DNA from: an uncultured Ectothiorhodospiraceae bacterium
Lineage (GTDB): Bacteria; Pseudomonadota; Gammaproteobacteria; Nitrococcales; Nitrococcaceae
Reading direction: 5' to 3'
NCBI GenBank assembly: GCA_913061005.1
Contig: CAJXSH010000008.1
Location: forward strand, 1 to 64,000
DNA length: 64,000 bases
Both the position numbers and the translations under genes were made by a program. The notes beneath the pieces are model-generated. The model did no database searches. It saw only the letters and a list, made by a program, of their open reading frames with translations, and was not told the DNA's origin. Shown one piece after another: positions 1 to 64,000 of this stretch. The number at the start of each line of letters is the position of its first letter. Position 1 is the first letter of the stretch.

Positions 1-77
1 GGGATTCGAACCCCCGGAGCCCGCTAGGACTCACCGCATTTCGAGTGCGGCGCTTTCGACCACTCAGCCACCTCTCC
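1..77 (-). tRNA. tRNA-Ser (anticodon CGA), 3' end cut by window
   Basis: Read on the minus strand, the sequence begins GGAGAGGTGGCTGAGTGG, then an anticodon arm CCGCA-CTCGAAA-TGCGG whose loop gives anticodon CGA, a long class II variable arm, and the T-arm GGTTCGAATCC. The long variable arm and CGA anticodon identify serine (codon UCG). The acceptor 3' strand, about 13 bases, lies outside the window. Confidence 0.95.
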
Positions 78-88
78 AATGGGCGCGG

Positions 89-94
89 ATTGTA
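89..94 (-). promoter_or_regulatory. Possible -10 box of the tRNA-Ser gene
   Basis: On the minus strand TACAAT lies 11 bases upstream of the first tRNA base. No convincing -35 box is visible at the usual distance, so this is a weak assignment based on position and the 5/6 match to TATAAT. Confidence 0.4.
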
Positions 95-200
95 CATCAT
101 CCGCAGTGACGGGTGGAAACGCGGCACGGATTGCCCGGCGCGATCATCTGCGCCGGACGCGTTAAACTGGTGCGCGAGCGAGACGCCCAACGGAATCAAC

Positions 201-1133
201 ATGGACCAACGCGTTACCACCGACCTGCCAGCAGACGCCGCCTTTGGATTCAAGGCCTATGAGGCGATCCGGCACCGGCTGCCGGCCGCCCGCCGACAGG
301 GCGCCTGCAATCGGGCGGAGCATCTGGGTGACATCGCCGATGGCTACGACATGATCCTGCTCGATGCCTACGGTGTCCTGAACCGGGGCATAGAACCGAT
401 CGCCGGCGTACCAGAGCGAATCCGTGCCCTGCAGGCGGATGGCAAGCGCGTCATGGTGGTCTCTAATGCAGCCGGTTTTGCCCATCGCACGCTCATGGAG
501 CGATACGCGCGTCTTGGCTACGCCTTCGATGCCGAAGACGTGATCACCAGCCGCAAGACGCTGGTGCGTCAGCTCGAGCAGGAAGGTGCGCGCCATTGGG
601 GCATGATCGCAGGCCGGCACTTTGGCCCCGACGAGTTCCCGCCCCTCGACTACCGCATGCTCACCGATGACATCGCCGACTACGATGCCGCCGAGGGATT
701 CCTGCTGGTCGGGGCATCGGAATGGACACCGGCGCGTCAGGCATTGTTGATCGAAAGCCTCAAGCGCCGACCCAGGCCGCTTTATGTGGCCAACCCCGAC
801 CTGCTTGCTCCACAGCAAGTGGGCTACTCCACCGAGCCGGGGACCTACGCCCACCAGATCCAGGATGAGACCGGCGTCGAGCCGGTCTTCTACGGCAAGC
901 CCTACGGCAACATCTTTGCCCTGGCCATGGAGCGGCTACAACACGAAACCGAACTCGATCCCGGCCGTGTCCTCATGGTTGGAGATACCCTCCACACCGA
1001 TATCCTCGGCGGGCAGGCGGCTGGCCTGCATACCGCCCTGGTGACACGGACCGGTGTGCTGGCGGACATGGACATCGATGCCGCCATCCAGACCTCCGGC
1101 ATTGCCCCCGACTGGATCCTCGACCAGGCCTGA
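201..1133 (+). CDS. HAD-superfamily class IIA hydrolase (NagD-like phosphatase)
   Basis: A 310-residue cytoplasmic sugar- or nucleotide-phosphatase-like protein of the HAD-IIA (NagD/PGP) group. Motif I is DMILLDAYGVLNRG, with a nucleophile Asp and Ala at the second Asp position. Motif II is VVSNAAG, and the C-terminal motifs are GKPYGNIF (Lys) and VLMVGDTLHTDILGG (acidic motif IV). The cap module lies between motifs II and III, as in class IIA. The open frame extends upstream into the tRNA region, so the ATG at 201 is preferred because the homologous part starts after it. Substrate cannot be told from sequence; DAYGVL instead of the canonical DxDGVL is notable. It stands alone between tRNA-Ser and the leftward racemase gene. 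Confidence 0.85.
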   Translation: MDQRVTTDLPADAAFGFKAYEAIRHRLPAARRQGACNRAEHLGDIADGYDMILLDAYGVLNRGIEPIAGVPERIRALQADGKRVMVVSNAAGFAHRTLMERYARLGYAFDAEDVITSRKTLVRQLEQEGARHWGMIAGRHFGPDEFPPLDYRMLTDDIADYDAAEGFLLVGASEWTPARQALLIESLKRRPRPLYVANPDLLAPQQVGYSTEPGTYAHQIQDETGVEPVFYGKPYGNIFALAMERLQHETELDPGRVLMVGDTLHTDILGGQAAGLHTALVTRTGVLADMDIDAAIQTSGIAPDWILDQA

Positions 1134-1164
1134 CACCCGTCTGCACTGCCTGACCGCCGAGGGT

Positions 1165-2229
1165 TCACCTGCTCAGCCATTGCAGTGAAAGATCCGCCAC
1201 CAGGGGGCTCGTCGGTGGCAGGTCAAGGGTGATGGTGCCCACCAATCGCGGCTCGCCGCGCACGCGGGTTCGAATGCTGCGGCAGTCGCCGACCATTCCC
1301 TCGCTGACGATCTCGCCTTCGAACATGGTGCCGGACGGACTGGTGTTACGCAGCGTGGCGCCGATCGCTGCGCGTCCTTGATGGCTCAATCGAGCCAGGC
1401 GGGCCACGGTGCCGGTCCCGGTGGGGCAGCCCCAGAGGACACCCGGATGGCCGTACGTCCCGCCGATCGCCACCCAGGCACCGGGCGTCTCTTCGCGTTC
1501 TGGCCACATCCAGTGCAGGAACCGGGGCATTCCCACGTCCCCCAGCGCTGGGTGCTTGAGATCGAAATCGGCCTGCACCGCCTCGATCATTCGGGCGGCG
1601 AGGGCCAGGGCGTCGGCACTCCCCGCCTGCTCCGGCGCCAGGCCAACTGCATCGGCATCGACCATCACGTAATGGCCGCCACTCCAGACAAGGTCGTAGC
1701 CAACCGTCCCGGTCTCCGGCAGCTCGATCGACGCGTTGGCCCGGTGTACGAACGTCTCATCGCCCTCCACATCCACCGAGACCACCCGGCCGGCGGCCAG
1801 GGTGACATGGGCATCCACCCGTCCCCCGGGCGTCTCGAGCCGGACACACTGAACGCCGTCGTCGGTCTCGCGCGGGATCCGTCCGGTTTCGATAAGCGCA
1901 CAGGCGGTCGCCATCGTATTGGAGCCCGAGAAGAAGGGATAACCCATCACCTCCATGATGATGAACCCGGCCTGGGCATCCGGATGGACCGCCGGGGTAA
2001 TCAGATCGACGCAAAAAGCGGGAAGGCCATAGGGCGGCTCGATCAGCAAACGGCGCAGGCCGTCACCCGGCCCGCTCAGCCATTCCATGCGCTCGCGCAG
2101 GTTGAGCGCCGGATCCGTCGGGGCACCCGAGAAGACAACGCGATGGATATCGCTGCCGACAGCGACATCCACCCACTCAAGCCGACCGGCCGGGGCGGAC
2201 GCATCGGCTGGACCGTCAACCCCGGGCAT
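1165..2229 (-). CDS. Proline racemase/hydroxyproline epimerase superfamily protein with Ser/Thr pair
   Basis: A 354-residue protein of the proline racemase fold, which normally uses two active-site thiols on opposite faces of the alpha carbon. The first catalytic segment reads PFFSGSNT, placing Ser101 where racemases carry Cys. The second reads GCPTGTGT, placing Thr270 at the second Cys position, with Cys268 two residues earlier. Known pairs are Cys/Cys (racemase), Ser/Cys (4-hydroxyproline epimerase) and Cys/Thr (trans-3-hydroxyproline dehydratase). Ser/Thr fits none of them directly, so the reaction is open, with a dehydratase or isomerase of an amino- or hydroxy-acid most likely. The ATG at 2229 lies inside the end of the upstream oxidoreductase gene (14-base overlap), so translation is probably coupled. 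Confidence 0.82.
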   Translation of the reverse strand: MPGVDGPADASAPAGRLEWVDVAVGSDIHRVVFSGAPTDPALNLRERMEWLSGPGDGLRRLLIEPPYGLPAFCVDLITPAVHPDAQAGFIIMEVMGYPFFSGSNTMATACALIETGRIPRETDDGVQCVRLETPGGRVDAHVTLAAGRVVSVDVEGDETFVHRANASIELPETGTVGYDLVWSGGHYVMVDADAVGLAPEQAGSADALALAARMIEAVQADFDLKHPALGDVGMPRFLHWMWPEREETPGAWVAIGGTYGHPGVLWGCPTGTGTVARLARLSHQGRAAIGATLRNTSPSGTMFEGEIVSEGMVGDCRSIRTRVRGEPRLVGTITLDLPPTSPLVADLSLQWLSR

Positions 2230-3331
2230 GGGGCGCACCGATCGATTCCCAGTGCCGGTCGGGAACCACCACCAGCTTGCCCACGTAATCCTTGTCCATG
2301 AAGTCGGTCTGCGCGCGGTGGAAGTCGGAAAGCCGATAGGTGCCATGCAAAAGGGGGCGGATGCGGCCATCGAGCACATAGCCGAGCAGCCGCCGAAAAT
2401 CACTCCGCCGGCCCTGCGAAGAGCCATGCAGCTGGAGCTGCTTGAGATACATCGTGCGCAAATCCAGGTCGACGACCGGACCGGCAATGGCTCCGGCCGT
2501 GGTGTAGCGGCCTTCCGGGCGCAAAATGCGCAGCAGATCATTGAAATGCGGCCCCGCCACCAGATCGGCGACCACGTCGATGGCCTCGCCACCAGTGGCT
2601 TCATCGACCGCGGCCACCCAGTCTTCGGCGGCACGATCGACAACGGCTTCGGCACCGATGGCCTTAAGGGCATCGGCCTTGTCTTCGCGGGTCACGGCAT
2701 AGGGGATGGCGCCACGGGCGCGGCATAGCTGGACAATGCCCGAGCCCACACCGCCGGAGGCGCCCGTGACAAGCACCCGCTCACCGGCCTGCACACCGGC
2801 GCGCTCGAGCATGTGCTCACCGGTCAGGTAGGCACAGCAGAACGTCGCCAGCTCGGCATCCGAGAGATCGGTCTCCACCGCATGGGCGTTGTCGGCGGGG
2901 ACGCACTGGTACTCGGCATAGCCGCCGTCACGGCCGTGGCCGATGTAGTCGATATCCGCCAGGCTGTCGTCGTCGCGATTGTAGAGGCTGAAATCGACCA
3001 CGACGCGCTCACCGATGCGGCTGCCGGGCACGCCCTCACCCACCGCCACGATCACCCCTACACTGTCGGTCCCCTGGATGCGCGGGAAGGTCAGCGTCGA
3101 GCGACCGCGCCGCCAGGTGGAGACCGCCTGCGGGTCGGTATCGCTGCCGTAGGCGCCTTCGCGTACCCAGACATCGGTGTTGTTCATGCCGCAGGCGTGG
3201 ACCGCCAGCAGCACCTCGCCGGGGCCCGGCTCGGGGACCGGCACGTCGGTGCGGTAGTCAAGGGCGTCGAGCCCGCCATGACGGGTCAAAAGCACCGCGG
3301 CCATCGTCCTGGGAAGTTCTGACTGATTCAC
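2216..3331 (-). CDS. Medium-chain dehydrogenase/reductase, quinone oxidoreductase type
   Basis: About 371 residues if started at GTG 3331, 8 bases after tadA ends; ATG 3304 is the alternative. The N-terminal GroES-like half contains HACGMNNTDVWVREG and the typical MDR stretch GTDSVGVIVAVG. The Rossmann half has VLVTGASGGVGSGIVQL, the NAD(P)H-binding glycine motif. A region near DSLADIDYIGHGRDGG has an insertion compared with plain quinone reductases. No structural-zinc cysteine cluster is visible, which points to a zinc-free NADPH-dependent reductase. It sits between tadA and the racemase homologue in an apparent operon; the overlap with the latter suggests a shared pathway, but no substrate is implied by the sequence. 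Confidence 0.82.
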   Translation of the reverse strand: MNQSELPRTMAAVLLTRHGGLDALDYRTDVPVPEPGPGEVLLAVHACGMNNTDVWVREGAYGSDTDPQAVSTWRRGRSTLTFPRIQGTDSVGVIVAVGEGVPGSRIGERVVVDFSLYNRDDDSLADIDYIGHGRDGGYAEYQCVPADNAHAVETDLSDAELATFCCAYLTGEHMLERAGVQAGERVLVTGASGGVGSGIVQLCRARGAIPYAVTREDKADALKAIGAEAVVDRAAEDWVAAVDEATGGEAIDVVADLVAGPHFNDLLRILRPEGRYTTAGAIAGPVVDLDLRTMYLKQLQLHGSSQGRRSDFRRLLGYVLDGRIRPLLHGTYRLSDFHRAQTDFMDKDYVGKLVVVPDRHWESIGAPHARG

Positions 3332-3338
3332 CCCTCGT

Positions 3339-3830
3339 TCACCCTCGTTTTGACTGGAAAAACGCCCGCAGAAGCGACCCACAGCGCGCCGCCTCGACAC
3401 CACCGGTGATCGACAAATCATGATTGTGGCTGGGATGTTCGTGCAAGCGCATCGCACCGCCACATGCCCCGGTTTTGGGATCGTCGGCGCCGTAGACCAG
3501 TCGGCCGATGCGCGCGTGGATCATCGCCCCCAGGCACATGGGGCAGGGTTCGAGGGTGACATAGAGCGTTGTACCTGGCAGTCGATAAGCGCCCAGCGCC
3601 AACCCCGCGGCCCGCAGCGCGATGATCTCGGCATGGGCGGTTGGATCGTGGCTACCACGTGGCTGATTGGCCCCCTGGGCCACCACCTCGCCGTGCTTGA
3701 CCAGCAAAGCCCCCACCGGCACTTCACCGGCGGCCGCCGCCTGCTCGGCAAGCGCAATCGCCTGTCCCATGAACCGCTGATCCTCAGCGGCTGTGGTTAC
3801 TTGTGTCTGGCCAGTGTTCGCCACCCGCAC
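3339..3830 (-). CDS. tadA: tRNA-specific adenosine deaminase (A34 to I34)
   Basis: A 163-residue zinc deaminase that converts the wobble adenosine of tRNA-Arg(ACG) to inosine. The cytidine/deoxycytidylate deaminase signature is complete: HAE in PTAHAEIIALR, with His the zinc ligand and Glu the proton shuttle, and PCPMC in TLEPCPMCLGAM for the two Cys ligands. Length matches the TadA family. GTG 3830 is chosen because the segment DQRFMGQAIALAEQ aligns with the usual N-terminal helix, so the internal ATG at 3770 would truncate it. It lies 56 bases downstream of guaA; no clear terminator is seen between them. Confidence 0.95.
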   Translation of the reverse strand: MRVANTGQTQVTTAAEDQRFMGQAIALAEQAAAAGEVPVGALLVKHGEVVAQGANQPRGSHDPTAHAEIIALRAAGLALGAYRLPGTTLYVTLEPCPMCLGAMIHARIGRLVYGADDPKTGACGGAMRLHEHPSHNHDLSITGGVEAARCGSLLRAFFQSKRG

Positions 3831-3886
3831 CCCCCGAGGCCGTCACCCGGCCGGCCAGGCCCCTTGCGCCAGGCCTTTGAGACGAG

Positions 3887-5470
3887 TCACTCCCACTCGA
3901 TCGTCGCCGGCGGCTTGCCGGATATGTCGTAGACCACCCGCGAGACGCCCTCGATTTCGTTGATGATCCGCCGCGAGACATGATCGAGAAAGTCATAGGG
4001 CAGATGCGCCCAGCGAGCGGTCATGAAGTCGATGGTTTCCACCGCGCGCAACGCCACCACCCACTCATAACGCCGGCCATCGCCGGTCACCCCCACGGAC
4101 TTCACCGGCAGAAAGACCGCAAAGGCCTGGCTGGTCTTTTCGTACCAGCCGCTCTCGCGCAGCGCCTCGATGAAGATGGCGTCGGCCTGTCGCAGGCAAT
4201 CGGCATAGGCCTTGTGGATCTCGCCGAGGATGCGTACGCCCAGGCCCGGGCCGGGAAAGGGGTGACGGTGGATCATCTCGGCGGGCAGCCCCAGCTCGAG
4301 GCCGATGCGGCGTACCTCGTCTTTGAAAAGCTCGCGCAACGGCTCGAGGAGCTTGAGGTTCATGCGCGCCGGCAGCCCGCCGACATTGTGGTGGGATTTG
4401 ATGACGTGGGCCTTGCCGGTGCTGGCACCGGCCGATTCGATGACATCGGGGTAGATGGTGCCCTGGGCAAGCCACTGGATGTCATCGAGTTTGCCGGCCT
4501 CTTCGTCGAAGACCTCGATAAAGGTCCGGCCAATGATCTTGCGCTTGACCTCCGGGTCGGCCTCACCGGCCAGGGCGTCGAGAAAGCGATCCTCGGCATC
4601 GACCCGAATGACCCGGATGCCCATGTGGCGGGCAAAGGTCTGCATGACCTCGTCACCCTCGGCCAGCCGCAGCAGCCCATTGTCGACGAAAACGCAGGTG
4701 AGCTGATCGCCAATGGCCCTGTGGAGCAGCGCCGCCACCACCGAGGAGTCGACACCACCGGAAAGCCCCAGCAGCACATTCTCGTCGCCCACCGCCTGGC
4801 GGATGCGGGCGACCAGATCGTCGATGATGTTGCCGGCCGTCCAATCGCCCTTGCAGCCACAGACTTCGTGGACAAAGCGTGCCAGTATCCGCTGACCCTG
4901 CCGGGTGTGCGTCACCTCGGGATGGAACTGCAGCCCGTAGAGGCCGCGTTGATCATCGCCAATCCCGGCAATGGGCGCCGAGGGCGTGCTGGCGATGACC
5001 TTGAACCCGTCAGGAAGCTCGGCGACCCGATCGCCGTGGCTCATCCAGACATCAAGCAATCCATGACCCTCGGCATTGGTGCGATCCTCGATGTCGCTGA
5101 GCAGTACCGAATGCCCCCGGGCGCGCACCTCCGCATAGCCGAACTCCTTGGTGGACGAGGCCTCGACCGCGCCGCCCAGTTGGTGGGCCAGTGCCTGCAT
5201 CCCGTAGCAGATCCCCAGCACCGGCACCCCGGTGGCGAAAACCGCATCATCCACCCGCGGGGTCTCATCGTTGTCCTCGTGCACCGACTCCGGCCCGCCG
5301 GACAAGATCACGCCGCGGGGGGCGAAGTCATGGATGGCCGCGCCATCCACATCCCAGGGACGGATTTCGCAATAAACGCCGGCTTCGCGGACGCGCCGGG
5401 CGATCAGCTGGGTGTACTGCGAGCCGAAGTCCAGTATCAGGATCCGCTCGTCATGGATGTCGCGGGTCAT
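3887..5470 (-). CDS. guaA: GMP synthase (glutamine-hydrolysing)
   Basis: A 527-residue enzyme converting XMP to GMP with ATP and glutamine. The N-terminal class I glutamine amidotransferase has [18 protein letters not shown], the nucleophile Cys in VLGICYGMQ, and the His-x-Glu of FHPEVTHT near residue 180. The ATP pyrophosphatase domain carries the P-loop [14 protein letters not shown]. The C-terminal dimerisation domain ends with PPATIEWE, the conserved GuaA terminus. The start ATG lies 4 bases after the guaB stop, so guaB-guaA is a two-gene operon for guanine nucleotide synthesis, as in many gammaproteobacteria. Confidence 0.98.
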
Positions 5471-5474
5471 GGCC

Positions 5475-6941
5475 TCAATCGCTGCGGTAGTTGGGCGCTT
5501 CTTTGGTAATGCTCACGTCGTGGACATGGCCCTCGCGAACGCCGGAGTTGGTGATGCGGGCAAAGCGCGCCCGGGTACGGAAGGCGTCGATGCTCGCGCA
5601 GCCACAATAGCCCATGCTCGCCCGCAGCCCGCCCAGAAGCTGGTGGATGATGACACCAACCGGCCCCTTGTAGGGCACCCGGCCTTCGATGCCCTCGGGT
5701 ACGAGTTTCTCGACATCATCGGCGTTTTCCTGAAAGTAGCGATCCGATGACCCCTGACTGCCGGCCATGGCGCCGATCGACCCCATCCCGCGATAGGACT
5801 TGTAGCTGCGTCCCTGGTAGAGCTCGACCTCACCGGGTGCCTCTTCGGTGCCGGCGAACATGCTGCCCATCATCGCGCAGTGGGCCCCGGCGGCGATGGC
5901 CTTGGCCATATCCCCCGAATAGCGGATCCCGCCATCGGCGATGATCGGCACATCCCGGCCCTGCAGCGCGGTGGCCACATTGTCGATGGCACTAATCTGC
6001 GGCACACCCACGCCTGCCACAACCCGGGTGGTGCAGATCGATCCCGGACCGATGCCCACTTTCACGGCGTCCGCGCCCGCCTCGACCAGCGCCGTCGCGG
6101 CATCGCCGGTGGCGATGTTGCCGCCAACCACCTGGACATCCGGAAAGTGTTTCTTCACCCAGGCCACCCGATCCATCACCCCACGGCTGTGACCATGGGC
6201 GGTATCGACCACGAGCAGATCCACCCCCGCTTCGGCCAGTGCCTCAACCCGCTCCTCGGTGCCAACCCCGGTCGAGACCGCAGCCCCGACCCGAAGCCGT
6301 CCCTGCTCGTCCTTGCAGGCGTTGGGGAAGTCCTCGGCCTTCTGGATGTCCTTGACGGTGATCATGCCGCGCAGCTGAAAATCGCCGTTGACCACCAGCA
6401 GCTTTTCGATGCGGTGGCGGTGAAGCAGTGTGAGGATCTCGTCGCGTTCGGCCCCCTCCTGGACCGTGACCAGACGGCCTTCCGGCGTCATCGCCTCGGT
6501 CACGGGCATATCCAGTCGGGTTTCAAACCGCAGATCGCGGCTGGTGACAATCCCCTTGAGTCGACGACCCTCCACCACCGGGACGCCGGAGATGCCGTGC
6601 TGACCCATGAGCAGCAGCACCTCGCGGATGCTGGCCTGGGGCCCCACGGTGATGGGCTCTTTGATCACGCCGCTTTCAAACTTCTTGACGGTGCGCACCT
6701 CGCGGGCCTGGGCCTCGATGTCCATGCTCTTGTGGACGACCCCGATGCCGCCCTGCTCGGCCAGCGCAATGGCCAGTCGGGCCTCGGTGACCGTGTCCAT
6801 GGCCGCCGAGAGCAACGGGATGTTCAGCGCGATCTCGCGAGTGATACGGGTGGTCAGATCGACATCCTTGGGCAGGATCTCGGAGTAGTCGGGCAGCAGC
6901 AGGACGTCGTCGAATGTCAGGGCTTCCTGGGCAATCTGCAT
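5475..6941 (-). CDS. guaB: Inosine-5'-monophosphate dehydrogenase
   Basis: A 488-residue enzyme oxidising IMP to XMP with NAD, the committing step to GMP. It starts [20 protein letters not shown], the family N-terminus. Two CBS domains (about residues 95-205) interrupt the TIM barrel, and the catalytic Cys loop [11 protein letters not shown] and the flap region [10 protein letters not shown] are intact. GAGGA stands 7 bases before the ATG. It is first in the leftward guaBA operon and divergent from xseA across a 67-base intergenic region that must hold both promoters. Confidence 0.98.
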
Positions 6942-6979
6942 GGGGACGTCCTCATCTGGCAGCGATTGATTAACCGATC

Positions 6980-7007
6980 ATTGTACTCGGACTGATACCC
7001 TTGTCGC
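6980..7007 (-). promoter_or_regulatory. Candidate sigma-70 promoter of guaBA
   Basis: On the minus strand GCGACA (4/6 to TTGACA) is followed after 16 bases by TACAAT (5/6 to TATAAT), 38 bases upstream of the guaB ATG. The -35 box overlaps the region just before the xseA start, so expression of the divergent pair may interfere. Confidence 0.45.
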
Positions 7008-7008
7008 C

Positions 7009-8367
7009 ATGGACGCGCCCGCCGAAGCAGAGATTTACACCGTCAGCCGCCTCAACCAGGCCGTCCGGCAGCTACTGGAACAGGCTTTCCCGCTGATCTG
7101 GGTCGAAGGAGAAATCTCCAACCTGGCAAGACCGGCGTCGGGACACTGCTATTTCAGCCTCAAGGATGAAGCCGCCCAGGTCCGGAGTGCGCTTTTTCGC
7201 AACCGTGCCCAGCGGCTTCGATTCAGCCCCGACAACGGCCAGCGGGTGCGGCTGCGGGCGCGGATCAGTCTTTATGCCCCGCGTGGCGAGTATCAGCTGA
7301 TCGTCGAGCACATGGAACCGGCCGGCGACGGCGAATTGCAACGCGCCTTTGAGGCGCTGAAAGCCAGGCTCTCGGCCGAGGGCTTGTTCGCCGAACAGGC
7401 CAAACAACCCATACCTGCCCTGCCCCGTCGCATCGGGGTCATCACCTCACCTACCGGGGCGGCCATCCGGGATGTGCTGAGCGTTTTGAAGCGACGTTTT
7501 CCGGCGTTGCCCGTGCTGATCTACCCGACCGCGGTCCAGGGCGATCACGCCGCGGCCGAGATGGCATCGGCGATTCGCCTTGCCAACGAGCGCGCCGAAG
7601 TGGATGTGCTTTTGATCACCCGCGGCGGGGGATCACTGGAAGACCTCCAGGCCTTCAACGACGAGCATCTCGCCCGGGCCATCGCCGCCTCACAGCTGCC
7701 GGTGGTCAGTGCCGTTGGCCACGAGGTGGATATGGCCATCACCGATTTTGTCGCCGACGAGCGCGCTGCCACCCCATCGGCGGCCGCCGAACGTCTCTCG
7801 CCCGATGGCACGGCCATCCATCAGCGCCTCGTCGATCGCCAGGCGCGGCTGGCAGGCACCCTGCAGCGCTTGCTCCAGCGCCAGGAGGAGCGGCTTTTGC
7901 AGCTCGGTCGTCGACTGGACTCGCAACACCCCGGGCGTCGGCTGCGCGACCGCAGTCAGCGGCTGGATGAGCTCGATCAAAGGCTGCGCCACGCGATGAA
8001 CCGTCGGCTGCAGGGCCGTGGCGAGCAACTGGCAAGCGCCCGCAGGCGCCTACGGGCCGCCAACCCCGGCCAACGGGTGCGCGAGGGCCAGCGTCGGGTC
8101 GAGACACTGCGACAACACCTCGGCAGCCAGACCCGCGAAGCCATTACCCGCCGCCAGGCGCAACTCACCGCCAGCGCCCGGGCGCTCGAGGCGATGAGCC
8201 CACTGGCGACCCTGCAAAGGGGCTACGCCATTGTCCAAAGCCCCGAGGGGCACATCCTGCGGCGAGCCAGCGATCTTCAGCCCGGCGCCGCGATCCATGC
8301 ACGACTGGCCAGTGGCCGGCTTGATGCCATCGTGCAGCGGGTCGATGACGACGAACGAACCGAGTGA
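7009..8367 (+). CDS. xseA: Exodeoxyribonuclease VII large subunit
   Basis: A 452-residue catalytic subunit of ExoVII, the single-strand DNA exonuclease acting in mismatch repair and degradation of excess ssDNA. The N-terminal OB fold has VEGEISNLARPASGHCYFSLKD. The catalytic core carries RRIGVITSPTGAAIRDVL, the segment LLITRGGGSLEDLQAFND, and SAVGHEVDMAITDFVAD, and is followed by a long Arg/Gln-rich coiled coil (about residues 275-400). The C-terminal beta segment LQRGYAIV is conserved. No Shine-Dalgarno sequence is visible before the ATG, so the mRNA may be nearly leaderless. The small subunit gene xseB is not in the window. Confidence 0.96.
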   Translation: MDAPAEAEIYTVSRLNQAVRQLLEQAFPLIWVEGEISNLARPASGHCYFSLKDEAAQVRSALFRNRAQRLRFSPDNGQRVRLRARISLYAPRGEYQLIVEHMEPAGDGELQRAFEALKARLSAEGLFAEQAKQPIPALPRRIGVITSPTGAAIRDVLSVLKRRFPALPVLIYPTAVQGDHAAAEMASAIRLANERAEVDVLLITRGGGSLEDLQAFNDEHLARAIAASQLPVVSAVGHEVDMAITDFVADERAATPSAAAERLSPDGTAIHQRLVDRQARLAGTLQRLLQRQEERLLQLGRRLDSQHPGRRLRDRSQRLDELDQRLRHAMNRRLQGRGEQLASARRRLRAANPGQRVREGQRRVETLRQHLGSQTREAITRRQAQLTASARALEAMSPLATLQRGYAIVQSPEGHILRRASDLQPGAAIHARLASGRLDAIVQRVDDDERTE

Positions 8368-8454
8368 TCGGACAAAACCGTATGCGCGCTGGCTTGTTGC
8401 CCCGACACGGCACGCGCATCATGCCCACTTTCCCAACTCAGTTTCAGGGAACCC

Positions 8455-11400
8455 ATGGATCTCAACACCGCGCTTTCTCGCTACGATCTGGACTTCGCCA
8501 CCATCCAGACGCCCGCCGGCCTCGCTCGACTGGATGAGGCCTTTGTCAACGAGCTGACCGCCAGCGCGCCGGCCCTGGCCGAGGCGTTGAAAGCCTATCG
8601 GCAACGCGACGAGGATCTACCCGGCACCCAGAACAGCGAGCTGCTGATCAGCCTTGCCCCCCACGTCGAGGCCTTCCTGGGGCGGCTTTTCGGGATCGAG
8701 TCCGAACTTGCCGGACTGCGTGAATCCATCCTGGCCGAGGACGTGGTCATGCAGTTCAAGCAGGCCTACGTCCAGAAGCGCGTCAAAAAGTACCGCAAAC
8801 CCATTGAATACAGCTTTGCCGAGCTGGATGCCGCGGTGCACGCCGGCGTGGGGCATATCGAAGGGGGCGACGAAGAGCGGGCACTGGCGCGGTTTGCCAT
8901 GGCGTTGCTGGATGACGAAACCGCCAATGCCGAGGTCATCGAGACCCTGACCGCCTGGTGCAAGCTGGCCCGGCAGACGCCCGAAGGCCAGCGCCGGGTG
9001 GCCGGCTGGGCAAGCTTTCGACTGCCCGAGCGGGTCGATCACTTCGACCGCGTGCCCACCGAGTCCGTCGAGGTCGACGGGGTGACACGCCTTCAGGCCG
9101 ACCCCGGGCAATGGCGTCAACGCGACGGGTTTTCACTCACCGATGCACGCATGACCCCAAGGGATGTGCAAAGCGAGGTGCATTACTGCATCTATTGCCA
9201 CGATCACCAGGGCGATTTCTGCTCGCGGGGATTCCCGCAGAAAAAGGGCAGCCCGGATGAGGGTTTCAAGAAAGACCCGTTGGGGGTGACGCTGACCGGC
9301 TGTCCGCTCGAAGAGAAAATCTCGGAGATGCACGTACTGCGGCGCGACGGGTACAACCTCGCCGCCCTTGCCATGATCATGGTGGACAACCCCATGGTGC
9401 CGGCCACCGGCCACCGGATCTGCAATGACTGCATGAAAGGCTGCATCTACCAAAAGCAGGACCCGGTCAATATCCCCCAGATCGAGACCCGGGTACTGAC
9501 CGACAGCCTGGATCTGACCTGGGGTGTCGAGCTCTATCACCTGCTCACGCGCTGGAACCCGCTGCGTCGCGAGCAATACATCCAGCAACCGGACAACAAC
9601 CGGCGCGTGCTGGTCGCCGGGATGGGGCCAGCCGGTTTTACCATGGCACACCATCTGACCATGTCGGGCACCGCTGTGGTGGGCGTCGACGGACTCAAGA
9701 TCGAGCCCCTGCCCGAGGCGCTTTTGCAACAGCCCGTCCAGCGCTGGTCGGATCTTCAGGAAGATCTCGACGAGCGCATCCTCATGGGCTTTGGCGGGGT
9801 GGCCGAATACGGGATCACTGTTCGCTGGGACAAGAACTTTCTCAAGCTCATCTATCTGACGCTCGCGCGGCGGCACAACTTCCGGGTCTTCGGGGGCGTG
9901 CGCCTGGGTGGCACGGTCACCCTCGAGGATGCCTGGTCACTGGGCTTCGATCATGTGGTCAACGCCACCGGTGCCGGACTGCCGCGGGTCGTGCACATGG
10001 GCAACAGCCTCGCCCGCGGCATGCGTCAGGCCAGCGACTTTCTCATGGCCTTGCAGCTGACCGGCGCGGCCAAGGCATCGAGCCTGGCCAGCCTGCAGGT
10101 CCGGCTGCCCGCCGTGGTGGTCGGTGGCGGTCTGACCGGCATCGACACCGCCACCGAGGTGCAGGCGTATTACATCAAGCAGGTCGAAAAGATCCTCGAG
10201 CGCTACGAGCGGCTGAGCGAACGCCTGGGCACCGAGGCAGTGACCGCCGGGCTCAACGACGAGGACGCGGCCACCCTGGCGGAGTTTCTCGAACACGGCC
10301 GCGCCATTCGCCAGGAGCGCGAGGCGGCCGCCCGGGCCCAGCGCGAGCCCGATTTCAATCCCCTGCTGCGCGCCTGGGGCGGTGTCACCGTGGCCTATCG
10401 CAAGGGCATGACCGACTCGCCCGCCTATGTGCGCAACCACGAAGAGGTCACCAAGGCCACCGAAGAGGCGCTTTTCTACGCCGAGGGGCTTGAGCCGCTG
10501 CGGGCCGAAGTGGATGAACACAACCATGTCAGCGCCCTGGTCTGCCGCGAGCTGCAAAGGCAGGACGGCCACTGGGCCCCCACCGGCACCGAGCGTCGCC
10601 TGCCGGCCCGCGCCATTTTTATCGCCGCCGGGACGGTGCCCAACACCATCTACGAACGCGAGCACGCCGGCACCTTCCAGCTCCAGGGCAATCACTTTCT
10701 GCCCCATCAGCCCACCGCGGCGGGGCTGGAGCCCGTCGACGACGCCGATCACTGCAAAACCCCGGTATTCGGGCCGTTGACCTCGTACGATAACGGCGGA
10801 CGGCGGGTGAGCTTTATCGGCGATACCCACCCGGCGTTCCATGGCAGCGTGGTCAAGGCGATCGCATCGGGCATGCGCACCTACCCCTATGTCCTGGCGG
10901 CGATGACACACGAGCCACCCGCCACCGGCCGGTCGCATGAGGATTTCCTCGAAGAAATGGATGACCTTTTCACCGCGCGAGTGGTGGAGGTGCGACGGGA
11001 CAACCCGGCCATGGTCGAGCTCTGGGTCCGTGCCCCGATGGCCGCGCGCAACTTCCGCCCCGGGCAATTCTTTCGCCTGCAGACATTCGAATCGCTCTCG
11101 CCGGTGGTGGACGACACACGGCTGCAGATACCGCTCATCACCGTCTCGGGCACCGGCGTCAAGGACGACTGTATCCGGCTGATGATCCTGCAGTGGGGCG
11201 CAGGCCCACGGCTTGTGGGTCGACTCCAGCCCGGTGACCCAATGGTGTTGATGGGGCCAACCGGGGCCCCCACCGATATGCCCACCGGCCGGACCATCAT
11301 GGTGGTGGCCGGCCGCTGGGGTGCAGCGGTGATGCTCGATATCGGTGCCGCGCTGCGCGCGGCGGGTAACCGGGTGCTCTACGTCGCCGCGTTCGGCGCG

Positions 11401-11940
11401 GCCGGGGACGTCGACCACCAGGATGAACTCGAGGCCGGCGCCGACCAGGTGATCTGGTGCACCGCCAAGGATGAGTGCATCCAGCCCCGGCGGCCCCAGG
11501 ACATCAGCCTGCAGGCGACCGACATGATCGATGTGGTCCGTCGTTACGGCGACGGCGACATTGGACCGGCAGAGGGCGGTATCCCGCTGTCGGACGTCGA
11601 TCGGATCATGGTCATGGGCGGCACCGGGCTACTGAAGGGCTTTCAGTCGGCGGTCCAGGGCGAGCTCAAGGCGCGCTTCGCCGCCGATTGCGATGCCTTC
11701 GGCACGGTGGGCAGCCCGATGCAGTGCATGATGCAGGGCGTCTGCGCCCAGTGCCTGCAGTGGCAGATCGACCCGGAGACCGGCGAGCGCACGCGGCCGG
11801 TGTTCTCCTGCGCCGGCCAGGATCAGCCATTGACCTGGATCGATCTGGACAACCTGGCCGCCCGGCAGCAGCAAAATCGTCTCAGCGACCGGCTCAACGG
11901 GCAGTGGCTCGAGCAGGTGCTACAGCAGGCGGCGTCCTAG
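8455..11940 (+). CDS. Large iron-sulfur flavoprotein, NfnB(GltD)-like plus NfnA(PyrK)-like fusion
   Basis: A 1161-residue cytoplasmic protein. Residues 1-235 match no family I recognise. Cysteines at 245, 248, 256 and 283 and a second set at 323, 326 and 330 resemble the two-cluster N-terminal domain of GltD, NfnB and dihydropyrimidine dehydrogenase. Next come a FAD motif GMGPAG (389-394) and an NAD(P) motif GGGLTG (557-562) in a GltD-like two-dinucleotide module, with an insert rich in Glu, Arg and Ala (about 575-640). From about 840 there is a ferredoxin-reductase/PyrK-like domain: FRPGQFFRL, a nucleotide-binding segment near 948, and cysteines 1091, 1097, 1100 and 1119 spaced like the PyrK [2Fe-2S] site. 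This order equals NfnB then NfnA in one chain. AGGGA precedes the ATG by 5 bases, and the stop overlaps convergent acpS by 4 bases. The exact reaction is unknown. Confidence 0.8.
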   Translation: MDLNTALSRYDLDFATIQTPAGLARLDEAFVNELTASAPALAEALKAYRQRDEDLPGTQNSELLISLAPHVEAFLGRLFGIESELAGLRESILAEDVVMQFKQAYVQKRVKKYRKPIEYSFAELDAAVHAGVGHIEGGDEERALARFAMALLDDETANAEVIETLTAWCKLARQTPEGQRRVAGWASFRLPERVDHFDRVPTESVEVDGVTRLQADPGQWRQRDGFSLTDARMTPRDVQSEVHYCIYCHDHQGDFCSRGFPQKKGSPDEGFKKDPLGVTLTGCPLEEKISEMHVLRRDGYNLAALAMIMVDNPMVPATGHRICNDCMKGCIYQKQDPVNIPQIETRVLTDSLDLTWGVELYHLLTRWNPLRREQYIQQPDNNRRVLVAGMGPAGFTMAHHLTMSGTAVVGVDGLKIEPLPEALLQQPVQRWSDLQEDLDERILMGFGGVAEYGITVRWDKNFLKLIYLTLARRHNFRVFGGVRLGGTVTLEDAWSLGFDHVVNATGAGLPRVVHMGNSLARGMRQASDFLMALQLTGAAKASSLASLQVRLPAVVVGGGLTGIDTATEVQAYYIKQVEKILERYERLSERLGTEAVTAGLNDEDAATLAEFLEHGRAIRQEREAAARAQREPDFNPLLRAWGGVTVAYRKGMTDSPAYVRNHEEVTKATEEALFYAEGLEPLRAEVDEHNHVSALVCRELQRQDGHWAPTGTERRLPARAIFIAAGTVPNTIYEREHAGTFQLQGNHFLPHQPTAAGLEPVDDADHCKTPVFGPLTSYDNGGRRVSFIGDTHPAFHGSVVKAIASGMRTYPYVLAAMTHEPPATGRSHEDFLEEMDDLFTARVVEVRRDNPAMVELWVRAPMAARNFRPGQFFRLQTFESLSPVVDDTRLQIPLITVSGTGVKDDCIRLMILQWGAGPRLVGRLQPGDPMVLMGPTGAPTDMPTGRTIMVVAGRWGAAVMLDIGAALRAAGNRVLYVAAFGAAGDVDHQDELEAGADQVIWCTAKDECIQPRRPQDISLQATDMIDVVRRYGDGDIGPAEGGIPLSDVDRIMVMGGTGLLKGFQSAVQGELKARFAADCDAFGTVGSPMQCMMQGVCAQCLQWQIDPETGERTRPVFSCAGQDQPLTWIDLDNLAARQQQNRLSDRLNGQWLEQVLQQAAS

Positions 11941-12338
11941 GCCTCGAGCACGACAAACGCCAGGGCCTGGTCGCGCTCATCGCTAATGGACAGATGGGCC
12001 CGGCCTACCCCCAGCTGGTTCGCCCGGGCCGCGGCCCGGCCGCAGAAGCGCAGTAACGGCGCGCCCTGACTGTCATGCCCGACCACCAGCTCGGGGAACG
12101 CCGCTTCGGCCCCGATCCCGCAACCGAGCGCCTTGGCGGCGGCTTCCTTGGCGGCAAAACGCCGCGCCAGGTAGGCATCGGCCAGTGCCCCGCCCGGCGA
12201 CGAGGCAACGATGCGCTGATAAGCGGCCTGCTCGCTGTCGGCGAGCAAGCGGCTGACAAGCCGGGCGCCATAACGGGCGTGAATGCCCGCCATACGGGGA
12301 ATCGAGACAAGATCGGTGCCGATCCCGATGATGCTCAA
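11937..12338 (-). CDS. acpS: Holo-[acyl-carrier-protein] synthase
   Basis: A 133-residue 4'-phosphopantetheinyl transferase that activates acyl carrier protein for lipid synthesis. It has the family start [11 protein letters not shown], with the Mg-binding Asp, and [12 protein letters not shown], with the second metal ligand Glu. The C-terminal [18 protein letters not shown] is also typical. The start is a TTG at 12338 whose last two bases are also the first two of the pdxJ stop (TTGA), implying translational coupling to pdxJ. Its own stop overlaps the convergent flavoprotein gene by CTAG, so no terminator can lie between them. Confidence 0.96.
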
Positions 12339-13090
12339 TGGCGCGCCTCGCGGATCAGGCGCTTCATCTCGCGCACCGCTTCCTCAAGGCCGGTGAACAC
12401 CGAGCGCGCCACGATACTGTGGCCGATGTTCAACTCGGTGATCGATGGCAGCGCGGCAATCGGTGCGACGTTGTGATAATGCAGCCCGTGGCCGGCGTTC
12501 ACCTGCAACCCCAGCGAGTGCCCGAGCTCGGCGGCCTGTTGGACACGCTGGAATTCACGGTGGATGTCGGCATCACTCCGGGCATCGGCAAAGCCGCCGG
12601 TATGCAGCTCAATGACCGGCGCCCCGGCGGCCTGCGCCGCTTTGACCTGCTCGGCGGTGGGATCGACAAAAAGCGAGACCCGGACGCCGGCATCCGCCAG
12701 CCGCTGACAGGCCTCGGCCACTCGTTGCGGGTCACCCACGACATCCAGACCCCCTTCGGTGGTGAGCTCCTCGCGTCGCTCTGGCACCAGACAACAGTCC
12801 GAGGGGGCCGTGCGGGCGGCAATATCCAGCATCTCTGGGGTGATGGCGATCTCGAGATTCATGCGCGTCTGCAGTGAATCCGCCAGGCGCACGACATCGC
12901 CATCCTGGATATGGCGCCGATCCTCGCGCAGATGAATGGTGATGGCATCGGCGCCAGCCTGTTCGGCGAGGTGCGCGGCCAGCAGCGGGTCCGGGTAGCG
13001 TGTGCCGCGCGCCTGACGCAGGCCGGCGACATGATCGACGTTCACGCCAAGCAGGGGCTCAAGGCTGCCCTGATGATGCGCCATTGTCAT
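12335..13090 (-). CDS. pdxJ: Pyridoxine 5'-phosphate synthase
   Basis: About 251 residues; a TIM-barrel enzyme that joins 3-amino-1-hydroxyacetone phosphate (aminoacetone-3-phosphate) and 1-deoxyxylulose 5-phosphate to make PNP. It shows [33 protein letters not shown] with the His and Glu active-site residues, and the C-terminal [12 protein letters not shown] and [18 protein letters not shown] stands before two in-frame ATGs at 13090 and 13084, and spacing favours the second slightly. The start lies within the end of recO (about 30-base overlap), and its TGA overlaps the TTG of acpS. Confidence 0.97.
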
Positions 13091-13811
13091 GATCTCCTTT
13101 GACAGTGTAGCGGGCATAAAGCTCGCGGCTTTTGAGCGGGCGTTCACCGATGTGCGCACGCAGCGCCAATCGCATGATGTCGCGGGTCTGCCGGGCCACC
13201 CAATCCTCGATGGGTGTGGCGGCAAGACCGATCAGCACCCGGCCGGTGACGACATCCCGGCCCGTCGGACTGGCAACGGGCGTCGCACCAATGGCGGGAT
13301 CGTACCGGTAGGCTTGATCCGGCACCAGCGCCTGATCATTGACGTCGCGCTGCAGGGGCAGGCCATAGCCCAACAGGCCCAACAGATCACGCTCGAAACG
13401 GCGCAGCAGCGACGCCTCGGGCTGATCACCGGCAAGGCCTTCCAGCAACTGGAGATAGATCGCAAAGACCCCGGGCTGGGGGTCGTCCCGGTGGAGCAGT
13501 CGCATGAGCAGCTCGTTGGCATAAAAGCCACTGACAAGGCGCCGATGGCGCAGGACAAGCGGACGCCCGGCCGATTCCACCGCCTGCATCGCGCCCAGCT
13601 CCCCCCGTCGCCGCCAGGAGACGGCCAACGGCTGGAAGGGCTGCAGCAGACCGGCCGATGGACTGCGCCGGCCCCGCACCCCACGCGCCACCAGCCCGAC
13701 CCGACCGTGATCGCGGCTGATCAGCTCGAGCAGCAGGCTTGTATTGCGGTAATCGCGGGTGTGGAGCACCAGGGCCGGCTCCAGTTCAACCCGAGTGACG
13801 CTGCCACTCAT
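13059..13811 (-). CDS. recO: DNA repair protein RecO
   Basis: A 250-residue RecFOR recombination mediator that anneals ssDNA and loads RecA. The N-terminal OB fold starts at about residue 8 with [26 protein letters not shown], written here in part as [12 protein letters not shown]. The RecO signature GxxRGxR-like stretch ARGVRGRR follows, and the helical domain has [12 protein letters not shown]. The zinc-finger cysteines found in some RecO proteins are absent, as in other gammaproteobacterial RecO. The start overlaps era by ATGA. Confidence 0.95.
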
Positions 13812-14716
13812 TGCGCTTCGGTATAGCCCAGCGCCTGGAGCATGCGGGCGTCATCCGACCAGCCCTCACGGACCTTGACCCACGTCTTTAGATAGACCCG
13901 CACGCCCAGACAGCGCTCGATTTCCTTGCGCGCGGCCGCACCGATTCGCTTGATCCGTTCGCCCCCCTCACCAATGACAATGCGCCGTTGGCCGGGTCGC
14001 TCGACCCAGATGACCGCCGCGATGCGACGCAAGCGCCCCTCGCTTTCGAGGGCTTCGATCTCGACGGTGCTCGCGTAGGGGAGCTCATCGCCGAGCATCA
14101 GCGTGAGCTGTTCGCGCAGCAGTTCGGCGACCATGAACCGCTCGCCCCGATCGGTGACCTGCTCGGGCGGAAAAAGCGGTGGGCTTGCGGGGAGATGTTT
14201 GACGATCTCGGCCTCGAGGCCGTCGAGATTATCCGCGCGGCTCGCCGAGACCGGGACCACCGCCGCGAATGACCGTCGCTCTGCCATCTCGGCGATCCTG
14301 GGTAACAGGCGGTTTTTATCGCGCAGCCGATCGACCTTGTTCAAAACGCTGATCACCGGGGCGTTAACGCCCTCCAGGCGGCTGAGCACCGCGTCATCGG
14401 CCTCAAGCCAGCGATTCGCTTCGCTGAGCATCACCACCAGATCCACATCGGCGAGTGCGCTGCCGGCGGCGTCATTGAGGTAACGGTTCATGGCCGTCCG
14501 CCCGCCCTGGTGCAGGCCGGGGGTATCGACGTAGACAATCTGGGCATCGTCCCGGTGATGAATCCCCAGGATGCGATGCCGGGTGGTCTGGGGCTTGCGG
14601 GTGGCGATGCTTACTTTACGGCCAAGAATGGCGTTGAGCAGGGTCGATTTGCCCACGTTGGGCCGCCCCACCAGGGCCACGAACCCGGCGACATGGCTCG
14701 AATCCGAGGCAGTCAC
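13808..14716 (-). CDS. era: GTPase Era
   Basis: A 302-residue GTPase that binds 16S rRNA near its 3' end and assists 30S assembly. G motifs are G1 GRPNVGKST, G3 DTPG in YVDTPGLHQGG, and G4 NKVD. The C-terminal KH domain contains VIGEGGERIKRIG. The correct start is the GTG at 14716, whose GTGA overlaps the rnc stop; an upstream open frame is shadow sequence within rnc. Era follows rnc as in most gammaproteobacteria, linking rRNA processing with ribosome maturation. Confidence 0.97.
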   Translation of the reverse strand: MTASDSSHVAGFVALVGRPNVGKSTLLNAILGRKVSIATRKPQTTRHRILGIHHRDDAQIVYVDTPGLHQGGRTAMNRYLNDAAGSALADVDLVVMLSEANRWLEADDAVLSRLEGVNAPVISVLNKVDRLRDKNRLLPRIAEMAERRSFAAVVPVSASRADNLDGLEAEIVKHLPASPPLFPPEQVTDRGERFMVAELLREQLTLMLGDELPYASTVEIEALESEGRLRRIAAVIWVERPGQRRIVIGEGGERIKRIGAAARKEIERCLGVRVYLKTWVKVREGWSDDARMLQALGYTEAQ

Positions 14717-15417
14717 GGGCGTTTGTCTCCACTGTCCATTGGTTCGTCGGCCTGCAGCTGTGCGAGCAAATCCTCGGCGGCCGCCTGTTCGGCCTGACGG
14801 CGGTTGGCGGCAACCCCCTCGCCCACCGGCGCCAGGGCCTCGCATCGACAGGTCACGCGAAAAGTCTGCTCATGGGCGCGGCCGTGGGTTTCCTCCAGCG
14901 CATAATGCGGCAGCGCCAGATGCCTGGCCTGAAGATACTCCTGGAGTCGGGTCTTGGCATCCTTGAGCGCCTCCATATCAGGCAGCTCGGCAAGATGCCC
15001 CTCGTAGAGCCTGAGGATCAGTGCCTCGCCGGCCGAAAAACCGCCATCCAGATAGACTGCACCGATGAGTGCCTCCAGCGCATCGGCGAGGATCGAGTCG
15101 CGCCGACGCCCGCCGGTTTTGAGCTCGCCGCTGCCGAGGACAATATGCGGGCCCAGGGCGATGTCGCGGGCAATCCCGGCCAGGGCATTTTTGTTGACCA
15201 ACGCCGCCCGCAAACGGCTGAGCTCGCCCTCGCGCAGATCCGGGCGGCGCTGGAAGATCTCGGAGGCGATCACGAAATTGAGGATCGCATCACCCAGAAA
15301 CTCCAGTCGCTCGTTGTTTGGCCCGGCGGCGCTGCGGTGCGTGACCGCTTGCCGCAACAGCTCAGGGTTGCCGAAGGACCAGTCGATGCGCTCGGCAAGG
15401 CGCTGAAGATCCATCAT
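14713..15417 (-). CDS. rnc: Ribonuclease III
   Basis: A 234-residue double-strand-specific endoribonuclease that processes rRNA precursors. The catalytic signature is NNERLEFLGDAILNFVI with the Glu and Asp metal ligands, and DALEALIGAVYLDGG supplies the second acidic pair. A double-stranded-RNA-binding domain covers about residues 155-225. The start at the first of two tandem ATGs (15417) is supported by GGAGG 7 bases upstream; the longer open frame would run into lepB. Confidence 0.97.
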   Translation of the reverse strand: MMDLQRLAERIDWSFGNPELLRQAVTHRSAAGPNNERLEFLGDAILNFVIASEIFQRRPDLREGELSRLRAALVNKNALAGIARDIALGPHIVLGSGELKTGGRRRDSILADALEALIGAVYLDGGFSAGEALILRLYEGHLAELPDMEALKDAKTRLQEYLQARHLALPHYALEETHGRAHEQTFRVTCRCEALAPVGEGVAANRRQAEQAAAEDLLAQLQADEPMDSGDKRP

Positions 15418-15436
15418 CGCCGCCGCACCTCCGTGC

Positions 15437-16174
15437 TCAGTCAATGCGCTGCCCCATCCTTGACCAATTGGGCCCGCCATTCCAGCTCAGCCAGATGAAA
15501 AAGGCCTCCCCCACCAGGTGGTCCCGCGGCACCGTCCCCCAGAAACGGCTATCGCTGCTGCGGTCGCGATTGTCGCCCATTACAAAGTACTCGCCCTCCG
15601 GAACCCGGGCCGAGAACCCCCGGCGGTTGCCATTGCGATGCAGCAAAAGCTCATGCCAGTCATCATCGATGCGCTCGCGCAGCAGGGCAAAGGCATCGTC
15701 TTTCGCCCATTCGCCGAGCGATTCCATGGGCACCGGCCGGCCGTTAATCGAAAGCCGGCGGTTGGCATAGGTGATCCGGTCACCCGGCAGACCCACAATC
15801 CGCTTGATGTAGTCCTGTCCCGGATTGGGGGGGTAGCGGAACACCACGACATCGCCGCGTTCCGGATCGCCCACCGGGGCAATCAGCTGGTGGGAGACCG
15901 GCAGTCGCAGGCCATAGCCGAATTTGTTCACCAGAATGAAGTCGCCGGACTCCAGGGTCGGCAGCATGGACCCGGAGGGGATGCGGAAGGGCTCGATCAC
16001 AAACGATCGCACCACCAGGACGATCAGGATGACCGGGAAGAGCGACCGCCCCAGGTCCACCCAATAGCTGACCGGCGCATCGGCGGGCCGGCGACGTCGG
16101 CGAATGCGGTCGTACACCCAGATGATGCCGCTGATCGCCGTCACCACCACCAGCAGCAGTTCAAAATCCAGCAT
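15437..16174 (-). CDS. lepB: Signal peptidase I
   Basis: A 245-residue inner-membrane serine protease removing Sec/Tat signal peptides. It has two N-terminal membrane segments (about residues 4-20 and 45-62) with a basic RRRRR stretch between them. The catalytic Ser lies in IPSGSMLPTL, the catalytic Lys in YIKRIVGLPGDRI, and box E is GEYFVMGDNRDRSSDSRFWG. It lies 14 bases after lepA, the conserved lepA-lepB pair. Confidence 0.97.
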   Translation of the reverse strand: MLDFELLLVVVTAISGIIWVYDRIRRRRRPADAPVSYWVDLGRSLFPVILIVLVVRSFVIEPFRIPSGSMLPTLESGDFILVNKFGYGLRLPVSHQLIAPVGDPERGDVVVFRYPPNPGQDYIKRIVGLPGDRITYANRRLSINGRPVPMESLGEWAKDDAFALLRERIDDDWHELLLHRNGNRRGFSARVPEGEYFVMGDNRDRSSDSRFWGTVPRDHLVGEAFFIWLSWNGGPNWSRMGQRID

Positions 16175-16188
16175 GTCTGCCCGCCCCC

Positions 16189-17985
16189 TCAGCGATCCGA
16201 GTCAACCTGCAGCACGGCCAGGAACGCGTCCTGCGGAATCTCGACCCGACCGACCTGCTTCATGCGCCGTTTGCCCTGCTTCTGCTTCTCGAGCAGTTTT
16301 TTCTTGCGTGTAATATCGCCGCCATAGCACTTGGCGGTCACATTCTTGCGCAACGCCTTGACGGTGGATCGTGCAATCACCTTCGAACCCACCGCCGCCT
16401 GAATGGCCACCTCGAACATCTGCCGCGGGATGATCTCTTTGAGTTTTTCGGTCAACTCGCGGCCCCGGCCCTCGGCCTGGTCGCGGTGGACGATCACCGA
16501 CAGGGCATCGACCCGATCACCGTTGACCAGAATGTCCAGCTTGACGAGGTTTTCCGGCTGAAAGCGCCGGAACTCGTAGTCGAACGAGGCATACCCCCGG
16601 GAGGCGGATTTCAGACGGTCAAAGAAATCGAGCACCACCTCGCCCATGGGCATCTCGTATTCGAGCGAGATCTGATTGCCGACATACTGCATGCCCTTCT
16701 GCGTGCCGCGCTTGTCCTCGCAGAGCTTGATCACCGCGCCGACATAGGCCTGTGGCACCAGAATGCTGGCCTGGATGATGGGCTCACGGATTGATTCAAC
16801 ATCGTTGACCGGTGGCAGCTCGGAGGGATTGTGCACGCGCAGTGAATCGCCCTCTTTGGTGATGACCTCGTGGACCACGGTCGGCGCGGTGGTGATCAGA
16901 TCAAGCCCGTACTCGCGCTCGAGACGCTCCTGGACGATTTCCATATGCAGCATGCCCAGGAAACCGCAGCGAAAGCCAAAACCCAGCGCCTCGGAATTCT
17001 CGGGCTCGTAGTGCAGTGCCGCGTCGTTGAGCCGCAGCTTACCGAGCGCATCCCGGAAGGCCTCGTAATCATCCGAGCTGGTCGGGAAAACCCCGGCAAA
17101 GACCCGGGGCTGGACGAGTTTGAATCCGGGCACCGGTTCAGCGGTCGGCGCCCTGGCCTGGGTCAGCGTATCGCCCACCGGCGCGCCGTCGATATCCTTG
17201 ATCCCCGCCACCACAAACCCGACCCGGCCGGCGGTGAGCGATGACCAGGGCGTGCGCTTGGGCGTGAAAATCCCCATGTCATCGACCTGGAACTCGCGAC
17301 CGGTCGACATCACCTTGATCCGATCGCCTTTGTTGAGCGTGCCATCGATAATGCGCACCAGGCAGACCACGCCCAGGTAGTTGTCAAACCACGAGTCGAT
17401 GATAAGGGCCTTGAGCGGCCCATCCGGCTTGCCCTGTGGCGCGGGAATCCGGTGCACCAGCGCTTCGAGCAGATCCTCCACACCCATGCCCGTTTTGGCG
17501 CTGATGGGCACGACCTCGGCGCCATCCAGGCCGATGATTTCTTCGATCTGCTGGATCACCCGGTCCGGCTCGGCGGAGGGCAGATCGATCTTGTTGAGTA
17601 CGGGAATGACCTCAAGGCCCTGTTCCACGGCGGTATAGCAGTTGGCGACGCTCTGGGCCTCGACCCCCTGGGCGGCATCCACAAGCAACAGGGCCCCCTC
17701 GCAGGCATACAGCGATCGGCTGACCTCGTAGGAGAAGTCCACATGCCCCGGGGTATCGATGAAGTTCAGCTGGTAGGTCTGACCATCACGCGCTGTATAG
17801 TCCAGGCTCACACTCTGCGCCTTGATCGTGATGCCCCGCTCGCGTTCCAGATCCATGGAGTCGAGCATCTGCTCGCTGGACTGCCGCGCGTTGTAGTGGG
17901 CAGAGCGCTCGATCAACCGATCAGCGAGCGTGGATTTGCCATGATCGATATGCGCGATGATGGAGAAGTTTCTGATTTGATCCAT
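16189..17985 (-). CDS. lepA: Elongation factor 4 (back-translocating GTPase LepA)
   Basis: A 598-residue translational GTPase. G1 is [10 protein letters not shown]2 is [11 protein letters not shown]3 is DTPGHVDF and G4 is NKIDLP. Domains II, III and V are EF-G-like, and the C-terminal LepA-specific domain ends with the basic [18 protein letters not shown]. The length equals the usual 599 residues. It is upstream of lepB and downstream of degP, with a strong intrinsic terminator in between, so it probably has its own promoter in the 113-base gap; none is obvious. Confidence 0.98.
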
Positions 17986-18016
17986 GAAATCCTGGCCCGG
18001 CCTGTGCCGGCTGCGG

Positions 18017-18057
18017 AAAAACAGCGGCCGCAGTCCGGACGCACCGGCTGCGGCCGC
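18017..18057 (-). terminator. Strong rho-independent terminator after degP
   Basis: On the minus strand GCGGCCGCAGCCGG pairs with CCGGACTGCGGCCGC around the loop TGCGT, giving a 14-bp stem with one bulged A, followed by TGTTTTT. It lies 41 bases past the degP stop and before lepA, closing the rpoE-rseA-rseB-degP unit. Confidence 0.8.
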
Positions 18058-18098
18058 ACCGACCGACGGTCGGATAGGCTAGCCGCTAACGATACCCA

Positions 18099-19550
18099 TC
18101 AGGGCATCCGAAGGGCAAGGAAACGCTGGCTTTGATCGCGCAAGACCAACAAGGGCACGCTGCTGCCCGACGGTGCCTCATCCAGCGCCTGTTGCAGCGC
18201 CTCCAGCCCGCTGATCGCAGAGCGATTGACCCGGGTGATGACATCGCCCGGCGCGAGCCCCGCTTCGGCAGCCGGACCACCACTGACACCGGTCACCACG
18301 ACCCCTTCGACGGCGCCGTCCAGCTCCAGGGCCTCACGGCGCTCATCGTTGAGCGGCTCGACCGTCATGCCCAGCTCCTCGAACTCGCCGTCGGGCCCGC
18401 CGGGCTGTGTTTGACTGGGCTGACCCGCGCTCTCCGGCAACTGCTCGAGGGTGACATCGATGCTGCGACGCTCCCCATCCCGCAGCACCACCACGGGTGC
18501 GGTGGAGCCGACGCCGGCACGGCCGACAATCGGAGGCAGTGAGCCAGAGCTGGGGATATCACGTCCGTTGAACTCGACGATCACATCACCGGGCTCCAGC
18601 CCTGCCTTGGCCGCCGGGCTATCCGGCAGCACCTGCGCGACCAGTGCGCCCTCGGGGCGATCCATACCGAAGGACTCGGCAAGATCCCGGGTCACATCCT
18701 GGATGACCACCCCCAGCCAGGCGCGACTGACCTCACCGCCGCTTCTCAGCTGTTCGGCCACTTCCATGGCAAGCTCGATCGGGATGGCGAACGAAATGCC
18801 CTGAAACCCGCCCGAGCGGCTGTAGATGTGGGAGTTGACCCCGATGACCTCGCCATCAAGGTTGAACAGCGGCCCGCCCGAGTTACCCGGATTGATGGCC
18901 ACGTCGGTCTGCAGAAAGGGGACATAGTTCTCGGTCGGCAGGCTCCGGCCCTTGGCGCTGATAATGCCCGCGGTCACCGAATACTCGAAGCCGAATGGCG
19001 AGCCGATGGCAAGCACCCATTCGCCCACCTGGAGGTCCGACGAGGCACCGGTATCGACGGTCGGCAGCCCATCGGCCTCGACCTTGAGCAATGCCAGGTC
19101 GGTGCGGTCATCGGCGCCGACCAGCTCTGCTTCGAGCTCGCGGCGGTCGTTGAGGCGAACGATGATCTCCGAGGCCTGCTCCACCACATGGTGGTTGGTC
19201 ATGATGTAACCATCCTCGGAGATGATGAATCCCGAACCCAGCGAGCGCGAATCGAACCGTGGCGCCGGCTGGCCGTCCTCGTCCATGAACCGGTCCATGA
19301 AGTCCCGGAACGGGTGACCTTCGGGGAGCTGATCCGGATCCGGCATACCCGGGATATTGGGCATCCGGCTGCGCTGGGTCCGTGCCTCCTGGGTGGTGCT
19401 GATGTTCACCACCGCCGGGCTGTTATCCCGCACCAGACCGGTGAAATCCGGCAGATCCTGTGCAGCCGCCATGCCGGCGGTGGCCAGCATCAGCACAACT
19501 GCCGTGAGCCATTGAGCTGCACGGCGCCTGGGCGCATAAAGGTCTCTCAT
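18099..19550 (-). CDS. degP: Periplasmic serine endoprotease, DegP/MucD family
   Basis: A 483-residue HtrA-family protease/chaperone of the periplasm. The signal peptide ends near AGMAAAQ (about residue 31). The catalytic triad is His in MTNHHVVEQ, Asp in DDRTDLALLKV and Ser in NPGNSGGPL. Two PDZ domains follow (about residues 270-365 and 385-480), the second ending in VLRDQSQRFLALRMP. It is last in the sigma-E unit, as mucD is in Pseudomonas; start and rseB stop overlap by ATGA. It likely degrades misfolded envelope proteins and damps sigma-E signalling. Confidence 0.95.
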   Translation of the reverse strand: MRDLYAPRRRAAQWLTAVVLMLATAGMAAAQDLPDFTGLVRDNSPAVVNISTTQEARTQRSRMPNIPGMPDPDQLPEGHPFRDFMDRFMDEDGQPAPRFDSRSLGSGFIISEDGYIMTNHHVVEQASEIIVRLNDRRELEAELVGADDRTDLALLKVEADGLPTVDTGASSDLQVGEWVLAIGSPFGFEYSVTAGIISAKGRSLPTENYVPFLQTDVAINPGNSGGPLFNLDGEVIGVNSHIYSRSGGFQGISFAIPIELAMEVAEQLRSGGEVSRAWLGVVIQDVTRDLAESFGMDRPEGALVAQVLPDSPAAKAGLEPGDVIVEFNGRDIPSSGSLPPIVGRAGVGSTAPVVVLRDGERRSIDVTLEQLPESAGQPSQTQPGGPDGEFEELGMTVEPLNDERREALELDGAVEGVVVTGVSGGPAAEAGLAPGDVITRVNRSAISGLEALQQALDEAPSGSSVPLLVLRDQSQRFLALRMP

Positions 19551-20593
19551 GGTCGCTGTCCTGTTGTTTCGGGAGTTGATTCCGAGACGAGCGAGGCGGC
19601 GATCCGCCGGACGGTGTTCGCCGGGACCTCGCCCACGACAATCGCTTGATGCTGGCCAATGCGCCGTCCATAGGCGTTCATCGCCCCCATCCGCATGGCC
19701 CCGTCAACGCCGGGCGCCTGCTCGGCCGGTTCGATGTAGACCGACACATTGGCCAGTCCATCGGTGAGCAACATGTGCCGCACCGGAGCGGCACGCCCCG
19801 GCAGGCTCTGGAGTCGATCCATGCTCACCCGATACCCGGCCGGCGGGTTGCTAACGCGCCAGCGGCCACGGGCTTGAGTGGTACTGGCCGTGTCGGGGTC
19901 CCAGCGCTTCTCCACCCGGGTGAACCCGGCATCATCCAGTGTCGATTCGAGAAGGGCTTCCGGCATTGCATCCCGCAGATCCAGGTTCATCACCATCAAT
20001 CGTTCAATCACGCGGCCGGCCGGATTGAGCACCTCGGCCCGCAGCATCAGCCCGGTCTGCTTGTCAAACCACAGCGCGTAGCCATAACGCTGGGTGTCCT
20101 GCGGCTCCAGCCGGACTTCCACCGCGGGCCGGTCGGCCACGCGATCTTCGCCGGTGAGGCGCAACGCATAGTGAGGGGTAAGGCGGCTGGCATTCGCCGG
20201 CACCTGCACACCCAGGGGCCGGTCGAGTCGCCGACGATCGACCAGAATGGAATCGCTGTTCGGCAGTATGCAGGTGATCCGATCGTCGCCGCGGAGGATT
20301 TCCCGAGGATCACCCGAGAGCGCATGGAGCCGCTCCCGCACCCCGGTTTCCGGGTTGGCCGAGCGCCAGATCCGCATGGTCTCGATTTCATCGGCATGCT
20401 GATACACCAGATCACCGACAAAACTGTAGCGACCGCGCGCCTCACTGCCGCGCTCGATCCAGCCCGCAGCTGTCTGAGGGATTGAACCGTTCGCCTGCGC
20501 TGCGTCGTTGGCCGCCGCCGTCTGGACCATCGCCAGTGCGCCGAGGACCAGGCCCGCAGCCAGCGGCGCCAGTCGCTCAATCCTCGGCATCAT
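19547..20593 (-). CDS. rseB: Periplasmic sigma-E regulator RseB/MucB
   Basis: About 348 residues. An N-terminal signal sequence (LAAGLVLGALAMVQTAAA) directs it to the periplasm, where RseB binds the anti-sigma factor RseA and protects it from DegS until lipid or LPS intermediates are sensed. It has the MucB/RseB domain with YSFVGDLVYQHADEIETMRIW and the C-terminal SMDRLQSLPGRAAPVRHMLLTDGLANVSVYIEP, quoted in part. ATG 20593 is chosen over a more upstream TTG; it overlaps the rseA end by 17 bases. Confidence 0.93.
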   Translation of the reverse strand: MMPRIERLAPLAAGLVLGALAMVQTAAANDAAQANGSIPQTAAGWIERGSEARGRYSFVGDLVYQHADEIETMRIWRSANPETGVRERLHALSGDPREILRGDDRITCILPNSDSILVDRRRLDRPLGVQVPANASRLTPHYALRLTGEDRVADRPAVEVRLEPQDTQRYGYALWFDKQTGLMLRAEVLNPAGRVIERLMVMNLDLRDAMPEALLESTLDDAGFTRVEKRWDPDTASTTQARGRWRVSNPPAGYRVSMDRLQSLPGRAAPVRHMLLTDGLANVSVYIEPAEQAPGVDGAMRMGAMNAYGRRIGQHQAIVVGEVPANTVRRIAASLVSESTPETTGQRP

Positions 20594-21182
20594 GACCAAC
20601 GATTCGGGCGTATTTCAGTGTCCCGCCCAGTTGTCCGCTGGCGGCATGCTCGCTGTGGTTGACCAGGTAGGGATTGAGCCACCGCCGGACTTCGGCGTCC
20701 ATGGGCCGTTCGCCCGCAGCCACGTTGGTCGAGGGCGCGCCAAGCCGTGCCCGGGAGAGCTGGCCTTCGCTGGGCGCCCCCTGCAGTGTGGTCGCCACCG
20801 CCGGCGTCTGGCTCGTTCCGCTGGGCTGTTCGCCCACTATGGGCCACACCGAGACCAGTGCCAGGGCAACACTCGCTGCGATTGCCATCCCGGCGGCCGG
20901 CTTGAGTAACGTCGCCACCATGCCCGGCTCGCGGCCACGGGCGCTGTCTTGGCCATCGCCGTGGGCCGGCTCTTCGGCAATCGCCGCCCCGACCCGATCG
21001 GCCAGCAACGACCCGTCGCGGGTGTAGTCGCCGCGGGCGACGGCCGAGACGGTCTGGTAGCGCTGCCAGAGCGCCCGCGCCTCGTCATCGGCGCCGATCC
21101 GTCGTGTCATGAATGCCGCCGCCTCACTGTCCAGCTCGCCATCAACCAACGCCGACAGTTGCTCTTTGTGTTCTTTGTGCAT
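20577..21182 (-). CDS. rseA: Anti-sigma-E factor RseA/MucA
   Basis: A 201-residue single-pass inner-membrane protein. The cytoplasmic N-terminal anti-sigma domain starts EQLSALVDGELDSEAA and has ALWQRYQTVSAVARGD; one membrane segment follows at about 95-116 (AGMAIAASVALALVSVWPIV), then a periplasmic tail of about 85 residues for RseB binding. Regulated proteolysis of such proteins releases sigma-E. It starts 5 bases after the rpoE stop, so 1:1 synthesis by coupling is likely. Confidence 0.94.
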   Translation of the reverse strand: MHKEHKEQLSALVDGELDSEAAAFMTRRIGADDEARALWQRYQTVSAVARGDYTRDGSLLADRVGAAIAEEPAHGDGQDSARGREPGMVATLLKPAAGMAIAASVALALVSVWPIVGEQPSGTSQTPAVATTLQGAPSEGQLSRARLGAPSTNVAAGERPMDAEVRRWLNPYLVNHSEHAASGQLGGTLKYARIVGHDAED

Positions 21183-21187
21183 GGTGG

Positions 21188-21775
21188 TTACTCGCTTGTA
21201 CCGCTCAAAAGCGGCCGCAGCCGCTTGTCGATCGCCTCACGGGCACGAAAGATCCGCGACCGCACCGTCCCGATGGGGCAATCCATGGCCTCGGCTATTT
21301 CTTCGTAGGTAAGCCCTTCAAACTCCCGCAACACTATGGCGGTGCGCAGATCGTCCGGCAGGGCCTCAATCGCTGTCATGACCGTCGACTCCACCTCGTC
21401 CCGCTGAGCGAGGGCTTCGGGTGACTCCTGGTCCTTGAGACGTGATTCGATGTCGTAGCGTTCCGCATCCTGGGCATCGATGTCGTTGTCCGGCGGCCGT
21501 CGGCCCTGCGACACCAGGTGGTTTTTGGCTGTATTGATGCCGATGCGGTAGAGCCAGGTGTAGAAGCTGCTGTCACCCCGAAAGCGGGGCAACGCACGGT
21601 AGGCTTTGATAAACGCTTCCTGGGCGACGTCCATTGCCTCGGCCTGGTCGTGAACGTAGCGCGACACAAGCTTGATGAGCTTGTGCTGGTACTTAAGGAC
21701 CAGCATGTCGAAGGCCTTTTTGTCGCCGGCCTGTACACGTTCTACCAGCTCCTTGTCCGCATTGGCGGTACTCAT
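21188..21775 (-). CDS. rpoE: RNA polymerase sigma-E factor (AlgU type)
   Basis: A 195-residue group 4 (ECF) sigma factor. Region 2 has LVLKYQHKLIKLVSRYVHD and AMDVAQEAFIKAYRALPRFRGDSSFYTWLYRIG, quoted in part; region 4 has LREFEGLTYEEIAEAMDCPIGTVRSR. It matches E. coli RpoE and Pseudomonas AlgU in length and order. GGAGG lies 4 bases before the ATG. A sigma-E type promoter immediately upstream indicates autoregulation. It directs transcription of envelope stress genes. Confidence 0.97.
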   Translation of the reverse strand: MSTANADKELVERVQAGDKKAFDMLVLKYQHKLIKLVSRYVHDQAEAMDVAQEAFIKAYRALPRFRGDSSFYTWLYRIGINTAKNHLVSQGRRPPDNDIDAQDAERYDIESRLKDQESPEALAQRDEVESTVMTAIEALPDDLRTAIVLREFEGLTYEEIAEAMDCPIGTVRSRIFRAREAIDKRLRPLLSGTSE

Positions 21776-21822
21776 GTTTCCTCCGCGCCCGGCGCCCCCG
21801 GCAGCCGGACGCTGCCTCTACG

Positions 21823-21850
21823 CATCGACCGAGATTTATCGTAGAAGTTC
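21823..21850 (-). promoter_or_regulatory. Sigma-E (AlgU)-type autoregulated promoter of rpoE
   Basis: On the minus strand GAACTT, a perfect sigma-E -35 element, is followed by a 16-base spacer and TCGATG, close to the TCTGA/TCnnA -10 element. It is 47 bases upstream of the rpoE ATG. The -35 overlaps the stop of ygfX by two bases, which separates stress-controlled transcription from the sdh operon read-through. Confidence 0.75.
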
Positions 21851-22328
21851 ACTGCCGCGAGGCTAACCCGTTGGACGGGCCACGACCAACCCGACACAGC
21901 CACCGGACTCGGCGGCGCAACTGGCGATGGGATTCGCGATCCATGGCATCCATCGGCACGACAACGGCGCGCCGCCGACGATGGGTGCGCAGGCTGATGA
22001 CGACCACCACCGGCGACACCAGCGCATCGGCGATCGACCCGTGGTAGCGACGACCCGCGCCGTCGATGACCAGGCACTGGCCATCGCCATCCAGCACCAG
22101 CGACCGCGGCGCGCGCCGTGTCCCCGGCCAGTGCCGATAGCCTGTCACCAGCGTGACGAGCAACACGCATGCAACCACCACGCTCCGCCAGAGTGGCGTG
22201 ATGCCCTCTACGGCCAGGCCGTAGAGCAGCGTCAACGACGGGAGCGCGATCAGATAAAGACAAAGAAAACGGCTGCTGGCCAGTTCAAAGACCAGACGCG
22301 GCGCGGATGCGTCGGCTGATCTGCTCAA
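21849..22328 (-). CDS. ygfX: YgfX/CptA-family inner-membrane protein
   Basis: A 159-residue protein with two hydrophobic helices (about residues 20-40 and 45-62) followed by a cytoplasmic beta-rich region, the YgfX layout. YgfX genes occur next to sdhE in gammaproteobacteria and have been described as a membrane partner or toxin-like component. The TTG at 22328 is chosen because GGAG lies 9 bases upstream and little homologous sequence precedes the first helix; it lies 44 bases inside sdhE. Sequence conservation in this family is low, so the call rests on position, length and topology. Confidence 0.75.
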   Translation of the reverse strand: MSRSADASAPRLVFELASSRFLCLYLIALPSLTLLYGLAVEGITPLWRSVVVACVLLVTLVTGYRHWPGTRRAPRSLVLDGDGQCLVIDGAGRRYHGSIADALVSPVVVVISLRTHRRRRAVVVPMDAMDRESHRQLRRRVRWLCRVGRGPSNGLASRQ

Positions 22329-22551
22329 GGCTCGGTTCTCCGGCGGGTTCGCCCTTCAACAACCAGTCGATGAGCCGATCATCCTCGATGCTGAGCAGTT
22401 GGTCGAACACCTCCCGACCAGCGGCGTCGAGGCAGGCGTACCCGGCCTGATCGTCATCCAGAAAGCGATTGAGCAGCCGGTCGAGTTCGGTGGTGCCGCG
22501 CCGGCAGCGCCAGCGCAGCTTGGCCATGTGCGCGTTATCGAGCTCGGCCAC
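22285..22551 (-). CDS. sdhE: FAD assembly factor SdhE (YgfY)
   Basis: An 88-residue helical protein promoting covalent attachment of FAD to SdhA. It has the family signature RWRCRRGTTELDRLLNRF (the conserved RGxxELD) and the later LLSIEDDRLIDWLL. The GTG at 22551, one base after the sdhB stop, gives the standard length; the ATG at 22527 gives 80 residues. Located at the end of sdhCDAB, its expression matches complex II. Confidence 0.93.
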   Translation of the reverse strand: MAELDNAHMAKLRWRCRRGTTELDRLLNRFLDDDQAGYACLDAAGREVFDQLLSIEDDRLIDWLLKGEPAGEPSLEQISRRIRAASGL

Positions 22552-22552
22552 C

Positions 22553-23332
22553 TTATTGCCGGGCCACCATCAAGCGCTTGATCTCGGCGATCGCCTTGGC
22601 CGGGTTGAGCCCCTTGGGGCAGGCCGATGCGCAGTTCATGATCGTGTGGCAACGATAGAGCTTGAATGCATCATCAAGATCGTCCAGCCGGCCGCCGGTA
22701 TCCTCGTCACGGCTGTCCGCGATCCAGCGATAGGCCTGGAGCAACACCGCTGGCCCGAGGTATCGATCCGGGTTCCACCAGTAGCTGGGGCAGGAGGTCT
22801 GGCAGCACGCGCAGAGGATGCACTCGTAGAGCCCATCCAGTGCTTCCCGGTCCTCGGGGCTCTGGAGCCGCTCCTGGTCCGGTGGTGCCGGGGTCTGCGT
22901 GCGAATCCAGGGCCGGATCGAGGCATACTGGGCGTAGAAGTGGGTCATGTCCGGCACCAGGTCCTTGACCACCCGCATGGATGGCAGCGGATAGATGCGT
23001 ACATCCCCGTCGATATCGTCAATGGCTTTGGTACACGCCAGCGTGTTGCTGCCATCGATATTCATCGCACAGGAGCCGCAGATACCCTCACGGCAGGAGC
23101 GGCGGAATGTCAGCGTCGGGTCGATTTCGTTTTTGATCTTCACCAGCGCGTCGAGGACCATCGGACCGCAGCTGTCGAGATCCAGATCATAGGTGTCGAG
23201 CCGCGGGTTCTCGCCTGAATCCGGTTCCCATCGATAGACCTTGAACGTCTTGATGTTCGCCGCGCCGCTGGGAGCGCCGTGGTGCTCGCCCTGCTGGATA
23301 CGGGAGTTGGGGGGCAGGATGAACTGGGCCAT
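22553..23332 (-). CDS. sdhB: Succinate dehydrogenase iron-sulfur subunit
   Basis: A 259-residue peripheral subunit passing electrons from FAD to quinone. The [2Fe-2S] ligands lie in [14 protein letters not shown] with a later Cys in NTLACT. The [4Fe-4S] and [3Fe-4S] ligands lie in [17 protein letters not shown] and [19 protein letters not shown]. An N-terminal extension of about 20 residues before IKTFKVYRW is slightly longer than in E. coli. Typical sdhCDAB order, 17 bases after sdhA. Confidence 0.97.
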
Positions 23333-23349
23333 GGGATCAATCTCCTCGG

Positions 23350-25137
23350 TCAGTACACGCGCTTCTTCGGCGGGATGACTTCCATCTCATCGGTGAGCGT
23401 GGTCATGTGCACCGGGCGGTAATCAAGCTGGACATCGCCGCTTTGCTGAAGCCACGAGACGGTATGCTTCATCCAGTGCTCGTCGTCGCGCTCGCCATAA
23501 TCCTCGCGGGCGTGGGCGCCGCGGCTTTCCTGGCGGTTGAGCGCCGAGTCCATGCTGACCACGGCGTTGCCGAGCAGATTCTCGAGCTCCAGCGTCTCGA
23601 CCAGATCGGTATTCCAGATCAGTGACCGATCGGCCAGTTTGACGTCGGCGAACATGCCATGGATTTCATGGATCTGTTTGCTGCCTTCCTGCAAGGTCTC
23701 TTCGGTGCGGAAAACGGCCGCGTAATCCTGCATGGCCTTTTGCATGCGCTCGCGGATGCGTGCCGTGGGGTTTTCACCATCGGCATGGCGCAGCCGATCC
23801 AGCCGGCTCAGCGCAAAGTCGGCGCTGTCCTTGGGCAGCGGCTTGTGCTCGCCGGCATCGGCGACCACCTCGGCGGCGCGGATGGCCGCTGCGCGGCCAA
23901 AGACCACCAGATCCAGCAGCGAGTTCGAGCCCAGCCGGTTGGCGCCGTGGACGGATATGCAGCCCGCCTCCCCGATCGCCATCAGTCCGGGGACAACGGC
24001 ATCCGGGTCGCCATCCCGAGGGGCGACCACTTCGGCTTTGTAGTTGGTCGGGATGCCACCCATGTTGTAGTGCACGGTCGGCAGCACCGGAATCGGCTCC
24101 TTGGTGACGTCAACGCCGGCAAAGATGCGCGCCGTCTCGGCGATACCGGGGAGCCGCTGGTTGATCACCTCGGGGCCAAGATGCTCGAGATGCAGATGGA
24201 TATGATCGGCATTGGGTCCGACGCCACGCCCCTCGCGGATCTCCACCGTCATCGAGCGGGAGACCACATCGCGGGAGGCCAGATCCTTGGCGTTGGGTGC
24301 ATACCGCTCCATGAAACGCTCGCCTTCGGAGTTGGTGAGATACCCACCCTCACCCCGCACGCCTTCGGTGATCAGGCAGCCGGCGCCATACACGCCGGTG
24401 GGATGAAACTGGGTGAACTCCATATCCTGCAGCGGCAGCCCCGCACGCAAGACCATCCCGCCCCCGTCACCGGTGCAGGTGTGCGCCGAAGTGCAGGAGA
24501 ACCAGGCACGCCCGTATCCGCCGGTGGCGAGCACAACGATGTGCGCCCGGAAGCGGTGGATCTTGCCGGTGGCAAGCTCCAGCGCGATCACACCCCGGCA
24601 GGCGCCATCCTCCATGATCAGGTCCAGGGCGAAGAACTCGATGTAGAACTCGGCCTGATGGGCCAGCGACTGCTGATAGAGCGTGTGCAGAATGGCATGG
24701 CCGGTCCGGTCGGCCGCTGCACAGGTGCGCTGCGCGGTCCCCTCGCCAAAGTGGGTGGTCATACCGCCGAAGGGCCGCTGATAGATCTTGCCCGCCTCGG
24801 TGCGCGAAAACGGCACGCCGTAGTGTTCGAGCTCGATGATCGCCGGGATGGCCTCACGGCACATGTACTCGATGGCGTCCTGGTCACCCAGCCAGTCCGA
24901 CCCCTTGATGGTGTCATAGGCGTGCCAGCGCCAGTCGTCCTCGCCCATGTTGCCCAGCGCGGCGCTGACCCCGCCCTGAGCGGCCACGGTGTGACTGCGG
25001 GTGGGAAAGACCTTGGTCACACAGGCGGTGCTCAGGCCCTTCTCGGCCATGCCGAACGTCGCCCGCAGCCCGGCGCCGCCGGCGCCCACCACCACAACGT
25101 CATAGCTGTGGTCGACAATTTCGTAATCGGTGGTCAT
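23350..25137 (-). CDS. sdhA: Succinate dehydrogenase flavoprotein subunit
   Basis: A 595-residue catalytic subunit. The dinucleotide fold is [16 protein letters not shown]; the covalent FAD His lies in [11 protein letters not shown]; substrate residues occur in FTQFHPTG, and the active-site Arg in GEGGYLTN-S and later [13 protein letters not shown]. The C-terminal [11 protein letters not shown] and the end IPPKKRVY are the usual SdhA terminus. It starts 4 bases after sdhD stops. Confidence 0.98.
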
Positions 25138-25141
25138 CGAT

Positions 25142-25546
25142 TCAGCCTCCGAATGCAGTTCTCAGATCGGCGAAGAATGCGATCCGGACGACCGCCAGAA
25201 TCGCCGCCGTGGCAAGGGCGATAGCCAGAAAGCGGACCGCGATGACCAGCGCGAGCCGGACACCCTTGTGGCTTACGTAGTCTTCGAGAACGACCTGCAG
25301 GCCCAGCGCGGCGTGGTAGAAAAGCACACCGAAGACCAGGACCATCAATACGGCGTTGAACGGGCTGCCCAGCCAGCTGATGGTGTCCAGGTAGCCGCCC
25401 CCGGCGTTGGCGGCGATCCCGGTGACCAGCCAGAGCATGAGCGGCACCATGCCGATTGCGGTCAGGCGCTGGACCCACCAGTGAGCCGCGCCGTGGTGCG
25501 AGGCCCCCAGGCCCCGCGCCTGCTTGATGGGGGTGCGGAATTCCAT
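25142..25546 (-). CDS. sdhD: Succinate dehydrogenase membrane anchor subunit
   Basis: A 134-residue membrane subunit with three helices (about residues 27-47, 62-83 and 97-118). The quinone/heme region includes [15 protein letters not shown] and the heme-ligand-type His in [17 protein letters not shown] with the quinone-site Asp-Tyr. Together with SdhC it anchors SdhAB and carries heme b. Confidence 0.93.
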
Positions 25547-25558
25547 GTGCCCTCTCCC

Positions 25559-25939
25559 TTAGAAAATGGCGATGAGCCAGGCGATGAGCGTCAGCACGGC
25601 GGCGCCGCCGATCGCCATCTGTCCCGAGCGTTTGGCCGTCTCGAGCTCAAAACCGTATCCGGCGTCCCAGACCAGATGCCGGATGCCGTTGCACAGGTGG
25701 TAGAACAGCACGAAGGTCCAGGCAAACATCAAAAGCTGGACCGGCAGACTGCCGAGAATGGCGGCAGCCGTGCGATAGGCCTGCTCGCCGGCGGCGGCGG
25801 CAACGACCCAGTAGACCAGCACCAGCGATCCGGCGGAGAGCAATACCCCGGAGATGCGGTGACTAATGGAGGTCAACGCCGTGAAAGGCAGGCGGTAGAC
25901 CTGAAGATGGGGGGAAAGCGGCCGACTATCCGTACTCAT
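25559..25939 (-). CDS. sdhC: Succinate dehydrogenase cytochrome b556 subunit
   Basis: 126 residues starting at MSTDSRPLSPHLQVY; the longer upstream frame is promoter DNA. The signature RPLSPHLQVYRLPFTALTSISHRISGV (quoted in full only as SISHRISGV) contains the quinone-site Ser and Arg. The heme-ligand His is in FYHLCNGIRHLVWD. There are three membrane helices. It is first of the sdhCDAB operon, 138 bases after the SDHAF4-like gene. Confidence 0.95.
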   Translation of the reverse strand: MSTDSRPLSPHLQVYRLPFTALTSISHRISGVLLSAGSLVLVYWVVAAAAGEQAYRTAAAILGSLPVQLLMFAWTFVLFYHLCNGIRHLVWDAGYGFELETAKRSGQMAIGGAAVLTLIAWLIAIF

Positions 25940-25983
25940 CAGGGACTCTCTCCGGGCACGATGTCTTCTGGAATTATTGGCAA

Positions 25984-26012
25984 AAAATACGGGAAAACCC
26001 CTTCCAACGCAA
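25984..26012 (-). promoter_or_regulatory. Candidate sigma-70 promoter of sdhCDAB
   Basis: On the minus strand TTGCGT, 17 bases, TATTTT, 44 bases upstream of the sdhC ATG. The surrounding DNA is A+T-rich compared with the rest of the window, which fits a promoter. The match to consensus is moderate. Confidence 0.5.
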
Positions 26013-26058
26013 TATCGCGGCACTGCAACATGCGCCGGCCAACCGCCTGTCAGCGGGC

Positions 26059-26076
26059 GCCGGCGGGGCCGCCGGC
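26059..26076 (-). terminator. GC-rich hairpin after the SDHAF4-like gene
   Basis: A perfect 18-base inverted repeat, GCCGGCGG-CC-CCGCCGGC on the minus strand, starts one base after the stop of the small gene. There is no T-run, so it may attenuate or protect a 3' end instead of terminating efficiently. Confidence 0.4.
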
Positions 26077-26077
26077 A

Positions 26078-26314
26078 CTAGAAATCGGTGCAGCGGCCGT
26101 TGCTCTCCCAATCGCCGTAGCGCGTCGGCTCCGGCCCGCCATTGCCGCCCACTTCGCGGGGCCAGGTCTCGGGCTTCTGCCAGTCCACCCCGGCCGATGG
26201 ATGCTCATCCCGGTGATCGCCGGCGCCCTCGTCGGATGACGCCGTTGCACCCGCCCCGGGCGCTTGCCCCTTTTCATCCGGCGCGCGGGTATCGTTTCGC
26301 TTTTCCTCGGCCAT
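26078..26314 (-). CDS. SDHAF4-like succinate dehydrogenase assembly factor (DUF1674)
   Basis: A 78-residue protein. The first 45 residues are polar and low-complexity. The C-terminus contains WPREVGGNGGPEPTRYGDW and ends ESNGRCTDF, the diagnostic pattern of the DUF1674/SDHAF4 family (GPEPTRYGDWE-x-GRCxDF). In mitochondria SDHAF4 binds flavinated SdhA and limits oxidant formation before SdhB joins. Its place directly upstream of sdhCDAB fits that role here, beside SdhE at the other end of the operon. GGAGG lies 3 bases before the ATG. Confidence 0.85.
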   Translation of the reverse strand: MAEEKRNDTRAPDEKGQAPGAGATASSDEGAGDHRDEHPSAGVDWQKPETWPREVGGNGGPEPTRYGDWESNGRCTDF

Positions 26315-26401
26315 GGACCCTCCTGATCGATGTCGTCATTCGTGTCAGACTAGCGCCATCCTACGGCGGTTCCACCTGCGATCGCTACAACGGGAGGCCC
26401 G

Positions 26402-27433
26402 ATGCGCGAGCCCTGGAGACAGCTACTCGACCCCCAGTCCGTCAACGAGCCGGCGCCCACGCCGGCTGCGCTGGAACTGGCCTGTACCGACTCTGGCGTG
26501 GTCTGCCCCTTGCCGGCTACTGGCGTGCTTCATGTCGCCGGCGAGGACGCCGGTACGTTCCTGCAGAACCAGCTCACTCAGTCAATCACCGACATGGCGG
26601 CAAACGAGACCCGGTTGGCGGCATGGTGTAATCCCAAGGGCCGGACGCGGGCGGTTTTTCGTGTCATCCCCAGCGACACCGGCTGGGTGCTGGTGGCCGA
26701 CGCCGAGTTGATCCGCGCCATCCAGCCCACCCTGCAGATGTTTGTCCTGCGCGCCCGGGTGGCGCTGACCGATCTCTCGGACGAGGAGGGATTGCTCGGC
26801 CTGGCGGGCCCGAGCGCCGAGACCCTGCTCACCGAAACGGCCGGGTCGCTGCCGCGGGCCGTCAATACGATGGTGACAGCAGGTGATCTGCACATCGTTG
26901 CCCTGCCCGCCCCGACGGGCCTGCGCTATGCCGTTCTCGGCCCCCTGACACAGATCGGCGCGTTGTGGTCGCGCTATCGCGAGGCGTTGACCGCCGGCAA
27001 TGAGGCGTTCTGGCAACTGCTGGATATCCGCAGCGGCCTGCCCGCGATCGACACCCACACCCGCGAGACCTTCATCCCGACGATGCTCAATCTCGACGCA
27101 CTGGGCGGTATCCGCTACGACAAGGGCTGCTATCCCGGCCAGGAGGTCGTGGCGCGACTGCACTACCGTGGCCAGCTCAAGCGCCAGATGTATCGCCTGG
27201 CCCTGGAGGATGCCGCCCCCGACCCCGGCGCCGCGGTGCTGGATAGCGACGGCAGCGAAGCGGGGACCGTCGTGGCGGCGGCGCCGGCGGCGGAGGATCG
27301 TGTTGAATGCCTGGCGGTCTTGCGCATCGACCGGGCCAATGACGGACAGCTGACCGTGGACGGCCAGCCAGCGACCCCGCAACCGCTACCCTACCCGCTG
27401 CCCGCCGAAGCTGACCGACCCGCCGGCGGTTAG
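26402..27433 (+). CDS. ygfZ: Folate-binding protein YgfZ (IbaG/GcvT-like Fe-S factor)
   Basis: A 343-residue GcvT-fold protein needed for repair or assembly of certain Fe-S enzymes. The family signature [17 protein letters not shown], with the essential Cys, is at about residue 242. The N-terminal region has [17 protein letters not shown]. The N-terminus is a little longer than in E. coli. It is divergent from the SDHAF4-like gene and convergent on lysS with a 4-base TTAG overlap. Its chromosomal link to sdhE/sdh genes is common in gammaproteobacteria and agrees with a role in Fe-S respiratory enzymes. Confidence 0.93.
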
Positions 27434-28917
27434 CTGCGCGGGCGCATCGCCGGGAACAGCAGCACATCCCGAATCGATGCACTGTCGGTGAGCAGCATCA
27501 CGAGCCGGTCGATGCCGATGCCCTCGCCCACCGCCGGCGGCAGGCCATACTCCAGGGCCTGGATATAGTCCGCGTCAAAATGCATGGCCTCGTCATCGCC
27601 GGCGTCCTTGTCCTCGACCTGACGCTGGAAGCGCTGTGCCTGATCCTCGGCATCATTGAGCTCGGAGAAACCATTGGCGATCTCCCGGCCGGCGATGATC
27701 AGCTCGAAGCGTTCGGTGACGCCGGGGTCATCATCCCGCGGCCGGGCCAGCGGCGAGACCTCGGTGGGGTAGTCGGTGACAAAGGTGGGCTGCCGCAGCG
27801 CCCCCTCGGCGGTTTTCTCGAATATCTCGAGCAGGATCTTGCCTTTACCCCAGCGGGATTCCACCGCAATGCCGAGCGTCCGTGCATGGGCCGCCAGCGC
27901 ATCGCGGTCGTCAATCCCGTCGGCCAGATCGGGGTTGTGTTCGATGACCGCCTCACGCACCGTCAGCCGCCGAAACGCGGGGGCCAGGTCGATCGACTCG
28001 CCCTGCCAGACCAGCTGCTCGCCCCCGGCCACCTCTTTTGCCAACCCCCGTAGCAGGGTCTCGGTCAGGTCCATGGCATCGTTGTAATCGGCATAGGCCT
28101 CGTAGAACTCCAGCATGGTGAATTCCGGGTTATGCCGGGTCGAGACCCCCTCGTTGCGAAAGTTGCGGTTGATTTCGTAGACCTTCTCGAAGCCGCCCAC
28201 GACCAGGCGTTTGAGGTAGAGCTCCGGGGCGATGCGCAAATACAGATCCAGCGCCAACGCGTTGTGGTGGGTGACAAACGGCCGAGCGCTGGCACCGCCG
28301 GGGATGGGCTGCATCATGGGGGTTTCGACTTCGAGAAAGCCGCGCTGATGAAAGACATCGCGGATGTAGCGCACGATGCGGCTGCGCATATCAAAAATGG
28401 CCCGCGCCTGGGGATTGGTCATCAAATCCAGATAGCGCTGCCGGTAGCGGGCCTCGGTGTCCTCGAGTCCGTGGTACTTGTCCGGCAACGGGCGCAGTGA
28501 CTTGGTGAGCAGCTTGAGCGCATCGCAGTGCACGGACAGCTCTCCGGTGTTGGTGCGCATCAACACACCACTCGCCCCGACGATATCGCCCGCATCCCAG
28601 CTCTTGAAATCCTGATAGACCCCTTCGGGCAGATCGTCACGCCGCAAAAAGAGCTGAATATCACCGGACATATCCCGAAGGGTGACAAAGCTTGCCTTGC
28701 CCATGACCCGTTTGGTGACGATCCGTCCGGCCACGCGCACCGGGATGGATTGCGCCTCGAGGGCGGCCTTGTCGTGGTCGCGGAAGCGGGTCTGTAGATC
28801 CCCGGCCAGGCTGTCGCGGCGAAAATCGTTGGGAAACGCGCCCCCGGCTTGTCGCCACTCATCGAGTTTGCGCCGGCGCTCGGCGATTAGACGATGCTCA
28901 TCCTGCTCTTCGGCCAT
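27430..28917 (-). CDS. lysS: Lysyl-tRNA synthetase, class II
   Basis: A 495-residue class II enzyme charging tRNA-Lys. The N-terminal OB-fold anticodon domain has [18 protein letters not shown]. Class II motif 2 is [24 protein letters not shown], quoted in part as [14 protein letters not shown], and motif 3 is [13 protein letters not shown]. It ends [14 protein letters not shown]. It lies 36 bases after prfB, the conserved prfB-lysS pair. Confidence 0.98.
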
Positions 28918-28953
28918 GGTTTTCTCTTCGCTTTTAGTGTGGTGCCCGACTGT

Positions 28954-30049
28954 CTAGAGCCCGGCCTTGAGGCTGGCCTCGATGAAGCCGTCCAGGTCGC
29001 CATCCAGCACGGCCTGGGTATTACCGACTTCAACACCCGTTCGCAAATCCTTGATCCGGCTTTGATCCAACACATACGAGCGGATCTGGCTGCCCCATCC
29101 GATATCCGCCTTGGACTCCTCCACCTCGGCCGCCTGGGCGCGCTGGGCTTCCATCTCGCGCTCATAGAGCTTGGCCCGCAGCTGATTCATGGCCGTTGCC
29201 CGGTTCTTGTGCTGTGACCGGTCGTTCTGACACTGAACCACAATGCCGGTGGGCAAATGCGTGATGCGGACCGCTGACTCGGTCCGGTTGACATGCTGCC
29301 CGCCGGCGCCGCTGGCGCGATAGACGTCGACCCGCAGATCCGAGGGGTCGATTTCGACCTCGATGTCCTCGTCGAGCTCGGGGCTGACATAGACCGAGGC
29401 AAACGAGGTGTGTCGGCGATTGCCCGAATCGAAGGGGGATTTACGCACCAGCCGGTGGACACCGGTCTCGGTTCGCAGCCAGCCGAAGGCGTGGTCTCCC
29501 TCGACACGAATGGTGGCGCTTTTGATCCCGGCCTGCTCGCCCTCGGAGGCCTCGATCAACTCACCCTTGAAACCCTTGCGTTCGATCCAGCGCAGATACA
29601 TCCGCAGCAGCATCTCCGCCCAGTCCTGGGCCTCGGTGCCACCCGATCCGGCCTGGATGTCGACAAACGCATTGGCAGCGTCCATTTCGCCAGAGAACAT
29701 GCGCCGGAACTCCAGTGCCTCGATCTGCCGCTCGTAGCCGGCCAGATCGGCGGCGACGGCACTCAGCGTGTCCTCGTCGCTCTCCTCCCGGGCCATCTCG
29801 AGCAGCTCGCTGGCATCGTCCAGCCCATTGATCAGTCCCCTCAGGCCACTGACCACCTTCTCCAGCGCCGCCCGCTCCCGATTGAGCGCCTGGGCCCGAT
29901 CCGGGTCGTTCCAGACATCGGGCTGTTCAAGCTCGCGGCTGACCTCCTCGAAACGCTCTTCCTGGACCGGCAGGTCAAAGATACCCCCTCAGGGATTCGG
30001 TGCGTCCCTTGAGGTCTTCAAGTTGTGTGGCGATGGGATTGATATCCAA
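28954..30049 (-). CDS. prfB: Peptide chain release factor 2, programmed +1 frameshift
   Basis: RF2 recognises UGA and UAA. The first 24 codons run from a TTG start at 30049 ([17 protein letters not shown]) to LRGYL, then an in-frame TGA at 29975-29977. A +1 shift at CTT-T-GAC continues at 29976 in the main frame, giving a 364-residue product, the normal RF2 length. The SPF tripeptide that reads the stop codon is in RKSPFDSG, and the GGQ catalytic motif is in [19 protein letters not shown] lies 9 bases before the TTG. The frameshift autoregulates RF2. Confidence 0.96.
29974..29989 (-). promoter_or_regulatory. RF2 programmed +1 frameshift site
   Basis: The minus-strand sequence AGGGGGTATCTTTGAC matches the classic element: a Shine-Dalgarno-like AGGGGG, three bases, the slippery CTT codon, the UGA stop and a following C. 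Low RF2 slows termination at UGA and allows slippage into the productive frame. Confidence 0.97.
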
Positions 30050-30084
30050 AAAAACCGTCTCCTGTCTGATTCTCGATCGGTGCC

Positions 30085-33000
30085 TCAGCGCACCGCCTCC
30101 CAGGCCCGGGTGATCCGTTTTTCGGAAACCCGCTCCCGGGTGCCCAGCTCCTGGGCAAAAAGCGAGACCCGGTATTCTTCCAGCAACCACCGCACCTCGG
30201 CCAGTGCTGGATCGCGGATGGCCCGGCGGTCATGTCGGGCCAGGGTCTCATCCAGCCGCCGTTGATGCGGGGCGACCGCCGCCAGGCCGGCCTGGTCCCG
30301 GTTCGGATCCCGTTCCAGACGCTCGAGGCGCTTTTCCATGGCGGTGAGATAGCGCGGCAGATCAGCCAGCCGTTCGCCGGGGGTGTCCAGCAAAAACCCG
30401 GGATGGACCAGCCCGTCCAATTGATGCGCCATGTCTTGATAACTGTCCATCAGCCCCAGCGGCAGATTGCCCTTGAGTTGCCGCCGCACCCGCTTCTGGC
30501 GCGCAAGGATATCAGAGACCAGCGCCAGCAGGCGCTCGGCCTCGGGGATGAGGGCCTCGCGTCCGCGCTCGCAACAGGCAAGCCAGCTCTGGCGATCGCG
30601 AGGCATGGCATGGCCATCGAGAAAGACCCGATCGAAAACGGCGGCGGCGAAATCACGCTTTAGCGCATCCGGGGTATCGACATCCCGGTAGTCGATCGCC
30701 ATCCGATCCAGGCCCGCCATGCCGCGACGCAGGTGACGCGCCTGTTGGGCATAGCGTTTCATCAAAAGCCCCCGGACCCCGGCGCGATGCGCGGCCGCCG
30801 CTCGCTCGGCACTATCCAGCAGGCGCAGCGCCAGGCCGCCGTCCTCGGCACACAGGGCCGGATAACCCTGCAGCGTGATCCCCCCTTGCTCGAACGCCAC
30901 CTGATCGGGCAACTCACCAAAGTCCCAGTCGGTGATGCCGCTGCGATCAAAGCCGTTGTCCGTCTGCTGCTCAAAGCGGCTGCTGGCCTGGTCACCATGG
31001 CGTCGCTGCAGGGCGGCGAGATCGCGCCCGGTATCGATGATGCGGCCGCCGTCATCCACCAGCGCAAAACGCATCTGAAGGTGCACCGGCACTTCGACCT
31101 GCTCCCAGATATCCGCCGGCAGATCGACGCCGGTCATCCGCCGCAGATCGGACCGCACCGCCGCCTCGAGCGAGCCCTCCCGGGGTGGGAGCGATTCCAG
31201 CACCGCCCGGGCAAAATCGGGCACCGGGACAAAGTTGCGGCGCAGCGTCTTGGGCAGAGAACGGATCAGGGTGATTACCTTCTCTTCAAGCAGTCCGGGC
31301 ACCAGCCACTCAAAGGGCTCGGGCTGCAGCGCGTTGAGCGCGGCCATGGGAATACGCACCGTGACACCGTCATCCTCGGCACCTGGTGAGAAGTGATAGG
31401 TCAGCGGCAGCCGCAGCCCATTGACGGGCAGATGATCCGGAAAGTCGGCGGCATCGGCATCGGCGCTGCGCGCCATGAGCTGATCACGGGTCAGGCGCAG
31501 CGGGCGATCATCCCCGCCACCGGCAAGCCACCGCTGCAGACTCGGGCCATCCACCACCGACCCGGGCAAGGCCTGATCGTAGAACGCCGCCAGCGCCTCG
31601 GCATCGATGAGGACATCGCGGCGCCGCGCCTTGGCTTCCAGCGCCTCGACCTCGGCGATCAACGCCCGGTTGGCCTTGAGGAAATCCGGCATCTGCGGCA
31701 TCGATGCCTCACCGGCCAGGCCATCGGCGATAAAGACCTCCCGTGCCTGCTCCGGTGCCACGCGGGCGTAATCGACCTTGCGGGCGCTGACCACTGGCAG
31801 CCCGTAGAGGGTGGCGTCTTCGCGGCCGAATACCTTGCCCTGGCGGGCATCCCACCACGGGCCGTAGTAGCGGCGCTTGAGCAGGTGGCGCGCCAGCGGC
31901 TCGATCCACTCGGGGCGGACCTCGGCCACGCCCCGGGCGAACACGCGGCGGGTCTCGACCAGCTCCGCCGCCACGATCCAGCGCGGCCGTCTGCGTGCCA
32001 CGCCCGAGCCGGGATGGATCGCCAGCTTGAGCCCCCGCGGGCCGATGTATTCATCGCCCTCCTCGCGGCGGGCGATGTTGGAGAGAAATCCGGTCAGTAT
32101 GGCCCGGTGGAAGGCGACCGCTTCGGCCGGGCGCTCGTTCTCGGTCATTGCCATGCCACGGAGCAGCCCCCGTAACTGGCCGTGGACATCCACCCATTCG
32201 CGCATGCGGACATGCGAGAGAAAATGCTCGTGACACCAGGCCTGCAGCTTGCGGCGTGACAGCTGCCGGGCCTGCTCGTGATAGGCGTCCCAGAGCCGGA
32301 GCAGACCGGCAAAATCGGATTGCCGATCCTGCCAGGCCGCCTGGGCGCTGTCCGCTGCCTCGCGCCGATCCATGGGCCGCTCGCGGGGATCCTGGATGGA
32401 CAGCGCCGCGGCGATGACCAATACCTCGCGCAGCGCACCCTCGCGTTCGGCGGCCAGCAGGATGCGCGCGATCCGGGGGTCCACCGGCAGCCGCGCCAGC
32501 TTGCGACCCAGTCCGGTGAGTCGCTGGCGGCGGTTGAGTGCACCCAACTCGTCCAGAAGCTTGAGCCCGTCACGGACGTAGCGTGGATCCGGCGGCTCGA
32601 TGAACGGAAACGACGCCACCTCGCCGAGCCGCAGGTGTTTCATCTGCAAAATCACCGACGCCAGGTTGGTACGCAGGATCTCCGGATCGGTGAATCGTGG
32701 CCGCTGTTCGTAATCCGCCTGGCTGTAGAGCCGGATACAGACCCCGGGGCCTTCGCGGCCGCAACGTCCCGCGCGCTGATCGGCACTGGATTGAGCGATC
32801 GGCTCGACCGGCAACCGCTGGACCTTGGTGCGATAGCTGTAGCGGCTGATCCGCGCCAGGCCGCTGTCGACGACATACCGGATACCCGGGACGGTCAGCG
32901 AGGTCTCGGCCACATTGGTCGCAAGAACCACGCGACGCCCCCGATGCGGGGCAAAGACCCGTTGTTGCTCGGCGACGGACAATCGCCCATAGAGCGGCAA

Positions 33001-33840
33001 TACCTCGGTGTGCGGCGGATGGTGCTTGCGCAGCGACTCGGCGCATTGCCGGATCTCGCGCTCGCCCGGCAGGAACACCAGCACATCCCCCCGGCCCAGC
33101 GTGCTGAGCTCATCCACCGCATCCACCACCCCCTGGCGCAGGCTGCGGTCGCGTTCGTCCTCGCTGGAGGCACCCAGTGGCCGATAGCGGGTCTCGACCG
33201 GATAGGTGCGCCCCGACACCGTAATGATCGGGGCCTCACCAAAATGCTGCGAGAAGCGCTCGGGGTCGATGGTCGCCGAGGTGATGATGACCCGAAGATC
33301 CGGACGCCGCGGCAGCAGGCGCTTGATGTAGCCAAGCAGAAAATCGATGTTGAGGCTGCGCTCGTGGGCCTCGTCGATGATCAGGGTGTCATAGGCGGCG
33401 AGATCCTCATCCCCCTGGGTCTCGGCAAGGAGCATGCCATCGGTGAGGAGTTTGATGCGCGTCCCGGCCGCCGTGCGGTCGCTGAAGCGGATCCGGTATC
33501 CGACCCCATCGCCAACGGCCGTATGGCACTCTTCGGCCACCCGGGCGGCAAGGCTGCGCGCGGCGATCCGTCGGGGCTGTGTATGGCCGATCATGCCCTC
33601 GATGCCGCGCCCCATCTCGAGCATCAGCTTGGGCAACTGGGTGCTCTTGCCCGAGCCGGTCTCGCCACAGATGACGACAACCGGATTCGCCTCGACCGCT
33701 GCTTTGATGGACTCGGCGTGCTCGAGCACCGGCAGGGGCAGGTCGAAGGCCGGCGTGAGCCGGGTGGATTCGCGGGCCAGCCGCGCCGGCTCGGCAGCCG
33801 TCTGGGGGGTGGAGTTGGCGCGGCGGCGACGTTCAGTCAT
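30085..33840 (-). CDS. hrpA: ATP-dependent RNA helicase HrpA (DEAH box)
   Basis: A 1251-residue DEAH helicase implicated in rescue of stalled ribosomes and mRNA processing. Walker A is GETGSGKST, motif Ia TQPRRIAA, motif II DEAHERS, motif III SAT, and motif VI QRAGRCGREGPG. They are followed by the winged-helix/ratchet and OB regions and the long HrpA-specific C-terminal half (DUF3418), which ends SEKRITRAWEAVR. ATG 33840 is chosen because the longer frame lies within the neighbouring phosphodiesterase gene; the overlap with it is 8 bases. Confidence 0.95.
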   Translation of the reverse strand: MTERRRRANSTPQTAAEPARLARESTRLTPAFDLPLPVLEHAESIKAAVEANPVVVICGETGSGKSTQLPKLMLEMGRGIEGMIGHTQPRRIAARSLAARVAEECHTAVGDGVGYRIRFSDRTAAGTRIKLLTDGMLLAETQGDEDLAAYDTLIIDEAHERSLNIDFLLGYIKRLLPRRPDLRVIITSATIDPERFSQHFGEAPIITVSGRTYPVETRYRPLGASSEDERDRSLRQGVVDAVDELSTLGRGDVLVFLPGEREIRQCAESLRKHHPPHTEVLPLYGRLSVAEQQRVFAPHRGRRVVLATNVAETSLTVPGIRYVVDSGLARISRYSYRTKVQRLPVEPIAQSSADQRAGRCGREGPGVCIRLYSQADYEQRPRFTDPEILRTNLASVILQMKHLRLGEVASFPFIEPPDPRYVRDGLKLLDELGALNRRQRLTGLGRKLARLPVDPRIARILLAAEREGALREVLVIAAALSIQDPRERPMDRREAADSAQAAWQDRQSDFAGLLRLWDAYHEQARQLSRRKLQAWCHEHFLSHVRMREWVDVHGQLRGLLRGMAMTENERPAEAVAFHRAILTGFLSNIARREEGDEYIGPRGLKLAIHPGSGVARRRPRWIVAAELVETRRVFARGVAEVRPEWIEPLARHLLKRRYYGPWWDARQGKVFGREDATLYGLPVVSARKVDYARVAPEQAREVFIADGLAGEASMPQMPDFLKANRALIAEVEALEAKARRRDVLIDAEALAAFYDQALPGSVVDGPSLQRWLAGGGDDRPLRLTRDQLMARSADADAADFPDHLPVNGLRLPLTYHFSPGAEDDGVTVRIPMAALNALQPEPFEWLVPGLLEEKVITLIRSLPKTLRRNFVPVPDFARAVLESLPPREGSLEAAVRSDLRRMTGVDLPADIWEQVEVPVHLQMRFALVDDGGRIIDTGRDLAALQRRHGDQASSRFEQQTDNGFDRSGITDWDFGELPDQVAFEQGGITLQGYPALCAEDGGLALRLLDSAERAAAAHRAGVRGLLMKRYAQQARHLRRGMAGLDRMAIDYRDVDTPDALKRDFAAAVFDRVFLDGHAMPRDRQSWLACCERGREALIPEAERLLALVSDILARQKRVRRQLKGNLPLGLMDSYQDMAHQLDGLVHPGFLLDTPGERLADLPRYLTAMEKRLERLERDPNRDQAGLAAVAPHQRRLDETLARHDRRAIRDPALAEVRWLLEEYRVSLFAQELGTRERVSEKRITRAWEAVR

Positions 33841-34420
33841 TCGCCCCATCGGCGGCGGTTGGATCGATGGGCCGTGCCCGGCTGTGCTTGGCCCGATGGG
33901 ATCGGGCCTCGAATTGGCACGCCTCGACCTGCCAACCCCCGGGGTCACAGCGCAGGATCAGACATCCGGGCCCGCCGTAGGTGCGGGTCCGCCCGGCGGC
34001 ACCCGGGTTGAGCAGCCAGGGCCGCTGCGACTGGTCAACCCGCTGACGGTGACTGTGGCCATACACGACCGCCTGATAGTCACCATAACGCCGCCGATAG
34101 CGCCGGTGACGCTGCTCCAGGCTGCCGCCGTCATCGCCATGGATGACTTTCAAACGCCCACCCGGCAACGCCACATCCGTCTCATCGGGCAGATTCTGCA
34201 GGGTATCCAGCTCGGTGTCCGACCAGTGATCGGCGTCATCGTTGTTGCCACGGATCGCGATCACCTCGCGCTGCGGGTGCATGGCAAACAGGATATCAGC
34301 GCCGCCGATATCGCCGGCATGAATGGCAACATCGCAGTCGGCCACCACCTCGGCGATGCGGCTGTCCAGAAACCCGTGGGTGTCGGCCAGAAGGGCGACG
34401 CGAACCGCCGGGTCGCTCAT
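33833..34420 (-). CDS. YfcE/MJ0936-type metallophosphoesterase
   Basis: A 195-residue calcineurin-like phosphodiesterase. Metal-binding motifs are LLADTHG, AIHAGDIGG, IRGNNDD, VIHGDDGG (His) and VYGHSHRQ. The C-terminal 30 residues are basic and polar and go beyond the conserved fold. Overlaps: ATGA with thrH upstream and 8 bases with hrpA downstream, so the three genes form a tightly packed unit. Substrate unknown; relatives hydrolyse cyclic or bis-p-nitrophenyl phosphodiesters in vitro. Confidence 0.88.
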   Translation of the reverse strand: MSDPAVRVALLADTHGFLDSRIAEVVADCDVAIHAGDIGGADILFAMHPQREVIAIRGNNDDADHWSDTELDTLQNLPDETDVALPGGRLKVIHGDDGGSLEQRHRRYRRRYGDYQAVVYGHSHRQRVDQSQRPWLLNPGAAGRTRTYGGPGCLILRCDPGGWQVEACQFEARSHRAKHSRARPIDPTAADGAND

Positions 34421-35025
34421 GACGGCTCCAGGGCCCTGGTAATGGCTCGATCCAGCGCGGCGTAATCGTGGGTCACTGCAAACTGTGGAAATTCGTCGAT
34501 CACATTCTGCGGCGCACTAAAAAGCACACCATGGTCGGCGGCGCCCAGCATGGCCGTATCATTGTAGGAATCACCCGCGGCAACCACCCGAAAGCGCAGG
34601 GCCCGAAAGGCATCCACCGCTGCGCGTTTGTGATCGGGCATGCGCAGTCGATAGCCACTGATCCGGCCATCGGCCTCGACCTCGAGGGTGTGGCAGAAAA
34701 GCGTCGGCCACTGCAGTTGAGCCATGAGGGGATGGGCGAACTCGTAGAAGGTATCCGAGAGGATGACCACCTGATAGCGACGCCGCAGGTCGGCAAGGAA
34801 TTCGGCGGCACCGGCGAGCGGTGCCATATCGGCAATCACGCGCTGGATATCGGCCATGCCAAGGCCGTGGCGCTCAAGCTCGGCAAGGCGCATGCGCATG
34901 AGTTCATCGTAATCGGCGATATCGCGGGTCGTGGCACGCAACGCCTCGATGCCGGTCAGATTGGCGAAATCGATCCAGATCTCCGGGACCAGCACCCCTT
35001 CCAGGTCGAGACAGACAATGTTCAC
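34417..35025 (-). CDS. thrH: Phosphoserine phosphatase / homoserine phosphotransferase ThrH
   Basis: A 202-residue HAD-family enzyme that dephosphorylates phosphoserine and can pass the phosphate to homoserine, linking serine and threonine synthesis. Motif I reads CLDLEGVLVPEIW (DLEGVLVPEIW is typical of ThrH), motif II VVILSDTFYEF, and motif III/IV VAAGDSYNDTAML. GTG 35025 is preferred to the upstream TTG because the product then starts like known ThrH and AGGGTGA is spaced 7 bases before it. Confidence 0.93.
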   Translation of the reverse strand: MNIVCLDLEGVLVPEIWIDFANLTGIEALRATTRDIADYDELMRMRLAELERHGLGMADIQRVIADMAPLAGAAEFLADLRRRYQVVILSDTFYEFAHPLMAQLQWPTLFCHTLEVEADGRISGYRLRMPDHKRAAVDAFRALRFRVVAAGDSYNDTAMLGAADHGVLFSAPQNVIDEFPQFAVTHDYAALDRAITRALEPS

Positions 35026-35172
35026 TGGCAATCACCCTCGATATAAAGAGCGGCGGACACTAAGGCTTTTACCGTTACCCTGCAACACAACCGATTGAAC
35101 CAACGTGACAGCACATCGATCTAATGGCATGTTGAACGGTGTGTGCCTTATACGTTTTCAGGAGGAACGCCC

Positions 35173-35856
35173 ATGGCTCAGGATTTCAGGACCGTGACCG
35201 CAACCCGGCCAGCGGCCGGCGGCTCGGTACTTGCGACCAACAAGGTCTTGCGCAACACCTATGCGTTGCTGGCCATGACGCTGCTCTTCAGCGGGGCCAT
35301 GGCCGGCGTGGCGATGGCCACCAACGCCCCACCCATGCACTGGCTGCTTGTGCTGGGGGGCTATTTCGGGTTGCTGTTTCTCACCACCACGCTGCGCAAC
35401 AGCGTCTGGGGCCTGGTGAGTGTTTTTGCGCTGACCGGCTTCATGGGTTTTACCCTCGGCCCGATCATCAGCCTGTATCTGACCGCCTTTAGCAATGGGG
35501 CCGAGCTGGTCATGATGGCCCTGGGCGGCACGGGCATGGTGTTTCTGGGGCTATCGGCCTATGCGCTGACCACCCGGCGCGATTTCAGCTTCATGCGAGG
35601 CTTTATCTTTGCCGGGATCCTCGTGGCCTTTGCCGGCTCGATCATCGCCATCATCTTCTCGATCCCCGCCCTCTCTCTGGCGGTGAGCGCGGCATTCGTG
35701 GTGCTGATGAGCGCGTTGATCCTCTACCAGACCGGCGAGATCATCAACGGTGGCGAGACCAACTACATCATGGCCACGATCACGTTGTATGTAACCATCT
35801 ACAACCTCTTCCTCAGCCTGCTGCAGCTGCTTTCGGCCTTCGCCGGCGAGCGCTGA
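35173..35856 (+). CDS. Bax inhibitor-1 / YccA family membrane protein
   Basis: A 227-residue integral membrane protein with seven predicted helices, beginning about residue 27 (NTYALLAMTLLFSGAMAG). The family features GFTLGPIISLY, ALTTRRDFSFMRGF and the C-terminal ILYQTGEIINGGETNYIMAT are present, including the acidic pair associated with pH-gated ion leak in this superfamily. In E. coli YccA interacts with FtsH. AGGAGG 7 bases before ATG 35173 fixes the start. It is a single-gene unit with an intrinsic terminator. Confidence 0.92.
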   Translation: MAQDFRTVTATRPAAGGSVLATNKVLRNTYALLAMTLLFSGAMAGVAMATNAPPMHWLLVLGGYFGLLFLTTTLRNSVWGLVSVFALTGFMGFTLGPIISLYLTAFSNGAELVMMALGGTGMVFLGLSAYALTTRRDFSFMRGFIFAGILVAFAGSIIAIIFSIPALSLAVSAAFVVLMSALILYQTGEIINGGETNYIMATITLYVTIYNLFLSLLQLLSAFAGER

Positions 35857-35886
35857 CCCGCCGCCGGGGACAGCCGGCTTGACCGA

Positions 35887-35916
35887 CCCCGTCCGGCACG
35901 CCGGGCGGGGTTTTTT
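35887..35916 (+). terminator. Rho-independent terminator after the BI-1 gene
   Basis: CCCCGTCCGG pairs with CCGGGCGGGG around a short CACG loop, followed by TTTTTT. It lies 30 bases after the BI-1 family stop and directly before the cysB promoter. Confidence 0.9.
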
Positions 35917-35932
35917 ATTGACCTGGGGAATA

Positions 35933-35938
35933 TATAAT
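35933..35938 (+). promoter_or_regulatory. Perfect -10 box (TATAAT) of cysB
   Basis: TATAAT lies 24 bases before the cysB ATG. The DNA 17 bases upstream is the T-run of the preceding terminator (GTTTTT), a poor -35 box, so activation or an extended contact may be needed. CysB-family regulators often act on their own promoter. Confidence 0.5.
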
Positions 35939-35962
35939 CGCGGCTTTATTACCGGAGCCGTC

Positions 35963-36946
35963 ATGAAGCTCAATCAACTCCGCTACATCGTCGAGGTCAC
36001 CCGTCGGGGGCTGAACGTCTCGGCCGCCGCCGAGGCGCTCTATACCTCACAACCGGGGGTGAGCAAGCAGATCCGGCTACTGGAGGATGAGCTTGGCGTC
36101 CCCATCTTCGAGCGCAGCGGCAAGCACTTTACCGGCCTCACCCCGGCCGGCCGATCGCTGGTCGAAATCGCCGAGCGGATACTCACCGAGACGCAGAACA
36201 TCACCGCGGTCGCCGAAGAGTTCTCGGATCAGCAAAAGGGCAGTCTGAGCATCGCCACGACCCACACCCAGGCGCGTCATGCCCTGCCTTCGGCCGTTGA
36301 GGCATTCCGCCGGCGCTACCCCGACGTGACACTGCATTTCCACCAGGGCACGCCCGTTCAGATCGCCGAGATGGCCACTGCCGGCGAGGTCGATTTTGCC
36401 ATCGCCACCGAGGCGCTCGAGCACTACGACGATCTGGTGATGCTGCCGTGCTATCGCTGGAACCGAAGCATTATCGTTCCGCAGGGCCACCCGCTTTGCG
36501 ACGAACAACCGCTGAGCCTGGCGGCCATTGCCCGGCATCCGCTGGTCACCTACGTATTCGGCTTTACCGGTCGCTCCCGGCTGGATGAGGCATTCCGCGC
36601 CGAGGGCCTCTCACCGGAGGTCGTCTTTACCGCCACCGACTCGGAGGTCATCAAGACCTATGTCCAGCTGGGCCTGGGGGTGGGCATCATGGCCAGCATG
36701 GCGTTCGAGCCAGAGCGCGATCACGGTCTGGTCGCCCTCGATGCCAGCCACCTGTTCGCGACCAGCACAACGCGGATCGGTTTTCGGCGCAACGCCTATC
36801 TGCGCGGATACATGCTCGCGTTCATCGAAATGTTCGCCCCCCATCTGAACGCCGAGCGGGTTCAGGCTGTCCTCGATAGTCGTCATCCTGAAGAGCGGGA
36901 GAGACTCATGGCAGAGCTGGAATCGGCCATGACAGCGGTTGGCTGA
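35963..36946 (+). CDS. cysB: LysR-family regulator CysB
   Basis: A 327-residue LysR-type regulator of sulfate and thiosulfate assimilation that senses N-acetylserine. The helix-turn-helix starts MKLNQLRYIVEV and has SAAAEALYTSQPGVSKQIRLLEDELG, which is the CysB/Cbl variant (TSQPGVSKQI). The effector domain contains IATTHTQARHALP, the CysB-specific sulfate/inducer-binding segment. It ends immediately before the ATG of the next gene with no gap. Confidence 0.93.
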   Translation: MKLNQLRYIVEVTRRGLNVSAAAEALYTSQPGVSKQIRLLEDELGVPIFERSGKHFTGLTPAGRSLVEIAERILTETQNITAVAEEFSDQQKGSLSIATTHTQARHALPSAVEAFRRRYPDVTLHFHQGTPVQIAEMATAGEVDFAIATEALEHYDDLVMLPCYRWNRSIIVPQGHPLCDEQPLSLAAIARHPLVTYVFGFTGRSRLDEAFRAEGLSPEVVFTATDSEVIKTYVQLGLGVGIMASMAFEPERDHGLVALDASHLFATSTTRIGFRRNAYLRGYMLAFIEMFAPHLNAERVQAVLDSRHPEERERLMAELESAMTAVG

Positions 36947-38869
36947 ATGGACCCGGAGATCCTGGAAATCCGGCGGCATCTGAGTGCGTACCCGCCGTTT
37001 GATGCGCTCGATGACGAATGGCTCGATCAGGTCGCCGAGGCGGTGGAGATCGCCTATTTCCGCGCCGGCAGTCAGATTCTCGAGGCCAGTCAGCCCATCG
37101 ACGCGCTCTATTACGTGCGCAGCGGCGCGGTCGAGGTCTACCGCCGCAGCGGCGATCTTTTTGACCGACTGGGCGCGGGCGGGATCTTCGGACACTACGG
37201 CCTGCTGCGCGGCGGACGGGTCCGTTACCCGGCGGTTGCCATCGAAGACACGCTAATCTACCGCATCCCGGCCGCGACGTTCGATGCGCTTTGTGACGCC
37301 AGTCACGAGTTTTCCGATTTCATCGAACTGGGCCGCCCCCGGCTCGAGACCGGCGGCGGTACGGCGGGTCAGGGCAGCGAGTTGATGAGCACCCGTGTCC
37401 GCAAACTGCTGACCCGCGAGCCGCTGATCATCGAGGCCTGGCAGAGCGCACAGACCGCGGCGCTGCGTCTGGCCGACGAGCCCAGCGCCGCTTTGCTGGT
37501 GGTGGACCAGCCAGGCGATGACCCGCGATACACCTACGCCGATGCCGACGGCCATCTCTGGCAGGTTCAGGGCATCGTCACCGACGCCGATTTGCGCAGC
37601 CGGATCATCGCCGCCGGCCGCGATCATCAAACCCCCATCGGCGAGATCGTGCATGACGATCTCATCGCCGTGCAGTCCGACGAGACCGTCCAGGAGGCCA
37701 TGCTGGCGATGCTCCGCCACAATGTCGCCCACCTGGTGGTCCTGCATCGCCGGCGCCCGATCGGGCTGATTCAGCTACAGGATGTCGTGCGGTTCGAGAC
37801 CCGGAGCAGCCTTTATCTGATTGATAGCATTCTGGCGAGCGACAGCGTTCAGGCTCTGGCCACCCTCAAGCCGGATGTCTGGCAGTCGGCGGTGCGCATG
37901 ATCGATGAGGGAGCGGATTCGCGCACCGTCGGTACGGCATTGGCGTCGATCGCCCGCAGCTTCATGCGCCGGATCATCGAGCTGGCCGAGGCCGAGCTGG
38001 GGCCGCCTCCGGTGCCCTATGCGTTCATGGTGATGGGCTCGATGGCCCGGGGCGAGCAGACCCTGGTCACCGATCAGGACAACGCGCTGGTGCTTGATGA
38101 CCGGTTCGACCCGGGTGCCGATGATGAGTATTTCAGTCGATTGGCACGCCGCGTCAGTGACGGGCTTGATGCCTGCGGCTATCGCTACTGCAAGGGCGAC
38201 ATCATGGCCACCAACCCCCGCTGGCGCCAGCCCCTTGCCCAGTGGCAGCGGTATTTTCGCCGCTGGATCGATGATCCCAATCCGGAACGGCTGCTGCACA
38301 GCAATATCTTTTTCGACCTGGACAATGTCCACGGCGAGGAGCGGTACGTCGAGAGCCTGCAGGCATTGATTGCCGAGAATGCCGGCAACAGCCCGCGGTT
38401 CATGGCGGCCATGGCGCGCAACGCCCTTAATCGCACCCCGCCGATCGGTTTTTTTCGCGACTTTGTCATGGAAAAGGATGGCCGCCAGAACAACTCCATC
38501 AACGTCAAGCGCCGTGGCACGGCGCCGTTGACCGATCTGATCCGCATTCATGCGCTGGCCTGCGGCTCACGCGCGCAGAATTCGTTCGAGCGGCTCGATG
38601 ATATTGCCGAGACCCAATTGCTCGGCCCCGGCGTCGCCGATCGCCTGCGCGATGCGCTCGAAATCCTCAGTCATACCCGGCTTCGGCATCAGGCCATCGA
38701 CATCCAGAATGACCGGCAGCCGGACAACAATATCGAACCCGAGAATGTCCCCAGTGCCGAGCGTGCGGCCATCAAGGACGCCTTCCGCGCACTCAGCCAG
38801 GCCCAGAAATTTTTGCGCTTTCGCTATCCCATGACCAGTGATCGACCGGCAAGAACCGGCCGCGGATGA
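36947..38869 (+). CDS. cNMP-binding, CBS and DUF294 nucleotidyltransferase-like signalling protein
   Basis: A 640-residue cytoplasmic protein. Residues 15-125 form a cyclic-nucleotide-binding-like fold (ALYYVRSGAVEVYRR). Residues about 155-285 contain two CBS motifs (GIVTDADLRSRI, PIGLIQLQDVV). A GlnD-like nucleotidyltransferase domain has Gly364-Ser365 and the metal pair Asp376/Asp378 in GSMARGEQTLVTDQDNAL. The rest is the DUF294 C-terminal helical domain. The catalytic residues are intact, so transfer of a nucleotide to a protein or small molecule is possible; no target is known. The gene starts directly at the cysB stop and overlaps the exonuclease gene by ATGA. Confidence 0.85.
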   Translation: MDPEILEIRRHLSAYPPFDALDDEWLDQVAEAVEIAYFRAGSQILEASQPIDALYYVRSGAVEVYRRSGDLFDRLGAGGIFGHYGLLRGGRVRYPAVAIEDTLIYRIPAATFDALCDASHEFSDFIELGRPRLETGGGTAGQGSELMSTRVRKLLTREPLIIEAWQSAQTAALRLADEPSAALLVVDQPGDDPRYTYADADGHLWQVQGIVTDADLRSRIIAAGRDHQTPIGEIVHDDLIAVQSDETVQEAMLAMLRHNVAHLVVLHRRRPIGLIQLQDVVRFETRSSLYLIDSILASDSVQALATLKPDVWQSAVRMIDEGADSRTVGTALASIARSFMRRIIELAEAELGPPPVPYAFMVMGSMARGEQTLVTDQDNALVLDDRFDPGADDEYFSRLARRVSDGLDACGYRYCKGDIMATNPRWRQPLAQWQRYFRRWIDDPNPERLLHSNIFFDLDNVHGEERYVESLQALIAENAGNSPRFMAAMARNALNRTPPIGFFRDFVMEKDGRQNNSINVKRRGTAPLTDLIRIHALACGSRAQNSFERLDDIAETQLLGPGVADRLRDALEILSHTRLRHQAIDIQNDRQPDNNIEPENVPSAERAAIKDAFRALSQAQKFLRFRYPMTSDRPARTGRG

Positions 38870-39582
38870 AAACCCGGTCGCGCGGCGCTGCATCGGACTG
38901 GGCGAGCTGGATGGCCGGCGCCTGCGAGCAGGCCCGTGACCCCCGCCTGGCCGGCTTTTATGGGGCTTTCCCCCACGACCCGTCAGCGCCGGTCGCCGAT
39001 CTGCCCCTGATCGCCATCGATCTGGAGACGACCGGGCTGGACCCTGCCCGCCACGCCATTCTGAGCATCGGGCTGCTGCCTTTCACCCTGTCGAGCATCC
39101 GACTCAGCGATCGGCGGCACTGGGTACTGCGCCCGCCCACCGGGATGAGTGGTGAATCGGTGCGCTTTCACAACATCACCCACAGCGATACCGAACAGGC
39201 GCCCACCATGGACGAGATTCTCACCGATTTGCTCACGGCGCTGGCCGGTCGGTTGCCCGTTGTGCATTACCACCCGCTCGAACGGCGCTTTCTGCAGCGC
39301 GCCCTCGAACAAGAGCTCCGGCAACCGCTGCGCTTTCCCCTGATTGACACCATGGAGCTCGAGGCACGCCGCCACCGCCGCGGCGGACTTGCCCGGCTGC
39401 GGCACTGGCTGGGACGGCCGCCGGCGTCATTGCGCCTGAACGACTGCCGGCAGCGCTACGGGCTGCCGGCTTATGGAACCCACCACGCGGTGCTGGATGC
39501 CCTGGCAACCGCCGAGCTGTTGCAGGCACAGATCCAGCACCACTACGACGCGACAACGCCGGTGGGTGAGCTCTGGGTCTAG
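38866..39582 (+). CDS. DnaQ-like 3'-5' exonuclease
   Basis: A 238-residue DEDDh exonuclease. ExoI is IAIDLETTGLDP (Asp52, Glu54), ExoII includes HNITHSDTEQAPTMDEIL, and ExoIII is THHAVLDALATAEL with the His and Asp. It is similar in length to the PolC-like exonuclease genes that accompany DUF294/CBS genes in other proteobacteria. Coupling to the nucleotidyltransferase gene by a 4-base overlap suggests joint function. The stop overlaps the convergent BCCT gene by CTAG. Confidence 0.88.
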   Translation: MKTRSRGAASDWASWMAGACEQARDPRLAGFYGAFPHDPSAPVADLPLIAIDLETTGLDPARHAILSIGLLPFTLSSIRLSDRRHWVLRPPTGMSGESVRFHNITHSDTEQAPTMDEILTDLLTALAGRLPVVHYHPLERRFLQRALEQELRQPLRFPLIDTMELEARRHRRGGLARLRHWLGRPPASLRLNDCRQRYGLPAYGTHHAVLDALATAELLQAQIQHHYDATTPVGELWV

Positions 39583-41237
39583 GTGGCCCGCGGTTCGGAC
39601 ATCAACCCGCGGATCACCGCGTAGCAGGCCACCAACAACACCAGCGTAAAGGGCAGCCCGGTGGATATGGAGGCGGCCTGGAGCGCCCCCAGTCCACCAC
39701 CCAACAGCAGGGCGATGGCAATGGCCCCCTCGATGATGGCCCAGAACATCCGCTGCGGTTTGGGCGCATCCACCTTGCCACCGGCGGTGATCGAATCGAT
39801 CACCAACGACCCGGAGTCGGACGAGGTGACAAAGAACACAATCACCAGGAAGATGCCCACAAACGAAGTGATCGCCGTCAGCGGCAGCTCGCCCAGCATC
39901 ACGAAGAGCTTGAGCTCAAGGGCGGCCTCCCGCACGCCGGTGAACCCCTCGCCGAGGAACTGCTCAATGGCGGTGCCGCCCAGCGCCGTCATCCACAGCA
40001 CCGAGATCAGGGTCGGGATCACCAGCACGGCAATGAGAAACTCTCGTACCGTGCGGCCACGACTGACCCGGGCGATGAACATCCCGACGAAGGGCGACCA
40101 GGAGATCCACCATGCCCAGTAAAAGGCCGTCCAGCCCTGAGTGAAGTTGGCATCCTCACGCCCGAACGGGTTGGACAGCGCCGGCAGATGGGTGACATAG
40201 GCGAGGAGGTATTCGAAAAACCCGGTGGCGATCAGCAGCGTCGGCCCGACCACCACCACAAAGGCCAGCAGCAGAAAGGCCAGGCCCATGTTGAGCTGCG
40301 AGAGCCGCTGCACGCCCTTGTCCACGCCAAGCATCACCGACAAAAGCGCCACCGCGGTAATGCCCATAATGAGCAGAACCATCGTGGTATCGCCGGCAGG
40401 TATGCCAAAGAGATATTCCAGCCCGGCGGTGGCCTGCTGAGCCCCGAGCCCCAGCGAGGTGGCCAGGCCGAAGAGGGTGGCGAACACCGCCAGAATGTCG
40501 ATGACATGACCGGGCCAGCCCCATACCCGCTCGCCCAGCAGCGGATAGAAGACCGAACGCATGGTCAGCGGTAGCCCTTTGTTGAACGAGAAAAGCGCCA
40601 GCGCCAGGGCTACCACCGCGTAAATACCCCATGGGTGCAGTCCCCAGTGGAAAATGGTGGCGGCCATGCCCAGCGACACCGCGGCCTGTTCGTCGCCACC
40701 GGCCGCGCCAAGCGGCGCCCAGTCGGTGCGCACGCCATCCTCGACTGTCGTGCCGCCCAGCGCGGTACCGAAATGGGTAATGGGCTCGGAGACGCCATAG
40801 AACATCAGACCAATGCCCATGCCGGCGGCAAAGAGCATGGCGAACCAGCCGCCGTAGCTGAAGTCGGGGCTGGCGTGGGCGCCGCCAATGCGGACGCGGC
40901 CCAGGGGCGTGAAGATCAGTGCCACCGCCAGCAACACAAAGATGTTGGCAGAGAGCAGGAAAAACCAGGCCATGTTGCTGGTCAGCCACACGCGCATGCC
41001 ATCAAAGACCGGAGCAACCGAGTCTTGCAGCGCGAGGGTAAGAATGACGAAAAAAAGAATCACCAGCGCCGAGATGGTGAACACCTTGCCATGCAGGTCC
41101 AGATCCATCCCGAACTTGGTGGCGGTGACATTGTCCTGGCCGATGACATAGTCGGTATCAATCAGATCCGACGGTCCTTCGGGGGCCGGGACACCCACAG
41201 AGGGGTTTTCTTCGAGTTCGTTATTCGATTCGCTCAC
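39579..41237 (-). CDS. BCCT-family osmolyte (betaine/choline/carnitine) transporter
   Basis: A 552-residue membrane protein with 12 expected helices. The family motif GMGIGLMFYGVSEP lies at about residue 137, and the signature region near TM8 reads FYWAWWISWSPFVGMFIARVSRGRTVREF, quoted here as WWISWSPFVGMFIARVS. The N-terminal tail of about 50 residues is acidic, and the C-terminus is short after the last helix. GMG glycines imply Na+-coupled uptake. GTG start at 41237. Located 21 bases after a uspA gene, so they share a transcript. Substrate most likely glycine betaine or a relative. Confidence 0.93.
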   Translation of the reverse strand: MSESNNELEENPSVGVPAPEGPSDLIDTDYVIGQDNVTATKFGMDLDLHGKVFTISALVILFFVILTLALQDSVAPVFDGMRVWLTSNMAWFFLLSANIFVLLAVALIFTPLGRVRIGGAHASPDFSYGGWFAMLFAAGMGIGLMFYGVSEPITHFGTALGGTTVEDGVRTDWAPLGAAGGDEQAAVSLGMAATIFHWGLHPWGIYAVVALALALFSFNKGLPLTMRSVFYPLLGERVWGWPGHVIDILAVFATLFGLATSLGLGAQQATAGLEYLFGIPAGDTTMVLLIMGITAVALLSVMLGVDKGVQRLSQLNMGLAFLLLAFVVVVGPTLLIATGFFEYLLAYVTHLPALSNPFGREDANFTQGWTAFYWAWWISWSPFVGMFIARVSRGRTVREFLIAVLVIPTLISVLWMTALGGTAIEQFLGEGFTGVREAALELKLFVMLGELPLTAITSFVGIFLVIVFFVTSSDSGSLVIDSITAGGKVDAPKPQRMFWAIIEGAIAIALLLGGGLGALQAASISTGLPFTLVLLVACYAVIRGLMSEPRAT

Positions 41238-41258
41238 TTTGCTCGCTCCCTTGCTGCC

Positions 41259-41690
41259 TTACGCCGAGTGGTCCTCAGGACGGACAAGAAACACCGACAC
41301 ATCGGTATGCGCGGCGACTTTGCCGCCGTGGGCCGGAATCACGGCGTCCAGATGCTTGGGTAGATGGGTGGACATGACAACGAGATCCGTATCGGTCTCT
41401 TTGATGGCCTTGAGCAGCACATCATCCAGATCGGCCACCGGGTCGGGTGAATTGACACAGTGGACACGCACCGCCTGGCCATGGACCTTGGCCTGCTGCT
41501 CGGCAAACTCGCGAAGCCGCTGCTCATACTCTTCGGGGCTGCGGGCAGCACTGCCCGGGGTGCTGGTGGTCACCCCCAGGTAGCAGACCTCACTGCCGTA
41601 GTGGCGTGCCAGATCAGCACTGGCGGTCAGCGAACGACCGATGGCCTCGAGATGTGCCAGATCCACCGGAACGAGGATTTTTTTGAACAT
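41259..41690 (-). CDS. Universal stress protein UspA family
   Basis: A 143-residue single-domain Usp fold, starting MFKKILVPVDLAHLEAIGRSL and ending TDVSVFLVRPEDHSA. The usual ATP-binding signature G-2x-G-9x-G-S/T after the fourth strand is not intact: the segment reads STHLPKHLDAVIPAHGGKVAAH. It may not bind ATP in the standard way. It is the first gene of a pair with the BCCT transporter, reminiscent of TeaD, the Usp protein that regulates the ectoine transporter TeaABC in Halomonas. Confidence 0.88.
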   Translation of the reverse strand: MFKKILVPVDLAHLEAIGRSLTASADLARHYGSEVCYLGVTTSTPGSAARSPEEYEQRLREFAEQQAKVHGQAVRVHCVNSPDPVADLDDVLLKAIKETDTDLVVMSTHLPKHLDAVIPAHGGKVAAHTDVSVFLVRPEDHSA

Positions 41691-41736
41691 TCCACATGCT
41701 CCCTGCGCTCAAAACCCAGTGAGCAGGCGGCATGGC

Positions 41737-41767
41737 ATTAAACCTGGATCTTCCTTCGTCGAGTCAA
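41737..41767 (-). promoter_or_regulatory. Candidate promoter of uspA-BCCT
   Basis: On the minus strand TTGACT, a 19-base spacer and TTTAAT, 46 bases before the uspA ATG. Both boxes match 5/6, but the spacer is long, a feature seen in promoters that respond to activators or supercoiling. The 206-base region 41691-41896 holds nothing else recognisable. Confidence 0.4.
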
Positions 41768-41896
41768 AGATCGGTGTTGCGTTGGGTACGAGAACCCCTA
41801 CCGCCCGCATCACCACTTATCAGCGCGAGCTACCCTGCGCTCGCCATCGAGATCCGTCAACCGGTCGTCGGATTGATCCTGTGAAGACAGCGGCGC

Positions 41897-42496
41897 TCAG
41901 CCAACACTGGTGCGCCCGGCGAATGCGTGGGACAGCGTCCCCGCGTCGACATACTCAAGATCGCCGCCAAGCGGCACGCCGTGGGCGATCCGGCTAACCC
42001 CGACCCCCGCCTGACGCGCCATTTCGCCGACGTATTGCGCGGTGGCCTCGCCCTCCACCGTGGGGCTGATGGCAAGGATCAGCTCGCGCACCTCGCCGTC
42101 GGCGAGGCGCTGCTCGAGGACATCCAGGCCAAGCTCTGCAGGCCCTACCCCATCCAGTGGCGAGAGTCGGCCTTTGAGCACGAAATATCGCCCCCGAAAG
42201 TCGGTCGCCTCCTCGAGCGCCTGAACATCCGAGGGGTTTTCTACGATGCACAGCACCTGGCCATCCCGGCGCTCGCTCTGGCAAAGCGGGCAGACCTCGG
42301 CCTCGGTGAGGTTACGGCACAATCGGCACTCCCCCACCGCCTCGGCGGCCTGCTGCAGCGCCGCGGCCAGAGAACGGGCGCCCTGTCGGTCGTGCTGCAG
42401 CAGCGAAAACGTCATGCGTTGCGCCGACTTGGGCCCCACGCCGGGCAGACAGCGAAAGGCCTCCATCAACTGCTGAACCAGGGGCGAGTAGGACAC
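41897..42496 (-). CDS. recR: Recombination mediator RecR
   Basis: A 199-residue protein of the RecFOR pathway. It has the helix-hairpin-helix [13 protein letters not shown], a C4 zinc finger ([17 protein letters not shown]) and a Toprim domain with [11 protein letters not shown] and the acidic [13 protein letters not shown]. The C-terminal Walker-B-like [12 protein letters not shown] is conserved. GTG start. Last in dnaX-ybaB-recR, the usual order. Confidence 0.97.
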
Positions 42497-42506
42497 AGCG
42501 CCGGGC

Positions 42507-42827
42507 CTAGAACGGCATCTTCATGCCCGGGGGCAGATTGAGCCCCTCGGTCAATCCGGACATCCGCTCCTGGGTGACCTGCTCAAGCTTCTGGACGGCG
42601 TCATTGCAGGCCGCGGCCACCAGGTCCTCGACCATTTCCCGATCGTCGTAGACACTCTCGTCGATGCTGACTCGCCGCACCTCATGGCGCCCGGTCATGA
42701 TTACACTGACCATTCCGCCACCGGCCTGTCCGGTCACCTCCATTTCTGCCAGTTCGGCCTGCGCTTTTTGCATCTCTTCCTGCATGCGCTGGGCCTGCTT
42801 CATCATGTTGCCGAGTCCGCCTTTCAT
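42507..42827 (-). CDS. ybaB: Nucleoid-associated protein YbaB/EbfC
   Basis: A 106-residue DNA-binding protein, starting [19 protein letters not shown] and containing [19 protein letters not shown]. It ends with [12 protein letters not shown], a typical YbaB tail. GGAGCG precedes the ATG. Located between dnaX and recR, with 9- and 10-base gaps, as across gammaproteobacteria. Confidence 0.96.
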
Positions 42828-42836
42828 TCGCCGCTC

Positions 42837-44489
42837 CTAATCCCGTGGCCGTATGGAATCTTCGATCACTTCAGCGCCAAAGGTTTCCTGCAGCGCTGCA
42901 ATGTTGGGGTCCTGCTCGATGGCCTCGCGGGCGGCGGCCATACGCTCGTTCTCGGCCCGCGCGGCGGTATCCGCCGGCGTCTCGCCCTCAACGCGCTCGA
43001 CCCGCACCTGGACTTTGAATGGGGTGCCAAAATGGCTGGACAGCGCATCGGCCAGTCGCCCGGTGACGGTTTCGTTGACAAGGTGCTGGTGCGCGGTGTC
43101 GATATGCAACGTCACCCGATCCCCCTCACGGCCACCCCACTGACAGTGATCCGCCAGTGCCTGGGCCATCCCGCTCAACGGCAGCGTAGCGGCCAGATGA
43201 TGCCAGTCCACCGCATCGATATCCTGTGGCTGTGCCGATGGCTGTGGCGGCGCGGGTTGTGTCGGGCCGGCGGCGGTCTCTGGCGCATCCGCTGGATGCG
43301 GTGGCCCACCCCCCGATGCCGATGGGGATGGGGGCGACACGGCTGGCGAGGGCGCGCCCGGGGATGATGCCGCCGCCGACGGCGTCTCCGCCGAGGGGAC
43401 GGACTCGGGCCAGAAGGCGAGCATGCGCATCATCCCCATTTCGAACCCGCTGCGCGGGTCCGGTGCCAGGGGCAGATCCCGGCGGACATGCAGCGCGATT
43501 TGATACAGCAGCTGCACGGTTGCGCTGTCCAGCCGACCGGCCAACGCGATGAGGCGTTCGGCGTCGGGATCGGACTGGTCGATGACCTCGGGTGTCATCT
43601 GATAGAGCGCCAGGCGATGGAGGATATCCAGCAGCCTTGCCAGCGCATCGGCAAAATCCGGTGCCGTGCCGGCCATCTGATCGATGACCGCCAGCATCGC
43701 ATGGCCATCACCGTCGAGAAGTCGCTCGAGCAGATCAAAAAGCAGGCCGCTCGACAACGTCCCCAGCATCTCGCCAACGGCTTCGGCCCGAAGCTGGCCG
43801 CTGCCAAACGCAAGCGCCTGATCCATGAGGCTGAGGGCGTCCCGCATGCTGCCGTCGGCGGCACGGGCCAGTAGATCGAGCGCCGCGGGCTCGGCATCGA
43901 TCCCCTCGGCCTCGGCGATATGCTGCAACTGTCCGGTCATCAATCCCGGCAACAATGGCTTGAGGTTGAACTGCAGACAGCGCGAGAGCACCGTCACCGG
44001 CAGCTTCTGCGGGTCGGTGGTCGCCAGCAGGAACTTGATATGCGGCGGTGGTTCTTCGAGGGTTTTGAGCAGGGCATTGAAACTATGGGTGGAGAGCATA
44101 TGCACTTCGTCCACCAGATAGATCTTGAACCGCCCTCGGCTGGGGGCGTACTGGACGTTATCCAGCAGCTCCCGGGTATCCTCGACCTTGGTGCGCGAGG
44201 CGGCGTCCACCTCGATGAGATCGACAAATCGTCCCTCGTCGATCTCGGTACAGGCAGCGCATTCCCCGCAGGGCGTATCCGTGACACCATCGCGCTCGCA
44301 GTTGAGGCATTTTGCCAGGATGCGCGCCACGGTGGTCTTGCCAACGCCGCGCGTCCCCGAGAACAGGTAGGCGTGATGCAGCCGCCCGTTGGCAAGCCCG
44401 TTACTCAACGCCTGGAGGACGTGGCGCTGTCCGACCATTTCCGCGAACGTCCGCGGGCGCCATTTGCGGGCAAGCACCTGATAGCTCAT
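42837..44489 (-). CDS. dnaX: DNA polymerase III subunits tau (gamma)
   Basis: A 550-residue clamp-loader ATPase. It starts MSYQVLARKWRPRTFAEMVGQ, has Walker A FSGTRGVGKTT (44-53), zinc-module cysteines 61, 64?, 74, 77 and 80, DEVH (127-130) and the SRC sensor VLSRCLQF. A Pro/Ala/Ser-rich linker (about 395-460) precedes the tau C-terminal domain. No A-rich slippery sequence is seen in the linker, so a separate frameshifted gamma form is not predicted. The longer upstream frame overlaps the SRP RNA and is rejected. Confidence 0.96.
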   Translation of the reverse strand: MSYQVLARKWRPRTFAEMVGQRHVLQALSNGLANGRLHHAYLFSGTRGVGKTTVARILAKCLNCERDGVTDTPCGECAACTEIDEGRFVDLIEVDAASRTKVEDTRELLDNVQYAPSRGRFKIYLVDEVHMLSTHSFNALLKTLEEPPPHIKFLLATTDPQKLPVTVLSRCLQFNLKPLLPGLMTGQLQHIAEAEGIDAEPAALDLLARAADGSMRDALSLMDQALAFGSGQLRAEAVGEMLGTLSSGLLFDLLERLLDGDGHAMLAVIDQMAGTAPDFADALARLLDILHRLALYQMTPEVIDQSDPDAERLIALAGRLDSATVQLLYQIALHVRRDLPLAPDPRSGFEMGMMRMLAFWPESVPSAETPSAAASSPGAPSPAVSPPSPSASGGGPPHPADAPETAAGPTQPAPPQPSAQPQDIDAVDWHHLAATLPLSGMAQALADHCQWGGREGDRVTLHIDTAHQHLVNETVTGRLADALSSHFGTPFKVQVRVERVEGETPADTAARAENERMAAAREAIEQDPNIAALQETFGAEVIEDSIRPRD

Positions 44490-44528
44490 GGTCGGCAGTA
44501 TAGCATCGAGCGCACCGACGAGGATGGG

Positions 44529-44640
44529 AAAAGGCGGGGCGCCAGCCACACCCCGGCGCCCGAGTCCACCGCTACCGCTGCTCCCTTCCGGGCCTGACGG
44601 GGTTGACGGTTTATCGTCGCGAGGGGACCAGCGCCACCGC
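44529..44640 (-). ncRNA. ffs: Signal recognition particle RNA (4.5S, small bacterial type)
   Basis: On the minus strand the conserved apical domain reads GTCAGGCCCGGAAGGGAGCA followed by GCGG, with the GGAA tetraloop and the asymmetric internal loop that bind Ffh. The flanks CCGTCAACCCC and GGCGCCGGGGTGTGG, and the ends GCGGTGGCGC and GGCGCCCCGC, can fold into one long hairpin of about 110 nt, ending at CTTTT. TATCAT lies 7 bases before the proposed 5' end. The position next to dnaX is the normal ffs locus. Confidence 0.92.
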
Positions 44641-44692
44641 AGTTGAATGATAGCAGCTTGCCCGGCGGGCCGACGAGAGGAGCGATGACGAC

Positions 44693-45874
44693 ATGCCCGA
44701 GGCGGCAAGAATTTTCTGGGTCTTCCTCCGCCTTGGATGCGTGGCATTTGGCGGTCCGGTGGCGCATCTGGCGTTTTATCGCCGATGGCTGGTGGAAGAA
44801 CGCCGCTGGCTCACCGACGAGGCTTACACCCAGACGCTTGCGCTATGCCAGATGCTGCCGGGGCCCTCGAGCAGCCAGACCGGCTTTGCCATTGGCATCC
44901 ACCGCGGCGGGCTGATCGGCGGGATCGCCGCCTGGCTCGGCTTTACCCTCCCCGGGGCGGTGCTGATGATCGCACTCGGGATGGGACTGACAAGCTTCGA
45001 GGCCTGGCAAGGGGGCGGCTGGATCGATGGGCTGAAGCTCGGCGCCGTCGCCGTGGTGGCCAACGCGTTGATCGGCATGGCCCATCAACTCTGCCCGGAT
45101 ACCCGAAGGGCCGGCATTGCTGCGTTCGCGGCCGTCGGGGCGTTGCTGATACCCGGTGTTTACGGCCAACTGACCATGATCGTGGCCGGTGGCGTACTGG
45201 CCGGTTTTTTTCTCTCACCGCCGGCAACGCCGCCGACCACGCTGAATGTCCCCATCAGCCGCCGTCAGGGTGCCGGGCTGCTGCTGATCTTCGGCCTGGG
45301 GCTGGCGGTTTTCAGTCTCTCGGCATTCGGCCAGTCACCGCTCTGGGGAGTGCTCTACCGCAGCGGCTCGCTGGTGTTCGGCGGCGGCCATGTGGTGCTG
45401 CCGCTGCTGGAGTCGGGCCTGGTGGCCCCTGGGTTGATCGACTCGGAGCGTTTTCTGGCCGGTTACGGAGCCGCCCAGGCAATCCCCGGCCCGGTTTTTT
45501 CGTTCAGCGGCTTTCTTGGCGCTCAGGTCATGCCGCAAACCCCATTGATGGCCGGACTGCTGGCGGTGGTGCTGCTTTTCGCCCCCGGACTGCTGCTGGT
45601 CGCCGGCCTGCTGCCGTTCTGGCAGACCCTGGGGCAGTATCGAGCCATGCGCCAGACGTTGCTGGGGGTCAACGCCGCGGTGGTCGGGCTGATCGCCGCC
45701 GTGCTCTATGACCCCATCCTCACCCGCGCCGTGCAAGGGCCGGGGGATGCCATCATTGCCACCGTCGCCCTGCTGATGCTCGCCCGAACCCGGGTGCCGG
45801 TCTACTGGGTTGTCGCCGGCTGCGCCATCGCCGGTGCGCTTGCCCACCGGATCTATCCGGCGCTTGGCCTCTAG
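44693..45874 (+). CDS. chrA: Chromate transporter ChrA family
   Basis: A 393-residue membrane protein built from two homologous halves with about 10-12 helices. The first half has FLRLGCVAFGGPVAHLAF and MLPGPSSSQTGFAIG, and the second repeats the pattern as LVFGGGHVVLPLLE and GYGAAQAIPGPVFSFSGFLG. These FGGP/PGP motifs define the long-chain ChrA family, which exports chromate by a proton-coupled mechanism. GAGGAG precedes the ATG by 11 bases. No chrB regulator is adjacent, so the physiological substrate could be another oxyanion. Confidence 0.88.
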   Translation: MPEAARIFWVFLRLGCVAFGGPVAHLAFYRRWLVEERRWLTDEAYTQTLALCQMLPGPSSSQTGFAIGIHRGGLIGGIAAWLGFTLPGAVLMIALGMGLTSFEAWQGGGWIDGLKLGAVAVVANALIGMAHQLCPDTRRAGIAAFAAVGALLIPGVYGQLTMIVAGGVLAGFFLSPPATPPTTLNVPISRRQGAGLLLIFGLGLAVFSLSAFGQSPLWGVLYRSGSLVFGGGHVVLPLLESGLVAPGLIDSERFLAGYGAAQAIPGPVFSFSGFLGAQVMPQTPLMAGLLAVVLLFAPGLLLVAGLLPFWQTLGQYRAMRQTLLGVNAAVVGLIAAVLYDPILTRAVQGPGDAIIATVALLMLARTRVPVYWVVAGCAIAGALAHRIYPALGL

Positions 45875-45881
45875 GGCGGCG

Positions 45882-47060
45882 CTATCGCCCCTCGAGGGCA
45901 TAACGCAGCACCCGGCGCTTGACCCAGCCGCCATGTCCGGCCAGGCGAAGCCCCACGCTGCGCAGACCGGCCAGCGGACCCAATGGCGTTGTAAAGCCAT
46001 AATGGAAGGCGGTCATGGTCGATTGCATGAGCTGATTGTCCGGCCGTCTTGCCCGCTCATAGGCGGCAAGCAGTGGCGGATGCGAGGGCGGCAGGCCAAG
46101 GCGGTGGGCCTCGGCGATGCGACTGGCGAGCTCCCGGGCATCCCGCAGACCCAGATTGACCCCCTGCCCCGCCAGTGGATGAATGACATGGGCCGAGTCG
46201 CCCACAAGCACCAGATTGCCTTGCCAGTAGCGACGGGCATGGCGCCGACGGATCGGGAAGTGGGCCCGACCGTGGAGGGTCTCGACCAGGCCCAGCGCTT
46301 CGGGAAAGGCCGTCTCGAGCTCGCGCACAAAAGCATCGGCATCGAGTTGCGCCAACGACTCGGCCCGCGCCGGGTCGACATACCACACCAGTGAGGCATC
46401 ACCACCGGCCAACGGCAGCAGGGCCTGCGGCCCCGTCGGGGTAAACCGCTGCCAGGTACAGGTCGTCGCTGGGGGATTCGTACGGACACTGGCCACTACC
46501 GCGTGTTGATGATAGTCACCCTGCCAGCTGCCGATTCCCGCCGCTTCGCGCAAGGGCGACCCACCCCCGTCGGCAGCGACGATCAGGGCGGGATCGAGCG
46601 GCCCCTCGCCATCGATCACAAGTCGGGGCCCATCTTCGGTGGACTCGATCTCCAGGCCTTCGACCGGCGCATCCACCCGGACCGCTGACAGCGTCCGGGC
46701 AATCTCCAGCAGGGTGGCCTGCAGGTGATCGTTTTCCAGAAAAACCCCCAGCCGCTCGAGCCCCAGCTCGAGCGCGGTAAAGCGAAGCCGGCCGCTGCCG
46801 CTGACATCCCAGGTCAAAACCTCGTCGAAATCGGCGACACGGCCGCTTTGCAATGCCGGCCAGGCGGTGAGCTTTTGCAGATACTCAATGGAGCGTTGAT
46901 TGAGTGCCGAGACACGGAGTCTGGGCGGCTCATCTGCGGTGGGCATCTGCGGCGGCCGGGCCTCGAGCAGTCGCACCGGAATGCCCCGCTGGCCCAGATC
47001 CACCGCCAGTGCAGCACCCACCATGCCACCGCCGACAATCACAATGCCCTTGTTGTCCAT
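45882..47060 (-). CDS. UbiH/UbiF-type FAD monooxygenase (ubiquinone hydroxylase)
   Basis: A 392-residue class A flavoprotein hydroxylase. The dinucleotide fold is GIVIVGGGMVGAALAVDLG, the FAD/NADPH motif VAADGGGSPLREAAG, and the third FAD motif GDSAHVIHPLAGQGVNLGLRD, which is the UbiH/COQ6 signature. It probably hydroxylates a ring carbon of the ubiquinone precursor. Which position (UbiF, UbiH or UbiI) cannot be fixed from sequence. It is 5 bases after the sulfatase-like gene, so they may be co-transcribed, though functions seem unrelated. Confidence 0.88.
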   Translation of the reverse strand: MDNKGIVIVGGGMVGAALAVDLGQRGIPVRLLEARPPQMPTADEPPRLRVSALNQRSIEYLQKLTAWPALQSGRVADFDEVLTWDVSGSGRLRFTALELGLERLGVFLENDHLQATLLEIARTLSAVRVDAPVEGLEIESTEDGPRLVIDGEGPLDPALIVAADGGGSPLREAAGIGSWQGDYHQHAVVASVRTNPPATTCTWQRFTPTGPQALLPLAGGDASLVWYVDPARAESLAQLDADAFVRELETAFPEALGLVETLHGRAHFPIRRRHARRYWQGNLVLVGDSAHVIHPLAGQGVNLGLRDARELASRIAEAHRLGLPPSHPPLLAAYERARRPDNQLMQSTMTAFHYGFTTPLGPLAGLRSVGLRLAGHGGWVKRRVLRYALEGR

Positions 47061-47065
47061 CGCGG

Positions 47066-48733
47066 CTACTCCTTTATCTCATCCGGCGATGGTGCCACAG
47101 CACCCGAGGCCGCGGCAGGTACGGCAGCGCCAGCCGTTGGCTCACCATCAAATACGGCCAACAGGTGACTGCGCAGATCAGCGAGTGTTCCAAGGGCCTT
47201 TGCCGGTGGCATCACGCCGCGGCGAAAGCCCCGCGCCACGAACCCCTCGAGCAGTGCCCTGTCGCGAGCGATGATATGCACAGGCACCGCCCGGGATGCG
47301 CCCTCACCGGTGACCAGCGGCGCGGGTTGATGATCCCCCAAAAGAATCAGGATCCCATCACCCAGATCGCGCGCCGCCCATTCGCCGGCGGTGCGCAGGG
47401 CATAGTCCACCGCCCGCGCGTAGTGCCGCCGGACCCGGTCGCGATCGGCCCAGACCACGCCGGGCGCCGGCCCCGCCTCCGCCCAGCGGTGAAACACCGA
47501 TCCATCCCCCACCCGGGACCAGTCAATGGTCGGCAGCACCGGGGTCCAGGGTGCATGACTGCTGATCAGCGCGAGCTCGGCAAAAACCGGCGATGTGCTT
47601 GGCGCTCGGATGGCGCGCTGGAAGTAGTGCCAGGTGTATTGATCGGGCATCGTCACCCAGTTGAGCGGCGGACCGGCATATTCAATGCGGGCATGATCAT
47701 GGATCTGGTCGTACCCCCATTGCCTGCCCGCCGGCCAGGCCCGAGTGATGGCGGGCATCACCGCGGCGGTCTCGTAACCTGCCTGGTCGAAATCGCGGAT
47801 CAGTGAAGGCCGGGGCTTATCCAGAAAAAGATCATAGCGGATCTGGTTACTGATCCACCGGCCGCTCAATACACTGCCGTGGGCCAACCACGACTGCCCG
47901 CCCTGGACCGGCGAGCGCATCGATGTCGTCACTGCCTGCAGTCCGGCGGCCTCCAGCTCGCCGGCCAGTTGCTCGAGCGCGGCCTGACCCGTGACCCGGT
48001 AGCGCGGGTCACGCAAAAAGCTCACACCATAGGATTCAATGAACCCGAGGATGACATCCCGTCCCTGTAAACTGGCCATGCGTCGTTGTACCGGCTGTTG
48101 GGGCACGGCGAGGGCATCGGCGAATGCCCGTCGCTCGGCGGCCGTGCGCAGGACGCGATCGGCCTGGTCGGTATAGCGGATGAGTGCCGGCGCATCCACC
48201 GCCCGGCCGATGGGCCACGCATCCCGGTGGTGTTGCAGCAAAAGCCCGGCACCGACCATCACCACGCCCACCAGCACCGACGCCATGCCGGCTTGCCCCG
48301 GCGCCATGCGGCGCAAAAGGCGGGCCAATCCGTAAAGCGCGTACCCGACGGCGGCCAGCCCGGTTGCCAGGATGGCCCAGGCGGCCGGCCCCCCAACGGC
48401 GCCGCGCAGAAGATGCTCCACCGACGCCGCGAGCGGCAGGTCGATTAGCAGATTCATGGGCCGGCCCAGTGCCAGACCGGTGCCCAGATCCGACAGCGCG
48501 AGCCCCACCGACACCATCACCGCCAGCGACAGCACCCCCGCCGCTATCCATGCCCAGGGCCGAGGGACAAGCAGCATGACACCGGAAACCAGCAAGGCCT
48601 CGGCCGCCAGCCAGGGATGGGGAAACGTGGCATAGGGCATCAACCACTCGGGCCCGACCAGCAACAGATTGACCAGCAACACAGCCAGCAACCCGCGCGC
48701 AATCATCTTTAGTGGCTGCAACTTCAACCTCAC
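47066..48733 (-). CDS. Inner-membrane sulfatase-fold protein (LtaS/OpgB-like)
   Basis: Up to 555 residues (GTG 48733; ATG 48706 gives 546). Four to five membrane helices (about residues 10-170) precede a periplasmic alkaline-phosphatase-superfamily domain. Candidate catalytic residues are Glu233 in LGFIESYG, Ser281 in QGGQSWLAHGS at the position of the LtaS/OpgB nucleophile Thr, His393 in SSHAPWTP, and Asp467-His468 in LLGDHQPAP. These enzymes transfer phosphoglycerol or phosphoethanolamine. Divergence from opgH by only 18 bases suggests that it decorates the osmoregulated periplasmic glucan, the job of OpgB in E. coli. Confidence 0.75.
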   Translation of the reverse strand: MRLKLQPLKMIARGLLAVLLVNLLLVGPEWLMPYATFPHPWLAAEALLVSGVMLLVPRPWAWIAAGVLSLAVMVSVGLALSDLGTGLALGRPMNLLIDLPLAASVEHLLRGAVGGPAAWAILATGLAAVGYALYGLARLLRRMAPGQAGMASVLVGVVMVGAGLLLQHHRDAWPIGRAVDAPALIRYTDQADRVLRTAAERRAFADALAVPQQPVQRRMASLQGRDVILGFIESYGVSFLRDPRYRVTGQAALEQLAGELEAAGLQAVTTSMRSPVQGGQSWLAHGSVLSGRWISNQIRYDLFLDKPRPSLIRDFDQAGYETAAVMPAITRAWPAGRQWGYDQIHDHARIEYAGPPLNWVTMPDQYTWHYFQRAIRAPSTSPVFAELALISSHAPWTPVLPTIDWSRVGDGSVFHRWAEAGPAPGVVWADRDRVRRHYARAVDYALRTAGEWAARDLGDGILILLGDHQPAPLVTGEGASRAVPVHIIARDRALLEGFVARGFRRGVMPPAKALGTLADLRSHLLAVFDGEPTAGAAVPAAASGAVAPSPDEIKE

Positions 48734-48751
48734 CGGGCTGTCGACTTCTGC

Positions 48752-50566
48752 ATGCAGGATAACCCGAGCGATTCCGACTGGCGGCTGACCGCACCGGCAC
48801 TGGCCTGGCGGCGCTTGCTCATGGCCGTGCTGGTGGCGGCGACCGCCGTGGCAGGTGTCACGACCTTCGCGCGCTTGCTTGCACCGGGCGGAATCGCGCC
48901 GATGGAGTGGATGGTCCTGGGGCTTTTTGCGGTGACGTTCACGACTTCGTGCATGGCTTTCTGGACCATGACCATGGGCATTCTACTGCAGCTCAATGGA
49001 CGCCATCCGGTGACACTGGGCCTGGCCCCGCCGCCTGCGACACAAGCGCCGACGATGGCGCCGACCGCGATTGTCATGCCCGCCTACAACGAGGATATGG
49101 CCGGTGTCGCCCACTGCCTGACCGCGACCTGGCAGTCACTGCGCGCCCACGACGAGCGCCAGTACTTCGATTTTTTTCTGCTCAGTGACAGCACAGCGCC
49201 AGCGCAGCGCGAGCGTGAACGCACCGCCGTCGCCCGCCTTCGCCAGCGGTTCGGCCCCGGGCTGCGGCTCTACTATCGGGCCCGCCCCAGCAACACTGGC
49301 CGCAAACCCGGCAATATCCGTGATTTCTGCCAGCGTTGGGGCGGTCATTATCGCTACATGATCGTGCTGGACGCCGACAGTCGCATGACCGCCGAGGCAC
49401 TGATCACACTGGTCCGGCGCATGCAGGCCAACCCGCAGGCGGGCATCATCCAGACCGTGCCGCTGCCGGTGGGGCAGCGCACGGTACTGGGCCGTCTCCA
49501 GCAGCTTGCCGCGGGCATCCATGCCCGCAACATCGCCACCGGACTGGCATTCTGGCAGGGCAACAGCACCAACTACTGGGGCCATAACGCCATTATCCGG
49601 ATTGATGATTTTCAACGTTACTGCGGGCTGTCACCGCTACCGGGCCGGCCACCGCTGGGTGGCGATATCATGAGCCATGATTTTGTCGAGGCCGGGCTGA
49701 TGCGCCGCCACGGTCGCGGGGTGTATGTATTGCCCGAAATCGGCGGCAGCTTCGAGGGCATGCCGGGGAATTTTCTGGACGATCTCAAACGCGAGCGCCG
49801 ATGGTGCCAGGGCAATCTGCAGCATCTGCGCCTGCTCGGCGGTCGGGGCTGGCGACCGGTCACCCGCATCAACTTTCTGCTGGGCGGGCTCGCCTATGTC
49901 AACGCGCCGTTGTGGATCCTCATGATTGCCTTCGGCGTGGGTGATGCCGTTGCCTCGCCGGACAGCGGTCGCTGGTTGACCGCCGCCGGCGCCGGCGAGG
50001 GGGTCGTGCCCACCCTGGTCGGCCTGAGCCTTGCGGTCATCCTGGGCCCGCAACTCATTGGCGTTTTCATGGCAGCCGCCACAGCAAAGCCGAAGCGACG
50101 GCTGGCGATGCTGCGCGGCGGGCTGCTGGCCCTGGGCTTTGGCATCCTCCGCGGCCCGGTGATGATGGTCCTCTACACGGTATTCATCCTGCGCATGCTC
50201 GCCGGTCAGCCCGCCGGCTGGGACACCGGCATCCGGGTCCATCGTCGTATATCAACCAGCCAGGCCTGGCAGGCGGGCTGGCCCATGACCGTCGCCGGGC
50301 TCGCCATCGCCACAGCGCTCGCCCTTGCCGAACCGGGTTTGCTGCCCTGGCTCTTGCCGGCACTCGCCGGCCCGCTGCTCTACCCGGTATTGATCTTTGC
50401 CAGCAGCGCCATCGCCCCGGCCTGGCTGCCGGCCACCCCCGCCGAGCAGGGGGGGCTGGTGCCCATCAACCATCGGCCTGTCGCGCAGCAACCTGCCGCA
50501 AAAACCCCCGTCGCCGATCCCATGCCGCTAGAGTGTCACCGGCCCATGCCGCTGCAACCGCTCTGA
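48752..50566 (+). CDS. opgH: Glucans biosynthesis glucosyltransferase H (short form)
   Basis: A 604-residue inner-membrane family 2 glycosyltransferase making the beta-1,2 backbone of osmoregulated periplasmic glucans from UDP-glucose. Catalytic motifs are PAYNED (110-115), Asp146 in LLSDS, Asp207-x-Asp209 in VLDADS, SHDFVEAGLMRR (308-319) and RERRWCQGN (347-355). Two helices precede and several follow the catalytic domain. It is some 240 residues shorter than the E. coli enzyme, mainly lacking N- and C-terminal extensions. opgG, usually upstream, is absent. No Shine-Dalgarno sequence is apparent. Confidence 0.92.
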   Translation: MQDNPSDSDWRLTAPALAWRRLLMAVLVAATAVAGVTTFARLLAPGGIAPMEWMVLGLFAVTFTTSCMAFWTMTMGILLQLNGRHPVTLGLAPPPATQAPTMAPTAIVMPAYNEDMAGVAHCLTATWQSLRAHDERQYFDFFLLSDSTAPAQRERERTAVARLRQRFGPGLRLYYRARPSNTGRKPGNIRDFCQRWGGHYRYMIVLDADSRMTAEALITLVRRMQANPQAGIIQTVPLPVGQRTVLGRLQQLAAGIHARNIATGLAFWQGNSTNYWGHNAIIRIDDFQRYCGLSPLPGRPPLGGDIMSHDFVEAGLMRRHGRGVYVLPEIGGSFEGMPGNFLDDLKRERRWCQGNLQHLRLLGGRGWRPVTRINFLLGGLAYVNAPLWILMIAFGVGDAVASPDSGRWLTAAGAGEGVVPTLVGLSLAVILGPQLIGVFMAAATAKPKRRLAMLRGGLLALGFGILRGPVMMVLYTVFILRMLAGQPAGWDTGIRVHRRISTSQAWQAGWPMTVAGLAIATALALAEPGLLPWLLPALAGPLLYPVLIFASSAIAPAWLPATPAEQGGLVPINHRPVAQQPAAKTPVADPMPLECHRPMPLQPL

Positions 50567-50600
50567 GCCCAACGCTCGCCCATGCCGGATCGGCCGGTGG

Positions 50601-53042
50601 CTAGGCAGAGGCCGCTTGCCCGCTTGGGGTGGCGAGCCCCAGGGCGATATCGGCGGCCTCCTCGACATGCTCAATCCAGTGAAATTCCATATCCGAGCGG
50701 GCCGATTCGGGGATATCCTCATAGTCCTTGCGGTTACGGGCCGGCAGCAGGACGGTCTGTATACCGGCCCGCCGAGCGGCCAGCACCTTCTCCTTGATGC
50801 CGCCCACCGGCAGGACCAGACCGCGCAGGGTCACCTCGCCGGTCATTGCCACATCCGGCCTGACACAGCGATCGGTCAGTAGCGAGACCAGCGCGTTGTA
50901 CATGGCGACGCCGGCGCTGGGCCCATCCTTGGGAATGGCGCCCGCCGGCACATGAACATGGATGTCATCGGCTTGCAGGGCCTCGGTATCCACACCCAGT
51001 GCCTCGGCCCGGGATTTGATCAGGCTAAGGGCGGTCTGGGCGCTCTCTTTCATGACATCCCCCAGCTGTCCGGTCAGGACAAGCCGTCCACTGCCGCGGG
51101 ATCGGTTGGCCTCGATGAAAAGGATATCGCCCCCCACCGGGGTCCAGGCGAGACCGGTGGCCACCCCGGGCACACTCGTTCGCATGGCCGCCTCGTTCTC
51201 GTATCGGGGAGCGCCCAGGATATCGGCCAGGTCGCCCGCATCGACCCGGGCGGATTCGATCCCGCCCTCGGCCACTCGAACCGCCACATTGCGGGCCACG
51301 GCACCCAGCTCGCGCTCGAGCTGACGGCAACCCGCCTCGCGGGTGTAGTCGGCCACGATCCGATTGAGCGCCGCATCGGTGAGTTCGAGCTGCGATGCTG
51401 CAAGGCCTGCCGACTCGCGCTGACGATCCAGCAGATAACGACGGGCGATTTCGACTTTTTCCTCCTGGGTATAGCCGGGTAATTCAATGATTTCCATCCG
51501 GTCGCGAAGCGGCCCGGGAATTTGATCGGGCACATTGGCGGTGGCAATGAAAAAGACATCGCTGAGATCGAATGGCACACCCAGGTAGTTGTCCTGAAAC
51601 GTCCCGTTCTGGGCCGGATCAAGCACCTCGAGCAGCGCCGCCGAGGGATCGCCCTGAATACCGCCGCCGAGTTTGTCCATCTCGTCGAGCATCATTACCG
51701 GGTTGCGGGATCCGGCCTTGTGGATGCTCTGGATGATCTTGCCGGGCAACGCGCCCAGATAGGTGCGTCGATGGCCGCGGATTTCGGCCTCGTCGTGTAC
51801 CCCCCCCAGGCTGGCACGCATGAAGTCCCGGCCGGTGGCCCGGGCGATGCTCTGACCAAGGGATGTCTTGCCCACGCCCGGCGGGCCGACAAAGCAGAGA
51901 ATGGGGCTGCGGCCCTCGGGGTTGAGCTTGCGCACGGCAAGGGTCTCGAGGATGCGTTTTTTCACCCGCTCGAGGCCGTAGTGATCCTCGTCCAGGATGC
52001 CCCGGGCCTCGTCGATGTCGATGGCTTCGGTGCGGGTGACATTCCAGGGCAACTCCAACAGCCAGTCCAGGTAGGTGCGAAGCATCGAGTACTCGCCGGC
52101 GCCCTCGGGCATGCGCTCGAGTCGCCGCAGCTCCTTGCGAGCCTGCGCCTCCACGGCTTCGGGCATCTCGGCTTCGTCGATGCGCGCCTCGAGCTCTCGG
52201 ATTTCTTCTCCCTTCTGATCGGATTCACCAAGCTCTTCCTGGATCGAACGCAGCTGCTCGCGCAGCAGCGCCTCGCGCTGACGCTCGGACATGGTCTCGT
52301 GGGTGCGTTCGCTGATTTTCTGCGAGAGCTTGAGCACCTCGACCCGGTAGTCCACCAGCGAGAGCACACGCTCGAGCCGCTGGGCGATATCCAGTGTCTC
52401 GAGCAACTCCTGGCGCTCTTCACTGGCGAGGTCCAGATAGCCGGCGACCGAGTCGGCCAGCACGCCGGGCTCCTGGATACTGCTGATGGCCCCGGCCAGC
52501 TCCTGGGGTGCCTGGGGCAAAAGCTCCAGCGCCTCGAGTGCCTTGTCCCGCAGCGCCAACATCCGGGCGTCAATCTCGGGGCCGCTGGGCTGTTCCTCGG
52601 CAATGCGCTCGACCCGCGCGACCGGAAACGGGTAGCCCTCGATGAACTCGACCACGCGAAAGCGCTCAACCCCCTGTAGTACCAGATGATGGTGCCCTTC
52701 GCGGCCGGAGACAAAGCGCATGGCATTGGCGACCGCCCCGACGCGGTAGAGATCATCCGGGCCCGGGTCCTCCACCTCGGCATCGCGTTGTAGCAACACA
52801 CCCATGGGTTGTTCGTTCTGTATGGCCTGCCGGGCGGCCAGAATGGATTTCGGCCGACCCACACCCACCGGCACCAGCATGTGCGGGAAAAGCACCATAT
52901 TGCGCACCGGCAACAGCACCAGGGCATCGTCGGGCAGCCGCGGGATCACCAGGCTGCGCGAGGGCGAGACTTCGGCCTGCGCCTCGGACTCGCCGCCGGC
53001 TGCCGGGATCTGGGTGCCATCTTGATATTCGGATTCCGTCAT
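50601..53042 (-). CDS. lon: ATP-dependent protease Lon
   Basis: An 813-residue LonA protease. The N-terminal substrate domain starts after a 45-residue polar leader (LPLLPVR-like segment VLLPVRNMVLFPHM). Walker A is GPPGVGKTSLGQSIA, Walker B VMMLDEMDKL, and the protease Ser lies in PKDGPSAGVAM with the Lys further on in PVGGIKEKVLAARRAG. GGAGG 5 bases before the ATG at 53042 fixes the start, and the longer frame is not used. It removes misfolded and regulatory proteins. Monocistronic between convergent opgH and a divergent amidohydrolase gene. Confidence 0.97.
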   Translation of the reverse strand: MTESEYQDGTQIPAAGGESEAQAEVSPSRSLVIPRLPDDALVLLPVRNMVLFPHMLVPVGVGRPKSILAARQAIQNEQPMGVLLQRDAEVEDPGPDDLYRVGAVANAMRFVSGREGHHHLVLQGVERFRVVEFIEGYPFPVARVERIAEEQPSGPEIDARMLALRDKALEALELLPQAPQELAGAISSIQEPGVLADSVAGYLDLASEERQELLETLDIAQRLERVLSLVDYRVEVLKLSQKISERTHETMSERQREALLREQLRSIQEELGESDQKGEEIRELEARIDEAEMPEAVEAQARKELRRLERMPEGAGEYSMLRTYLDWLLELPWNVTRTEAIDIDEARGILDEDHYGLERVKKRILETLAVRKLNPEGRSPILCFVGPPGVGKTSLGQSIARATGRDFMRASLGGVHDEAEIRGHRRTYLGALPGKIIQSIHKAGSRNPVMMLDEMDKLGGGIQGDPSAALLEVLDPAQNGTFQDNYLGVPFDLSDVFFIATANVPDQIPGPLRDRMEIIELPGYTQEEKVEIARRYLLDRQRESAGLAASQLELTDAALNRIVADYTREAGCRQLERELGAVARNVAVRVAEGGIESARVDAGDLADILGAPRYENEAAMRTSVPGVATGLAWTPVGGDILFIEANRSRGSGRLVLTGQLGDVMKESAQTALSLIKSRAEALGVDTEALQADDIHVHVPAGAIPKDGPSAGVAMYNALVSLLTDRCVRPDVAMTGEVTLRGLVLPVGGIKEKVLAARRAGIQTVLLPARNRKDYEDIPESARSDMEFHWIEHVEEAADIALGLATPSGQAASA

Positions 53043-53084
53043 TGATTCCTCCAGGCTGGTTGGATCGCCCGAATGCTCTTCTCG

Positions 53085-53113
53085 ATGTGGAGGCAACAGC
53101 CGACGGGTTCAAG
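53085..53113 (-). promoter_or_regulatory. Candidate heat-shock (sigma-32) promoter of lon
   Basis: On the minus strand CTTGAA, a perfect core of the sigma-32 -35 element, is followed after 15 bases by CTCCACAT, similar to CCCCATNT. It lies 43 bases before the lon ATG. lon is a known heat-shock gene. Confidence 0.5.
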
Positions 53114-53162
53114 TGCCCGGCGATCTGGCCTAGGCTGGCCCGCGGTGACCGGGAGCATTGTC

Positions 53163-54539
53163 ATGAGCCAACCCCCTGCCGATTTGTTGATCCGCAACGC
53201 CGATCGCGTGGCCAACCCCGACGGTGGCCCGGTGCTTGCTCATCACAGCATCGCCATTCGCGATGGCTGGATCGTGGCCATCGAACCGGATGAGGCGTTG
53301 CGCATCGAAGCCACCGAGACGGTGGACGCCCGGGGGCTGGTCCTCATCCCGGGACTGATCAACACCCATGAGCATTTCCTCGAGAGCCTCACCCGGGCCA
53401 TGCCCCAGGCCCAGAACGCGGGGTTGATGGATTGGCTGGCCTGGCATGACCCGATCTGGGCCAAGGCCCGTCCCGAGGATCTGCGCGTCGCCACCCGCCA
53501 GGCGGCGGTGGAACTGATGCGATCGGGCTGTACAACGGTCTTCGACCACAATTATCTCTGGCCGAACAACTGCCGCGCCGAGGATCAGATCGAGGTCATG
53601 GCCGGATTGGGCATGCGCTTTCATGTGGCCCGGGGCTCGGTCTCGCTTGGCCAATCCAACGGTGGCGTTGCCCCGGACGCGGTGGCCGAGGACGAGGCCC
53701 ACATCCTCGCCGACAGCGAGCGGGTGATCCAGCGCTGGCATGACCCGCAACCGGGCAGCATGCAGCAGGTGGCGCTGGCGCCCTGTTCGCCCTACTCGGT
53801 CTCGGCAGCGCTGATGCGCGAGACCGCTGCGCTGGCGCGGCGCCACGGCGTGCGGCTGCATACCCATCTGGCGGAAAGCCGCGAAGAGGTGGCGTTTTGC
53901 CGCAGCCGTCATGGCCACTCGCCGGTGCTGCATGCCGAGGCACTCGATTGGCTGGGCGAGGATGTCTGGTTTGCCCATCTCATCCACCCGGGCAGCAGTG
54001 ACCTCCCCCGCCTTGCCGCAAGCGGCTGCGGGGTGGCCCATTGCCCTTGCTCGAACATGCGGCTGGGTAACGGGATCGCACCCATCGGCGATTACCTCAA
54101 GCACGGCATCGCTGTCGGCCTGGGCGTTGATGGTGGCGCGTCGAACGACGCGGCCCACCTTCTGGCGGAATCACGACAGGCCATGTTGCTGCAGCGTGTC
54201 AACGCCGGCGCCGACGCCATGACCGCCCATCAGGCGCTGGCGCTGGCCACGGTGGGCGGCGCACAGGTGCTGGGGCGTGACGACATCGGCCGTCTCGAGG
54301 TGGGCATGGCCGCAGATATTGCCGGCTTTCGCCTGGACGCCCTGGAGTTGAGCGGGGCGGCGGTGCACGATCCGGTCGGGGCGCTGGTCTTCTGTCCGCC
54401 GCCGCGCGCCGATCTGGTGGTCATCAATGGCCGCCCGACCATTCGCGGCGGCGAGGTCCTGGGAAGCGATCTGGGTGCGCTGGCGGCAGCCCACAACCAG
54501 GCGGCGACCGCGCTGGTGGCCCGTGCCGGTCTCGGCTGA
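53163..54539 (+). CDS. Amidohydrolase, 8-oxoguanine deaminase/AtzB-like
   Basis: A 458-residue metal-dependent deaminase. Zinc ligands are His69 and His71 (NTHEHFLESLTRAMP), His235 with Glu238 in HTHLAES, His272 and Asp323 in GLGVDGGASND. The segments PCSPYSVS and AHCPCSNMRLGNGIAP match 8-oxoguanine/isoguanine deaminases more than guanine deaminase or atrazine hydrolases. GGGAG 9 bases before ATG 53163 supports the start. It may turn oxidised guanine into uric acid for salvage or detoxification. Followed 74 bases later by trpB2. Confidence 0.85.
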   Translation: MSQPPADLLIRNADRVANPDGGPVLAHHSIAIRDGWIVAIEPDEALRIEATETVDARGLVLIPGLINTHEHFLESLTRAMPQAQNAGLMDWLAWHDPIWAKARPEDLRVATRQAAVELMRSGCTTVFDHNYLWPNNCRAEDQIEVMAGLGMRFHVARGSVSLGQSNGGVAPDAVAEDEAHILADSERVIQRWHDPQPGSMQQVALAPCSPYSVSAALMRETAALARRHGVRLHTHLAESREEVAFCRSRHGHSPVLHAEALDWLGEDVWFAHLIHPGSSDLPRLAASGCGVAHCPCSNMRLGNGIAPIGDYLKHGIAVGLGVDGGASNDAAHLLAESRQAMLLQRVNAGADAMTAHQALALATVGGAQVLGRDDIGRLEVGMAADIAGFRLDALELSGAAVHDPVGALVFCPPPRADLVVINGRPTIRGGEVLGSDLGALAAAHNQAATALVARAGLG

Positions 54540-54613
54540 GTACACGCCACGATCGCTGACAGGATGCTATGGTTATCGCCGGTCATCCCCCCGGCACAAG
54601 GTGAGCGAACCCA

Positions 54614-55972
54614 ATGAGCGAATCGATCAAGACCGTCCTGCCCGAATCCGAGATCCCGAGACATTGGTACAACATCAACGCCGATCTGCCCGAGCCGATG
54701 GCACCGGTACTGCATCCGGTCACCCATCAGCCGGTGGGCCCTTCGGATCTGGCGCCGCTTTTTCCGCAGGCGGTCATCGAGCAAGAGATGAGTACCGAGC
54801 GGGAGGTCGAGATTCCCGAACCGGTGCGCGATGCCTACCGGCAGTGGCGGCCATCACCGCTCTACCGGGCCCGGCGCCTTGAAAAAGCCCTGGGGACCCC
54901 AGCGCGCATTTACTACAAATACGAAGGCGTCAGTCCGGCGGGCAGTCACAAGCCCAACACCGCGGTGGCGCAGGCGTTCTATAACAAGGCCGAGGGGGTC
55001 AAGCGGATCACCACCGAAACCGGGGCCGGGCAGTGGGGCTCGTCCCTGGCGCTGGCCGGCGCCATGTTCGAGCTCGATATCGAAGTCTTCATGGTCAAGG
55101 TCAGTTTCAATCAAAAGCCCTATCGCCGGGCATTCATGGAGAGCTTTGGGGCGACCTGCGTGGCCAGCCCCAGCAACGTGACCGAGGCCGGCCGTGCCGT
55201 GCTGGCGCAGGACCCGGAGTCCACCGGCAGCCTGGGTATTGCCATCAGCGAAGCGGTCGAGCTGGCCGCCCAGCGGGATGACACCAAATATGCCCTTGGC
55301 AGTGTGCTCAACCATGTCCTGCTGCACCAGACCGTCTCGGGGCTTGAGACCATGCGGCAGCTCGAGCAACTCGATGATTACCCCGACAAGGTCATCGGCT
55401 GTACCGGCGGGGGATCCAACTTTGCCGGCATCGCCTTTCCCTTTCTGGGCCAACGGTTACGCGGCGGGCCGGCCACGGAGTTTATTGCCGTGGAGCCGGC
55501 CTCGTGCCCAACGCTGACCAAGGGCCGTTTTGCCTATGACTGGGGCGATACCAGTCACCTGACGCCGCTGACCAAAATGCACACCCTCGGGTCGGGCTTT
55601 GTCCCACCGGGCTTTCACGCCGGGGGGCTGCGCTACCATGGCATGGCGCCGCAGATCAGCCACCTGACCGACCTGGGATATATCCATCCACGGGCCTACG
55701 GGCAGCTCGAGTGTTTCGACGCCGGACTTACCTTCGCCCGGGCCGAGGGCATCATCCCAGCGCCCGAGGCCAATCATGCGGTCAAGGCGACGATCGACGA
55801 GGCCCTGGCATGCCGGGAATCCGGCGAGTCGAAGGCGCTGTTGTTCAACCTCTGCGGCCATGGCCATTTCGACATGCAGGCCTATACGGATTATCTGGCC
55901 GGCAACCTCAAGGAAGAAGCGCCAAGCGCTGCCGAGCAGTCCATGGCCCTTGCCGGGTTGCCAACCATCTAG
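54614..55972 (+). CDS. TrpB2-type pyridoxal-phosphate enzyme
   Basis: A 452-residue tryptophan synthase beta-like protein of the TrpB2 group. The PLP lysine is Lys113 in AGSHKPNTA, the phosphate loop is [10 protein letters not shown], and the extended N-terminus [17 protein letters not shown] is diagnostic of TrpB2. Such enzymes make tryptophan from indole and serine without a tight alpha partner, or use O-phosphoserine. No trpA or other trp genes are near, so it probably salvages indole. It ends in a CTAG overlap with the convergent small regulator gene. Confidence 0.93.
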
Positions 55973-56283
55973 CGGCGGTCGACAACCGGATCGGCGGCGG
56001 CGCCCAGCGCGATGCTCACCCATGCCGGCAGGCCGTCGGCCAGGCGGTAGTGGACCCGGAAGCGCTCGCGCCGCTCCGCCAGCAGCCCGGCTTCGGCGAG
56101 TTCGCTCAACCGGCGACGGGTATCAGGGACATCCTGCATCAGGGCGATGGCCAGCTCCTCGGCCTCGAGCTCTCCGCCATCGCGAAGGCTCATGAGCACT
56201 TTCAGTCGGCTATCGTCGCTCACCAGACGGTGGAAGTCGGCGCCGCGCAGCGCCATTTCGAGATTCTCGGCCTCCGCACCCAT
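55969..56283 (-). CDS. Small winged-helix (ArsR-like) protein
   Basis: A 104-residue protein. The middle (about residues 18-80) looks like a winged helix: [26 protein letters not shown], then [26 protein letters not shown], with a helix-turn-helix and beta wing. It has no Cys or His cluster of the kind seen in metal-sensing ArsR proteins. ATG 56283 has AGGAG 7 bases upstream; the longer frame would run through tRNA-Glu. It may regulate the neighbouring trpB2 or the amidohydrolase, but nothing in the sequence shows the target. Confidence 0.7.
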
Positions 56284-56355
56284 GACACACTCCTGTCTTT
56301 GTTTGCCGGAGTGTGCCCGGTCATCGATGACAGAAATGTGAACCCGGGGGTGGAA

Positions 56356-56432
56356 TGGCGTCCCCAACGGGATTCGAACCCGTGTCGCCACCTTGAAAGG
56401 GTGGTGTCCTAGGCCGGCTAGACGATGGGGAC
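56356..56432 (-). tRNA. tRNA-Glu (anticodon TTC), CCA encoded
   Basis: The minus strand gives acceptor GTCCCCA/TGGGGAC, discriminator G and an encoded CCA. The anticodon arm CCACC-CTTTCAA-GGTGG reads TTC, and the T-arm GGTTCGAATCC is intact. 77 nt including CCA. Confidence 0.98.
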
Positions 56433-56454
56433 GCTGCCGTTGCGGACGCCGCGA

Positions 56455-56483
56455 ATAATAGGCAGCCCGGGTGACGCCGTCAA
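56455..56483 (-). promoter_or_regulatory. Sigma-70 promoter of tRNA-Glu
   Basis: On the minus strand TTGACG, 17 bases, TATTAT, followed by a GC-rich stretch GCGGCG before the tRNA at 22 bases. The GC-rich discriminator is typical of stringently controlled stable RNA promoters. Confidence 0.8.
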
Positions 56484-56510
56484 GAAAAGCCGACGGGCGC
56501 GGCGCCATGC

Positions 56511-56525
56511 TATACTGTTAACAGT
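56511..56525 (+). promoter_or_regulatory. -10 box overlapping a 12-bp palindrome before the enolase-like gene
   Basis: TATACT (56511-56516) overlaps the perfect palindrome ACTGTTAACAGT (56514-56525), 26 bases before the GTG start. A repressor bound there would cover the -10 box. The GT-N2-AC core resembles sites of GntR/FCD regulators such as UxuR, and a gene of that family closes this cluster. No clear -35 box is seen. Confidence 0.45.
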
Positions 56526-56550
56526 TTTGCAGGCTAAAGGGGGAGCCGTC

Positions 56551-57705
56551 GTGAAAGTCAACGAAATCCGGGTCTGGGCGCTTTCCGAATCACTGGGCGG
56601 CGAATGGCGGATCTCGGGCCAGAACTGGAGTCGGATCAACACCGTATTGGTCCGGATCACCACCGAGGACGGGCTCACCGGTGTGGGCGAGACCAATCTT
56701 CGAACCGCGCCAAGGGCCGGACTTGCCACCATCCGCGACCATCTGGCGAGTTCGGTGATCGGCCGGGACAGCCGGGATATTGAGGGCATCTGGTGGTCGA
56801 TGTTCCGCCGTGGCCGGCCCCGCGGTCACACCCGCGGGTTTTACCTCAAGGCGATGAGCGGCATCGACATGGCGCTCTGGGACCTGGACGCGCGGCGGCG
56901 CAATGAGCCTTTGTGGCGCAGCCTGAGAGGCGTGGGCGAGCCGCAGGTACCGGTGTATGCCTCTGCTGTGCGGATTTTTGATCGGGTCGAAGAGGCAGTC
57001 GCCAAGGCAGAGGCGTTCGTTGATGCCGGACACACCACGGTCAAGGTCATGGTGGCCGGCCGGGAACGGGCCTATGACCTGGCAGTGCTTCGTGCCATTC
57101 GCGAACGCTTTGGTGAGTCGGTGGAGCTGTGCATCGATGCCAACTCCAGCTACGAGACCAACGAGGCCGTGCGCTTTGCCAAGGCGGCCGAGGACATTGA
57201 TCTGTTGTTTTTCGAAGAGCCGGTGCCGCCGGACAACCTGCGCGGCTATCGGCGCCTGCGAGCGGTTTCGCATGTGGGCCTGGCCGCCGGCCAGTCCGAG
57301 TTCACGGTCTTCGGCGCCCAGCCGCTGCTCGCCGAAGGACTCATCGACATTTTCCAGCCCAATGCCGGGCGCGTGGGTGGACCCACCGGTGTGCGCTACA
57401 TGCAGCATGCCGCCCTGCCCCACTCGATCCGCTTCTCCGGTCATGTGGGGGCATCATCGGTAGTCAACGGACTGGCGGCGCTGCACCTGGCCGCCGCGGC
57501 ACCAGAACGCACCGCGGCCGAATACTGGGAAGAAGACTCACCCCTTATCGATATTGCCGAAGCCGCCTATCCGCCGGTCACCGATGGGCACGTACAGCTT
57601 GGCGATGCCCCCGGCCTGGGGGTGGAGCTGGATGAAAGCCGGCTGGACGCCATGGCCATCGAATCGGTCACCATCGACGCCAATTCGCAGACCTACTCGC
57701 AGTAG
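56551..57705 (+). CDS. Enolase-superfamily (mandelate racemase-like) protein with altered active site
   Basis: A 384-residue protein: N-terminal capping domain and C-terminal modified TIM barrel. Metal ligands Asp196 (CIDANSS) and Glu222 (FFEEPVP) are present. The third ligand segment reads AAGQSEF, with Gln248 in the usual Glu place and Glu250 nearby. The strand-2 Lys motif reads VKVMV (Lys165, Met167) where two lysines (KxK) are usual, and the Asp of the His-Asp dyad appears as Asn271 (FQPNAGRVGG) with His298 kept. It is probably an acid-sugar dehydratase/racemase relative, but catalysis must differ or use fewer residues. GGGGGAG before GTG 56551 fixes the start. Convergent with the tct-linked genes. 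Confidence 0.82.
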   Translation: MKVNEIRVWALSESLGGEWRISGQNWSRINTVLVRITTEDGLTGVGETNLRTAPRAGLATIRDHLASSVIGRDSRDIEGIWWSMFRRGRPRGHTRGFYLKAMSGIDMALWDLDARRRNEPLWRSLRGVGEPQVPVYASAVRIFDRVEEAVAKAEAFVDAGHTTVKVMVAGRERAYDLAVLRAIRERFGESVELCIDANSSYETNEAVRFAKAAEDIDLLFFEEPVPPDNLRGYRRLRAVSHVGLAAGQSEFTVFGAQPLLAEGLIDIFQPNAGRVGGPTGVRYMQHAALPHSIRFSGHVGASSVVNGLAALHLAAAAPERTAAEYWEEDSPLIDIAEAAYPPVTDGHVQLGDAPGLGVELDESRLDAMAIESVTIDANSQTYSQ

Positions 57706-57723
57706 CCGTGTGCGCCAGGCCGA

Positions 57724-58776
57724 TCAGCAGCCGTCTCGCCAACCCACCCAGGCGTCGGCAACCCATCCGGCAAGGACATTGACCACGATAATGCGCACCG
57801 TCTGAAACATGACCACCTCGGGTACGCCGAGGCCCAGGGCCGCCGAGGTGATCACCATCTCGGCGATTCCACCGGGCGCACCGGCGAGCGCGAGGGTTGC
57901 GCTGTCAACACCCGGCGCCAGCATGCGGCCGGCAGCCAGAATAGCCGTAATGATCGCTGCCGAGGTCAGCAATGACACCGCAAGCCCCACTGCCAGCAGC
58001 CGCGGCAGCCGACGGATGTCCTCACCCCGAAAGCGCGCCCCCAGCGCCAGTCCGATACTGATCTGCGCGCCGATAAAAAGACTGCTCGGAACCGTCGCCC
58101 CGGGAAAACCCAGCATGGTGTCCAGCAATGAAATGGCAAGCGCAGCGACCACGAATGCATTCTTGATACCCAGCCGGCTCAACCCCAGCCCGGCGAACCA
58201 GCCCAGCACGAGAATGAGCAGCAGTGCGTGATCCCACTGACCCTGGCCAAGCTCATAACCCAGGGTTGGATCGGCGTGGGGAACCAGCCAGGCCAGCGCC
58301 GGGGGGATGACCAGCACGACCGAGCTCACCCGCATCGCCTGGATGAGGGCGATTGTCGTACTCGCCCCTTGTCGGCCATCGCCGAGAAACGCCATCTCGG
58401 CCACCCCCCCAGGCAGATTGGCGAGCAACGCCGTGCGACGGTCGAGCCGCCCCCAGCGCACGAGCAACTCGGAGGCAAAGAGCGCAATCGCGATACTGCC
58501 CAGCGCCGCGGCGATCATGAACGGCAGCGTCTGTAGCAGGCTGACAAGGATACCCGCCGACAGGGTGTGACCGACCGTGGTACCGACCACCACCTGGGCC
58601 GCCCGCCGTATCCAGCGGCTCTCGCCAATGCCCTGACCGGCCAGACCCGCCGCCGTGGACACCAGCATCGGACCGATGATCCACGGCAGCGGGAGACCGA
58701 ACCGCTTGCCCGTCGCCCCGGCCAGAATGGCCAGGGCGATTACGATGGGCAGCCTTATCGAGGCCTTAGCGAGCAA
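57724..58776 (-). CDS. AbrB-family membrane protein (duplicated, transporter-like)
   Basis: About 350 residues with roughly 10 helices in two homologous halves, each with a Gly-Pro-Gly-rich hairpin: NLPGGVAEMAFLGDG in the first and AGAPGGIAEMVITSAALG in the second. This duplication defines the AbrB membrane family (not the DNA-binding AbrB). Members are found beside organic-acid catabolic genes and are thought to transport anions, but few are characterised. The TTG at 58776 overlaps the PrpD-like stop by 11 bases; the exact start is uncertain. Confidence 0.8.
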   Translation of the reverse strand: MLAKASIRLPIVIALAILAGATGKRFGLPLPWIIGPMLVSTAAGLAGQGIGESRWIRRAAQVVVGTTVGHTLSAGILVSLLQTLPFMIAAALGSIAIALFASELLVRWGRLDRRTALLANLPGGVAEMAFLGDGRQGASTTIALIQAMRVSSVVLVIPPALAWLVPHADPTLGYELGQGQWDHALLLILVLGWFAGLGLSRLGIKNAFVVAALAISLLDTMLGFPGATVPSSLFIGAQISIGLALGARFRGEDIRRLPRLLAVGLAVSLLTSAAIITAILAAGRMLAPGVDSATLALAGAPGGIAEMVITSAALGLGVPEVVMFQTVRIIVVNVLAGWVADAWVGWRDGC

Positions 58777-60217
58777 GCAGCTGAGTCAGTTCGGTGATGG
58801 AGGTGACATCCTCCAGATGACGGACCTGCTCGACCAGCGCCTCGGTACGGCTCGGGTCCCAGCCGGCGAACTCAGCGCAGCCACGGAACTTATCGGCCGC
58901 TTCGTCATAGCTCATCGGGTTGGCGGGACTGCCCTTGCCGAAATCCGCCCGCCCGGAGACGGTCCGGCCATCCTTGAGATGGATATCAATGATGGTGGTC
59001 ATCTTGTCATAGCCGGCTGCCTCCGCCTCGGGATGGACCCCGAAATGGATTTTGCCGATCATCGCCTGCACATCCTCGCGGTTGACCACCTCGTCGGTGA
59101 ATTCCGGCAGACCACCACGGCGCTCGAGCAGAAGAATCGCCATGCAGAACTCCATCGAGAACTTGGCCTGGAGCTCGTTGACCGGGCGGTGATGGATCAG
59201 CGCGTTGGGCATGTTGTGGTTGGTCCCGACATCCACATGATCGACCTCTTCGGCCTTGATGTCGTGCTCGAGGATCAACTCAAGCATGCGCGTCATGCCA
59301 GGGTGGGTCAGCGAACCGGAAGGGTTGGGTTTGATCGACACACCCGGATCGACAAATGTCCACGGCTCGCCCAGCTTTCCGGCGATCGCCTCGAGATCAT
59401 AGCCACCCCCATGGGCCTGGAAAAAGCCACGTGGCGATTCCAGAATCCGGTCGGTAGCCGTCCAGCCAGCTCGGGCAAAGTCAACGGCGACCACCCCTGA
59501 CTCGGAAGACCGCCCGGCATGGAAAGGCTTGGTCATGGTGCCAAAGTTCTCGCGCAACCCGGCCGACTGACTTGCCGCAATGGCAAGCGCCCGCAGCGTG
59601 GTGTCGGTATCCAGTCGCTGCAGCCGGGCCGCCGCGGCGGCGGCCGCAAAGGTGCCGCATGTCGCCGTGGCGTGAAAACCGTGCTGGTAATGCCGCGGCG
59701 AGATGGCCTCGGCGATCTTGGTCTCGACCTCAACACCAAGATGGTAGGCCAGCATGAAGTCTTTACCACTGCCATTGCGCTGCTCGGCAATGGCCAGGGC
59801 CGCCGGCAGGCAGGGGGCGGTGGGGTGGGTTAACAACCCGTAGACTCGATCCGGCCCGACGGCGAGCTGGGTGTCATCGAAATCGTCGGCATGGATGCCG
59901 ACTCCGTTGGCAAAGGCGGCAAACCGCGCCGGCGCCCGCATGCGGGTACCGATCAGCGTCGCTGCGCCCTCGGGCCCGGTCACGCCCTGGGCATGCAGAT
60001 AGTCCTGAACGATGCGGCCACTCTCGGCCACAGACCCGGACAGGGCCAGACCAAAACCATCCAGAATGGATTTTTTGCCCAGATCGATCAGCCGATCCGG
60101 CAGGGCATCATAAGCTGTCTCAAGCACGAACCCGGCCACTTCGCGGGTAAGCCCCTCGCCTTTTTTCGAATGGATATCAGGCGTGTAGTGCTTGATATCG
60201 CCTTGCAGCTCGGACAT
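58766..60217 (-). CDS. MmgE/PrpD family protein (2-methylcitrate dehydratase-like)
   Basis: A 483-residue protein of the MmgE/PrpD fold, which includes 2-methylcitrate dehydratase, cis-aconitate decarboxylase and relatives. Typical parts are AGFVLETAYDALPDRLIDLGKKSILDGFG (quoted as LGKKSILDGFGLALSG), GVGIHADDFDDTQ and KPFHAGRSSESGVVA, with the conserved Lys-Pro-Phe-His near residue 230. No prpB, prpC or acn partner is adjacent, so methylcitrate is not assured; a tricarboxylate imported by TctABC is plausible. AGGAGA precedes the ATG. 30 bases after tctA. Confidence 0.87.
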   Translation of the reverse strand: MSELQGDIKHYTPDIHSKKGEGLTREVAGFVLETAYDALPDRLIDLGKKSILDGFGLALSGSVAESGRIVQDYLHAQGVTGPEGAATLIGTRMRAPARFAAFANGVGIHADDFDDTQLAVGPDRVYGLLTHPTAPCLPAALAIAEQRNGSGKDFMLAYHLGVEVETKIAEAISPRHYQHGFHATATCGTFAAAAAAARLQRLDTDTTLRALAIAASQSAGLRENFGTMTKPFHAGRSSESGVVAVDFARAGWTATDRILESPRGFFQAHGGGYDLEAIAGKLGEPWTFVDPGVSIKPNPSGSLTHPGMTRMLELILEHDIKAEEVDHVDVGTNHNMPNALIHHRPVNELQAKFSMEFCMAILLLERRGGLPEFTDEVVNREDVQAMIGKIHFGVHPEAEAAGYDKMTTIIDIHLKDGRTVSGRADFGKGSPANPMSYDEAADKFRGCAEFAGWDPSRTEALVEQVRHLEDVTSITELTQLLAR

Positions 60218-60247
60218 GGGTGATTCTCCTGTTGGGTGGGTATGGGG

Positions 60248-61738
60248 TTATGCCTGCGTGGCCCGTGCCCGACGCGACAAAAGCTGCCTGATCGGGGCGA
60301 CAAAGACGCTGAGAAGCGCAAGCCCAAAGAATGTCATGGCGATCGGACGACCCAGAAAGCCGGTCCACTGCTGGTCGAAGATGATCATCGCCTGTGCCAG
60401 CGAGTTTTCGGTGAGCTCGCCAAGGACCAATCCCATGATGATGGGGGCTGGGGCGAATCCGTAACGCTTGAGTACAAAGCCCACCAACCCGGCGGCCAGC
60501 ATGACGTAGACATCCGTCATGGACTGCTCCAGCCCATAGGCACCGACAAAGCACAGCGTGAACACCGTTGGCCACAGCAACGCCCGGGGCACCTGCGTGA
60601 TCCGCGAAAACACCTTTGCCCCCACCAGGCCGAACCCAAGAAAGAGGAAATTGGCCAACAGCATCGAAAAGAAAATGCCATAGAGCAGCGCGGGCTGTTG
60701 CTCGAAAAGATACGGACCGGGACGCAACCCCTGTACCTGCAGCCCACCGAGAATGACCGCAGCGGTGGCACTGCCCGGAATGCCAAGGGCGAGCGTTGGC
60801 ACCAGCGATCCGCCTGTGGCGGCATTGTTGGCGGCCTCCGGACCAGCGATACCCTCGATGGAGCCCTCGCCGAATTCCTCCGGGTTTTTCGACCAGCGCT
60901 TCGACTCGTTGTAGCCGATCATCGCGGCCATGGTGCTGCCCTCGGCGGGCAGGATGCCGATGAACGTGCCGATGCCGCATGAACGCATCACCGTGTACTT
61001 GACCCGTCGAAAGTCAGCCCAGCTTGGCAGCTTGAGCGCCGACACGCCGATCGCCTCGACATGCTGACGCAGCTTGGCGGCCTGTGACAGCAGCTCGGTG
61101 ATCGCGAAAAGCCCGATCAGCACGGGAATGAAATGGATGCCCTCATAGAGCTGGGGCAACCCGAAGGTGAATCGCTCCACACCGGTGGTCAGATCCACGC
61201 CGATGGTGGCGATGAGCAACCCGAGACAGCCACCGATGAGGTTTTTGACCGCGCCCTTGCCGCTGATGGACGAGAGCATCGACAGCCCGAAAACCGCCAG
61301 CGCAAAATACTCGGCCGGGCCGAAGCTGTACGCGACCTGTGCGAGCAACGGCGCCGCCACCAGCAACACCAGCACCGAAAACGTCCCGCCGGCTACGGAT
61401 GAGACCGCCGCCATGCCCAGGGCTCGCCCCGCTTCACCCCGCTGTGCGAGCGGGTAGCCGTCGAAGGCGGTGGCGGCCGCCGGCGGCGCGCCCGGGGCGT
61501 TGATCAGTATCGCGGTAATCGAGCCACCGAACGTCCCCGCACAATAGAGCGAGGCCAGCAGCGCGATGGCGGGGATGGGCTCGAGGTAGAGCGAAAAGGG
61601 CAACAAAAGCGCCGTTGCCATCGACGACGACAACCCGGGCAGGGCACCGACGAGGACCCCGCCAATGGTGCCGACGAAGATCAGTCCCAGAATGTAGGGA
61701 TCGGTAATGACCTGAAGTGCAACTTCCAAACCGGGCAT
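60248..61738 (-). CDS. tctA: Tripartite tricarboxylate transporter, large membrane subunit
   Basis: A 496-residue TctA protein with about 12 helices. Family motifs: GVLVGALPGLSSSMATALLLP, the duplicated GTFIGILPAEGSTMAAMIGY, and NAPGAPPAAATAFDGYPLAQRGEAGRAL. TctA is the pore of the sodium-driven tricarboxylate system. Its start lies 3 bases after tctB ends. Confidence 0.96.
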   Translation of the reverse strand: MPGLEVALQVITDPYILGLIFVGTIGGVLVGALPGLSSSMATALLLPFSLYLEPIPAIALLASLYCAGTFGGSITAILINAPGAPPAAATAFDGYPLAQRGEAGRALGMAAVSSVAGGTFSVLVLLVAAPLLAQVAYSFGPAEYFALAVFGLSMLSSISGKGAVKNLIGGCLGLLIATIGVDLTTGVERFTFGLPQLYEGIHFIPVLIGLFAITELLSQAAKLRQHVEAIGVSALKLPSWADFRRVKYTVMRSCGIGTFIGILPAEGSTMAAMIGYNESKRWSKNPEEFGEGSIEGIAGPEAANNAATGGSLVPTLALGIPGSATAAVILGGLQVQGLRPGPYLFEQQPALLYGIFFSMLLANFLFLGFGLVGAKVFSRITQVPRALLWPTVFTLCFVGAYGLEQSMTDVYVMLAAGLVGFVLKRYGFAPAPIIMGLVLGELTENSLAQAMIIFDQQWTGFLGRPIAMTFFGLALLSVFVAPIRQLLSRRARATQA

Positions 61739-61741
61739 GAC

Positions 61742-62236
61742 TCAGCCTCCAGCGCCAATCAGCGACATCACAACGCCGCGCGGGAAGCGGACCTGCAACC
61801 CGATGGCAAAAACCAGATAAATCGCCGCCGGCAATCCGATTGCCAGCGATGCAATACGCGACCACTGCCGCTCCCCCCACAACCAGGTCAGCGTCAGGGC
61901 CAGCAAGCCGACGGTCAGCAGTGTCCCCAGCGGCTTGACGAGAAACACCGCAAGGGTAATGACCGCGGCGGTGGTGAACACCGAGCCCGGAACACTACCC
62001 AGCGACTCGGCAGACCGCTTCAGGCCGCTGACAATGAGGATGACGCTAAGCAGTGTGATCGTGGCAAGCACCAACCGCGGAAAGAAGGTCGCCGGAATGT
62101 TCTGCGAGAGCATTGCCGGGACCGAATCAAAAGTGGTGGTGACATAAAATGCCACCGCGCAGAAGACAATCATCACGAACCCGACATAGACATCGTGATG
62201 AAGCCCGCGTACCGAGCGACCGGACGGCTCGATCAT
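61742..62236 (-). CDS. tctB: Tripartite tricarboxylate transporter, small membrane subunit
   Basis: A 164-residue TctB protein with four helices (about residues 17-35, 53-70, 86-120 and 132-150). It contains the family pattern of a Phe-Pro turn (IPATFFPRLVL) and the final VRFPRGVVM. ATG 62236 has GGGGGAG upstream; the longer start is not supported. Sequence conservation is low, and the call depends strongly on its place between tctC and tctA. Confidence 0.88.
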   Translation of the reverse strand: MIEPSGRSVRGLHHDVYVGFVMIVFCAVAFYVTTTFDSVPAMLSQNIPATFFPRLVLATITLLSVILIVSGLKRSAESLGSVPGSVFTTAAVITLAVFLVKPLGTLLTVGLLALTLTWLWGERQWSRIASLAIGLPAAIYLVFAIGLQVRFPRGVVMSLIGAGG

Positions 62237-62323
62237 GAGCACTCCCCCCGTTAGAAAAGGTGGCCTCAACAATCCGGGCCGACGCCTTGCCGGCCCGGAT
62301 CAGCGCAAAACGCAGAGGCGTGC

Positions 62324-63307
62324 TTACTCTTCGACCATGCCCAGATCGCGCATGGCTTTCTCCGCCGCCGCATACAGATCACGGATCTGCTCATTCCAGG
62401 TATCGGCATCACCCACGGAGTTGCCATCGAGACCGGTACCGGTGAGGTAGGCCTGATAGGCGGAGTGCTCCATCCCCTCGAGCATGGCCTCCTCGAGGAT
62501 CTCCAGACGCTCTTCGGGAACACCATCAAGGGCGACGATGCCGCGGACCGTCGAGAAGGTCACGTCATAGCCAAGCTCAACGGTGGTCGGCACATCCGGG
62601 AGCGCTTCCATACGCTCGTCCGCCATCACGGCGAGCGCCCGGAAATCACCCCCCTCGAGCTGATCGATGGCCTCGGTGATGTTCAGCCCCGAGGCGTCGA
62701 TGTTGCCGCCCATGAGGTTGGTGACGATCTCGCCGCCGCCGGAGAACGGCACCACGCTGATCTGGGTGTCAGCGTCGTCGGCAAGCGTCGCACCGGCCAC
62801 GTGATCAATGCCCCCGATCTGCGTTGTACCCCATTTGATCGGAGTCTCACGCCCCGCCTCGATGAGGTCATCCAGCGTCTCGAACTCACTGTCGGCGCGC
62901 ACCATGACCACCACGGGATCGTCGGTGGTGCGAACCACACCCACCAGATCATCGATCTCGAGCGGTCCCTGGTTGCGGGCGATGGCGAACAGATGGGTCG
63001 GCGTAATCGCCATGAGGGTGTACCCGTCACGGGGCTGCTCGTTGACGTAATTCATGGCCAGCACACCGCCGCCGCCGGTCCGGGGGACGATACGCATGTC
63101 CTCGCCAATCGCGCGCCGGGTACCGATGAGCAACGTCCTCGCGGTGGTGTCGGTCCCCCCGCCGGGCGAAGCGTGGGTGACGATATCAACGGCACGGCTG
63201 GGGAAGTCATCCTGGGCCAGGGCGCTACCACCGCCCAGGCCGACGAGACCCACAGCCACAACCGATGCAAGGACGGATCGTTTCATTGTCGATGTCACAG
63301 AAGACAT
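62324..63307 (-). CDS. tctC: Tripartite tricarboxylate transporter, periplasmic substrate-binding protein (Bug family)
   Basis: A 327-residue binding protein. The signal peptide ends in GGGSALAQDD (about residue 31). The mature part starts FPSRAVDIVTHASPGGGTDTTAR, quoted in part; Bug motifs VVPRTGGGG-like IVPRTGGGGVLAMNYV and the ligand loop WGTTQIGGIDHVAGA are present. Asp in ASPGGGTD marks the carboxylate-binding loop. GGAGGAG precedes the ATG. It delivers a carboxylate to TctAB; the ligand cannot be read from the sequence. Confidence 0.95.
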   Translation of the reverse strand: MSSVTSTMKRSVLASVVAVGLVGLGGGSALAQDDFPSRAVDIVTHASPGGGTDTTARTLLIGTRRAIGEDMRIVPRTGGGGVLAMNYVNEQPRDGYTLMAITPTHLFAIARNQGPLEIDDLVGVVRTTDDPVVVMVRADSEFETLDDLIEAGRETPIKWGTTQIGGIDHVAGATLADDADTQISVVPFSGGGEIVTNLMGGNIDASGLNITEAIDQLEGGDFRALAVMADERMEALPDVPTTVELGYDVTFSTVRGIVALDGVPEERLEILEEAMLEGMEHSAYQAYLTGTGLDGNSVGDADTWNEQIRDLYAAAEKAMRDLGMVEE

Positions 63308-63379
63308 AGCTCTCCTCCAGTATTGTTGGGAACGACCTACGCTTCCTTGCTGATTGCCGGGGGTATCCCGCAGGTGGCG

Positions 63380-64000
63380 TCAGGAGCCGGTATCCCGGGC
63401 CCCTTCCCTGTTCTTTTCTCCGGCAGGCTGGGCGAACAACATCCGCCGCATTCCCGCCTGGACATGTTGATGAAGCACGTTGAATGCCTGCAGCGGCTGA
63501 CCGATGACAATGGCGTCGATGATCTCGCGATGCTCACGATTGGACTGGCGCAGGCTCCCCTCCTGTACCAGACCACTGGCGCGATAGAGGTGCAGCCGTG
63601 CCACGGTGTTTTGATAGTTACGGACCAGCTCCTCGTTGCCGGTGTGCTCGAGAATGGCCGCATGAAAGCGCAGATTGAGGCTGTAGTAATCGCGCGTCGA
63701 ACCGGTATTGACCTCGTTTTCCATGGCGTCGTGCAGCTCACGCAGTTCCTCCGCGAGCGCGGGGTTGGGGTGCTGGGCGGCGACAAAACCGGCGTACCCG
63801 AAAAGCCCTGCCCGCAACTCGTAGAGTTGCTGTGCCTGCTCGAGACTGATCTCGCGGACATAGGCTCCCCGGTAGGGCACCATCTCGAGCACACCGCGCT
63901 CGGCGAGCCCCCGACACGCCTCCCGAATGGGGCCGCGACTTACCTTGAACCGGTTGGCGAGATCGACTTCGTTGATGCGATCACCCATTCGCAGATCGCC
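63380..64000 (-). CDS. GntR-family regulator with FCD domain, N-terminus cut by window
   Basis: At least 206 residues; the frame stays open to the window edge (AICE before MGDRINE), so about 25 N-terminal residues are missing. The winged helix ends with EVDLANRFKVSRGPIREACRGLAERGVLEMVPYRGAYV, quoted here as VSRGPIREACRGLAERG. The FCD effector domain has conserved metal-binding residues in LNLRFHAAILEHTGNEEL and the second His in REHREIIDAI. It sits upstream of tctCBA and probably represses the cluster until a carboxylate ligand binds. Confidence 0.92.
   Translation of the reverse strand, partial: GDLRMGDRINEVDLANRFKVSRGPIREACRGLAERGVLEMVPYRGAYVREISLEQAQQLYELRAGLFGYAGFVAAQHPNPALAEELRELHDAMENEVNTGSTRDYYSLNLRFHAAILEHTGNEELVRNYQNTVARLHLYRASGLVQEGSLRQSNREHREIIDAIVIGQPLQAFNVLHQHVQAGMRRMLFAQPAGEKNREGARDTGS

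Follow-up and report, generated by a model that had tools for sequence, protein, structure and literature searches.

An enolase-superfamily protein of the MR type, encoded in the genome of an uncultured Ectothiorhodospiraceae bacterium, has lost the second Lys of the KxK motif (here M167), the Asp of the Asp-His dyad (N271), and the Glu that serves as third metal ligand (Q248). This residue pattern is conserved in its orthologues, recurs in a second clade of the superfamily, and is linked to TctA, the permease of tripartite tricarboxylate transporters (TTT); the recurrence and the transporter linkage are new here. With a probability of roughly one half, the protein would be a functional, divergent MR-type enzyme acting on a hydroxy-di- or tricarboxylate (tartrate-, malate-, or substituted-malonate-like) delivered by the adjacent TTT, a substrate and a reaction that we infer from the residues and the neighbouring genes.

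The gene lies near the end of the window, i.e., the whole stretch of 64,000 nucleotides that was analysed (Table 1). Its GTG codon is at the position matched by the starts of the orthologues and is closely preceded by the Shine-Dalgarno-like GGGGGAG. The N-terminal capping domain and the C-terminal barrel domain required of the enolase superfamily are both present, the Pfam families MR_MLE_N (8e-19) and MR_MLE_C (5e-53) matching above the gathering score. The nearest solved relatives are MR-type proteins without assigned function (3ozm, 3h12, and 3bjs; E ~1e-42), and no NCBIfam equivalog reaches its cut-off; the best match is ManD with 169 bits vs 550, and the galactonate, talarate/galactarate, arabinonate, and rhamnonate dehydratase models are likewise below theirs. 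On sequence grounds the annotation as an MR-type protein can be considered safe, and homology gives no specific function. A structure model based on three sequences was of low quality, with a mean pLDDT of 37.9.

Table 1. Positions in the window of the enolase-superfamily gene, of the codons for its catalytic-site residues, and of the neighbouring genes.
Feature	Position	Strand	Basis
Enolase-superfamily (MR type) gene, 384 aa, GTG start	56551..57705	+	Pfam, HMMER, orthologue starts
K165-V166-M167, KxK motif with second Lys replaced by Met	57043..57051	+	alignments, orthologues, survey
D196 (first metal ligand position), A197, N198 (= MR N197)	57136..57144	+	alignments, survey
E222, second metal ligand position	57214..57216	+	alignments, orthologues, survey
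Q248, replacing Glu of third metal ligand	57292..57294	+	alignments, orthologues, survey
N271, replacing dyad Asp	57361..57363	+	alignments, orthologues, survey
H298, dyad His kept; absent from second Q/N clade	57442..57444	+	alignments, tree set
E324 (= MR E317), kept	57520..57522	+	orthologues, tree set
AbrB-duplication membrane protein, convergent with enolase gene	57724..58776	-	Pfam PF05145, TIGR03082
MmgE/PrpD family protein	58766..60217	-	68% to PrpD of L156 Q/N cluster
TctA permease, tripartite tricarboxylate transporter	60248..61738	-	66-68% to TctA beside L160 Q/N gene
TctB	61742..62272	-	
TctC solute-binding protein	62324..63307	-	
GntR/FCD regulator, heads tct operon	63380..63988	-	

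The register of the motif residues was taken from HMMER alignments to the solved relatives 3ozm, 3h12, 3bjs, 2ovl, and 5olc, which contain no gaps around D196, E222, 248, and 271, and in which Q248 takes the place of the invariant Glu in the 'GE' motif and N271 that of the Asp in 'QPD/QAD/EPD'. The protein shares with MR the two-domain fold, the motif register, and the spacing: D196-E222-Q248-N271-H298 are separated by 26, 26, 23, and 27 positions, exactly as MR D195-E221-E247-D270-H297, with a constant offset of +1. K165, M167, D196, E222, Q248, N271, and H298 thus correspond to MR K164, K166, D195, E221, E247, D270, and H297. A register shift, with the canonical residues lying elsewhere, is ruled out by the ungapped motif stretches and the identical spacing. 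The three substitutions had been assigned to these same positions in the initial annotation, with which the gap-free alignments agree; the residues that it listed as retained (K165, D196, E222, and H298) are confirmed by the alignments, the spacing, and the orthologues.

In functional terms, and with the roles of MR K164, K166, N197, E247, H297, and E317 as described in PMC9835602, the base on one face, the second Lys of KxK, is replaced by M167 in all three orthologues, and the Asp-His dyad that provides the base on the other face is reduced to H298 next to N271. Two of the three predicted metal-ligand positions, which in the superfamily lie where barrel strands end, keep their acidic residues (D196 and E222) and the third is Gln in all three orthologues, while the carboxylate-activating residues K164, N197, and E317 of MR have their equivalents in K165, N198, and E324. 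The suggestion that proton abstraction had been lost on one face does not go far enough: M167 ends the base of one face and N271 disables the dyad partner of the other. MR K166M is a laboratory variant, whose inhibitor affinity is lowered ~2,800-fold, and a published study of the MR D270N mutant is cited in the same paper (PMC9835602); the window protein naturally combines both types of change and adds the replacement of Glu by Gln at a metal position.

The orthologues, at 90% (L003/L004, an Ectothiorhodospiraceae metagenome-assembled genome) and 78% (G008/L027, another genus of the same family), are identical to the window protein at all motif residues, and a sequencing error is ruled out because three genomes carry the same residues at every listed site. 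The values of dN (~0.07 and 0.17) and dS (~1.3, near saturation), obtained by the method of Nei and Gojobori, correspond to dN/dS of ~0.06 and 0.13, which indicates purifying selection on the gene and speaks against the decay of an unused one. Of 128 homologues, 124 have Glu at position 248 and 4 have Gln, namely the three orthologues and one distant protein (L128); Met167 occurs only in the three orthologues, the others having mostly Lys or Arg. At position 271, Asp is found in 107 and Asn in 9, and several of the Asn271 proteins are otherwise canonical; Asn271 alone is therefore a recurrent variant, and Gln248 with loss of Lys167 is not. In D-glucarate dehydratase the third metal ligand is Asn, not Glu, and both KxK and the Asp-His dyad are kept; an amide ligand would thus not be unprecedented. 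The window protein scores 24 bits against the D-glucarate dehydratase model (cut-off 829).

The nearest canonical relatives found form the L023/L043 group, some members of which have Asn271; unlike the window clade, this group keeps Lys167 and Glu248. L023, L031, and L032 (in G699, G885, and G810) carry tandem MR-type genes, the first with Asn271 and the second with Asp271, both copies keeping KxK and Glu248; they offer a natural pair for probing the role of Asn271.

L128 led to plasmid-encoded relatives in Ponticoccus, Burkholderia, Neorhizobium, Paracoccus, and the haloarchaeon Halostagnicola, and to others from additional genomes, which together constitute a second clade (clade 2). All 13 clade-2 representatives in the tree have Gln248 and Asn271, position 167 is never Lys, and His298 is found in none, a loss that goes beyond those of the window type. 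Across both clades Gln248 and Asn271 are present in 16/16 proteins (hereafter Q/N proteins), again never with Lys167; K165, D196, E222, and E324 never vary, and N198 is present in 15/16. In a tree built leaving out columns 167, 248, 271, and 298, the window clade groups with the canonical L023/L043 group and clade 2 lies elsewhere. A tree constrained to unite all the Q/N proteins is worse by 45 log units (AU p = 0.011, in a test without L138), and the signature columns that the window clade has in common with the L023/L043 group number 11, vs 4 with clade 2 (P90, R91, Q248, and N271). A single origin is disfavoured by these three results, with a doubt left by long branches; two origins of the pattern are favoured by the sequences, with caution because the stem of the window clade is long (1.5 changes per column). 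At the edge of clade 2 there is an intermediate form, the protein of L138 (4896-6101, on an Agrobacterium plasmid), with Thr167, Glu248, Asn271, and no dyad His.

TctA is encoded within 9 kb at 10 of 14 non-redundant Q/N loci, one of them in a haloarchaeon, vs 0 of 41 Glu248 loci (Fisher p = 3e-8; p = 6e-7 for clade 2 alone). The Q/N loci had been picked by residue or by sequence and not by neighbourhood, both sets are mostly from Proteobacteria, and the controls exclude the Glu248 paralogues inside the Q/N loci L154, L156, and L159. In the L023/L043 group, no TctA was found within 9 kb in the examined flanks of L029, L035, L036, and L141. A TTT-linked group can be defined here by Gln248, Asn271, absence of Lys167, and TctA within 9 kb; it comprises the proteins of the window, L003, and L027 and most of clade 2. 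Since the importer usually stands beside the genes of both clades and much the same replacements recur, the change is probably functional. The initial annotation asked whether the tct/PrpD neighbourhood is common to homologues with this residue set; TctA is shared by most of them and PrpD/AbrB by some. Its proposal of a putative new reaction specificity gains support from the conservation in orthologues, the purifying selection, and the recurrence in clade 2 next to a transporter of this kind.

This linkage bears on the reading in which the protein would be a conventional acid-sugar dehydratase or epimerase with H298 as its single base, the substitutions being neutral tuning. H298 is indeed unaltered, Asn271 is also seen in several relatives whose KxK and Glu248 are unchanged, and sugar ABC transporters are found beside near relatives; however, none of the 66 canonical sequences in the tree set has Gln248, the NCBIfam dehydratase and epimerase models all score far below their cut-offs, and the transporter is a TTT and not a sugar ABC system, all of which makes this explanation distinctly improbable.

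In the window and in L003 the enolase gene converges on an operon with the order GntR-TctC-TctB-TctA-MmgE/PrpD-AbrB, and in G008 a TctC gene adjoins the enolase gene on the same strand, with TctABC nearby. An additional SDR dehydrogenase gene (L003 10222-10971) separates PrpD and AbrB in L003; in the window these two genes overlap instead. Upstream of the enolase gene, the window encodes an 8-oxoguanine deaminase (53073-54539, +) and a TrpB-like PLP enzyme (54614-55972, +; TIGR01415), both above the respective cut-off and both conserved in L003. A tRNA-Glu(ttc) gene (56356-56432, -) is located between an ArsR-like gene and the enolase gene and is overrun by a long open reading frame (55969-56508, -), whose true start is therefore probably further in. 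In a search of 14 genomes of this genus only 2 had the enolase gene, and the enolase-tct block may therefore represent an island at tRNA-Glu.

The neighbouring genes point to di- and tricarboxylates as the probable substrate class. The closest solved proteins to the window PrpD are iminodisuccinate epimerase and cis-aconitate decarboxylase. With the L003 copies as queries, the PrpD of this family shows 68% identity to that of L156 and ~70% to those of L198-L200, compared with 25-42% to most others, and its TctA shows 66-68% to the L160-linked TctA vs 32-43% at other Q/N loci. The PrpD orthologues of L198-L200 are on plasmids, in clusters without an annotated enolase-superfamily gene, and the PrpD pathway can therefore run without one. 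At L202, in Roseomonas, a 'hypothetical protein' beside a TctA homologue was considered as an enolase homologue and proved not to be one, and the viral contigs that were scanned yielded nothing useful.

Tartrate genes appear in two clade-2 operons. The gene order in L154 is TctA, three MmgE/PrpD, D-tartrate dehydratase-like, tartrate dehydrogenase, Q/N gene, and AbrB, and L156 reads PrpD, a relative of isopropylmalate dehydrogenase, tartrate dehydrogenase, Q/N gene, and D-tartrate dehydratase; in both, the start of the Q/N gene overlaps the stop of the tartrate dehydrogenase gene. The dehydrogenase was recognised by TIGR02089 (above cut-off) and the dehydratase by 2dw7 (1e-186), an entry which, together with 2dw6 and 1tzz (PDB name Bll6730 protein), represents the D-tartrate dehydratase TarD. 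TarD belongs to the same superfamily and its gene, besides adjoining these two Q/N genes, is present elsewhere in the window genome: on another contig (C11, L203 8363-14504) there is an orthologue (64%) preceded by a tartrate dehydrogenase gene. A TRAP-type transporter, called from reading the sequences and not from a profile search, follows it, and with this block the organism probably uses tartrate. The window protein itself has neither the TarD-like sequence nor the canonical motif of a D-tartrate dehydratase: the TarD relatives compared here keep KxK and the third-ligand Glu, unlike the window protein, which is only ~23% identical to the TarD of its own genome, a separate gene, and TarD entries are absent from its best 60 PDB matches. 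Searches of an open-access library yielded neither a Gln as third ligand nor a tartrate dehydratase associated with a TTT.

In L154 and L156 the operon that contains the Q/N gene also encodes a canonical paralogue, D-tartrate dehydratase. Combined with the disrupted KxK motif and the missing dyad Asp and carboxylate metal ligand, this would suit a pseudoenzyme that keeps the fold without catalysis and serves as a substrate-binding, regulatory, or partner subunit. This is nevertheless improbable, because the activating residues and the predicted metal ligands D196 and E222 are conserved as described above, Gln248 and Asn271 are fixed in two clades instead of drifting, purifying selection is strong, and a canonical paralogue is absent within 9 kb of the Q/N gene at most loci.

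As a functional MR-type enzyme, the protein would hold a divalent metal by D196, E222, and the neutral Q248, and K165, N198, and E324 would bind one carboxylate of the substrate and activate it, as their equivalents do in MR. Q248 and N271 would remove two negative charges and M167 one positive charge; the loss of a carboxylate ligand, of the dyad Asp, and of the Lys may leave a more positive metal site with room for a second substrate carboxylate, so that a substrate bearing one would suit these changes. The single-base acid/base step, a dehydration or an epimerisation, would be performed by K165, possibly with H298 in the window clade; K165 is the likeliest acid/base group because it is the one basic catalytic-set residue that both clades retain. 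Against this reading, efficient proton abstraction without Lys167 and with an altered Asp271 is not obvious; in addition, the tartrate genes of the window genome are on another contig, four Q/N loci are without TctA, and the plasmid PrpD clusters of L198-L200 have no annotated enolase-superfamily gene.

A serious rival, since clade 2 is without any of the usual alpha-carbon bases (Lys167, Asp271, and His298), is a reaction in which the enolate is formed without removal of an alpha-proton, by release of CO2 or by cleavage of a C-C bond in a substrate of the malonate or beta-hydroxyacid type, and is stabilised by the metal and the K165/N198/E324 half-site. The carboxylate-activating residues are kept in both clades, and two clade-2 genes, in L133 and L140, sit with an arylmalonate decarboxylase gene (NF052327, above cut-off). 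This is consistent with a survey of arylmalonate decarboxylase neighbourhoods that reports MR/MLE genes in 61% and frequent TTT genes, in passages that do not mention the active-site residues (PMC4996985). Arylmalonate decarboxylase, on the other hand, decarboxylates without a partner, and the window clade, on a separate branch from L133 and L140, has none nearby; a search for this family that covered just two genomes gave no match and carries no weight. His298 is also kept in the window clade, and all known reactions of the superfamily are said to involve alpha-proton abstraction (PMC6946804), so that the proton-independent reaction, too, is rather doubtful. A broader and equally tentative proposal is that two branches independently changed Glu to Gln and Asp to Asn and dropped the second Lys for a base-atypical enolate reaction on imported di- or tricarboxylates, possibly without initial alpha-proton abstraction.

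The enolase superfamily is a standard model of substrates diversifying around one constant partial reaction, the abstraction of an alpha-proton adjacent to a carboxylate. Despite the repeated loss of the usual bases and of one metal-ligand carboxylate, the group described here has been conserved, and in bacteria as well as in an archaeon it is associated with a carboxylate importer; if the proposed readings are true, it would either stretch the alpha-proton rule to cover an unusual single-base chemistry or be an exception to it; moreover, the neighbouring genes make the substrate class, i.e., tartrate-, malate-, and malonate-like acids, directly testable.
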